A stretch of DNA of 34,553 nucleotides from IMG/VR virus record IMGVR_UViG_3300049845_000395, positions 1 to 34,553 of that record. One strand, 5' to 3'. Origin of the DNA: a virus. Below, piece after piece: positions 1 to 34,553 of the stretch. The notes under the pieces were generated by a model that had not been told where the DNA came from, ran no database searches, and saw only the letters and a program-made list of their open reading frames with translations. The first letter of the stretch is position 1. Each line of letters opens with the position of its first letter. The position numbers and the translations under genes were made by a program.

Positions 1-12
1 GCGAGGGCGCTG

Positions 13-3000
13 ATGCCATTACTCTATGACAAGAAACGCGGTAAAACGGTTAACGTATCAGACAATCTTGTCAATGAAGCACTACAAACTGGAAACTACG
101 AATTCCGCAAAGGCGTTGAAGTTCCTGTTATTGCGCCTAATGGCGAAGAGGGGACAGTTCTTTCTGATGAGTTGCCAAGCCTTGTTAATTCAGGATTTCG
201 TTATCTAAGCGCTGAAGAAGGCAAGCAGTTAGCAAAAGAGCAGGTCAAAGAAATCCGCAAAGAAACATTCGGCGATATGACTGGAACTGCTTTGCTTGCA
301 GGAGCGGCTCGTGGTGCAACACTTGGCCTATCCGATGTTGCATTGCGCGCGGGAGGGCTCGAAGAAGCAGCGCTTGCGGTGCAGCAAGAAAATCCTATTG
401 CCTCCACAGTTGGAGAAATCGGTGGTGGTCTAGCAGCGCTGACTGTTCCTGCGCTTGGTGCTCCTGCTCTTCTTGCTACCAAAGCTGGGCAAGCCGCTGC
501 AGGTGCAATCCAAGGTGCAGGAGTTGGTGCCAAGCTTGCTCGTGCTGGTGCTGCAGGTGTTACTGAAGGGGCTTTGATTGGTGCAGGTCAAACGATATCT
601 GAAGCTGCTCTGGGTGATCCTGCGCTTACTGTTGAGAAGGCCATAGGAAACATTGGCCTTGGTGCTGTGCTTGGTGGTGGGTTGAATGTTGCAGGGCGTG
701 CTGCGCTGGAAGGTGGTAATGCTGCTATCACTGGTAGCCTGCGCGCTATGGCAGAGAGTGAAGCCATTCCAAAGACAGCAAAAGAGTTTGCTGGGCGATT
801 GTCTGAGATTTACGGCAAGGGTGTGAACCTTGTGCGCGGTGATTTTGGCGTGGATGAGCAAGCGGCCAAGCTTTGGGATAGGGGTTCGACCGAGTTTCGC
901 AAGACTGTGGTTGAGCACATGGAAAAACCGCAAGAACTCTACCGCAAGATTGCTTCAAACTTTGACGATGTTCGAAACTTCTCTGATGAGCTTGAGAAGT
1001 CCGCAAGCAAAGCAGCGCAACTGCAAAAAGAAATCCTTGATGAGAATCTTGGGAAAATCACACCTGCCAAGGTTGAGTATCTTGATGATGATATCGCCGA
1101 AGAGCTTGGCACAGAGTACATTTTCACAAGGCCAACTCTCAAAGGTAATTCTCTTGAGGTTGCAGAGAAGAAAGCAGGATTTAAGAAGTTTGATGATGCT
1201 CAAATCAAAGCACAACAGCTTGTCAAAGAGATCGATGACACTGTTTCCATGATGCAAGAAGCAAATCAAAAGTTTGGAACAGTCTATGAGCCTGGAGCGA
1301 TTCGAGAGCTGCGCATTCTTACTGAAGACCTTTCCACAACTGTGACAGGCGCAACCAAGATATCTCAAATCAGTGATGCAATAGTTTCTGCCAAGAATGA
1401 ACTCGCGCGAAACACAGAGATGTTTGGTAAACCTGCACAGCTCATGAGTCGTGTTGAAGTTGATACGAAAGAAGCTCTTCTCCCCATTTGGAAGAAACTC
1501 AAACAGACTTCAACTGACAAAGAAATATTCGGTGACCTTGGTTCTGCAGTGGCAGATAGGGCCAACATCTTGGCGCAAATCAAAGGAGCGACAGAGGCTT
1601 TTGATAAGCAGTTCTTCACCTATGCCAAGAATGGTGGGAAATGGGAGAGGATAGAGGACTACAGCAAGATAGCGAATTTCTTTCGCAACACTGAATTGCC
1701 AAGCCAAGAAAAGAAAAGGCTTGCTTTGGCGGGATTCAATACTGCCATTGATGAGTCTATAGACAAGCTCAAACCAATACCTTTAAAGCAGATTGATGAT
1801 GAGCTTGCGAATCTTGAGAAGGTCAGGAAAAGCATCGTCAATCAAAAGCAAGTTGAGAACAAACAAACCAAGATTGATTTTCTTGAGCGCAAGATTGCTC
1901 GTATCGAAAAACAGAATGAAAGAATCAAAGCTTTCAATGAAGAGATTGCGCAAACTATTCAAGAGGCAAAAAATCGCAAGGCATCTTTTGACAAACTTCT
2001 TGATGTTGCAGACGAGCAACGCGCAGCAGTTCTGTGGTTGAATTCTAAAGAAAGCATGACTGGTAAGTCTCTCCATGGTGGCATCATAGGCGGCGCTTTG
2101 GGAAGTACATTAGGCCTACTTACTGGCCAAGATGCACAGGTTTCAGGAGCGATCGGAACTGCTGGGTTGATTGCGGGCGCTTTGTTCGGGAATCCAAAAG
2201 CAGGACTGAAGTTTCTTTCGGGTATGGAGAATGCTGCCGTTGGTCTTGATAAGATGGCTCAGAATGCAGCCAAGCGCTTCAAGAACATCGACCGTGCATT
2301 GAAAGCAGAAGCTGGCAAACTCAAGAGCGGTGTGGGCGTTGGAAGGCAACAGTTTATTCGTGAAAAGCTGAAACTTGATTCCGACACTCAGGAGAATAAC
2401 GAGAAAGCCTATGAGAACCATCTCAAAGAGCTTAACCAACTGCAGCAGAATCCTGTTGTGCTCTATGAACGCATCCATGACAACATTGGTGATGACGCGG
2501 CTGAGTTCGCTCCAACAACAGCGATGACCATGTTCCATACTGCGCAAAGGGCTTTTGCATTTCTTGAATCTAAGATCCCTAAAGATCCTTTTGAGCAGGG
2601 CATGTACCCAGACAAATATGTTCCTTCGTTTGTGGAACTCGACAGGTACGCGACTTACTCGCAAGCTGTCATGCGGCCAAAGACCATCTTTAAAGAGTTG
2701 GAACAAGGTCAAGTCAAACCAGAGACTGTGGAAGCGGTGAAGAACGTCTATCCTGCTGTTTACCAGGCAGCGGTTGATGCTGTTGTGAACGAGTTGATGA
2801 CTGCCAAGAAGATTGACTATGACAAGCGTGTGCAACTCGGTATTCTATTCGAATTACCATCCGTGAAAGCTTTGCAACCGGATTACCTTGTACGCATGAT
2901 GCAGGCTCGTCAGCAGGCCGCATCACAAGAGCAAGCAGAACAGCAGCAAATGGGAACAAGTCAAATGGTCAGTTTCCGTGGGTTCAAGACCTCGGAACGT

Positions 3001-3018
3001 GAGCAAAGGAATGCGTAA
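13..3018 (+). CDS. Large internal virion (DNA-ejection-type) protein, 1001 aa
   Basis: The protein has two Gly/Ala-rich hydrophobic stretches (about residues 90-240 and 689-726) that look like glycine-zipper membrane segments. Between them lie long charged, probably coiled-coil regions (about 270-680). The C-terminus is Gln-rich. This architecture is typical of internal or ejection proteins of short-tailed phages, which leave the capsid with the DNA and cross the cell envelope. That role is inferred from architecture and from its place next to fibre genes; no catalytic motif was recognised. The ATG overlaps a TGA at 11-13, which may be the stop of a gene cut off by the window edge. It ends in a TAATG overlap with the next gene. 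The internal protein gene at 33230-34553 may lie just upstream of it if the genome is circular or permuted. Confidence 0.6.
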   Translation: MPLLYDKKRGKTVNVSDNLVNEALQTGNYEFRKGVEVPVIAPNGEEGTVLSDELPSLVNSGFRYLSAEEGKQLAKEQVKEIRKETFGDMTGTALLAGAARGATLGLSDVALRAGGLEEAALAVQQENPIASTVGEIGGGLAALTVPALGAPALLATKAGQAAAGAIQGAGVGAKLARAGAAGVTEGALIGAGQTISEAALGDPALTVEKAIGNIGLGAVLGGGLNVAGRAALEGGNAAITGSLRAMAESEAIPKTAKEFAGRLSEIYGKGVNLVRGDFGVDEQAAKLWDRGSTEFRKTVVEHMEKPQELYRKIASNFDDVRNFSDELEKSASKAAQLQKEILDENLGKITPAKVEYLDDDIAEELGTEYIFTRPTLKGNSLEVAEKKAGFKKFDDAQIKAQQLVKEIDDTVSMMQEANQKFGTVYEPGAIRELRILTEDLSTTVTGATKISQISDAIVSAKNELARNTEMFGKPAQLMSRVEVDTKEALLPIWKKLKQTSTDKEIFGDLGSAVADRANILAQIKGATEAFDKQFFTYAKNGGKWERIEDYSKIANFFRNTELPSQEKKRLALAGFNTAIDESIDKLKPIPLKQIDDELANLEKVRKSIVNQKQVENKQTKIDFLERKIARIEKQNERIKAFNEEIAQTIQEAKNRKASFDKLLDVADEQRAAVLWLNSKESMTGKSLHGGIIGGALGSTLGLLTGQDAQVSGAIGTAGLIAGALFGNPKAGLKFLSGMENAAVGLDKMAQNAAKRFKNIDRALKAEAGKLKSGVGVGRQQFIREKLKLDSDTQENNEKAYENHLKELNQLQQNPVVLYERIHDNIGDDAAEFAPTTAMTMFHTAQRAFAFLESKIPKDPFEQGMYPDKYVPSFVELDRYATYSQAVMRPKTIFKELEQGQVKPETVEAVKNVYPAVYQAAVDAVVNELMTAKKIDYDKRVQLGILFELPSVKALQPDYLVRMMQARQQAASQEQAEQQQMGTSQMVSFRGFKTSEREQRNA

Positions 3019-3371
3019 TGGGATTGAACACGATTAAGAAGCAGCTTTGGGAATCAGAGGCTTTGGCAGGCGTTAACGTAAGCACCGAATGGCTTGACTG
3101 TCTCAATCTTCAGTCAGGAAGTTTTTCGTTTGTGTGGAGCAACGGCAGCACTCCGGTTGGTGAGGTGATTGTTGAAGTTTCCAACGAGGCTAATCATTCT
3201 GACACGCAAGAATTGACTTTAAGCTCAACACTGGGAGTTTCTGGCACAAGCGGAATTCATGTTGCCAACCTAGATGTGATTCCATGCAGGTATGTGCGTC
3301 TTACTTACGTTGCTACCAGTGGAACTGCTGATGCAAACGTGTGGTTTGTTGGTAAAGGAGATGCAAACTAA
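3018..3371 (+). CDS. Small beta-rich virion protein, 117 aa
   Basis: The product is rich in Ser, Thr, Val and Gly, with no signal peptide or membrane segment, and looks like a small all-beta tail or fibre-base protein. Residues 75-117 contain a pattern such as IPCRYVRLTYVATSGTA, common in phage discoidin/jelly-roll-like structural proteins. I cannot assign a named family. It starts in a TAATG overlap with the internal-protein gene, after the SD-like AAAGGA, and ends in a TAATG overlap with the tail fibre gene. It is therefore translated in one unit with them and may connect the fibre to the tail. Confidence 0.55.
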   Translation: MGLNTIKKQLWESEALAGVNVSTEWLDCLNLQSGSFSFVWSNGSTPVGEVIVEVSNEANHSDTQELTLSSTLGVSGTSGIHVANLDVIPCRYVRLTYVATSGTADANVWFVGKGDAN

Positions 3372-5323
3372 TGAGCTTCGCAAAGTACCCAGTTTCAGGT
3401 GGCGGTGGTTCGGGAGATGTTGCAGGGCCAGCATTTGCAACAAACAATGGCGTGGTTCTATTTGACGGCACCACAGGTAAGGCAATCAAAGACCTTGGTG
3501 TTGGAAGTGCAAACCAAGTTCTTCTGACTAATGGAACAATACCAAGCTTTGGCGCAATCACAAATGCATACATTGATTCTAGTGCTGCTATTGCTTTCTC
3601 TAAGATGGCTGCGTTAACTGCAGACAGAGCTATCATCTCTAATGGCTCTGGTGTCATTGCAGTATCGTCTGTCACAAGTACAGAACTTGGTTATTTAAGT
3701 GGTGTTACGAGTGCGATTCAAACCCAATTGAATGGGAAAGTAGGCACAACCGGTGATGAAACGATTGCTGGTAGTAAGACTTTTTCGAGTGCGGTTGCAA
3801 TTACTGCAACCAGTAACCAGCTGATTCTTGGCACAACAAATACTGCCACGATTAGTGCTTCTGCTCCTGCAGCTTCGCGTGTGTATACTATTGCAGACCC
3901 GGGCCAAAGCGCTTCGTTTGTCATGGACAGAGGCACTCAAACTCTGCAAGGAACGTATACATTTACGCAACAGACTATGAGTCAGAATGTTGGCTCAACG
4001 ACCTCGGCTTTGTACGCAATTGTAAGCAGCGGAACAAACCCACAACTTTACAATCAGTATCAATCTACGGCACAGACTTGGCGAGCCGGATTGAATGTTG
4101 ATGGCTCAAATGTTGGTTCATATGTAATTTACGATTCAACAGCAACTCTTCCTAGGGCTATCGTTACAACGTCCGGTCAATTTCAGTTACCTGCAACTTC
4201 AAATCAAATCTTGCTTTCAACCGGAGTCAACCAACTCACTCTGAACAGTGGCACAAGCGCAGCCGCAAGAACGTACACAGTTCCAGACACAGGCACGACA
4301 GACACATTTGCCATGCTTGGTGGGGCTCAGGCGTTCACTGCGCTAAAGACATTCAACTCCGGCCTCACCCTCAACGGCGGCTCAGCAGCCAACCTAAGCA
4401 TCTGGTCTGCTTCTAACGTACTCAGACAGCGAGGCGGTACCTCAGGCTGGGCAGTAGACAACACTAGCGGTAATGCGATTCTGAGTGCTACGGATGCGGG
4501 GACATTTACTCTAGGAGTTGCAGGTACAAACCATGATCATACATTCAATGGCAATGTATTTAATCATATCAATAGTGCAGCTCGTTCTGTTATACAAGTA
4601 GAGAGTACATCAACGGCAGCAAACGCTGATGCTTTCATATCACATAAAGTAAACGGCGATTCTAACTATTGGTCTACTGGGTTAGACAGGAGCGCTGACG
4701 CTTTTGTATTAACTAGAGGGGCTAATAGGGATGTATCTACAGACACTTCCTTAATTAGCGTATCGTCAACAGGAGCCGTTACGCTGGGGCCTAGTAGTGG
4801 GTTGACTAGCGGTCACACACTGCAAGCATCAAATTCATCAAGCGAATCAAGCACAGTACTTATCTATAATAGAGTTGCAGCTGATTCTGCCGTTTTCGGT
4901 TTAAGAATTCGGAAAACAGCTAATGATTCAACTACTGCGCAAAGATTTATTGGGTTTTCTATAAATGATGGCGCAACAAATTCAGGTCAAATAAACGCAA
5001 ACGGTGCGTCTTCTGCTGCATTTGGTACGTTTTCAGACAGGCGATTGAAAGAAAACATTGAGAATCTTCCAAATCAACTTAACAACATTTTAGCTCTGCG
5101 ACCCGTAGAGTTTGACTACATAGCAGGCGGCCATCAAATCGGGTTTATAGCGCAAGAAATGCAAGTTGTTTATCCGGATGTAGTAAGTCCCGCAGATAGC
5201 GACGGTATGCTTACAATTACTGGTTGGGACAAAACTTCGGCGAGAATTGTAAAGGCCCTACAAGAACTTGCAGCCAAGAACGACGAGCTGGAAGCTAGAC
5301 TTGCTGCATTGAAAGCGAGCTAG
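3371..5323 (+). CDS. Tail fibre with C-terminal S74 intramolecular chaperone/peptidase domain
   Basis: The 650-residue protein has a repetitive beta-rich shaft. It carries motifs such as VTSTELGYLSGVTSAIQTQL (residues 99-118) and repeated short units resembling TSNQLILGTTNTATI, common in phage fibres. The last 96 residues are a peptidase S74 domain starting at Ser555 (SDRRLKENI), with Lys560 completing the Ser-Lys dyad. The family trimerises, folds the fibre and then cuts itself off at this serine. GFIAQEMQ and the terminal coiled coil are also characteristic. Base composition drops sharply near 4500: sampled 60-base lines show about 57-62% GC before and 37-38% after, suggesting that the distal host-recognition part was exchanged. 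The start is a TAATG overlap after the SD AAAGGAG. Confidence 0.88.
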   Translation: MSFAKYPVSGGGGSGDVAGPAFATNNGVVLFDGTTGKAIKDLGVGSANQVLLTNGTIPSFGAITNAYIDSSAAIAFSKMAALTADRAIISNGSGVIAVSSVTSTELGYLSGVTSAIQTQLNGKVGTTGDETIAGSKTFSSAVAITATSNQLILGTTNTATISASAPAASRVYTIADPGQSASFVMDRGTQTLQGTYTFTQQTMSQNVGSTTSALYAIVSSGTNPQLYNQYQSTAQTWRAGLNVDGSNVGSYVIYDSTATLPRAIVTTSGQFQLPATSNQILLSTGVNQLTLNSGTSAAARTYTVPDTGTTDTFAMLGGAQAFTALKTFNSGLTLNGGSAANLSIWSASNVLRQRGGTSGWAVDNTSGNAILSATDAGTFTLGVAGTNHDHTFNGNVFNHINSAARSVIQVESTSTAANADAFISHKVNGDSNYWSTGLDRSADAFVLTRGANRDVSTDTSLISVSSTGAVTLGPSSGLTSGHTLQASNSSSESSTVLIYNRVAADSAVFGLRIRKTANDSTTAQRFIGFSINDGATNSGQINANGASSAAFGTFSDRRLKENIENLPNQLNNILALRPVEFDYIAGGHQIGFIAQEMQVVYPDVVSPADSDGMLTITGWDKTSARIVKALQELAAKNDELEARLAALKAS

Positions 5324-5330
5324 TATAACG

Positions 5331-5353
5331 TTGGCTCTAACCAAAGGAGCCAA
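5331..5353 (+). promoter_or_regulatory. Hairpin holding the Shine-Dalgarno of the 5356 gene
   Basis: A perfect 7-bp inverted repeat, TTGGCTC (5331-5337) and GAGCCAA (5347-5353), has a 9-base loop. The SD AAAGGAG spans the loop and the 3' arm, three bases before the ATG at 5356. Folding would hide the ribosome site. It could equally be an mRNA-processing site. Confidence 0.5.
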
Positions 5354-5355
5354 AC

Positions 5356-5655
5356 ATGCTTTACAATCTCAACGTTCCATTACTCGACCCCAAGGGAAAT
5401 GCCATCAAGCAAGAAGACAAAGACCTGACAGCGGCCGATCTATGCTATGAGCTGCTCTTGCTCAATGACCCACGAGCAGAACTCTCGGGCGGTGCGAAGC
5501 TGAAGAACGCCAAGCTGGCAAAGCGCATTGTTGATTGCTCTGAGAAGGTCGAGCTTGATGTGGATGAACTCAAGATTTTGAGAGACTTGGTGGGCAAGTA
5601 TGCAAGTGCTGCTGCTGTCTTTGGGTTTGAGTGCGTGATTGATGAGAAAGCTTAG
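5356..5655 (+). CDS. Hypothetical small phage protein, 99 aa
   Basis: The protein opens with MLYNLNVPLLDPKGNAI and then shows two or three amphipathic helices rich in Lys, Leu and Asp. Small proteins that begin in this way are frequent beside tail-fibre genes of tailed phages, but I know of no assigned function. It has its own SD (AAAGGAG) within a hairpin and follows the fibre gene after a 32-base gap. Its end overlaps the start of the lipoprotein gene by 14 bases, so those two are probably translationally coupled. Confidence 0.55.
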   Translation: MLYNLNVPLLDPKGNAIKQEDKDLTAADLCYELLLLNDPRAELSGGAKLKNAKLAKRIVDCSEKVELDVDELKILRDLVGKYASAAAVFGFECVIDEKA

Positions 5656-5947
5656 TCTGCTCTTGCTCACTGGCTGCGTTCTCGCACCAACCGAACCGCA
5701 TTCGCCTCTCTTCGTTCCTGCTCGGGTTCCTTTGGGCGGGGCTGTGTCAATCTATCTTTGCGAGCCTTATGAATATGGCACAAAACTAATGATCGACGAG
5801 AAGACCTTGCTGGGCACCATGGGCCAAGACCTCACCACAGGTTGCATGAAACTTTATTACCCAGGCTTCAATGTGGCTGGCTTGCGGACGATATCAGTAA
5901 AGAATTACACTTCTCAAATAGAGATTTTTGATTTCTTTACGAGGTAG
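5642..5947 (+). CDS. Small phage lipoprotein, 101 aa
   Basis: The N-terminus MRKLSLLLLTGC is a compact lipoprotein signal: two basic residues, a short hydrophobic stretch and the lipobox LTGC with Cys12. After lipidation the protein would sit on a membrane facing the periplasm or outer leaflet. The rest (about 90 residues) looks beta-rich, with Cys at about residues 39 and 65 that could pair. An in-frame TTG lies one codon upstream, but ATG 5642 is preferred. It sits between fibre genes rather than in the lysis module. It could be a late receptor-masking or superinfection-exclusion lipoprotein, or an outer spanin in an unusual place; this is inference. Confidence 0.6.
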   Translation: MRKLSLLLLTGCVLAPTEPHSPLFVPARVPLGGAVSIYLCEPYEYGTKLMIDEKTLLGTMGQDLTTGCMKLYYPGFNVAGLRTISVKNYTSQIEIFDFFTR

Positions 5948-5949
5948 CG

Positions 5950-7209
5950 ATGACTCGAATTTTAGGCCCAGACCAAGAAACAGAACTTCAACACGCATCA
6001 CAAAGAACTACAAAAGGTACGCTTGCGGTTTCACAATACGTTCAAACATGGTCAGCTAACACACACCTTGGCCTACAAACGTTAATCACACGGACTGCAA
6101 TAGTAGGTGCTGGTGCTATCGTGAACCCTACTCAAGCTATTCCATGGGTAGGCTTATCTGTGGGCACTGCGAGCGGTGATGAAGCTGTGTATCATTCGCG
6201 CACATATATGCGTTACTGGGCATACAGAACTCACAGGCTTTCGTTTGCTTGTAGCTTTGCAACTGCTGTTGAAAACACTGTACAGCGCATCGGTCTATTC
6301 GATGACAACGATGGATTCTTTTTTCAGTTTGATACTGATGGGCTTCATGTAGTGCATCGTACCAGCACAAGCGGTTCACCTGTTGATACTGTTGTGAGCC
6401 AAGCAGATTTCAACCAAGACAAGCTCAATGGTTCATACCCGAGTCACCTCAGGGCTGGGCTCGATTTTAGATTTGATAGAGGCATCACTTTCGGAATCGA
6501 ATACAACTGGTATGGGACGCAATGTGGTAAGTTCTTCATGGCTTACGGCTCTAGTGTAGTGTACTTGCATGACTTTGTATTCACCGGCCAAGTAGACGGC
6601 AAACCATACATGCGAACGGCAATGCTTCCATTCAAAGCTCAGATCATCAACACAGGTACTGCGCCAAGTTCTTCGACCATGCGTGTTGGTACCTGCTCTC
6701 ATTCGGTTGCCGACGATACAAGCATCGACACTTTCTATCAATTCAGCGTCAGTAACGGCACGACAGGCATCGCAGTCGATAGCACTACAAACTGGACTGA
6801 CTTGCTGGCGATTAGACCAAAAACTACCTTTAATAGCATTCAGAATCGTGGTTTGATGGAAATCACCCACTGGCAATTGCTCGCAGAAGGAAACTCAATC
6901 GAGTACCGAATCATCGACAATGTGACTTACACAGGAGGCACTTGGACCTCCGTCGGAACAACGAGCATCGCTGAGTTCAGTGTGTCACCTGGAACTCAGG
7001 CAGGAACACCGAGAGCAATTGATATCAATTACCTTTACTCTGGCAGAACTGCAGGCAATGACACTCCCGAAAACCTTGCAGATAACAACATTCGGATAGG
7101 GCTTGACACAAGCACAGGGGCGCAACCTTGCTACGTCGTGCAAGCCAGAAAACTGTCTGCTTCAACCGCTACAGTGTATGCTGCTATGACTTGGAAAGAA
7201 CAATACTAG
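5950..7209 (+). CDS. Virion structural protein, probable tail/receptor-binding component, 419 aa
   Basis: The 419-residue beta-rich protein has many aromatic and Gly residues and no membrane segment. Its middle section (about 85-215) reads like a lectin-type jelly roll, with patterns such as RLSFACSFATA, GLFDDNDGFFFQFD and GITFGIEYNWYG. I recognise this style from appendage proteins of marine and environmental podoviruses but cannot name a Pfam family. It starts two bases after the lipoprotein stop and is followed 11 bases later by another structural gene. Role as a fibre or decoration protein is inferred from neighbours. Confidence 0.6.
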   Translation: MTRILGPDQETELQHASQRTTKGTLAVSQYVQTWSANTHLGLQTLITRTAIVGAGAIVNPTQAIPWVGLSVGTASGDEAVYHSRTYMRYWAYRTHRLSFACSFATAVENTVQRIGLFDDNDGFFFQFDTDGLHVVHRTSTSGSPVDTVVSQADFNQDKLNGSYPSHLRAGLDFRFDRGITFGIEYNWYGTQCGKFFMAYGSSVVYLHDFVFTGQVDGKPYMRTAMLPFKAQIINTGTAPSSSTMRVGTCSHSVADDTSIDTFYQFSVSNGTTGIAVDSTTNWTDLLAIRPKTTFNSIQNRGLMEITHWQLLAEGNSIEYRIIDNVTYTGGTWTSVGTTSIAEFSVSPGTQAGTPRAIDINYLYSGRTAGNDTPENLADNNIRIGLDTSTGAQPCYVVQARKLSASTATVYAAMTWKEQY

Positions 7210-7220
7210 CGAGGTGAGTG

Positions 7221-7991
7221 ATGGCAAAGCTATATGGTCTCAGTGAATCAATTCTTCCATTTCAAGACGGAGCAGATTGGAACATTGCTCTTGATTTGAA
7301 TGAACGAGTCAAACGCTTTCAGAATGGCTTTACGAACCCCGACGTTGATACAGGAACAATTCCAGAGACCATTTGGTCTGCAGGAGGCTTGTACACATTC
7401 CCGGCGGCTGCAGCTGCAACCACAATTGTATCAGGCAGCGCCAATGATGCGGCAGCAGGAACCGGAGCTCGCACAGTGTTGGTTGAAGGCCTTTTGGCAG
7501 GATATGTTTTCAACAGCGAGACAGTCACATTGAATGGCATGACTCCTGTTGCTCTTGCTTCAAATTACCTCCGGATCAATAAGATGACTGTGATGACTGC
7601 AGGAACAGGTCAAACGAATGCAGGCGCGATTGACTGCCAGATCGGTGGTACCACTGCGAACTATATTTCGGTTGGCAAATCGATTTCTCAGAATGGTTTT
7701 TACACAGTGCCTGCAAACTATCAGAAAGCTCTTTTGACCTATCTATTTCTGAATACTGCAGCTTCTGGAACCGGAAACATCGATATGGAGCTCATTCTTT
7801 ATTACAACGGAGTGAAAATTACCAAGCAAGAGTATGGAATTGACCTTGCAGGAAGCAGCTTTGTAGAACGAGATATGCACACAAGACCTATGGTATTGGA
7901 ACCTACTACTGATATCATCGTGAACGTTACCACGACTTCGGTAAACAATATCAAAACTAACGGAGTATGGACTTTTACTCTGTTTGAGTGA
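7221..7991 (+). CDS. Virion structural protein, 256 aa
   Basis: The segment from about residue 44 (IPETIWSAGG...) through the Ala-rich stretch to AGTGARTVLVEGL matches a recurring pattern in structural proteins of short-tailed aquatic phages. There, a strand pair is followed by the sentence-like GLxxxYxxxSETVTLNG (here GLLAGYVFNSETVTLNG). The C-terminal half is also beta-rich. ATG 7221 is chosen over an in-frame GTG one codon upstream; the SD is the GAGGTGAG just before. Its last 17 bases overlap the end of the convergent gene 7975-8265, so the right-pointing structural and left-pointing replication transcripts meet here. No clear intrinsic terminator was seen. Confidence 0.65.
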   Translation: MAKLYGLSESILPFQDGADWNIALDLNERVKRFQNGFTNPDVDTGTIPETIWSAGGLYTFPAAAAATTIVSGSANDAAAGTGARTVLVEGLLAGYVFNSETVTLNGMTPVALASNYLRINKMTVMTAGTGQTNAGAIDCQIGGTTANYISVGKSISQNGFYTVPANYQKALLTYLFLNTAASGTGNIDMELILYYNGVKITKQEYGIDLAGSSFVERDMHTRPMVLEPTTDIIVNVTTTSVNNIKTNGVWTFTLFE

Positions 7992-8265
7992 GTTGTTTTT
8001 GTATCTGACTTTGAGCCATGAGAATCATCGCCTTTACACAAGCGTAGAGTAGCTTTTCAAAGCGCTTCTTTGGTAAAGCGTGTTTGATATCCTTACGCAA
8101 CATGCAAATCAGATGGTTCTTTGAAATCTCTTTCGGGCTATCTTTGTCGTAAAACATGCGGCCATCTTCGATAATATAAAACCCATATGATTTGATTTTG
8201 TTTGCTACATCAAGAGCAAACTGTTGCTCGTGGTTTGTGAAGTATTGCGAGGTCTTTGAGCTCAT
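7975..8265 (-). CDS. Hypothetical protein, last gene of the replication operon, 96 aa
   Basis: The protein is basic and helical (Lys-rich, with pattern LICMLRKDIKHALPKKRFEKL in the middle) and could bind nucleic acid, but no domain is recognised. It begins inside the end of the VRR-NUC gene (56-base overlap) and ends inside the convergent structural gene (17-base overlap). Despite both overlaps the reading frame is clean and starts with ATG, so it is probably the terminal gene of the leftward operon. Confidence 0.5.
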   Translation of the reverse strand: MSSKTSQYFTNHEQQFALDVANKIKSYGFYIIEDGRMFYDKDSPKEISKNHLICMLRKDIKHALPKKRFEKLLYACVKAMILMAQSQIQKQLTQTE

Positions 8266-8581
8266 TCAATTTCTCTTCAATGTTCCTTGTTGTGATTATT
8301 AAAACCCTTCCGTTCCTGGAACACACCATATCGTGGAAAGTGATCTGCTGACTTGATAACCTGTCTCCCTTGTTCTTGATCTCAATTCCTATGAACGTAC
8401 CATCAGGAAGTATGCCTAACACGTCTGGACTTCCAACCCCGCCTTGAATCCCACCCGCTGCCTGCCACCCGTTCCCACGATTGACTCCCATTGTGTTGTT
8501 TCGCCAAAGGAAGCACCCGAGCTCATTCCCGTACAACAATACTAGCCTTGTCATTTCCGATGTTGATAACCCGGATTTCAT
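8210..8581 (-). CDS. VRR-NUC domain nuclease, 123 aa
   Basis: The protein matches the stand-alone virus-type replication-repair nuclease (VRR-NUC, PD-(D/E)XK superfamily). It has WRNN (27-30), GGVGSPD with Asp53, the core EIK (Glu67 and Lys69) and the downstream QQ (78-79) before a helix. The family nicks or cuts structured DNA and is often encoded beside phage helicases, as here. ATG 8581 was selected because GCAGGTGG lies just upstream; GTG at 8590 and ATG 8554 are alternatives. The start overlaps the end of the helicase gene by 59 bases, suggesting coupled translation. Confidence 0.8.
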   Translation of the reverse strand: MKSGLSTSEMTRLVLLYGNELGCFLWRNNTMGVNRGNGWQAAGGIQGGVGSPDVLGILPDGTFIGIEIKNKGDRLSSQQITFHDMVCSRNGRVLIITTRNIEEKLNELKDLAILHKPRATVCS

Positions 8582-10121
8582 CAAAACCACCTGCTTTTCT
8601 GCGTGCTGCTGCTAACACAGGTGTATGCTTTTCGTGTGCTGTTTTCAATTGTCGGAATGTGGCTCTGTTGTGAGCATTGAAACCTGCATTCTTTGTGTTG
8701 TAAGCAAAATACACAGTGAATTTCTTGGCTCTAATTTCAAAGGAAACAACTCCTACCATTTGCCCATACTGACTAGGCTTCTCGCGTACCAGTGCGATGT
8801 TGAGATAACCCACATCCCAGCCAGCTGCCTTCAGTTTGTTGACTTCTGATTGAAACTCATCTCCATGGTTGATGAATACATGACCGCACTCACACTTGCG
8901 CTTGCCATTGGCAACGCGGTCTTTACACTGTGGGCATTCCTTCTTAGGAGCTTCGAATGGCGAGGCATCCTCCTTGATTCCAAGCTGTGCCAAAAGCGCT
9001 TGGTACTCTTTTGAGACTCCTTTACCAGAACTCCCGACTGCAGGAATCAGTGGATCATCGAGTGAGCCAAATCTTTGCCAGTTGCCTGTGAAGTCAAGAA
9101 ACAGACAGTTACCCTTCCCTGGTGAGATTCGAAGGCCACGACCGCTCATTTGAATCATAAGACTAACTGACTGTGTGGCGCGTAGGAACACAACGCAATC
9201 GATAACAGGTATGTCGATTCCTGTGGTCATCACACCGATGTTGCATATGGCTTTCACCTTGCCAGCACGGGCATCCGTCATGAGTCTGCTGCGCGCTTCG
9301 GTTGGAGTCTCTCCAGTGATGAGGGCAACCTGTGGTGTGTATTTTGCAATCTCGTTGCGCACGATTTCTGCATGAGCATGACTCACGCAAAAGAAAATGG
9401 AACAGACACGATTCTTAGCCAATCTCCACCATTCAGCAACGCATCTTCGCACGATATCGGGCGTGCTTGATGTGCGTTCAAGTTCTCCCAGATTGAAATC
9501 ACCTGCTGTGGTCTTGATGTTCGCTGTATTGATGATTGCAGGCAGCTTGGGGAAAACGTGTGGACAGAGAAACCCACGTTCTTGCAAATCCGCGACAGTG
9601 ATTCGGTACGTTTCCGTTTCCCAAAACTTCTTGTTTCCAAAGATCAGTCCTCCGCTCATTCGATATGGGCTACCCGTAAGACCCACGATGTATGTCGGTC
9701 TGACCGCTTCGATGATTTTCTGGTATTGGGTATCTTTCTTGTTGTCGACGAGGTGGCATTCGTCGATGAGCACAAGCGGGAAATGCTGCCTGAGCAACAC
9801 GCTATTCTTGGTCGCTGCGGAATCCCTACTGGCAAGAACGCAAACCCCATGAGGCTCTTTTCTTCCTAGGCTCGCACAGAATACCGAACAACGAATGCCT
9901 AGCGCTTCTATCTTCTCTCGATTTTGTGTGAGAATTTCTGCCTGGTGGCACAGGATAAGAACCTTGGCTCCTGGTGTCTTCTCCAGGTAGCGCTTGACGA
10001 TGCCTGCAATGATGAGCGATTTGCCTGCTCCTGTGGCAGCGGTTAGGACAACCCTTTTATGAAGTTTCAGAGCTTGCGCAGTGCGGTTGATTGCTTCAAC
10101 CTGATAGTCTCGGAGTATCAT
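8523..10121 (-). CDS. SF2 DEAD/DEAH-type DNA helicase, 532 aa
   Basis: A superfamily 2 helicase of the phage/UvrB-RecG-like type. Visible motifs are the Q-like RDYQ (4-7), Walker A AATGAGKS (28-35), Walker B DECH (120-123), motif III TGSPYR (149-154), motif V TTGIDIP (299-305) and motif VI QMSGRGLR (324-331). Behind the helicase core is a small metal-binding knuckle, Cys396-x2-Cys399...Cys410-x-Cys412, then a C-terminal extension of about 110 residues that recurs in phage helicases of this type. It likely unwinds DNA during phage replication or recombination. Its ATG forms an ATGA overlap with the Gp157-like gene; no strong SD is visible, so expression probably depends on coupling. Confidence 0.9.
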   Translation of the reverse strand: MILRDYQVEAINRTAQALKLHKRVVLTAATGAGKSLIIAGIVKRYLEKTPGAKVLILCHQAEILTQNREKIEALGIRCSVFCASLGRKEPHGVCVLASRDSAATKNSVLLRQHFPLVLIDECHLVDNKKDTQYQKIIEAVRPTYIVGLTGSPYRMSGGLIFGNKKFWETETYRITVADLQERGFLCPHVFPKLPAIINTANIKTTAGDFNLGELERTSSTPDIVRRCVAEWWRLAKNRVCSIFFCVSHAHAEIVRNEIAKYTPQVALITGETPTEARSRLMTDARAGKVKAICNIGVMTTGIDIPVIDCVVFLRATQSVSLMIQMSGRGLRISPGKGNCLFLDFTGNWQRFGSLDDPLIPAVGSSGKGVSKEYQALLAQLGIKEDASPFEAPKKECPQCKDRVANGKRKCECGHVFINHGDEFQSEVNKLKAAGWDVGYLNIALVREKPSQYGQMVGVVSFEIRAKKFTVYFAYNTKNAGFNAHNRATFRQLKTAHEKHTPVLAAARRKAGGFDEIRVINIGNDKASIVVRE

Positions 10122-10657
10122 GAGAGTCGAAGGTGTTTCTTTCTAGCAGCAACATAGGCGGCTTCGGATTCTACTTTGCCTTGCCTCAAATCGTCTTCAA
10201 AGTCAGACTTGAGTACATAGACTTCTTTCTTTTCCAGATACTCTGTGGGATAATTTTTAGGCTCCACAACGCGGGCGATAGCCACAGGCTGTGTATCATC
10301 CTTGAACTTCACAGCCTGCTTCCCACCACTTAAACACACCTTGATTCTTGAATTCAAACCTTGAGCTTCATCTTTGACAACTTCAATCGTTTGTTCCTCA
10401 AGATGCGCAAGGGCAGTCTCCAAGTAACGCGCTTTAGCACTCCAGAACTGCGCTGATTTTCGTGCTTGCTCGATTGAGCTCTGCAGTTGTTTCAATACCC
10501 AGACGCGCCTATCAACAGCTTGCTGCAGGCTTACGGAAGCATCGTGGAATGGCACCACAAGTTCATCAATCGGTAGGTCTTGCTCTTGCCTAAGCTCGAC
10601 TTCTCGAATCACAGCATGGAGTTGTTCCATTGCTTGGCTGAGAGGTGTGTTCACCAT
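10118..10657 (-). CDS. Gp157-like protein, 179 aa
   Basis: The protein has a long N-terminal coiled coil (about residues 15-105). A short beta-rich part follows, with GGKQAVKFKDDTQPVAI, and then a basic segment with the IP-like turn PKNYPTEYLEKKEVYVLKS. This order (coiled coil, small beta region, then a conserved YL/DK-like segment) resembles Siphovirus Gp157-family proteins, which sit beside single-strand annealing or SSB genes; their exact function is not settled. The gene overlaps the SSB-like gene by 7 bases and the helicase by 4. The family call rests on layout and neighbours and should be checked. Confidence 0.5.
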   Translation of the reverse strand: MVNTPLSQAMEQLHAVIREVELRQEQDLPIDELVVPFHDASVSLQQAVDRRVWVLKQLQSSIEQARKSAQFWSAKARYLETALAHLEEQTIEVVKDEAQGLNSRIKVCLSGGKQAVKFKDDTQPVAIARVVEPKNYPTEYLEKKEVYVLKSDFEDDLRQGKVESEAAYVAARKKHLRLS

Positions 10658-11115
10658 GGGATATCTTCTTCACTAGAAGGGCCAACTACATCCTTGGCTA
10701 GGAAGCCTGCCCGATTGGTTTTCTCTTTGTTGTAAAAGCCAACAGCCTTGGTGTTGATCTTCCCATCATACGTCTCTTGCTTGGTTCGAACCCATGCGCT
10801 TTGCCCAATCAACCACTGGCACATCTTGGCAGCGTCTTCATCGTCTTTGAAGCCTTTGATTCCAAAGCACCATAGGCAGTCTGCAAGTATCGTGCGGCTC
10901 GTTTTCAGCCACTCGGGTTGAGTTTCATCATCATAGATATGGCTTGACCAAGCTCGACCCTTTCCGCTTGACTCCTGCCATGTAAGCTTGATTGTCTTGC
11001 GACCGTTCTTTGCCTCGTGCTTGGCTTCGATGACAGTCAGATCGTGTGTGCCATTCTTGAGAGGCTTGAATTCTAATGGTTCAAGAACTTCGTGCTCTGC
11101 TACTGAAAAACTCAT
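10651..11115 (-). CDS. DUF669-type / SSB-like protein with acidic C-terminal tip, 154 aa
   Basis: The protein has a beta-rich core with the pattern YDLTVIEAKHEAKNGRK-like (here HDLTVIEAKHEAKNGRKTIK) and aromatic residues suited to ssDNA stacking, as in DUF669 phage proteins. It ends in SSEEDIPW, an acidic tip like the DDDIPF of bacterial SSB, which recruits partner proteins. It is encoded directly downstream of the Sak4-like ATPase, and Sak4-SSB pairs are a known combination. ATG 11115 (ATGA overlap, SD TTAGGA) is preferred over an upstream start at 11133. It probably coats ssDNA and hands it to the annealase. Confidence 0.75.
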   Translation of the reverse strand: MSFSVAEHEVLEPLEFKPLKNGTHDLTVIEAKHEAKNGRKTIKLTWQESSGKGRAWSSHIYDDETQPEWLKTSRTILADCLWCFGIKGFKDDEDAAKMCQWLIGQSAWVRTKQETYDGKINTKAVGFYNKEKTNRAGFLAKDVVGPSSEEDIPW

Positions 11116-11816
11116 ATTCCTAATTTCTCCCAAAACTCTGGTGTCTTTTCCAAGTCGACAATGTCAGGCATTTTGACCCGTGTCTTTGCCAGGAAGCTCG
11201 GCCTATCGGCCGTGTAAAGAACGCGCTTCCCAGTGCCCACTGGCCTTGTTCTGCCTTCATCATCTTTAAGTGTAATCTCTTCGCGCATGAGTAGCATCAT
11301 ATCTGCAGCACTCACAATGGTCTGCAAAGAGTCCTTGTGAATGTCCATTTCAGTTCGGTCGTAGGAATCTCCAAGAACTGGATCATTGACTGCTTTCACT
11401 TTGGTGTGGCCAATGAGAATCACATTCCGATTGCTTTGCAGGATTGCGTCAATCGGTTTCAGTGTCTCGATCCAGGAATCCTTCAGGTCTTGGAAACCTG
11501 CGCCAAACCCTGCGCGTGCAAGCGTCTTGATGTTTCTCTCTGAAAGAATCTTCGCCGTAAGCAGCCGCTCTATGGCTGTGGCAGAGTCTATGATGATGGT
11601 CTTGTACTCTGACTTGAATGCTGCAACAAAAGCCTCTCTGACTTGCTCAGGAGCCTTGATGCTGAGTCTTGCCACATCAAGCTCATCTGTTCCCGACTCA
11701 GCATCAATGAACAGAGGGTTGGTTGACTTGCTTGCAAGGGTTGTTTTTCCGATTCCTGGTGCTCCATAGAGTACAACGAATTTGCCTCTGATTTTCTTAC
11801 CTGTAGTGATTTCCAT
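11112..11816 (-). CDS. Sak4-like RecA-fold ATPase (single-strand annealing protein), 234 aa
   Basis: A short RecA/AAA-fold ATPase typical of phage Sak4 proteins. It has Walker A GAPGIGKT (18-25), an acidic loop FIDAESGTDEL (36-46), Walker B YKTIIIDS with Asp77, and the sensor-like ILIGHTKVK (133-141). Length agrees with the family (about 220-260). Sak4 proteins anneal or pair ssDNA with help from a cognate SSB, which here is the next gene. The start has a strong SD (AGGAGG, 11821-11827 region) and follows the HTH gene after 22 bases. Confidence 0.85.
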   Translation of the reverse strand: MEITTGKKIRGKFVVLYGAPGIGKTTLASKSTNPLFIDAESGTDELDVARLSIKAPEQVREAFVAAFKSEYKTIIIDSATAIERLLTAKILSERNIKTLARAGFGAGFQDLKDSWIETLKPIDAILQSNRNVILIGHTKVKAVNDPVLGDSYDRTEMDIHKDSLQTIVSAADMMLLMREEITLKDDEGRTRPVGTGKRVLYTADRPSFLAKTRVKMPDIVDLEKTPEFWEKLGI

Positions 11817-11838
11817 TGTGGTTCCTCCTATCAGGTGA

Positions 11839-12186
11839 TTAGAGCTTTCGTTTCAGTGAGTCAAGGGCACGCTTCAGTACACGACGCTTCTGTTCAAAGT
11901 TAGTATGTGTTTTCTCCAAGTATGCAGCAATGCGTTTTGCTGTTTCCAGAGAGACCTTTTCTCCAGCCAGCCCTCGATGAATTGTCGCGTTGGATACGTC
12001 AAGAAGTTCTGCAAGGATGTTGAGCCTTCCACAGTAATACACGGCAAGCTCAATAGCTTCGGCAGCTTCTACGCTATTCGTCGAAAAGCGGCCTTTCGCT
12101 CGGAAGTAGCTCTGTGATGTTGAACTTTTGACCGTTTTTTTCAATCCACTGGAGTTGTTTGTCGTAGTCTCTAACTTCTGTTGCAT
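11839..12186 (-). CDS. Small HTH protein, 115 aa
   Basis: The C-terminal half carries a helix-turn-helix-like stretch, LAELLDVSNATIHRGLAGE (58-76), followed by a basic tail. The first 35 residues are low-complexity Ser/Thr/Lys and are probably flexible. ATG 12186 has a good SD (AAGGA) but lies inside the preceding gene, giving an unusual overlap of 113 bases; no later ATG is available. It may regulate its own operon from the control region 12410-12636, or it may be a DNA-binding recombination accessory. Confidence 0.55.
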   Translation of the reverse strand: MQQKLETTTNNSSGLKKTVKSSTSQSYFRAKGRFSTNSVEAAEAIELAVYYCGRLNILAELLDVSNATIHRGLAGEKVSLETAKRIAAYLEKTHTNFEQKRRVLKRALDSLKRKL

Positions 12187-12409
12187 CTGTTTCCTTGCTC
12201 ATCACACCTGTTTGCACACCAGCAAGATGTGCTCTGAAGTTTTCATCCAACAATTCAATGCGTGTTTTGTACTCTTTTGCAGATTGTTTTGCATCTGCTT
12301 TAAGTGAATCAAGTTCTTGTTGCAGTTCTGCAGCCTTGACTCCTGCCTCCAGTCTTTCCGCTTCCGATAATTTAACTGGAAGAAATGCGCGTATTGGTTT
12401 TGTTTCCAT
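12074..12409 (-). CDS. Hypothetical coiled-coil protein, first gene of the leftward operon, 111 aa
   Basis: After a basic start the protein is mostly helical, with a coiled-coil stretch (about residues 16-60: EAERLEAGVKAAELQQEL onward). A short beta region follows, reading DYDKQLQWIEKNGQKFNITE, before the end. Small phage proteins with this shape are common at the head of early operons; function is unknown. The ATG has SD GAGG seven bases upstream and a promoter candidate with its -10 at 12432-12437. The 3' end overlaps the HTH gene by 113 bases in another frame. Confidence 0.6.
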   Translation of the reverse strand: METKPIRAFLPVKLSEAERLEAGVKAAELQQELDSLKADAKQSAKEYKTRIELLDENFRAHLAGVQTGVMSKETDATEVRDYDKQLQWIEKNGQKFNITELLPSERPLFDE

Positions 12410-12431
12410 GCTATGCCTCGTTGTTTGGCAC

Positions 12432-12460
12432 AGTGTACTGATTGATTAGCCAGTTTGCAA
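12432..12460 (-). promoter_or_regulatory. Candidate sigma-70 promoter for the leftward operon
   Basis: Read on the minus strand, TTGCAA (12455-12460) and TACACT (12432-12437) are separated by 17 bases. Each box matches four of six consensus positions. Transcription would start near 12425, about 15 bases before the ATG at 12409. Confidence 0.5.
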
Positions 12461-12508
12461 CCTTGACAATTAAATGCGCTTGATGAAAAGTGGCAAAACT
12501 TTCCCTAG

Positions 12509-12553
12509 AAAAAAAATAACCCGGTCAATCACTTGCGAGCTTCGACCGGGTTA
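12509..12553 (-). terminator. Minus-strand intrinsic terminator-like hairpin in the control region
   Basis: A perfect 10-bp inverted repeat containing AACCCGGTC (12518-12526) and GACCGGGTT (12544-12552), closed by one A-T pair, has a 17-base loop. On the minus strand the stem is followed at once by ATTTTTTTTC, the hallmark of an intrinsic terminator. No minus-strand gene lies upstream of it, so it probably blocks antisense transcription entering from the primase gene or acts as an attenuator. Confidence 0.6.
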
Positions 12554-12570
12554 AAAGCACTCGTAGACGG

Positions 12571-12592
12571 AATGTTCCTAACTAAGAACATT
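12571..12592. promoter_or_regulatory. Operator-like palindrome
   Basis: AATGTTC and GAACATT form a perfect 7-bp inverted repeat separated by 8 bases. It lies between the minus-strand terminator and the primase-helicase start, in the region expected to hold the rightward promoter. It could be a repressor or activator site, for example for the HTH protein at 11839-12186. Confidence 0.4.
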
Positions 12593-12636
12593 TTCTTACT
12601 TAAGAGGGTTAACTCCACCATAGATAAGGTACTTAT

Positions 12637-14643
12637 ATGCATGACTCTGATGCCCTGTCAACAATACTCTCACCGTTTAAAATCATTCCATTAAAATCGA
12701 ACAGCAAAATGCCCATATCATCGTGGGTCAATCAGAACTATTCGGTGTTTGATTTTCTTCCAGGTGGGAATCGGGCAATAGTCATTGGCAACGAGCATTG
12801 TGTTCTCGATGTTGAAGGGCCAAGTAAAGAAGTCAACGGTCTGCCTCATATCCAAGGGCTGATTCAGGCGCATGGCGACTTGCCAGAAACTCTTTCTTGG
12901 AAAACTCCGAGCGGTGGAGAAGCCTATCTTTTCTCTGTTCCACAGCCGATAGCCAACATGACTCTGGCAAGAACCGTTGGGCTCGAACTGCGCTCGGGAC
13001 AGCATTATCATTTGATTCCTGACTCGGTGGTGAACGGCAAACCTTACGAATGGGAAACAATCGAAGAGATTGCAGAAATTCCCGACTGGCTCTTGACTTA
13101 TTTTTTAGAAGGAACTGCAAAAAGAAAAACAGCCAGGCAGGAATCAGGCACATCTGAGGCTAGTCCGTCACGGTTAGTGTTGGATGCGCTCAACTTCCTT
13201 AACCCAACTTGTGACTACGAGCAATGGGTCAAAATTGGCATGGCCTCCAAGGCTGCAGGACTTGCCTTCGAAGCCTGGAAGGCTTGGAGCCTGTGTGGTG
13301 AGAATGCGTGCAAAGACGAAACTGAATACCTTCGCAAATGGCAAAGCTTCACCAAGGCAGGCTTAGGGCCCGGAACGCTGATTCGGATGGCAAGAGAACA
13401 AGGGTATGAGCCGCCCAAAGAAGAAGTCTATTTACCAGTTCCAAAACTACCTGAAGAGCGATTCATAGCATCGTTTCCAGAGCCTGATGGGCTTTTGAAG
13501 GAACTTAAGAATTACTTCATCGATGTTTCAAAGCAAGAACAGTATGCCCTTGGAGCAGCATTGTTCTGCATGAATGTTGTTACTCAAAGAAGTTATGATT
13601 TCGTTGAAGCTCCACAGAATTCTTACCATGTGTTCATCGGTGAAACAGGTTCGAAAAAATCAACAGTGATGAGCAAAGCTTTTGATCTATTGCGTAATGT
13701 AGATGAGAGTTTTGCGATGCATGACCCTCGTTCCGTGGCTAGCTTCAAGAAACAACTAGCAGAAAATCCAAGCCGAGCTCTAGCAATTGATGAGATAGGA
13801 CAAGAACTCCTTCGTGCGCTCTACTCGCGCAATAGCTCACATCAAACGGAAGAGAAGTGGCAGAAACTTCTTGAGATGCACGGCAGGCCGCTTTACCTGG
13901 AAGGGCACGGGACCGCAAAGAAAGAGGATTCCGTTTCAGGAGTTCTTGACCCAAGAATTTCTTTTTGTGCCACAGGTACGCACTCCGATTTTGAAAAACT
14001 TTTAGGGCATGCGGATTTCGTAAATACAGGACTTTTTTCACGCCTAGTCGTTTGGCGGGGGCTTGAACTTCCTCCAGAACGGTTTGTATTTGGGCAAAGC
14101 AAAGTGCCATTGCCAAGAATTCTGATTGACAAACTTAAAAAATTTCATCCAGCCTTTTCTGTTGCGAAAACTTCGTGGGAACCAAGAAATCTGCCTGCTT
14201 CGACTGAAGCCACCCAATTCATGGCTGATTTTAAAGAGACCGCATTCAACCCAATCTATGCAAACCACACCAGAGCTCGATCATTGATTGAACGATCTTT
14301 CTACCAAGGAATCCAGTTTTCATTCATACATGCCATTGGGCGGGCTGCAGAGGCTGTTGAGCTGTTAGACGCAGAATGGGGTTTGAACGTCGCTCTTCAA
14401 ATCTTAAAACAGTCTTTAGAGGCGTTCCAATTGTATGAACAAGACCAAGTAGACCGTTTAGTGGATGTTGTCATTGAATTTCTCAACAAGCACGGGCCAA
14501 AGCCTTATCGTAATGTTCAGCAGAACTGCAAAGCCTTCCGCAGTGTAGACCGAAAAACAAAGACCGAAGTTTACAATGCTTTAAAAGAGAGCGGCAAAGT
14601 TCGCATCGATTCAAAAACCGGTTGCCTGACCCCATACCGATAA
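12637..14643 (+). CDS. Primase-helicase (Prim-Pol-like, PriCT and SF3-like ATPase domains), 668 aa
   Basis: Residues 10-155 resemble the bifunctional primase-polymerase domain: metal motif LDVEG (Asp58, Glu60), a strand-turn SGGEAYLF (92-99), then LELRSG with HLIPDS. Residues 178-255 fit a PriCT-2 helper domain (CDYEQWVKIGMA ... KWQSFTKAGLGPGTL). Residues 280-668 are a DUF3987/SF3-like helicase with Walker A GETGSKKST (335-343) and Walker B ALAIDE (Asp385, Glu386). The protein should prime and unwind at the phage origin, which probably lies just downstream. The usual His of Prim-Pol motif II is Glu here, so primase activity is uncertain. SD AAGG lies seven bases before the ATG in a small hairpin (12624-12636). 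Confidence 0.82.
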   Translation: MHDSDALSTILSPFKIIPLKSNSKMPISSWVNQNYSVFDFLPGGNRAIVIGNEHCVLDVEGPSKEVNGLPHIQGLIQAHGDLPETLSWKTPSGGEAYLFSVPQPIANMTLARTVGLELRSGQHYHLIPDSVVNGKPYEWETIEEIAEIPDWLLTYFLEGTAKRKTARQESGTSEASPSRLVLDALNFLNPTCDYEQWVKIGMASKAAGLAFEAWKAWSLCGENACKDETEYLRKWQSFTKAGLGPGTLIRMAREQGYEPPKEEVYLPVPKLPEERFIASFPEPDGLLKELKNYFIDVSKQEQYALGAALFCMNVVTQRSYDFVEAPQNSYHVFIGETGSKKSTVMSKAFDLLRNVDESFAMHDPRSVASFKKQLAENPSRALAIDEIGQELLRALYSRNSSHQTEEKWQKLLEMHGRPLYLEGHGTAKKEDSVSGVLDPRISFCATGTHSDFEKLLGHADFVNTGLFSRLVVWRGLELPPERFVFGQSKVPLPRILIDKLKKFHPAFSVAKTSWEPRNLPASTEATQFMADFKETAFNPIYANHTRARSLIERSFYQGIQFSFIHAIGRAAEAVELLDAEWGLNVALQILKQSLEAFQLYEQDQVDRLVDVVIEFLNKHGPKPYRNVQQNCKAFRSVDRKTKTEVYNALKESGKVRIDSKTGCLTPYR

Positions 14644-14660
14644 CCCCACCTCCTCTCCAA

Positions 14661-15151
14661 AATGTTGGCGGAATTGACAACCCCCTCCAAAACACGTAAT
14701 TTCATCCTAACAGCATAAATACATTAGTTTTTATGCTGTTGTGGGCGGAAAGTGTTGGCGGCAAAACAACAATGTTGGCGGCTCCCGACAACACCTACGG
14801 CACAGTGATTATTAGACAATTCGGATTTGTTGTCGTGTTGGCGGCATTCTAAGACGGGGTGATCTTTATAAGATGACACTCTTAGGGAACCTATTTTTAA
14901 AATCTTCGATTTTAAACACTTTTATCCTAAAAATCTGCTCCATTCTTGCGCTTCTTTAAAACAGACAAAAAAACTTCAATAATCACTGTGCGGAACGTCA
15001 TATCACGTAACGTGACCTACATTTGTGCAGAAATGAAGTCTTCTTTCTCCACCCCCCTTATATAGACAACACGCCAACAAAGACAAAAAGTTGAACAATG
15101 AGTGTGAGGAACGTGTTGTTTGGTAACGACAACATGTTGTTTCACGCCAAC
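14661..15151. repeat. Iteron-like GTTGGCG repeats (4 direct, 2 inverted)
   Basis: Consensus ARTGTTGGCGG occurs at 14661-14671, 14751-14761, 14771-14781 and, as CGTGTTGGCGG, at 14834-14844. The core appears inverted as CGCCAAC at 15072-15078 and 15145-15151. GACAACAC also recurs at 14787-14794 and 15065-15072. Direct copies on one side facing inverted copies on the other suggest binding sites for an initiator. Confidence 0.65.
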
Positions 15152-15190
15152 AAATAATAAAATATCAATGATAACAGTGTGGAACGGAAT
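14978..15190 (+). repeat. Second degenerate repeat family in the origin region
   Basis: Three related units share CAAT...GTG..GGAACG: from 14977, 15096 and 15166. The first and third match at 17 of 21 positions. The core AATAATCACTGTGC at 14978-14991 is repeated exactly, in inverted orientation, at 14800-14813. Confidence 0.5.
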
Positions 15191-15318
15191 ATGAGCACAT
15201 GTTTTGTTGAATTATTTATTTCATTGTGTAGAAGTAGAGCAAAATATAACAAAATAGTTCTCAAGTTCTTCGAAAGGAATGCCGTTATATAAAGCAGAGG
15301 CAATTCTGCCTCCCAAGG

Positions 15319-15332
15319 TCCGCCGAGGCGGA
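15319..15332 (+). promoter_or_regulatory. Hairpin next to the SD of the 15345 gene
   Basis: TCCGCC (15319-15324) and GGCGGA (15327-15332) form a 6-bp inverted repeat whose 3' arm runs into the SD-like GGAGAAAGG before ATG 15345. A very similar hairpin precedes the next gene. Confidence 0.5.
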
Positions 15333-15344
15333 GAAAGGTTTCCG

Positions 15345-15563
15345 ATGAAACTCTCAGCAAAAACCCTCTACCCAAACCTCTCCAAGAAAATGCTTGCCTC
15401 AATGGCAAAGTCATTTGCTCAAACTTCCGACAAATGGATTGTCGTGTCGGCAAACGGCACAAGCTTCCACACAACCGAAGCTCAGGCTTTGGAACAACGC
15501 GCAAAGCTCAAAGAAGCAAGCGTGTTTGGCACAGTTCACCTTGTGAACGATGTGTCCTTCTGA
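15345..15563 (+). CDS. Hypothetical small early protein, 72 aa
   Basis: The first right-pointing gene after the origin region. ATG 15345 is chosen because GAGAAAGG lies just upstream; an open frame extends back to 15279 but the extra 22 residues lack an SD. The product starts with MKLSAKTLYPNLSKKMLA, is basic, and probably folds as two helices followed by a small beta hairpin. Function is unknown. Expression probably starts from a promoter in 14644-15300, so it should be made early. Confidence 0.5.
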   Translation: MKLSAKTLYPNLSKKMLASMAKSFAQTSDKWIVVSANGTSFHTTEAQALEQRAKLKEASVFGTVHLVNDVSF

Positions 15564-15576
15564 GAACCCTTAAAGA

Positions 15577-15590
15577 TCCGCTCACGCGGA
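15577..15590 (+). promoter_or_regulatory. Hairpin next to the SD of the 15604 gene
   Basis: TCCGC (15577-15581) and GCGGA (15586-15590) pair around a TCAC loop, directly followed by GAAGGA and ATG 15604. Stem sequence and position copy the hairpin at 15319-15332. Confidence 0.5.
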
Positions 15591-15603
15591 GAAGGACAAA
15601 ACG

Positions 15604-15864
15604 ATGAATATTAAAGCACTTCAGGAATTCTACGAAACCCAACGCCAGATTGCAGAGCTCACTAAGCTGGCAGAGACCCTCAAAACGACCCTTAAAACCG
15701 AGATTCCAAGGGGTGAGCACACCTTTGGCGACTTCAAGGTGTCTTACGTGGAAAGAACGCGTATTGACCTCGATAAGGCCCTTGTGACCGAAGTGCTTGG
15801 AGAGAAGGTGAAGGAATGCGAGAAAATCAGTGCATGCGAAGTGTTCATGGTGAAGAGAATATGA
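15604..15864 (+). CDS. Hypothetical small helical/beta early protein, 86 aa
   Basis: Residues 3-33 form an amphipathic coiled-coil helix. A small beta part with GEHTFGDFKVSYVERTRIDLD follows, and then a short helix. Many phages encode proteins with this pattern (helix, then a G-x-F/Y-V strand followed by ER..LD) in early regions. None with a settled function is known to me. The SD is AAGGA behind a hairpin. The stop forms an ATGA overlap with the HTH gene. Confidence 0.55.
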   Translation: MNIKALQEFYETQRQIAELTKLAETLKTTLKTEIPRGEHTFGDFKVSYVERTRIDLDKALVTEVLGEKVKECEKISACEVFMVKRI

Positions 15865-16040
15865 CTCCCTTGCGTGCAGCAAGGGCGCAGCTGGGGGTGG
15901 GGGCCCCCGAGATGGCCCGACTCTTGCATGTGAGCCTGAGGACTTACCAGAGATGGGAAGCTGGCACGAAACACTGTCCGCCAGGGGTTATGGCCTTCGT
16001 GCGGCTGATTCTGGAGAAGAGACGTGAAGATCATGATTGA
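15861..16040 (+). CDS. Mini XRE-type HTH protein, 59 aa
   Basis: Residues 2-45 are a minimal Cro/C1-type helix-turn-helix: APEMARLLHVSLRTYQRWEAG is the recognition unit, followed by PPGVMAFVRL. ATG 15861 gives an ATGA overlap and fits the HTH boundary; the frame is open further upstream inside the previous gene but without an SD. It could tune early transcription, perhaps by acting at the origin or operator region. It is much shorter than a lysogeny repressor and has no dimerisation or cleavage domain. Confidence 0.7.
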   Translation: MTPLRAARAQLGVGAPEMARLLHVSLRTYQRWEAGTKHCPPGVMAFVRLILEKRREDHD

Positions 16041-16173
16041 ACAGTTTGGGTATGAATGGGTGGCTTACTACGTGTTCCGAGATAATGAGCCTGGTGCAGT
16101 CAAGGAAGTAGGGGAAACACCGATGCATGCCTTGGAGAAACTCTTGAAGCTTGTGAAAGGAGATGAGGAATGA
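16033..16173 (+). CDS. Hypothetical 46-aa early protein
   Basis: A short gene that starts MIEQFGYEWVAYYVFRD and ends in acidic residues. It begins inside the end of the HTH gene (8-base overlap), after an SD-like GAAGAGACGTGAAG. Its stop lies in the GAATGA overlap that starts the next gene. Start/stop interlocking on both sides makes it credible despite its size. Function unknown. Confidence 0.5.
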   Translation: MIEQFGYEWVAYYVFRDNEPGAVKEVGETPMHALEKLLKLVKGDEE

Positions 16174-16469
16174 AGGTTTTTTTGTTAGTCTATGCAATCA
16201 ATGCGAGTTTGAATGAACAACCAACAATTGTGCAAAACTGTGTTGAGAATACGTTTGATTTTCACCACCAATACGCACAGGAACTCACCAAACAGTGGGC
16301 TGGGATGGGAGCTACTTGCCAGAAACGCGACGGCATTTATGAATGGCTGTGCGTCGCTGGTAACGATATGTTTACTATCACAATTAAGAAAGATGAAGCA
16401 GATTGTAAAGCCACGCCACAGCGTACTCTCAACCAACTGCGAACGATGATGAAAAAGCCAACCTTTTGA
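16170..16469 (+). CDS. Hypothetical Cys-containing protein, 99 aa
   Basis: The N-terminus MKVFLLVYAINASLNEQ is hydrophobic and may be a short signal peptide with cleavage after INA. Four cysteines (about residues 24, 50, 61 and 79) follow, as in a disulphide-stabilised periplasmic protein. Alternatively this is a buried first strand of a cytoplasmic protein. The SD is AAAGGAGATGAGGA. No family is recognised. Confidence 0.5.
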   Translation: MKVFLLVYAINASLNEQPTIVQNCVENTFDFHHQYAQELTKQWAGMGATCQKRDGIYEWLCVAGNDMFTITIKKDEADCKATPQRTLNQLRTMMKKPTF

Positions 16470-16511
16470 CTTTTCCTCTCACAATGCTAGGCTCCTGATA
16501 TTTTAAGGAGC
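16466..16511 (+). promoter_or_regulatory. Leader of the accessory operon: weak promoter-like boxes and SD hairpin
   Basis: TTGACT (16466-16471) lies 16 bases before TAGGCT (16488-16493); the -35 is good but the -10 is poor. GCTCCT (16491-16496) and AGGAGC (16506-16511) form a 6-bp hairpin that contains the SD AAGGAG of the gene at 16517. Confidence 0.35.
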
Positions 16512-16516
16512 TGTAA

Positions 16517-16819
16517 ATGACCTTCGACCCGAACGCTACGCCTCAAACAGATGCCGAATTTCAGAAGTTTTTTGAGTGGCAAAGCAAGTATTTCAACCAT
16601 GGATTGACTGCCGCGGAAGTGTTCCATTCGTGGGAACACACTTTGATTGACGCAAGGATTTTTTGCGAAGAAATGGAAAGCATAGCGCGCATTGCAGAAG
16701 AAAAGCTGAGGATTGCTTTGGTGTATTTTGCTCATATTTACAATTCTTGTGTAGCTGGTGGTCATATAGATCAATTAGTGAAGCAAGCAAAAGAAGAAAT
16801 CGAAAGAGTAGGAAAATGA
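16517..16819 (+). CDS. Hypothetical helical early protein, 100 aa
   Basis: The protein is almost entirely helical and acidic, with an aromatic first third (FQKFFEWQSKYFNHGLTAAE) and a long helix from about residue 40. No domain is recognised. It opens a run of small genes linked by ATGA overlaps that includes the likely Acb2/Tad1-type gene, so a host-takeover or counter-defence role is possible but not shown. Confidence 0.55.
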   Translation: MTFDPNATPQTDAEFQKFFEWQSKYFNHGLTAAEVFHSWEHTLIDARIFCEEMESIARIAEEKLRIALVYFAHIYNSCVAGGHIDQLVKQAKEEIERVGK

Positions 16820-17043
16820 AACGCTTTAATATGCACTATGAGCAACGTAATCCAGAGGAATACTTTCAACCTTACGCTGTGGAAAACGAAAACGGGCAGT
16901 GGTGTAGATGGCAAGAAGTGGTAGAGCTACAACATAAACTCGCGATCGCAATCGAAGCCTTGCACATCATCGCTGGCTCAGGTGGCATTAGCAGAATCAC
17001 GGCTGAAGAGGCTCTGAAAGAGATTGAGGAGGTGGATGAATGA
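16816..17043 (+). CDS. Hypothetical early protein, 75 aa
   Basis: ATG 16816 in an ATGA overlap is preferred over a longer frame from 16663 that would lie mostly inside the previous gene. The product has an aromatic, acidic first half and a helical second half (EVVELQHKLAIAIEALHIIA), a leucine-patterned helix suggesting self-association. Function unknown. Confidence 0.5.
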   Translation: MKRFNMHYEQRNPEEYFQPYAVENENGQWCRWQEVVELQHKLAIAIEALHIIAGSGGISRITAEEALKEIEEVDE

Positions 17044-17225
17044 ATTGGAGCTATATTGTGGTTCAAAGCACAAGCAAGACCGAATTTGAGCGAAAAGTTA
17101 GAACTCATTTGGATTTTGGAGCTATTCTTCACGGGCCGATGCAAGTTATAGTGGTCGTTGGAGACAAAAGACCTATAAAGTATTTTCAAGTTATTGTTTA
17201 CGAAGGCCTACAGGAGAATCAATGA
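17040..17225 (+). CDS. DUF1737-like small protein, 61 aa
   Basis: The layout YIVVQSTSKTEFERKVRTHL, a turn, then GPMQVIVVV and KYFQVIVYE resembles DUF1737: a strand, a helix starting after a Ser/Thr cluster, and two strands. In that family the loop after the helix usually has GW, which is absent here. The function of the family is unknown. It is linked by ATGA overlaps to both neighbours. Confidence 0.5.
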   Translation: MNWSYIVVQSTSKTEFERKVRTHLDFGAILHGPMQVIVVVGDKRPIKYFQVIVYEGLQENQ

Positions 17226-17476
17226 AGGAACCAATTAGTCACCCAAGCGATTTACTGAATGAGTTAGACGCAGAAAGCATAGAGCACTTAAACAAATATC
17301 ACGACCACCCAAGCAAGAATGGAAAGTATGCAGCAGTGAGAAGCGCATCGAGTTTGCTCATGAGAATCATCGCTAAAAATTGCCCGCCATGCGCTGATAG
17401 AATTGCAGCAATCAACTCGGTGAGATTGGCGAGAATGTGGGCAAACTCTGCAATAGCTTTGGAGCAGGTTGAATGA
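17222..17476 (+). CDS. Acb2/Tad1-hairpin-like protein, candidate anti-CBASS/anti-Thoeris cyclic-nucleotide sponge, 84 aa
   Basis: Two helices, about residues 36-52 and 57-80, are joined by NCPPC and end in the signature RLARMWANSAIA (68-79). This matches the helical-hairpin proteins of phages (Acb2-type, including T4 Vs.4, which ends in a similar A-x-MWA motif). Acb2 proteins assemble into hexamers that bind cyclic oligonucleotides made by host CBASS or Thoeris and so silence abortive infection. Length (84 aa) fits the family. Recognition is by the motif and hairpin layout; the ligand and actual activity cannot be read from sequence. It lies in an ATGA-coupled run of small early genes, as expected for a gene needed at once after entry. 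Confidence 0.72.
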   Translation: MKEPISHPSDLLNELDAESIEHLNKYHDHPSKNGKYAAVRSASSLLMRIIAKNCPPCADRIAAINSVRLARMWANSAIALEQVE

Positions 17477-17757
17477 CCATTTATCAACTAGTTATGAATC
17501 CCATGCGTGACCGTGCTGAATCTATGCGTGTTGTTGCGGATGGGAGCAAAGAGTATTTGGTAAATCTTTGGAAAGAAAATGTTTGCGAGCCATACACTGA
17601 TAGCGATGTGCCTAATGCTTTTTTCCCTGATGCAAAATGGACTTGGAGAAAACAATTCAAAAAAGGCGGACCTTTGGAATGGTTCAATCCTGAGGGCGCT
17701 TTTTTGGTAGAATACCGACCAGAACCTGAAGTGATCCCAATGGAACAACTGTTATGA
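17473..17757 (+). CDS. Hypothetical protein, 94 aa
   Basis: The protein has many aromatic residues (WTWRKQFKKGGPLEWF, about 56-71) and a Pro-rich, acidic end. It is probably a compact alpha/beta protein. No family is recognised. It lies between the Acb2-like gene and a membrane miniprotein, with ATGA overlaps to both, so a role in countering host responses is conceivable by association only. Confidence 0.5.
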   Translation: MTIYQLVMNPMRDRAESMRVVADGSKEYLVNLWKENVCEPYTDSDVPNAFFPDAKWTWRKQFKKGGPLEWFNPEGAFLVEYRPEPEVIPMEQLL

Positions 17758-17897
17758 AAAAAGACTACACTCACATGTACGTTCTTGCGATTATCGTCTC
17801 TTGTCTCTTTGGCGCTATCGCGCTCGCTGAGTTTCTCAAATGGTCGGATAAGAACCCCCATATCCGATATGCACTTGGCATTGACAAGAAGGATTGA
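17754..17897 (+). CDS. Small single-pass membrane protein, 47 aa
   Basis: A 20-residue hydrophobic helix, YVLAIIVSCLFGAIALAEFL (9-28), lies between a lysine-containing N-terminus and a basic tail. It is an inner-membrane miniprotein by appearance. The ATGA overlap with the previous gene supports translation. It could be a small host-membrane effector, an exclusion protein or part of the lysis timing system; it is the last gene before the tRNA. Confidence 0.55.
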   Translation: MKKDYTHMYVLAIIVSCLFGAIALAEFLKWSDKNPHIRYALGIDKKD

Positions 17898-17915
17898 TAG
17901 GGTTCCTAGCAAATT

Positions 17916-17989
17916 AGGTTGGTAGTTTAACGGTAAAACCACTGATTCCAAATCAGTAGATTAGGGTTCGATTCCCTGCCAACTTGCCA
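17916..17989 (+). tRNA. tRNA-Trp (anticodon CCA)
   Basis: A complete cloverleaf of 74 bases, with CCA encoded (17987-17989). The acceptor AGGTTGG pairs with CCAACTT with one G-T pair. The D stem is GTTT/AAAC with GG in the loop, the anticodon stem is ACTGA/TCAGT around TTCCAAA, and the T loop is TTCGATT. The discriminator G and the A-T first pair fit bacterial tRNA-Trp. It may support translation of Trp-containing late proteins or replace a tRNA damaged by host defence. Confidence 0.9.
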
Positions 17990-18009
17990 AATTTAAAAAA
18001 GGACTTTCT

Positions 18010-18231
18010 ATGGTCTTGCCTCGGAATGATTACCAAGCTCTTACAGCGCTACTCAATCCAAACCCTGTTTCTGAAGAAGAAATTCAAGCTAATATCAATT
18101 CCCGATTTTGCCCACTTGAACAAACAGAGATGAAAAAAAAGCATCAAGAACGAATGCAATTGCAGCAACGAAGTCAGCAGGAGATGCAGCCTATCGGTTA
18201 TATCCCTGCAATCGGATGGATAGTGTTTTGA
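18010..18231 (+). CDS. Hypothetical Gln/Glu-rich protein, 73 aa
   Basis: The SD AAAGGAC precedes ATG 18010, just after the tRNA. The protein has an acidic first half, then a long charged Gln/Lys helix (QTEMKKKHQERMQLQQRSQQ) and an aromatic end. It overlaps the dual-HTH gene by 16 bases. Function unknown. Confidence 0.45.
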   Translation: MVLPRNDYQALTALLNPNPVSEEEIQANINSRFCPLEQTEMKKKHQERMQLQQRSQQEMQPIGYIPAIGWIVF

Positions 18232-18623
18232 AAAAATGGGCACCGCATGAACTTGAATTGGTCAGAAAACAGATTGAGTTGAATGACAAAAGAATTTGTC
18301 TGGTTCGATATCTCAACCGTTCTTATCAATCGGTATCGCACGCAATTAGAAGATTGAGACAAGAGAAAATGTTGCCTGATGTTACGGAGCATTTCCTCTT
18401 CGTATTGGAAAGAAATAATTGGAATCGTTCACATACAGCAACAGAATTGAATATAGGGTTGCGCGGAGTTCGATATAGAATCGCAAAATTGAAGAAAAAA
18501 GGTTATTTTATACCAAATAACCCTAGAAATTATACAATTAAAAAAGGTGAAACTCGATGCGCCAACAATATCTCGAAGCCAAAGCGAAGAACTCATTCTG
18601 GTACAAACTCGCTGAAGATGTAG
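18216..18623 (+). CDS. Transcription-factor-like protein with SANT/Myb-like and Fis-type HTH units, 135 aa
   Basis: Residues 8-50 form a SANT/Myb-like or GcrA-like helix bundle (WAPHELELVRKQIELND ... LNRSYQSVSHAIRRL). Residues 62-95 match the Fis/NtrC-type C-terminal HTH (VLERNNWNRSHTATELNI, then a recognition helix starting GLRGVRYRI). The tail is strongly basic. Two DNA-binding units in a 135-residue protein just before lysis and packaging genes suggest a regulator of middle or late transcription. Its last 67 bases overlap the endolysin gene in another frame, an unusually long overlap for this genome. The start also overlaps the previous gene by 16 bases. Confidence 0.65.
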   Translation: MDSVLKKWAPHELELVRKQIELNDKRICLVRYLNRSYQSVSHAIRRLRQEKMLPDVTEHFLFVLERNNWNRSHTATELNIGLRGVRYRIAKLKKKGYFIPNNPRNYTIKKGETRCANNISKPKRRTHSGTNSLKM

Positions 18624-19840
18624 TGGATATCTCAATCAGAAATCGTTCCAAATACGAAGCTGTGGCAAAAGAAACAGGCTTTCACTGGTGTGTGGTCGCA
18701 GTCATTCACTCGCTCGAATCAAATCAAAACTTCACCACACATCTGCACAATGGTGACCCCCTCACTGCTCGCACAGTTCAAGTCCCAGCCGGAAGACCTA
18801 TCAAAGGAAACCCTCCATTCACTTGGCAGGAATCGGCAATCGATGCGCTCAAACCATATTCTGCTCCCGAAGGCTTGGAAGATACTCTTGACTTCCTTGA
18901 ACGCTACAATGGCCTGGGATACCGATTCGGCGCTGGAGTCAATACGACCCCGCCAAAAACCTCACCTTATCTCTGGAGCGGAACAGACCAATACATCAAA
19001 GGCAAGTATGTTGCAGATGGTACATTTGACCCGAACGCTGTTTCGCAGCAGATTGGTGCGGTGCTTCTCTTGAAAACATTCGAGCGCGCTGGACTTATCA
19101 ACTGGGAGAATCAAAACGTGGCTGAACCAACATGGTGGGCATTTCATCGAAACGAAGACGGCAGGCCTTCTCTTGTTGGTTATGCAGGACCTATTGCGGT
19201 CTCAAGGCTTGATACGAATCTCGTCGATGATGTTGTGAAAGCGCTTCAGTTCAGCAAGGCAAAGACGTTTGTGGTCTCTGATAAACCGGCGCCTAACCTG
19301 GAAGGAAAAGAGCCTGATAAGCCAAAAATCAGCAGACAGAAAATTGTCGAAGAAGCTCGCGCTCGCTGCTCAAAAGGTCGCGCTCATTCACCAGGCAACG
19401 TGATTGATACAGAAGTTTTAGACCCGCTCAGACCGACAATGAAACGTCTCGGGCAAATGGCACAAAGCGACAACGATGGGTTCTATAATTGGTGCGCAAG
19501 TAATGTCACTCGTATTTTGCGAGACTGTGGGCTAACTGTGCCCGATCAGCCTATCGTGAATGGCAAACCGTTCTGGGCAACCGTTGCTCTTGTCGAAACT
19601 TGGAAGGCATGGGCAATTGATAAAGGAGCTTGGCGCAACTCAAGACAAGCAGAGCCTGGTGATATCGTGATTTATGATTGGGATGGGAACGGCGTTACTG
19701 ACCACATCGGAATTATTCTTGAGACGCGTGAAGGCGGCGTGCTTGCTGCCGAAGGTAATAAAGGAAACCGCGAGACAATCATATACAGAGACAGGTCAAC
19801 CCTCGCTGGTACAATAGATGTTGAGAAACTTTTTTCCTAA
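18557..19840 (+). CDS. Two-domain endolysin: lysozyme-like domain plus CHAP, 427 aa
   Basis: Residues 35-235 match the COG5526-like lysozyme family, with catalytic candidate Glu54 (AVIHSLES) and the signature THLHNGDPLTARTV (61-74). They should cut glycan strands of peptidoglycan. Residues 260-427 are a CHAP domain with Cys313 (NWCASNV) and His383 (VTDHIGIIL), plus DIVIYDWD between them; this cleaves peptide or amide bonds. A Pro/Lys linker (about 240-260) joins them. There is no signal peptide, so release depends on the holin. The start at 18557 has SD AAAGGTG and lies within the regulator gene. Confidence 0.88.
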   Translation: MRQQYLEAKAKNSFWYKLAEDVVDISIRNRSKYEAVAKETGFHWCVVAVIHSLESNQNFTTHLHNGDPLTARTVQVPAGRPIKGNPPFTWQESAIDALKPYSAPEGLEDTLDFLERYNGLGYRFGAGVNTTPPKTSPYLWSGTDQYIKGKYVADGTFDPNAVSQQIGAVLLLKTFERAGLINWENQNVAEPTWWAFHRNEDGRPSLVGYAGPIAVSRLDTNLVDDVVKALQFSKAKTFVVSDKPAPNLEGKEPDKPKISRQKIVEEARARCSKGRAHSPGNVIDTEVLDPLRPTMKRLGQMAQSDNDGFYNWCASNVTRILRDCGLTVPDQPIVNGKPFWATVALVETWKAWAIDKGAWRNSRQAEPGDIVIYDWDGNGVTDHIGIILETREGGVLAAEGNKGNRETIIYRDRSTLAGTIDVEKLFS

Positions 19841-19877
19841 ACCGTCAATTCTTGTTTATTACTTCGTGGTAAAGGTG

Positions 19878-19930
19878 TGCTATGCTTTTCACAACACGCA
19901 CAGGAGTAACAATCATGAGTGAGCATAGCA
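19878..19930 (+). promoter_or_regulatory. Inverted repeat enclosing the translation start of the holin candidate
   Basis: TGCTATGCT (19878-19886) and AGCATAGCA (19922-19930) are a perfect 9-bp inverted repeat. The 35-base loop contains the SD (AGGAG) and the ATG at 19915. The stem may control start-site use. Confidence 0.5.
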
Positions 19931-20163
19931 AAGCCAACATCGATTGGGTATCTGATATCGTCATAAAGATATTGTGCGTTATTGCAACCGGATTTTTGGG
20001 CGTTGTTGTGAATTCAGTACAAAGCATGAACGAAAACATAAAGTCGCTCTCTGAAAACGTGTTTGACCTAAGCTCTCAAAGTAAAGTTCTGAACATCACG
20101 ATCCAAAACATGGAAAAGCGTCTTGACCGTTTGGAAGCCAAGCAAGAAAAAACCCAGCCTTAA
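19915..20163 (+). CDS. Holin candidate: one N-terminal membrane helix and C-terminal coiled coil, 82 aa
   Basis: The membrane helix lies at about residues 14-35 (IVIKILCVIATGFLGVVVNS), followed by a coiled coil (about 37-78, ending in EKRLDRLEAKQEK). Position 74 bases after the endolysin and its size suggest a small holin or holin-associated protein. ATG 19915 is used because AGGAG precedes it; the longer frame from 19882 has no SD. The stop is inside the hairpin that ends the convergent minus-strand genes. Confidence 0.6.
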   Translation: MSEHSKANIDWVSDIVIKILCVIATGFLGVVVNSVQSMNENIKSLSENVFDLSSQSKVLNITIQNMEKRLDRLEAKQEKTQP

Positions 20164-20175
20164 AAAAGCTGGGTT
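20143..20175 (-). terminator. Intrinsic terminator of the minus-strand pair
   Basis: AACCCAGC (20151-20158) and GCTGGGTT (20168-20175) form an 8-bp stem with a 9-base loop. On the minus strand the stem runs directly into TTTTTTCTTG. The plus-strand side has no T-tract, so it serves the minus-strand genes. Confidence 0.75.
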
Positions 20176-20203
20176 CTCGACGGTTATCACGGAGAATTGA
20201 ATT

Positions 20204-20449
20204 CTAAGCCACAGCTTTGATAACTTCAAGAGCAAGTGAAATCTTCTCTGCAGTGTCCAAGTCCTTCAATTCTGGAAGAACAAGAACCACACCATCAAGT
20301 GCAGCAAGAAATTCAGGAGATTTCAAAAACTCTTCAGAGATTTTTTGAATATCAGAAGCCTGAAAACCATCGCCAAGATGTTTCACAAGAACGTCTTTGA
20401 GCAAACCAACCGCAATCACCACTTCTTTCGTTTCTTTGATTCCTGCCAT
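20204..20449 (-). CDS. Hypothetical small helical protein, 81 aa
   Basis: The protein is acidic and helical, starting MAGIKETKEVVIAVGLLKDVL. Its pattern resembles small phage proteins that begin with KETKE and include a later stretch such as LPELKDLD; their function is not known. A strong SD (AAAGGAG) lies upstream and an intrinsic terminator follows, so it is expressed from the minus strand inside a plus-strand region. Confidence 0.65.
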   Translation of the reverse strand: MAGIKETKEVVIAVGLLKDVLVKHLGDGFQASDIQKISEEFLKSPEFLAALDGVVLVLPELKDLDTAEKISLALEVIKAVA

Positions 20450-20461
20450 TTCTGACTCCTT

Positions 20462-20731
20462 TCATCGTGTCAAGAGAAACTCTATAATAGCGTAAACCAA
20501 CAGTGAGGCCCATCCCAACCATGGAAAAAACTTTGTTACAAAAGGCCAAAGTGCTTGAAGAATTAAACCACCGGCTCGCGGAGAAATACGAAAGCCGCGC
20601 TCTTTTGGCGAGACAGGTTGATGCTCTGGAGTATCGTTTGCATCGTCTTGAGGAAGAGATGCTTCAGCTCTCTCGTTCGATTGTTGATCTGGAAACTTGT
20701 CATAACCTCGCACACGATCTAAATCTTTCAT
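20462..20731 (-). CDS. Small membrane protein with C-terminal anchor, 89 aa
   Basis: The first 50 residues are charged and Pro/Asp/Ser-rich, probably disordered. The last 36 contain a hydrophobic segment rich in Trp, Phe and Leu (GGLILQALWPFVTKFFPWLG and beyond), long enough for one bent or two short membrane helices. The SD GAAGGTGG is five bases before ATG 20731. It could be a second holin or antiholin, being close to the lysis genes but transcribed in the other direction. A competing plus-strand frame (20521-20793) overlaps it entirely antisense. Confidence 0.55.
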   Translation of the reverse strand: MKDLDRVRGYDKFPDQQSNERAEASLPQDDANDTPEHQPVSPKERGFRISPRAGGLILQALWPFVTKFFPWLGWASLLVYAIIEFLLTR

Positions 20732-20793
20732 CAGAGCCACCTTCAACAGAGCAAGAAAATGTTCAAAGCCAGAATTCGGAAGTACCAACCTGA
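20521..20793 (+). CDS. Doubtful coiled-coil frame antisense to the membrane-protein gene, 90 aa
   Basis: The frame encodes a plausible coiled coil (EALEYRLHRLEEEMLQL-type) and overlaps the next gene by 35 bases. The SD (GAGG far upstream) is weak. Hydrophilic helices often appear antisense to membrane helices because complementary codons exchange U- and A-centred residues, so it may be only a mirror of 20462-20731. It is kept at low confidence because the GNAT-like gene otherwise lacks a good SD and could depend on coupling to it. Confidence 0.25.
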   Translation: MEKTLLQKAKVLEELNHRLAEKYESRALLARQVDALEYRLHRLEEEMLQLSRSIVDLETCHNLAHDLNLSSEPPSTEQENVQSQNSEVPT

Positions 20794-21190
20794 AGATATC
20801 CCTTTTGTCAGAGACAGCTTTACAATCGGCGCTGCAAACTCCCCAGACTTGATTTATTTGCCACATTCTATCACAAAGCCTAGGCTTCGAACTCGGTTCG
20901 ATCACATCGTCAAGGTGTCAGAGATTTGGGTTGCCCATCACACTGAAGAAGATGAGCCTTTGTACGGTTGGCTGGCAGTGACAAACCTCCCGAGCTATTC
21001 AATTGTCTGGTGGGTGTATGTGAAAAACGGATACCGAGGCCTTGGTTTCGCTGAATTGCTTGCGTCAAAAATCACGCACCAAAAGAAGATTGTGTTTCCG
21101 ATGAGCAGTCAGATCTCTAAGGAACTGGCAAAGAAATACGACGCTGTTTACGACCCTTTCATTTATGAGGAATTGTGCCTTGAAGATTAA
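20759..21190 (+). CDS. GNAT-like acetyltransferase-fold protein, 143 aa
   Basis: The N-terminus IRKYQPEDIPFVRDSF is the typical first strand and helix of GNAT proteins. VWWVYVKNGYRGLGFAELL contains the acetyl-CoA loop R-G-x-G (93-96). Phages of this group often carry such a gene next to the small terminase; the substrate is unknown and it might be structural rather than catalytic. No strong SD is seen. The following gene starts inside its end. Confidence 0.6.
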   Translation: MFKARIRKYQPEDIPFVRDSFTIGAANSPDLIYLPHSITKPRLRTRFDHIVKVSEIWVAHHTEEDEPLYGWLAVTNLPSYSIVWWVYVKNGYRGLGFAELLASKITHQKKIVFPMSSQISKELAKKYDAVYDPFIYEELCLED

Positions 21191-21476
21191 GAAAGTTTGT
21201 ACCTATGAAAATCTCCAACTTGTGAACTTGGATGGTTCCAGGCCTCGTGGTGAACAATCGAGACTTGCGAAGACGTTTACCGACTCCGAATACAACATGC
21301 GCTTTTCAAACAATGGGACTGGTGTCATCATTGAAGGAAAGCCAGGCGAAAAGATGTGTACCTTCTTTGTACCATTCGCCAATATCCCTTACGTCGTATG
21401 CGAGAGCGAGGAGCATAATGAAAGTGGAAGTATTGCGGAAAAAACCGCGCCTAGACGAAGCCAGGAAACTAAATAA
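21180..21476 (+). CDS. Hypothetical protein upstream of the terminase, 98 aa
   Basis: A TTG start at 21180 (then KIKKVCTYENLQLVNLDGS) is preferred because GAGGAA lies eight bases upstream; ATG 21165 has none. The protein is beta-rich and has CTFFVPFANIPYVV (64-77 region), a phrase seen in small proteins near the terminase of short-tailed phages. The role is unknown. It overlaps the end of the GNAT-like gene by 11 bases and the small terminase by 59. Confidence 0.55.
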   Translation: MKIKKVCTYENLQLVNLDGSRPRGEQSRLAKTFTDSEYNMRFSNNGTGVIIEGKPGEKMCTFFVPFANIPYVVCESEEHNESGSIAEKTAPRRSQETK

Positions 21477-21873
21477 GTACAACCCTGCCCACTGCGAAAC
21501 CGTTCAGAAAATGGCTCAGGCTGGGTACTCAATGCGCGCATTTTGTGCGTACATCGGAATCACTTACAACACTGCATTGCTGTGGGCTCGTGAGTACGAA
21601 GAGTTTCATGAGGCATGCAAGGTTGCAGATATGAAACGACACTTGTTTTACGAGAAAACAGCCATTGAAAACCTGCATAACGTCAAATTCAACAGTGCAC
21701 TTTTCAACAAACTGACAAGTGCAATCATCAAGTGGGAACAGCCTGCGCACACTGAAGTGCATATCGAAAACAACGTGGTTGATTTCAAGCCTCCTCATTT
21801 GATGAGCGCCAATGAGCGGTTGGAAAGAATCAAATCCTTACAGAGCCAGTTGCAATTGAATGCGCAACCTTGA
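21418..21873 (+). CDS. terS: Terminase small subunit, 151 aa
   Basis: An N-terminal HTH (about residues 20-55, TVQKMAQAGYSMRAFCAYIG then TYNTALLWAREYEEF) fits the DNA-recognition domain of small terminases. The middle is helical for oligomer formation, and the C-terminus would contact the large subunit. ATG 21418 has SD AGGAG. It overlaps the large subunit gene by 14 bases, the usual order. It should bind the packaging site and load TerL. Assignment rests on HTH plus position. Confidence 0.75.
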   Translation: MKVEVLRKKPRLDEARKLNKYNPAHCETVQKMAQAGYSMRAFCAYIGITYNTALLWAREYEEFHEACKVADMKRHLFYEKTAIENLHNVKFNSALFNKLTSAIIKWEQPAHTEVHIENNVVDFKPPHLMSANERLERIKSLQSQLQLNAQP

Positions 21874-23230
21874 AGCTGAGTTGCTCGGACTCTTAGAATA
21901 CGAGAAACAACTTCTGTCGATTTTTGACCGTTGCTTTGAGAAACAAAAGCAAGCAGCGCTTCATCGTGGAAAAAGAAAAGTCATTCGGTGCTCTCGCCGT
22001 GCAGGCAAGACAGAGCTCGCAGCAACGAAACTCATTCAATCCGCTCAGTCTGCACCGAATGGCATTTCACTTTATGTGGCTTTGACTCGGAAGAGTGCAA
22101 AGAAACTTCTTTGGAGCAGGCTTAAGCGTATGTGCCAAGAGCTTGGGCTTGAAGTTCAGGCTGCTGAAACCGACCTCATCCTTAAGTTTGGCAATGGCTC
22201 TGAAATCTGGCTGGCAGGAGCGAACCAAGAAGATGTGGCAGAAACGCTTCGAGGCCATTCCTATCGCGTTGTCATTCTCGATGAATGTGCTTCCTTCCGG
22301 GGGCACATTGATGAGCTCATTGAAGAGATTCTTGAACCTGCTCTCATTGATGAAGATGGCGAGCTTTGGATTATGGGAACACCTTCGTGGGATTTCTCGA
22401 GCTATTTCTACAAGGCAAACCACAAGCCTGAGGAATGGGATTCCTTCCATTGGACTCTGTTCGATAACCCCCATATTCCAAATGCTCAGGCTTGGGTTGA
22501 CGATTTGAAGCGGAGGCGCGGTTGGAGTGATGACAACCCCATCCTTCTTCGCGAGTACTTCGGCCTCTGGATCAAGACCATGGAGCAGATGGTTTACCTG
22601 TTCAATCCATTGCGAAACGTGTTTTCGAGTCTACCAAACCTCCAGCACAATGTGCTCGGTGTTGACCTAGGATTTGAAGACAAGATGGCATTTAGTATTG
22701 TTTCTCATGCAGAGCATTCACCAGTGGCCTACGTCAGGCACTCAGAAAAACATCATCACATGCTCATCCATGACGTGGCCCAAAGAATTAAGAAGTTCCA
22801 AGCGGAGTTTGAGATACATAAAGTAGTGATTGATGAAGGCGGTCTTGGGAAATCAATTGCTGAAGAGCTTCGCCAAAGATATCAAATCAACTGCCAAGCT
22901 GCACAGAAACAAAACAAAAGGGCTTACATTGAGCTTTTCAATTCAGAGCTTAGGGAAGGTCGTATCCTTGTTGCTGAAGACAATCCTGTGGTCAAAGAAT
23001 GGAACACACTCATTTGGGATGATGAGTCAAAGAAGGTCGAAAAACCCGGCCTTGCAAATGACGTGAGTGATGCCACACTTTACGCTTGGCGTGAAAGCTT
23101 CTACTACTCTGAGGAGCCTGTCATACAGAAACCAAAGTTTGGAAGTGCAGAGTTTTTTGACGCTGAAGAAAAGCGTATGCTCGAAGAATCTGAAAAGTCA
23201 GTTCAGTCAAACTCCAGTTCATGGTGGTAA
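21860..23230 (+). CDS. terL: Terminase large subunit, 456 aa
   Basis: The ATPase motor has Walker A CSRRAGKT (44-51), Walker B VVILDE (Asp141, Glu142) and the coupling motif GTPSW (173-177). The C-terminal RNase H-fold nuclease shows GVDLG (Asp269), VVIDEGG (Asp325) and NDVSDATLYAW (Asp404), the three metal ligands. Length (456) fits phage TerL. It pumps DNA through the portal and cuts the concatemer. Its stop lies just before the portal start. Confidence 0.95.
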   Translation: MRNLEAELLGLLEYEKQLLSIFDRCFEKQKQAALHRGKRKVIRCSRRAGKTELAATKLIQSAQSAPNGISLYVALTRKSAKKLLWSRLKRMCQELGLEVQAAETDLILKFGNGSEIWLAGANQEDVAETLRGHSYRVVILDECASFRGHIDELIEEILEPALIDEDGELWIMGTPSWDFSSYFYKANHKPEEWDSFHWTLFDNPHIPNAQAWVDDLKRRRGWSDDNPILLREYFGLWIKTMEQMVYLFNPLRNVFSSLPNLQHNVLGVDLGFEDKMAFSIVSHAEHSPVAYVRHSEKHHHMLIHDVAQRIKKFQAEFEIHKVVIDEGGLGKSIAEELRQRYQINCQAAQKQNKRAYIELFNSELREGRILVAEDNPVVKEWNTLIWDDESKKVEKPGLANDVSDATLYAWRESFYYSEEPVIQKPKFGSAEFFDAEEKRMLEESEKSVQSNSSSWW

Positions 23231-23232
23231 CA

Positions 23233-25080
23233 ATGAATCAACTCTGGTGGGAACTCCAAGGCGAGCAAGCTGCGAATGCTCTATTCGCTGAAATCAATCA
23301 AATCACTAAGCACGAATCAACTCGAATGCTCTCTCTGCTCAGGTACCTCAAAATGTACACAGGCAGAGACAACATGGCAGTGAGCACTGTGGATTTGGTC
23401 TCGCGTCTTCGCATGATCAAGGACGTGTCAAAAATTGTGGAAACAGGCCTTGAATACAATGTGGTGCAGTCAGCAATCAACACTTTGCATTCAAAAATTT
23501 GCAAACGTAAAGAGCGAGTTCGGTTTCTGACTAGTGGCGGAGATTGGGAACTTCAAAGACAAGCACAACGGGCTGACAGGTTTATTTATGGGCTCTTCAT
23601 GGATGCGCGTGTTCATGAAGTGAACATGAAGCAGACTCTTGATTCCTATTGGTCTGGCTCAGGGTTTGTTCATGTGTACCACAAGATTCAGCAAGGTAAG
23701 CTGAAGATTTGCGTCGACCGCATTCATCCTGCAGAGATTTGCGTTGATTTTGAAGACGCTGAGAATGGCGAACCTCGCACCATGCGTAGAATCAAGGCTG
23801 TTCCAGTGGAAGCGGTGCGAAACGCATTCCCACAGCTTTCTGGTGAGCTTGATTTGGCCATGGCTCGCATTCAAGGAGAGTCTGGTTATGACTCGGTGAC
23901 AAAGCGCATCCTTGTGGCAGAGGCTTGGCACCTTCCTGATGATGAAGGGAAAGGCGGGAAGCATATTCTTGCAATCAAGAACTCAATCCTTGCTGAAGAG
24001 GAATACCCTCATTCTGAGTTTCCGATTATCAAACAGGATTACCTTTGGGCTCCTTTCGGGTATTATGGAATTGGTATTGCTGAACTCTTGGTGACACACC
24101 AGAGAGAGCTTGATCAACTCGTGCAATACCGGCAACTTTGTTTGAAGCGTGGCAGCAACCCGCGTACCTATGTCGAACGGTCTTCGCAGGTCGATATCAA
24201 CGAATTGAACAACGCACCGAATGCGATTGTGAAGTACTCTGGTACCATGCCAGTTCAGGAAACTAGACCTCCATACGCCGACCAACTGGCCAGAGATATC
24301 GAAGAAATCTTTCAGAAAGCCTACATGGAAGTGGGTATCTCCCAGCTGTCTGCCAACTCACAAAAACCTGCAGGGCTTAATAGTGGTAAAGCTTTGCGTG
24401 AATATTCTGATATCGAATCTGAACGATTCCAGACCGCGGGACAAAACCGGCAAAACTGCCATATCGATATTGCGCGCGCCATGATTCGCGAAGTTGAAAC
24501 AATCAAAAAGTGCATCAAAAACAATGTGCCCGGTTATCGCAAGGCTGATAAGACAATTCTTACCTATGATCGAGAAATGGGTGTTGAGAAATTTGAGCTC
24601 GATGATTTTGAATTCATTGCAAACGAGTATCTTATCCAAGCGCATAATGTTTCGATGTTCCCACAGAAACCAGAAGGCCAACTTGAATTTGCTCAAGAGC
24701 TTGCAAGTGCAGGTTTGATTGACCAACAAGATGCGCTTGAGCTTCTCGACTTTCCAGACACACAACCAGTGATTAACCGCAACCTTGCGAGTCAGAGATA
24801 TGCGCGCAAGGTGATTGAGCGGATGCTTGATGAAGTGATCTTCATTTCTCCAGACCCATACGAAGACCATGCAAGAAACTTCTCGATTGCGAGCAAGTAC
24901 TACAATGATGCCAAACTAAAAGATGTTGATGAGGAGAGATTGAGCCTTTTGAGGCAATACATGGATGCAAACATGGCTCTTATCAAGAAAGCAGAGCAAG
25001 AAGCGCAAATGATGCAAGCTCAACAGCAACCACAACAACCGATGCAAACAACTGAACAACAACTAGCGTTACAAGGTTAA
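23233..25080 (+). CDS. Portal protein, 615 aa
   Basis: A long helical protein directly after TerL, with features of podoviral portals: a wing of mixed alpha/beta in the first half (SGFVHVYHKIQQGKLKICVD), a helical stem-like stretch, and a Gln-rich, charged end (MMQAQQQPQQPMQTT). ATG 23233 has SD GGTGG and follows the TerL stop by two bases; an upstream ATG at 23221 would overlap TerL. It forms the dodecameric vertex ring for DNA entry. Family assigned from position, length and fold-like pattern. Confidence 0.85.
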   Translation: MNQLWWELQGEQAANALFAEINQITKHESTRMLSLLRYLKMYTGRDNMAVSTVDLVSRLRMIKDVSKIVETGLEYNVVQSAINTLHSKICKRKERVRFLTSGGDWELQRQAQRADRFIYGLFMDARVHEVNMKQTLDSYWSGSGFVHVYHKIQQGKLKICVDRIHPAEICVDFEDAENGEPRTMRRIKAVPVEAVRNAFPQLSGELDLAMARIQGESGYDSVTKRILVAEAWHLPDDEGKGGKHILAIKNSILAEEEYPHSEFPIIKQDYLWAPFGYYGIGIAELLVTHQRELDQLVQYRQLCLKRGSNPRTYVERSSQVDINELNNAPNAIVKYSGTMPVQETRPPYADQLARDIEEIFQKAYMEVGISQLSANSQKPAGLNSGKALREYSDIESERFQTAGQNRQNCHIDIARAMIREVETIKKCIKNNVPGYRKADKTILTYDREMGVEKFELDDFEFIANEYLIQAHNVSMFPQKPEGQLEFAQELASAGLIDQQDALELLDFPDTQPVINRNLASQRYARKVIERMLDEVIFISPDPYEDHARNFSIASKYYNDAKLKDVDEERLSLLRQYMDANMALIKKAEQEAQMMQAQQQPQQPMQTTEQQLALQG

Positions 25081-25083
25081 CAA

Positions 25084-25908
25084 ATGACAGATATCGCAGC
25101 AGCATTATCAGCAATGGATTCAAATCCCGCTCCTTCGACAGAACCAGTTTCAACGGTTCCTTCAGAGACAGAGATTGATCAGCTTCGCAAGCAACTGGCA
25201 GAGAAAGAATCTCAACTCACTTCTAAGTTTGATGGGCTTACCCGAAGGGAGCGGGCCTTGCTTCAACGTGAGCAAGAGTTGAAACAAAAGTTTCAAAACG
25301 CTTCAACATTTGATGAGCTTCGAAGCCTTGCTGAGAAAGACCCTCTTAAGGCCTTGGAAAAGCTCAACCTCACCTACGACAAGCTCACAGATATTTACGC
25401 TGGCATGAGTCCACAGGATGAAGGCAAGGCTCAGGCTGCCAAATTTCAGACGGAGCTTGAGCAACTGAAACAGAAAATTCAGGAGCAAGAAGCCGAAGGG
25501 CAGATGAAAGAAATCATGCGTGTCAAGGGAGCGAAGCTTGAGGCGCTCAAGAATCTTGCAAATAAGGAAAATTCTGATTACTCTTTAGTGTCTTACTTTA
25601 ATTCTTACGAAGATGTACTGGAACACATGGCAGCACATTTTCAAGAAACTGGTGAGATACTTTCTGATGAAGATGCGCTCAACCATGTCGAGAGCCGCTT
25701 AGTCGAGAGTTTGAGAGGACTCAAAGAGAATAAGAAATTGCGTTCACTTTGGGAATCTCAGGAGCAAGTAAGCGTCGGACAGAAGCCTGTTAGTCCGTTT
25801 TCGTTAAGTGATTCAAAACTAAAAACTGAGACACCGAAAACAGAGGACACAAAAGGCCTGACTGACTCCCAATTGTTTGAGTTAGCCTTGCAGAAACTGC
25901 CTCGGTAG
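25084..25908 (+). CDS. Scaffolding protein, 274 aa
   Basis: The protein is highly charged, with coiled coils (about residues 28-75 and 115-160) and a disordered Ser/Pro-rich N-terminus. The end is basic and amphipathic (LTDSQLFELALQKLPR) and would touch the coat protein. Placement between portal and coat genes is the standard location of the scaffold, which assembles the procapsid and then leaves. No protease motif is seen. Confidence 0.8.
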   Translation: MTDIAAALSAMDSNPAPSTEPVSTVPSETEIDQLRKQLAEKESQLTSKFDGLTRRERALLQREQELKQKFQNASTFDELRSLAEKDPLKALEKLNLTYDKLTDIYAGMSPQDEGKAQAAKFQTELEQLKQKIQEQEAEGQMKEIMRVKGAKLEALKNLANKENSDYSLVSYFNSYEDVLEHMAAHFQETGEILSDEDALNHVESRLVESLRGLKENKKLRSLWESQEQVSVGQKPVSPFSLSDSKLKTETPKTEDTKGLTDSQLFELALQKLPR

Positions 25909-25911
25909 GTG

Positions 25912-25930
25912 TCTCCAATCTATTTGGAGA
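25912..25930 (+). promoter_or_regulatory. Hairpin holding the SD of the major capsid gene
   Basis: TCTCCAA (25912-25918) and TTGGAGA (25924-25930) form a 7-bp inverted repeat with a five-base loop. The 3' arm contains the SD GGAG, seven bases before ATG 25938. Confidence 0.55.
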
Positions 25931-25937
25931 AAACTCA

Positions 25938-27158
25938 ATGTCAGTTGACTTGACCACGTTTGCCCCCGCGCTCAAGACTTACTACCCAGACGACAAGATT
26001 GAAAAGCAAATCTATTCTGACAGACCTTTGCTTGCCATGTTTCCGAAAGATGAAAACTTTGTTGGTGATTCATCCAAAGAATCATTAATGTATGGCAACC
26101 CACAGAACATTTCTGCAACCTTTGCAACCGCACAGGCTGAGACACACAACTCCGAGCGTAAGGCATTCTTGCTCACTCGCGCTCGTAAATACGGTTTCGG
26201 TTTCGTTGATAACGAGACAATCGAAGCATCTGCAAACGACCGAGGCGCGTTTCTCCGGGCTCTCACAGATGAAATTGACAACGCAATTGACGGCGTTTCG
26301 CAAGCTCTTGCAATTGATGCTGCTCGTGACTCCACTGGTGCAATCGGTCAACGCGCAAGCATCTCAACCAACACAGTCACTCTGACAAACCCTGAAGAAG
26401 CTCGTATGTTCGAAGTGGGTATGACTGTGATTGCCGCTTCTGCAAAGAGCGGTGGTTCACTTCGTACAGGTTCGACAACTGTTGCTGCTGTTGACTCTCT
26501 TGCTGGAACAATCGAGTTGACATCTGCGGCTGCAATCTCTGGTTTTGCAGACAACGATTACTTGTTCCGTTCGGGTGACCGAGGCCTTTGCGTTGCTGGA
26601 TTCCAAAGCTGGATTCCTTACGACAGCCGAGCTTCTGCTCTTTCCGCAAGCTTCTTCGGTGTGACTCGTTCGGCTAACCCAACACGCCTTGCTGGTGTGA
26701 CCAAAGACCTCTCAAGCTTCCCAATCGAACAAGCTGTTTCGAGAGCCTTGACCTTGGTTGAAGCTGAAGGCGGTAAGCCAGACTATGCATTCATGTGCTT
26801 CGAAGATTTTGAAGACCTCCGAAATGCTCTTGGCTCCAAGGTTCAGTACCAAGAAATAGTAACCAATGCTTCGCAAGTGAAGTACGCAACGATTGGTTTC
26901 TCTGGTATCAAGATCCACGGCTCAAACGGTGTTGTGACTGTTCTTGCAGACCGAACAATTCCTGCAGGTCGGTTGTTCATCATGACTTCCAAGAGCTGGA
27001 AGCTCCGGTCACTTGGCAAGCTTGTTGACCTATTCAAAACAGATGGTCTTCCGTTCTTGCGACAAGCAACCGCTGATGGTGTTGAAGTGCGATTGAAGAC
27101 ATACGCAAACATAGTTTGCCGCGCTCCTGCTTACAACGGTCAATTCAAGCTTCGTTAA
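25938..27158 (+). CDS. Major capsid protein (HK97-fold type), 406 aa
   Basis: The protein follows the scaffold and has the composition of a coat protein. It has a charged N-terminal arm and a spine-helix-like part (DRGAFLRALTDEIDNAIDGV, about 102-121). An inserted beta domain rich in Thr and Ser (150-205) and a C-terminal strand-rich part (VVTVLADRTIPAGRLFIM) follow. These fit the HK97-like coat of short-tailed phages; I cannot assign a subfamily. The SD is inside a hairpin, and a second hairpin spans its stop codon. Confidence 0.82.
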   Translation: MSVDLTTFAPALKTYYPDDKIEKQIYSDRPLLAMFPKDENFVGDSSKESLMYGNPQNISATFATAQAETHNSERKAFLLTRARKYGFGFVDNETIEASANDRGAFLRALTDEIDNAIDGVSQALAIDAARDSTGAIGQRASISTNTVTLTNPEEARMFEVGMTVIAASAKSGGSLRTGSTTVAAVDSLAGTIELTSAAAISGFADNDYLFRSGDRGLCVAGFQSWIPYDSRASALSASFFGVTRSANPTRLAGVTKDLSSFPIEQAVSRALTLVEAEGGKPDYAFMCFEDFEDLRNALGSKVQYQEIVTNASQVKYATIGFSGIKIHGSNGVVTVLADRTIPAGRLFIMTSKSWKLRSLGKLVDLFKTDGLPFLRQATADGVEVRLKTYANIVCRAPAYNGQFKLR

Positions 27159-27184
27159 TAAACAATTTAAGGAGGGCTTGAATT
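27142..27184 (+). promoter_or_regulatory. Inverted repeat across the capsid gene end with SD in the loop
   Basis: AATTCAAGC (27142-27150) and GCTTGAATT (27176-27184) are a perfect 9-bp inverted repeat. The 25-base loop contains the capsid stop codon and the strong SD AAGGAGG of the gene at 27185. There is no T-tract, so it is not a classical terminator. Confidence 0.5.
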
Positions 27185-27574
27185 ATGCCAACAGTAACCT
27201 ATTTAAAGCGTGACCAAGTTCAAACGATTGAACAAGGTGTTACCACGCTCTATGTAAAGCTCACAGTAGGCAGTACTGGAGCGGTTTCTTCTTCTTCAGG
27301 ATATGGGCTCACGAGCTTCACACGTGAAGCAACTGGAGAGTATACAATCCTGCTTGATAGGAAGTACAAAAAGCTTCTTGCCTGCGTTCCAACTATCATC
27401 CAGGGAACAACTCAAGGCCTTAGCTTTGTGGTTGATACTGATTCGATTGCTTCATCCGGCAGTGTTCGCGTTGCGTTCTCTGTCGACGCATCTGCAACAG
27501 ATCCAAGCAGTGGAACAATCATTCTTTTTGCAATCACAGTTGCTGACACAGGATTAACTGGGGGCGTTTCATGA
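27185..27574 (+). CDS. Probable capsid decoration or head-fibre protein, 129 aa
   Basis: A small Ser/Thr/Val-rich beta protein directly behind the coat gene. It has a compact fold of about ten strands by pattern (TLYVKLTVGSTGAV ... SVRVAFSVDASATD) and no cysteine pair. The SD is AAGGAGG. The position and composition suggest a decoration protein or head fibre, by analogy. Confidence 0.55.
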   Translation: MPTVTYLKRDQVQTIEQGVTTLYVKLTVGSTGAVSSSSGYGLTSFTREATGEYTILLDRKYKKLLACVPTIIQGTTQGLSFVVDTDSIASSGSVRVAFSVDASATDPSSGTIILFAITVADTGLTGGVS

Positions 27575-27798
27575 TGGGCATGGGTTCCGATAAACGAAAG
27601 ATTGGCGCAATGATTCTGGCGCTGGCTCCGAAAAAGAACGCGGAACCCGCCAAGGATGATTACGCTGAGATGGTCAAGATGACTGCTACAAAGGTGATTG
27701 AGGCAATTAAGTCAGGAGATGCAGAAATGCTCATCAAAGAGCTTCCAAAGCTTTTGAACAACTTGCCACAGCCTGAAGTGGAGTTTGAGAATGACTGA
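27571..27798 (+). CDS. Hypothetical small head-region protein, 75 aa
   Basis: The frame starts MMGMGSDKRKIGAMILALAP and continues as a charged helix (EMVKMTATKVIEAIKSGD). Either of two adjacent ATG codons (27571, 27574) could start it; the first forms an ATGA overlap with the previous gene. Its end overlaps the adaptor gene by 8 bases. Possibly a small head component; unknown. Confidence 0.5.
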   Translation: MMGMGSDKRKIGAMILALAPKKNAEPAKDDYAEMVKMTATKVIEAIKSGDAEMLIKELPKLLNNLPQPEVEFEND

Positions 27799-28477
27799 TA
27801 CAGCGACAGCCTCGAGTGTCATGAGTGATATTCGGTTGCATACCGATACTGTCAATGATCCGCACATCACTGATGCGTTCGTGCTATCACTGGTCGACAA
27901 GTCATACAATAAACTTTACAAGCAGATTTCTTTGCAATTCGCAGGATTCTTTGACACTGAGAGCACATCAACAACTCTGGCAATTGGGATTAGAACATAT
28001 GCGTTACCCGCTGATTTTCTCCATTTGCGTGGGGTTGATATTGTGCTTGGCGGAGATCGTGTCCGACTGCGCCGTTTCGCATTTGGAGATCGTGACCGAA
28101 TCACGAGCGATCCACGATTCGTTCCGTTCTACAGATATGACAGAGCAAGCAAGTACCAGTACATGGTGCAAGCCAACAATCTTAGAATCGAGCCAGTGCC
28201 TGACTCGACCGAAAGCTTGGTGCTCACATACGTTCCAAGACCAACAAGAATTACGAGCAGTGGCACAACTTTCGATGTGATAGCAGGGTTCGAAGATTTC
28301 ATTGTCTATGATGCTTCAATTCTTGTTCTTCAAAAGCAAGAACGAGATCCCTCTGTGATGATTCAGATGCGGTCCGATGCTCTTTCCACAATTACGAATC
28401 TTTGTTCTAGTCGAGAGACCAATGAACCCATCCAGGTGCGTGATGACTACTTTTCTCAGGGAGCATTGAGATGGTAG
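27791..28477 (+). CDS. Head-to-tail adaptor protein, 228 aa
   Basis: The helical first part (HITDAFVLSLVDKSYNKLYK) and the later phrase YALPADFLHLRGVDIVLGG resemble P22 gp4-like or DUF6682-like adaptors, which form a ring beneath the portal. ATG 27791 is chosen over TTG 27785. It ends with an overlap of 7 bases with the next gene. Role is inferred from position between coat and nozzle genes. Confidence 0.7.
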   Translation: MTDTATASSVMSDIRLHTDTVNDPHITDAFVLSLVDKSYNKLYKQISLQFAGFFDTESTSTTLAIGIRTYALPADFLHLRGVDIVLGGDRVRLRRFAFGDRDRITSDPRFVPFYRYDRASKYQYMVQANNLRIEPVPDSTESLVLTYVPRPTRITSSGTTFDVIAGFEDFIVYDASILVLQKQERDPSVMIQMRSDALSTITNLCSSRETNEPIQVRDDYFSQGALRW

Positions 28478-28806
28478 CTTTTACATTCAAGAAACAAGTA
28501 GTCAAACAGCCTGCAGAATGCCCTGACGTATTAAATGATGTGCAAGATTCATGTTTAGAAATCGTGCGCGGTTTGAATTCTATTGCTTTGAATCAAGCAG
28601 TGTTATTGATTAATGTACCGATTAGCACAACTGCTTCAGCGGTTGCTCATAACCTAGGATTCAAGCCACGTGGTTTTCTTTGCGTCAATCCAAGCGCTTC
28701 ATTTAATGTGTATGAAGACACTGTAGCAATCAATCCAGACGCAACCAAGTTTATTATGCTTCGTACTTCTGCAGGTTCTTACACAGTTGCTTTGATTATT
28801 TTTTGA
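28471..28806 (+). CDS. Small tail/connector protein, 111 aa
   Basis: A beta-rich protein with the pattern AHNLGFKPRGFLCVN (65-79 region), which appears in small proteins of podovirus connector regions (a hydrophobic strand after HxLG and P-x-G-F). Function is unknown. The start overlaps the adaptor gene, and the nozzle-type gene follows after nine bases. Confidence 0.55.
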   Translation: MVAFTFKKQVVKQPAECPDVLNDVQDSCLEIVRGLNSIALNQAVLLINVPISTTASAVAHNLGFKPRGFLCVNPSASFNVYEDTVAINPDATKFIMLRTSAGSYTVALIIF

Positions 28807-28814
28807 GGTGAGCG

Positions 28815-30644
28815 ATGCCTTTGCAGAAACAAGTGGTTCCAATTCCATTAACTAAAGGCATCGATAAGGGAATTGCAAACGTTCTTAGACCATCAGACTC
28901 TCTTGATCAGGGCACGAATATAGAGCAACTAGTGACTGGAGAACTAACCAAGCGCACTGGTTTTCAGTCTATTGATACAACCATAGGAACAGGTGTTCAT
29001 CTGTTTGAGGCAAAAGGTTCTATTGGGGTTATTGAAGCAAATAGCGTTGTGGAAATACTCGACCCTGTATCGAATACCTTAAGAGAATTAACTGTTAGAA
29101 ACTCACAGAATGTTGCTGTAAATGAAGTGCTCTGTAAGGTAAAAGACCTTCTTGGTTCGGATGTATCAATTGAATCATACGATTGCTTGGCGTATCAAAG
29201 TTATATTTATGTAGCTTGTTATGTAACAGGTGGTAGTGGTTCTGCGTCACGTTTATATAAGTTCGACAGGAATTTAAATAACGTAGGATACAGTGGGGTA
29301 AATACCTACGCTGGTATTTCAGGTACTGCATTTAGATTTGCAGGCGAAAGGCTTTTTGTAAACAACAGCGGGACAATGGTTGTTTATAATTTTCTTACTG
29401 CTAGTACAGTGAGCGCATCTCTTTTGACGTTAGGCGGAAACCAAATATTCGATGTCGTTGAATGGTCTTCAGGTGGGTTTGCTATCTCATTCGACGATGG
29501 TTCAAACATAGTTAATAGACTATTAAACTCATCGTTTGGAACAATTGGTAGCACAAATTTTTCAAGGACAAACGTTAACTCTGTTTGTGTATTTAATCAA
29601 ACAGCGGGTGACTCATTCTATGTTGGTGTTACGAGATCCACAGGAACAATAGCAACAACATACCGATTTAATTCAACCCCATCAATAGTTGAAACACGTG
29701 ACTACACTTCAACTCTTAATGGCTACAATTGTTGTGGGATTAGATCCGGAGCAAATGCGTATTTCTTTGTGGAAGCAGGAGCATCATCAGCTTCGAAAGA
29801 TAGACAGATTCTTTCTTCTCAATTTCTTGCTAATCAAACTGGTACAACTTCAGGAAATACATTCGTTAATCCTTTAAGGCGTGCAGGGCTTGCGAGCAGA
29901 CCATTCTTAATTGGTATAACAACAGAACCTTATCTCTTTGTCGCTCATAAGAGTGAGGACTCTCTGAATCTGCAAAATTGTTATTTTCTAATGCAGTGCG
30001 GAACTGACAACTCGAGTTATGAAGGTCTTACCAAAATACATTCTCAGTTAGTTTATGGTAAGAATAGAAATTACATCACTGATTTATCATTTGGAAATAA
30101 GATTTTACCACAGGTAAGTAGTTTCTCATCTTCAGAATATTTCATGCCGATTTTTTCGCGAGTAGACTCCGGCTATAATCTGTCTGCTTCAAGTTCTGTT
30201 TTTGGTCTTTCTGCGTGCTTTGTGAATACATACAATGGCATTAACTCTTCCAAGTCTGTTTCGTTTCAGGATGAAACTTTTATATCGAGTAATGGTGTTC
30301 TGATATTTGACGGGAATCAGTTAAATGAGTTTGGTTTTTACTTGTACCCAGACCCCATACAATCTTCAACTAATACCAGTGCAGGTAATGTTGCTGATGG
30401 CACGTACCAATATGTAGTGGTCTATGAATACTTTGACGCTCGTGGTGATCTATTAGAGTCTGCACCATCTCAGGTGTTTACGACAACATACGCAGCAGGT
30501 TCTGCTAGACAATACACATTAACTTTGAATCTAGTTGGTTTTTCAACGAAACAAAATATACAGAACCACAGCAAGTGGCACTATATTCTACTTTTTAGGT
30601 TCAATAAACAATCTTACTGGTTCGACTTTAACCTACGTAGATAA
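28815..30644 (+). CDS. Tail nozzle/stabilisation-type protein, first part (frame broken), 609 aa as read
   Basis: A beta-rich protein with many Ser, Val, Asn and Gly residues and repeated strand-turn units, as in the tail nozzle or stabilisation proteins that follow the adaptor. The frame is real up to about Gln580 (30552-30554). After that its sequence (NIQNHSKWHYILLFRFNKQS) no longer looks like the family, while the next frame begins with IYRTTASGTIFYFLGS. A +1 shift at CAA-A-ATA joins both into about 966 residues. The first part is about 40-42% GC in sampled lines, lower than the second. Confidence 0.75.
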   Translation: MPLQKQVVPIPLTKGIDKGIANVLRPSDSLDQGTNIEQLVTGELTKRTGFQSIDTTIGTGVHLFEAKGSIGVIEANSVVEILDPVSNTLRELTVRNSQNVAVNEVLCKVKDLLGSDVSIESYDCLAYQSYIYVACYVTGGSGSASRLYKFDRNLNNVGYSGVNTYAGISGTAFRFAGERLFVNNSGTMVVYNFLTASTVSASLLTLGGNQIFDVVEWSSGGFAISFDDGSNIVNRLLNSSFGTIGSTNFSRTNVNSVCVFNQTAGDSFYVGVTRSTGTIATTYRFNSTPSIVETRDYTSTLNGYNCCGIRSGANAYFFVEAGASSASKDRQILSSQFLANQTGTTSGNTFVNPLRRAGLASRPFLIGITTEPYLFVAHKSEDSLNLQNCYFLMQCGTDNSSYEGLTKIHSQLVYGKNRNYITDLSFGNKILPQVSSFSSSEYFMPIFSRVDSGYNLSASSSVFGLSACFVNTYNGINSSKSVSFQDETFISSNGVLIFDGNQLNEFGFYLYPDPIQSSTNTSAGNVADGTYQYVVVYEYFDARGDLLESAPSQVFTTTYAAGSARQYTLTLNLVGFSTKQNIQNHSKWHYILLFRFNKQSYWFDFNLRR

Positions 30645-31716
30645 CATTGCTGACGCCACATTACAGACAAACAAAATTCTTTACACAACGGGCGGCGTTG
30701 CTGAAAACATAATATCGCCAAACTCAAACTTTGTTTGTCAGGCAAAGAATCGTTTGTGGACTTTTGAAACAGGATCAACTGACACCATTTGGTTTTCAAA
30801 AGAAATCCGTTCTGGATTTCTTCCTGCGTTCTCTGACTTGCTGGTGCAGAAAGTTTCTTCTGCTGGTGGCGAGCTGGTGGCTCTTGCGCAGATTGATGAC
30901 AAGCTCATCATTTTCAAAGAACGAATCATCATGGCGTTGCTTGGTGATGGGCCGACTGAATCGTTGGTCGGAAGTTTCTCGGTACCATTGCAAATCACAT
31001 CAGGTATGGGATGCGTCACAGCACGTAGCGTGGTCGAGACTCCTGTTGGTATCTTCTATGCTTCACAGGAAGGAATTTACCTTGTCGATAGGAGTTTGCA
31101 GAACTCTTTCATTGGAAGGCCTATTTACAAGAACGAAGGCACGATTAGGTCAAGTGTCTATGACCCAGTGCTGAATAGAGTGATTTTTCTCACAACGACT
31201 CAAATGATTGTTTACTATATCTCCACAGCCTCTTGGTACACATGGACTGCAACAAACCCAGTTGATTTGTTGCTTGAAGGTGGCGTGTTGTACCAGCTTA
31301 CGAGTACAAAGCTTTTGAAACAAGGAACTGGCTATCAAGACGACAGCGCAAACTATGCACAGACTCTAAAACTTGGGCAGTTCTCGTTTGCAGGATTGCA
31401 GGCCTACCAAAGACTTTACAGAGTCCTGATCACTGGCAGAAGCACGAGCGACGCGAATACGACAAACTTGACTGTGAAGAATTATTTCAACAGTAATACA
31501 ACAGCAACCGATACTTTGACGCTGCAACATTCTTCAGCGATTAGTAACAACAGATTTGAACTTGAAGTCAGGCCGAGTGTGCAAAAATGTGAGACAATGG
31601 AAATCGAACTGAGTCTTACTGCAAACACGAGTGGTTTCATTGTAAGTGGGATGAGTGCGGAAGTTGGAGTTCTTCCAGGAGCTGCAAGACGCGCAGAATC
31701 GAGGAGAGCAACATAA
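30535..31716 (+). CDS. Tail nozzle/stabilisation-type protein, second part
   Basis: Continues the protein in the +1 frame. The first upstream stop in this frame is TAG 30532-30534, so no independent ATG or strong SD precedes the conserved start IYRTTASGTIFYFLGS; TTG 30535 is only formal. After it come NNLTGSTLTYVDN, then FSKEIRSGFLPAFSDLLV and TSGMGCVTARSVVETPVGIF, the last typical of phage stabilisation proteins. The sampled lines after about 30740 are 48-55% GC. It should be read as the C-terminal half of the previous product. It ends in a TAATG overlap with the next gene. Confidence 0.75.
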   Translation: MVFQRNKIYRTTASGTIFYFLGSINNLTGSTLTYVDNIADATLQTNKILYTTGGVAENIISPNSNFVCQAKNRLWTFETGSTDTIWFSKEIRSGFLPAFSDLLVQKVSSAGGELVALAQIDDKLIIFKERIIMALLGDGPTESLVGSFSVPLQITSGMGCVTARSVVETPVGIFYASQEGIYLVDRSLQNSFIGRPIYKNEGTIRSSVYDPVLNRVIFLTTTQMIVYYISTASWYTWTATNPVDLLLEGGVLYQLTSTKLLKQGTGYQDDSANYAQTLKLGQFSFAGLQAYQRLYRVLITGRSTSDANTTNLTVKNYFNSNTTATDTLTLQHSSAISNNRFELEVRPSVQKCETMEIELSLTANTSGFIVSGMSAEVGVLPGAARRAESRRAT

Positions 31717-33230
31717 TGGTGATTACAGCAGGATTTTTCGATAACAAGAATGCTAACGTCGCTGCAAACGTATTGACTGGCGGTATGAGCGGTCAAGCTG
31801 CAGGCATTTATGGCACAGCCACAGGAAAGAAAGACCCTTGGAATTTGCAAGGTCTTTCTGATCTTGACCCGACAAAGGTGCGCAAGGCAAACACATCGCA
31901 AACTCAAGGCTTAATTAACGAGGCCTCAACTCAGGCAGGACAATTTTTCAATAAACCTGTAGAGCGATTTCAGCCAACTCAGATTACGACAAGAAATATT
32001 AGAGCGGGTGCAGTAACACCCATGCAAGCGCAAGCAGCACAAATTGAAGAGGCTGCTGGCCGTACTGATTTCTTAAATGCTCTTGCTGCTTCTCAGGCGA
32101 GAATGGGACAAGCTGGGCAAATTGATCCACGCATGCAGCAGTACTTGGAGCAGTCACTCAGGCAAGGCGCCACAACTCAAGATGCACTTGGTATGCTTCA
32201 GGCGGCTGCTATGGGGAATGCTCCAAGTCAGGCACAGGCAGTGATGCAAGCCGGTACAGATCAGGCGATACGTGCACAGATGGCGATGGGGGCGAGTGGT
32301 GGTTTCAATCCTGCCAACCTTCGCGGTGCACAGTCTCAAGGTGCTCTTTTGCAGCAGCAAGCAATCAACCAAGGCGCTCAACTCAGAGCGCAAGAGATGG
32401 CACAGGCACGGCAAACTTATGGCCAACTTGGACTCAGTGCAGACCAAGCACAGCAGCAGATGTTTGCCCAAGCGGCTCAACAACAACTGGCAGCGTCTCA
32501 GTTCCAAGAACAAGCCAAGCAGCAGGCTCTGAATGCTTACTTGCAAGGAACTCAAAATCTGTATGGCATGGATCAAACAACTGCATTGCAACAAGCGCAG
32601 TTCGCACAGCAAGCAGGTCTTGCAAACCAAGCCGCAACGAATCAAGCGTCGATGTTCAATGTAGGAAACACGTTGGCAGCGAACCAATTCAATGCTCAAC
32701 AAGCTTTGCAGGCTCAACAACTCAACAATCAGTTTGGTCAAAATGCACTCAATTCATACCTTGCAGCGCAGCAAGGTTATGCAGGTCTGGGCGCACAAAT
32801 GTTTGGCCAAGCTCTGGGAGGCCAGCAAGGATTGACAGCCTTGGAACAACAGCGACTGAATCAACAAGGGCAGCTTAGGAATCAAATGTTTGGCGCTGGT
32901 GCAAGTGCGGCTGGGTCTGCTGGAGCTGCTGCTATTGCAGCATCAGATAGAAACATGAAGAAGAACATTCGCGTCAACAAAGAAACACAGGCTTTTCTGA
33001 ATGCGCTTACTGATAATGCATACGAATACAAGGATGCCTCGTTACCAGGAACTCAGAGCGGAACAAATTACGGGCCTATGGCTCAAGACTTGGAAAAGAC
33101 AAAGATGGGTAAAACAGCAGTGCGAGAAACTGCCAATGGTAAGCTGGTGGATTCTGCAAGAGGGTTCTTGCTCGCGCTCAGTGGGCTTGCAAACCTCAAT
33201 CAACGCATCAACGCTTTGGAGTCTAAGTAA
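31716..33230 (+). CDS. Gln/Ala-rich internal virion protein with C-terminal S74-type domain, 504 aa
   Basis: Residues 100-395 are an almost uninterrupted Gln/Ala-rich helical region, as in internal ejection proteins. The last 95 residues form an S74-type chaperone: Ser410 in SDRNMKKNI and Lys415 keep the Ser-Lys dyad seen in the tail fibre, and YGPMAQDLEK parallels its GFIAQEM. S74 domains are mostly known from fibres, so its presence in this protein is notable; here it might process the protein before packaging or assist assembly. Both TAATG junctions suggest coupling to neighbours. Confidence 0.75.
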   Translation: MVITAGFFDNKNANVAANVLTGGMSGQAAGIYGTATGKKDPWNLQGLSDLDPTKVRKANTSQTQGLINEASTQAGQFFNKPVERFQPTQITTRNIRAGAVTPMQAQAAQIEEAAGRTDFLNALAASQARMGQAGQIDPRMQQYLEQSLRQGATTQDALGMLQAAAMGNAPSQAQAVMQAGTDQAIRAQMAMGASGGFNPANLRGAQSQGALLQQQAINQGAQLRAQEMAQARQTYGQLGLSADQAQQQMFAQAAQQQLAASQFQEQAKQQALNAYLQGTQNLYGMDQTTALQQAQFAQQAGLANQAATNQASMFNVGNTLAANQFNAQQALQAQQLNNQFGQNALNSYLAAQQGYAGLGAQMFGQALGGQQGLTALEQQRLNQQGQLRNQMFGAGASAAGSAGAAAIAASDRNMKKNIRVNKETQAFLNALTDNAYEYKDASLPGTQSGTNYGPMAQDLEKTKMGKTAVRETANGKLVDSARGFLLALSGLANLNQRINALESK

Positions 33231-34553
33231 TGGCCAGGAAGCTTGAAAGAGAAGACGACAAATTCTTTTATTACGATGATGGGAGCAAGAGCTCCAAACA
33301 AGGACTTACACAGCCAAAATTAGACGCAATGAGCGCAGAGATCCAAAAGAATCAGATGGCCGCTTCTGCTGCAAACCTAACCGCTTCAGATCCAAGGTTT
33401 GACGCGCAACAATCCTTTGAGTCGATTAGTGACCAATCAAAGCTCTCACGCACTGAACCGCAAATGAGTCAAACTGCACCACAGTCAGTTCTCGGCGTTC
33501 CAGTGAATCAGCCTACGCTTGGTGTTCCAATGGGGCAAGCTCCAATGGCTCTACCAGTTGGCGCTGGTACGATGGATTTGACACAGTATAACCGACCCAT
33601 GCCTAAGACTGTGAGAACGACAGAAACTCAAGTTGGAACGCCATTGCCAAAGGCTGAACTTGAAGCGGCTGTGAAGGGATTTGATGCCCAGATTTCAGCA
33701 CAGAGAAAACTTGCTGAAACTGCAGCAGCTGGGCAAATCGAGCAGGCGAAGATTCAGGAAGGGCTTACACAAGAGCTTGACAAAATAAATCAACAACGTC
33801 TTGAAATCGAGCAAGCAAAACAAACAGCGATCAATGACTTCGATGCAAAATACAATGACACAATGAGTCAATTACAGAATGCCAAGATTGATCCAGACAG
33901 GTTCTATGGTGGCTCAGTTGGTAAGCGAGTGCTCGCGGGTATTTCGATTGCGCTAGGACAGTTTGGCGCTTCGATGACTGGTGGTAGGAACGCAGCACTT
34001 GATATCATCAACAAGGCGATTGACGATGATATCTCAGCTCAAAAAGAAGGTATTCAAAAGCTTGGCTCTCAAGCAACACTTCAACGCCAATTCATGGCTG
34101 ACATTCGCCAAAAGTTTGCAGACAAAGATCAAGCTCAACTTGTCCAGAAAGCTGCTGCAATTGAAATGGCTCAAAACAAAATCACCGAAATTGCTTCCAG
34201 AACCTCCAGCGAACAAGCCAAAGTGAATGCAGAGAATTTGATTGGTCAACTCCAAGTTCAAAAACTCGATCTGCTTTCGAAAGGGCAGCAACTCGCTGCA
34301 GGAAAGACAGTCATTCGAACGCAGACAGAACAAGGAGGTGGCGGTGTAAATCCAGCAGAGCAAGTAAAGGCAGCTTCTCCATTACGAAAAGAATACAATG
34401 ATAGTCCTGTTACAAAAATGACTATCGGAAGGCGAGAAAGCTTTAACACGATGTCTGCAGCGGCCGAACAAGATTCTCCTTCTGGAGATATTTCTTTCAT
34501 CTATGCATATATGAAAATGAACGACCCAACTTCGACAGTACGAGAGGGTGAGT
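33230..34553 (+). CDS. Internal virion/ejection protein, incomplete at the window end (441 codons seen)
   Basis: The frame is open from ATG 33230 (TAATG overlap) to the last base. The first 125 residues are flexible and Gln/Pro-rich. A coiled coil follows (about 140-220), then a Gly-rich section GKRVLAGISIALGQFGASM with DDDISAQKEGIQKLG, a pattern seen in internal proteins of related phages. The end of the window has AYMKMNDPTSTVREGE, matching the recurrent phrase YMKxLDPxSVVREGE of phage structural or lytic-transglycosylase-linked proteins. The catalytic part, if any, lies outside the window. Confidence 0.7.
   Translation, partial: MARKLEREDDKFFYYDDGSKSSKQGLTQPKLDAMSAEIQKNQMAASAANLTASDPRFDAQQSFESISDQSKLSRTEPQMSQTAPQSVLGVPVNQPTLGVPMGQAPMALPVGAGTMDLTQYNRPMPKTVRTTETQVGTPLPKAELEAAVKGFDAQISAQRKLAETAAAGQIEQAKIQEGLTQELDKINQQRLEIEQAKQTAINDFDAKYNDTMSQLQNAKIDPDRFYGGSVGKRVLAGISIALGQFGASMTGGRNAALDIINKAIDDDISAQKEGIQKLGSQATLQRQFMADIRQKFADKDQAQLVQKAAAIEMAQNKITEIASRTSSEQAKVNAENLIGQLQVQKLDLLSKGQQLAAGKTVIRTQTEQGGGGVNPAEQVKAASPLRKEYNDSPVTKMTIGRRESFNTMSAAAEQDSPSGDISFIYAYMKMNDPTSTVREGE

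Follow-up and report, generated by a model that had tools for sequence, protein, structure and literature searches.

In SaPI Rep and SCCmec Cch2, the C-terminal domain binds iterons that lie directly downstream of the proteins' own genes (PMC7581432). The alpha protein of P4 combines primase, helicase and a repeat-binding C-terminal winged helix in a single chain, and its primase domain is of the bacterial type (PMC4234260). The origin of pRN1 is located downstream of orf904, whose product, ORF904, ends in a winged helix (PMC4234260). For the AEP-PrimPol phages BIP-1 and BPP-1, Berkner et al. proposed a large stem-loop origin rather than iterons, and pRN1 is likewise without iterons (PMC4234260). 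DUF3987 and related ATPases were predicted to be novel helicases by Kazlauskas et al., who regarded them as experimentally uncharacterised (PMC5862659). No description of iteron arrays for the PrimPol-helicase class of initiators was found in the literature searched, which lay largely outside the subscription journals.

We analysed a 34,553-bp stretch of viral DNA (the window), comprising the whole of IMG/VR virus record IMGVR_UViG_3300049845_000395. Positions 14663-15152 are very probably a replication origin, with iterons arranged as an inverted two-part array immediately 3' of the gene that encodes its own Prim-Pol/DUF3987 initiator. This reading rests on the array and how far it exceeds chance, on the domain architecture of the neighbouring gene product, and on the recurrence of differing arrays after homologous genes.

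Gene translations inspected by eye indicated that the window derives from a tailed phage, with the following structural and packaging genes:

21860-23230: terminase, read from translation
23221-25080: portal, read from translation
25938-27158: coat, read from translation

A leftward block at 8523-11816 encodes a DNA helicase, an SSB-like protein and a Sak4-like recombinase, and is followed by the rightward primase-helicase gene. The early-gene region also holds a tRNA gene at 17916-17986 (Rfam tRNA, 63 bits). Contig L003 is 99.98-100% identical to the window and lacks approximately 56 bp at window positions 21845-21902, the junction of the terminase gene and the gene preceding it.

The proposed initiator and its domains are as follows:

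12637-14643, + strand: primase-helicase gene (Pfam, PHROGs, profile, AlphaFold2 model)
residues 14-151: Prim-Pol
residues 182-252: PriCT-2
residues ~284-596: MCM-like AAA+ / DUF3987
residues ~601-668: predicted winged helix
14437-14643, + strand: part of the gene for the predicted winged-helix domain, adjoining the array (AlphaFold2 model)

Pfam matched Prim-Pol (PF09250, 5.5e-17) followed by PriCT-2 (PF08707, 4.6e-12), the combination that marks AEP PrimPols of the pRN1/NrS-1 group; the bacterial-type primase domain of a P4 alpha replicon was not what was found, the domain present being an AEP Prim-Pol. The DUF3987 match was barely over the cut-off with the whole protein. A profile built from the window primase and four phage homologues matched pRN1 ORF904 in the PDB. 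An AlphaFold model from the single sequence had a pLDDT of 36 and was unusable, and its place was taken by an AlphaFold2 model from 57 sequences with a mean pLDDT of 84. In this model, residues 284-596 aligned with MCM AAA+ domains (Z of ~18, rmsd of 3-4 A over ~255 residues), and the Prim-Pol part matched 1rni by Foldseek. The C-terminal region is conserved among relatives and was modelled with high confidence in the order helix-helix-helix-strand-strand, which we read from this secondary structure as a putative winged helix. As modelled, the domain order fits a self-contained initiator with primer synthesis, a motor and a putative site-recognition domain.

Taking 15346 as the start of the next gene, for which 15279 offers another in-frame ATG, the stretch after the primase-helicase gene contains no gene. 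Six copies of GTTGGCG lie within 490 bp of this gene-free DNA, four direct (+ strand, 14664, 14754, 14774 and 14837) and then two inverted (- strand, 15072 and 15145). The original prediction had listed these six motifs in the same orientations, with the first four coordinates 3 bp too low and the last two exact. Its description of the region as gene-free, AT-rich and hairpin-bearing also held, given the start at 15346, with 70-78% A+T in the AT-rich stretches and a 14-bp hairpin. The array has a two-part layout in which the left half reads TGTTGGCGG, the right half is inverted, and an AT-rich centre lies between:

14663-14671, + strand: iteron TGTTGGCGG, left half (word count, repeat analysis)
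14709-14740, no strand: AT-rich hairpin in the left half, 14-nt arms (folding z -5.3)
14740-14748, + strand: degenerate iteron TGTGGGCGG (one-mismatch scan, repeat analysis)
14753-14761, + strand: iteron TGTTGGCGG, left half
14773-14781, + strand: iteron TGTTGGCGG, left half
14786-14793, - strand: degenerate iteron, CGACAACA on the + strand (one-mismatch scan)
14828-14835, + strand: degenerate iteron TGTTGTCG, adjoining the iteron at 14836 (one-mismatch scan)
14836-14844, + strand: iteron TGTTGGCGG, left half
14850-15060, no strand: centre between the halves, at most 72% A+T, putative unwinding region
15072-15079, - strand: inverted iteron, CGCCAACA on the + strand, right half
15127-15134, - strand: degenerate inverted iteron, CGACAACA on the + strand (one-mismatch scan)
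15145-15152, - strand: inverted iteron, CGCCAACA on the + strand, right half

Across the whole window GTTGGCG is mildly enriched (8 copies vs 3.5 expected), and six of the eight copies fall inside the 490 bp. When regions matched to the array region in size and composition were simulated with a Markov model, the most frequent four-letter 7-mer reached five copies once in 1000 regions and six copies never. Allowing at most one mismatch to CGCCAACA, 10 sites were counted in 14663-15152, compared to a shuffle mean of 0.31 (maximum of 3 in 500), and the array was the top-scoring 8-mer cluster in a scan of the whole window. The region therefore has more short repeats, direct as well as inverted, than chance would give, as in an iteron origin; the one ~100-nt stem-loop without iterons that defines a pRN1-type origin was not seen, as iterons are present and no single 100-nt stem-loop is. 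As single-stranded DNA the array region folds well (z -5.1), through the 14-bp hairpin and long-range pairing that includes the inverted iterons. Neither a match to an Rfam family nor an exact DnaA box was found in the array region.

A second, longer repeat (AATAATCACTGTGCGGAACG-like, AAYRATNASWGTGNGGAACG-like), overlooked in the original prediction, interleaves with the right half of the octamer array. Its four copies, three on the + strand and one inverted, differ at up to 4 of 20 positions, and the element is possibly a promoter or another binding site:

14794-14813, - strand: second repeat element AATAATCACTGTGCCGTAGG
14978-14997, + strand: second repeat element AATAATCACTGTGCGGAACG
15094-15113, + strand: second repeat element AACAATGAGTGTGAGGAACG
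15167-15186, + strand: second repeat element AATGATAACAGTGTGGAACG

GC skew had been suggested as a check on the origin. The detrended minimum, at 15709, did fall near the array, but fourfold-degenerate sites showed no consistent sign change there. Skew therefore neither supports nor refutes an origin at this position, since transcription and gene strand explain the minimum equally well.

A nucleotide search of phage records with the array region gave no match. IMG/VR was also scanned with patterns (the iteron together with the second element, that element on its own, and paired TGTTGGCGG), and these scans returned chance matches, coding repeats and unrelated sites. In L237 (1064-1283), a pair of CGCCAACA-like words and a pair of inverted TTGTTGGCG words lie ~170 bp apart near an integrase-like gene, and L268 (4194-4413) has the same word spacing; these words are possibly attP arm sites unrelated to the window origin. 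Three sister phages (L005-L007) were found by their terminases, which are 65-74% identical to that of the window. Neither a primase orthologue nor an array of the window motif could be detected in them, and they are therefore uninformative on motif conservation. Compared to window positions 8523-14643 they carry a different replication module, in which Sak4-like and SSB-like genes recur in part and no Prim-Pol match was found.

No close relative of the window primase was found in the collections searched, a single-sequence protein scan of IMG/VR included. The family comparison uses homologues that are 17-23% identical to it, and therefore bears on the place and layout of arrays rather than on TGTTGGCG itself. 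Viral homologues were collected from IMG/VR with the family alignment and clustered at 60% identity, giving 35 clusters including the window and four phage records. Each tile of flanking DNA was scored by its most over-represented 8-mer relative to Markov expectation, and a score of at least 10 was counted as an array. Arrays were present in the first 400 bp past the stop codon in 8/35 clusters, compared to 0/35 second tiles and 2/819 other tiles (P 1.5e-10); the array of the window spans more than 400 bp, which keeps the window out of these eight. Independent bacterial contigs from GTDB, restricted to loci not close to the viral set, gave a similar result, with arrays after the gene in 8/27 vs 4/599 elsewhere (P 1.8e-9), and three of those four were in the final 400 bp ahead of the gene's stop codon.

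To exclude a bias from non-coding DNA, the comparison was also limited to intergenic gaps of at least 150 bp. Across both sets, arrays occupied 13/34 gaps after the gene, 0/22 before it and 2/120 others (viral, 9/22, 0/12 and 2/64; GTDB, 4/12, 0/10 and 0/56). The two other viral gaps, in L147 and L220, are farther downstream of their primase genes. Each holds a second, different 8-mer array in an intergenic gap past the primase stop codon (GTGGTAAC, six copies at ~+1531 in L147; AAATCAAC, seven copies at ~+1189 in L220). Recurrence directly downstream of the initiator-helicase gene was thus observed in relatives. About two thirds of the clusters had no array by the exact 8-mer test, and the first distant phage homologues examined (L136-L139) had none of comparable strength; the pattern emerged only with the family survey. 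Arrays follow genes with DUF3987, VapE-like, DUF5906 or AAA_25 motors, and the rule therefore tracks the PrimPol-initiator class and not one type of helicase.

Most arrays in relatives start less than ~200 bp from the stop codon, and a two-part, inverted layout is common. The window halves are ~230 bp apart, and those of most relatives are closer together. Representative arrays were as follows:

L147, AATTCCTC: five + strand sites at 7-99 and five - strand sites at 159-252 after the stop codon
L173, TCCCTCAA: six + strand and four - strand sites
L166, AGTGTCAC: four + strand and four - strand sites
L177, TAGGGACA: eleven copies
L426 (cyanobacterial contig), AGCCAACA: thirteen copies after the gene

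By the same count, phage phiAxp-1 has four + and four - sites and the window has four and two, and similar arrays of other words were found in L220, L197, L193 and L209. PhiAxp-1 is an isolated Achromobacter phage (KP313532.2; L226, ~5418-5658) in which TGTTTTCGG occurs at +11, +31, +86 and +102, followed by inverse copies at +181, +190, +222 and +243. This array directly follows the replicative primase/helicase gene, is absent from the annotated features shown for the record, and is close to the window TGTTGGCGG in word and orientation. In BPP-1 (L223, AY029185.2, ~26607-26710), two tandem copies of TTTGCCTCG and two copies of the inverted word CGAGGCAAA are located between bbp28 and bbp27. 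This 2+2 inverted CGAGGCAA set, ~0.5 kb downstream of bbp29, the Prim-Pol gene, is a candidate origin; as far as the 2014 figure legend describes it, the stem-loop proposed there is a different structure.

The primases of L147 and L173 are 71% identical and the DNA downstream of them is 60% identical, with matching site positions. One array is built from TTCCTCAA and the other from TCCCTCAA, the same base being changed in nearly all copies. A coordinated change at about ten sites is as expected from a trans-acting binder that switches specificity. L196 and L217, from the same cluster, have CTTTCAA arrays. Within this group, the putative winged helix reads RTQF-DKRQRDE where the arrays are CCTCAA and RASQWLKSRDRNE where they are CTTTCAA; this covariation of winged-helix residues with the array word is suggestive only, as the sequences are related.

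Non-conservation of the repeats had been named as grounds for rejecting an origin. Place and layout were found to recur, in favor of an origin, while the octamer word varies between lineages; the array thus appears to be conserved as architecture (position and, often, an inverted two-part layout) and not as sequence. Since different arrays occupy one spot after many distant primase genes, it is very likely that the window array is where this phage starts replication and that its octamers are recognised by its own primase-helicase. The original prediction of an iteron origin bound by the primase-helicase is strongly supported by this comparison, in which arrays recur directly after homologous genes. 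In the mechanism we propose, the C-terminal winged helix would bind the TGTTGGCG octamers as duplex DNA, and two opposed sets of protein would load on either side of the AT-rich centre as face-to-face MCM-like hexamers. The hexamers would then melt the centre, the N-terminal Prim-Pol would make the first primers on the exposed strands, and replication would probably proceed in both directions.

The octamers could instead serve mainly as primer-start sites on a single-stranded template, read by the Prim-Pol and PriCT-2 domains while another factor opens the duplex. There is precedent in the NrS-1 polymerase, which starts at TTTGGTTA, an 8-nt template word present in two copies, one per strand, in the middle of the genome (PMC8718748, PMC7102993), and the primase of the array-bearing phage phiAxp-1 has an HBD domain of the NrS-1 type. 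We nevertheless consider it unlikely that priming is their main role, as inverted two-part sets of 8-13 copies, spaced nearly in tandem, are a better fit to cooperative duplex binding than to a single priming start, and the GTG priming motif of the pRN1 origin can be mutated with replication retained (PMC4234260). The SCCmec primase favors starting at the iteron sequence (PMC7581432), so duplex-binding and priming roles can coexist, and the octamers may have priming as an additional role.

Regulation offers another explanation, in which a regulator, for example the small HTH protein encoded at 15861-16040, would use the repeats as operators or promoter sites to control the rightward early operon. 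A rightward run of small genes does come after the array, and the second repeat element contains AATAAT-like hexamers with weak -10 box scores. Promoter-like sites, however, numbered 4 vs a shuffle mean of 1.9, which is close, and the arrays track the 3' end of the primase gene, with none in the 22 gaps before it. The HTH protein had also been put forward as a possible binder, and this too appears unlikely: no homologue was found at the array-bearing primase loci of the viral set, to which the screen was confined, and in the sister phage L007 the neighbouring gene is retained, with a small HTH-like frame after it, where primase orthologue and array are both absent. Overall, we regard a regulatory role as very improbable. 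Repeat arrays are found at packaging, partition and termination sites as well, and one of these cis functions might have come to lie after the primase gene by chance. Such a coincidence would have to extend to viral and bacterial contigs, several helicase types and lineage-specific octamers, all of which link the array to the primase-helicase gene, and it is the most improbable of the explanations considered.

With the array read as an origin, the family-wide regularity makes the origins of PrimPol-helicase phages, a large class, directly testable, the array origin being a variant of known iteron origins. Uncultured phages repeatedly carry initiators of this kind with DUF3987, VapE-like or DUF5906 motors, and candidate origins could be named from sequence alone by looking for an array of inverted octamers within a few hundred bases past the primase gene. 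The L147/L173/L196 group provides a natural initiator-site series for a change of specificity across many sites simultaneously, and origin loading would gain a compact model in a protein that joins MCM-like helicase, primase and origin binder and has a defined site. A broader proposal, which we offer tentatively and hold to be rather doubtful, is that AEP-PrimPol-helicase phages and elements generally have their origin in an inverted iteron array 3' of the gene, with a lineage-specific octamer that co-evolves with the initiator and doubles as the duplex loading site for opposed MCM-like hexamers and the primer-start template for the fused Prim-Pol. If true, the stem-loop origin of the BPP-1 type would give way to inverted iterons.

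The window locus resembles SaPI Rep and SCCmec Cch2 in that the origin, with several short repeats, would lie right after the initiator-helicase gene, and the C-terminal duplex-binding domain of those helicases may have a counterpart in the predicted winged helix. Primase and helicase are usually separate in SaPI and SCCmec and the primase is of another type, whereas in the window an AEP Prim-Pol is fused to an MCM-like DUF3987 helicase; the window iteron also differs in being an octamer in two inverted sets. P4 alpha likewise has primase, helicase and C-terminal winged helix (predicted in the window) in a single protein, although the window domains are Prim-Pol and DUF3987. NrS-1 is similar as a phage PrimPol with an octamer suspected as the origin (PMC8718748, PMC7102993), but its octamer is present in two genome copies, is read as template and forms no array, unlike that of the window. 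The likeness to pRN1 ORF904 extends to the fusion of an AEP Prim-Pol with a helicase, the C-terminal winged helix (again predicted in the window) and an origin 3' of the gene. The window differs from the stem-loop proposal for pRN1, BIP-1 and BPP-1 in having inverted iterons; as these can pair in single-stranded DNA, the stem-loop and iteron descriptions may overlap.
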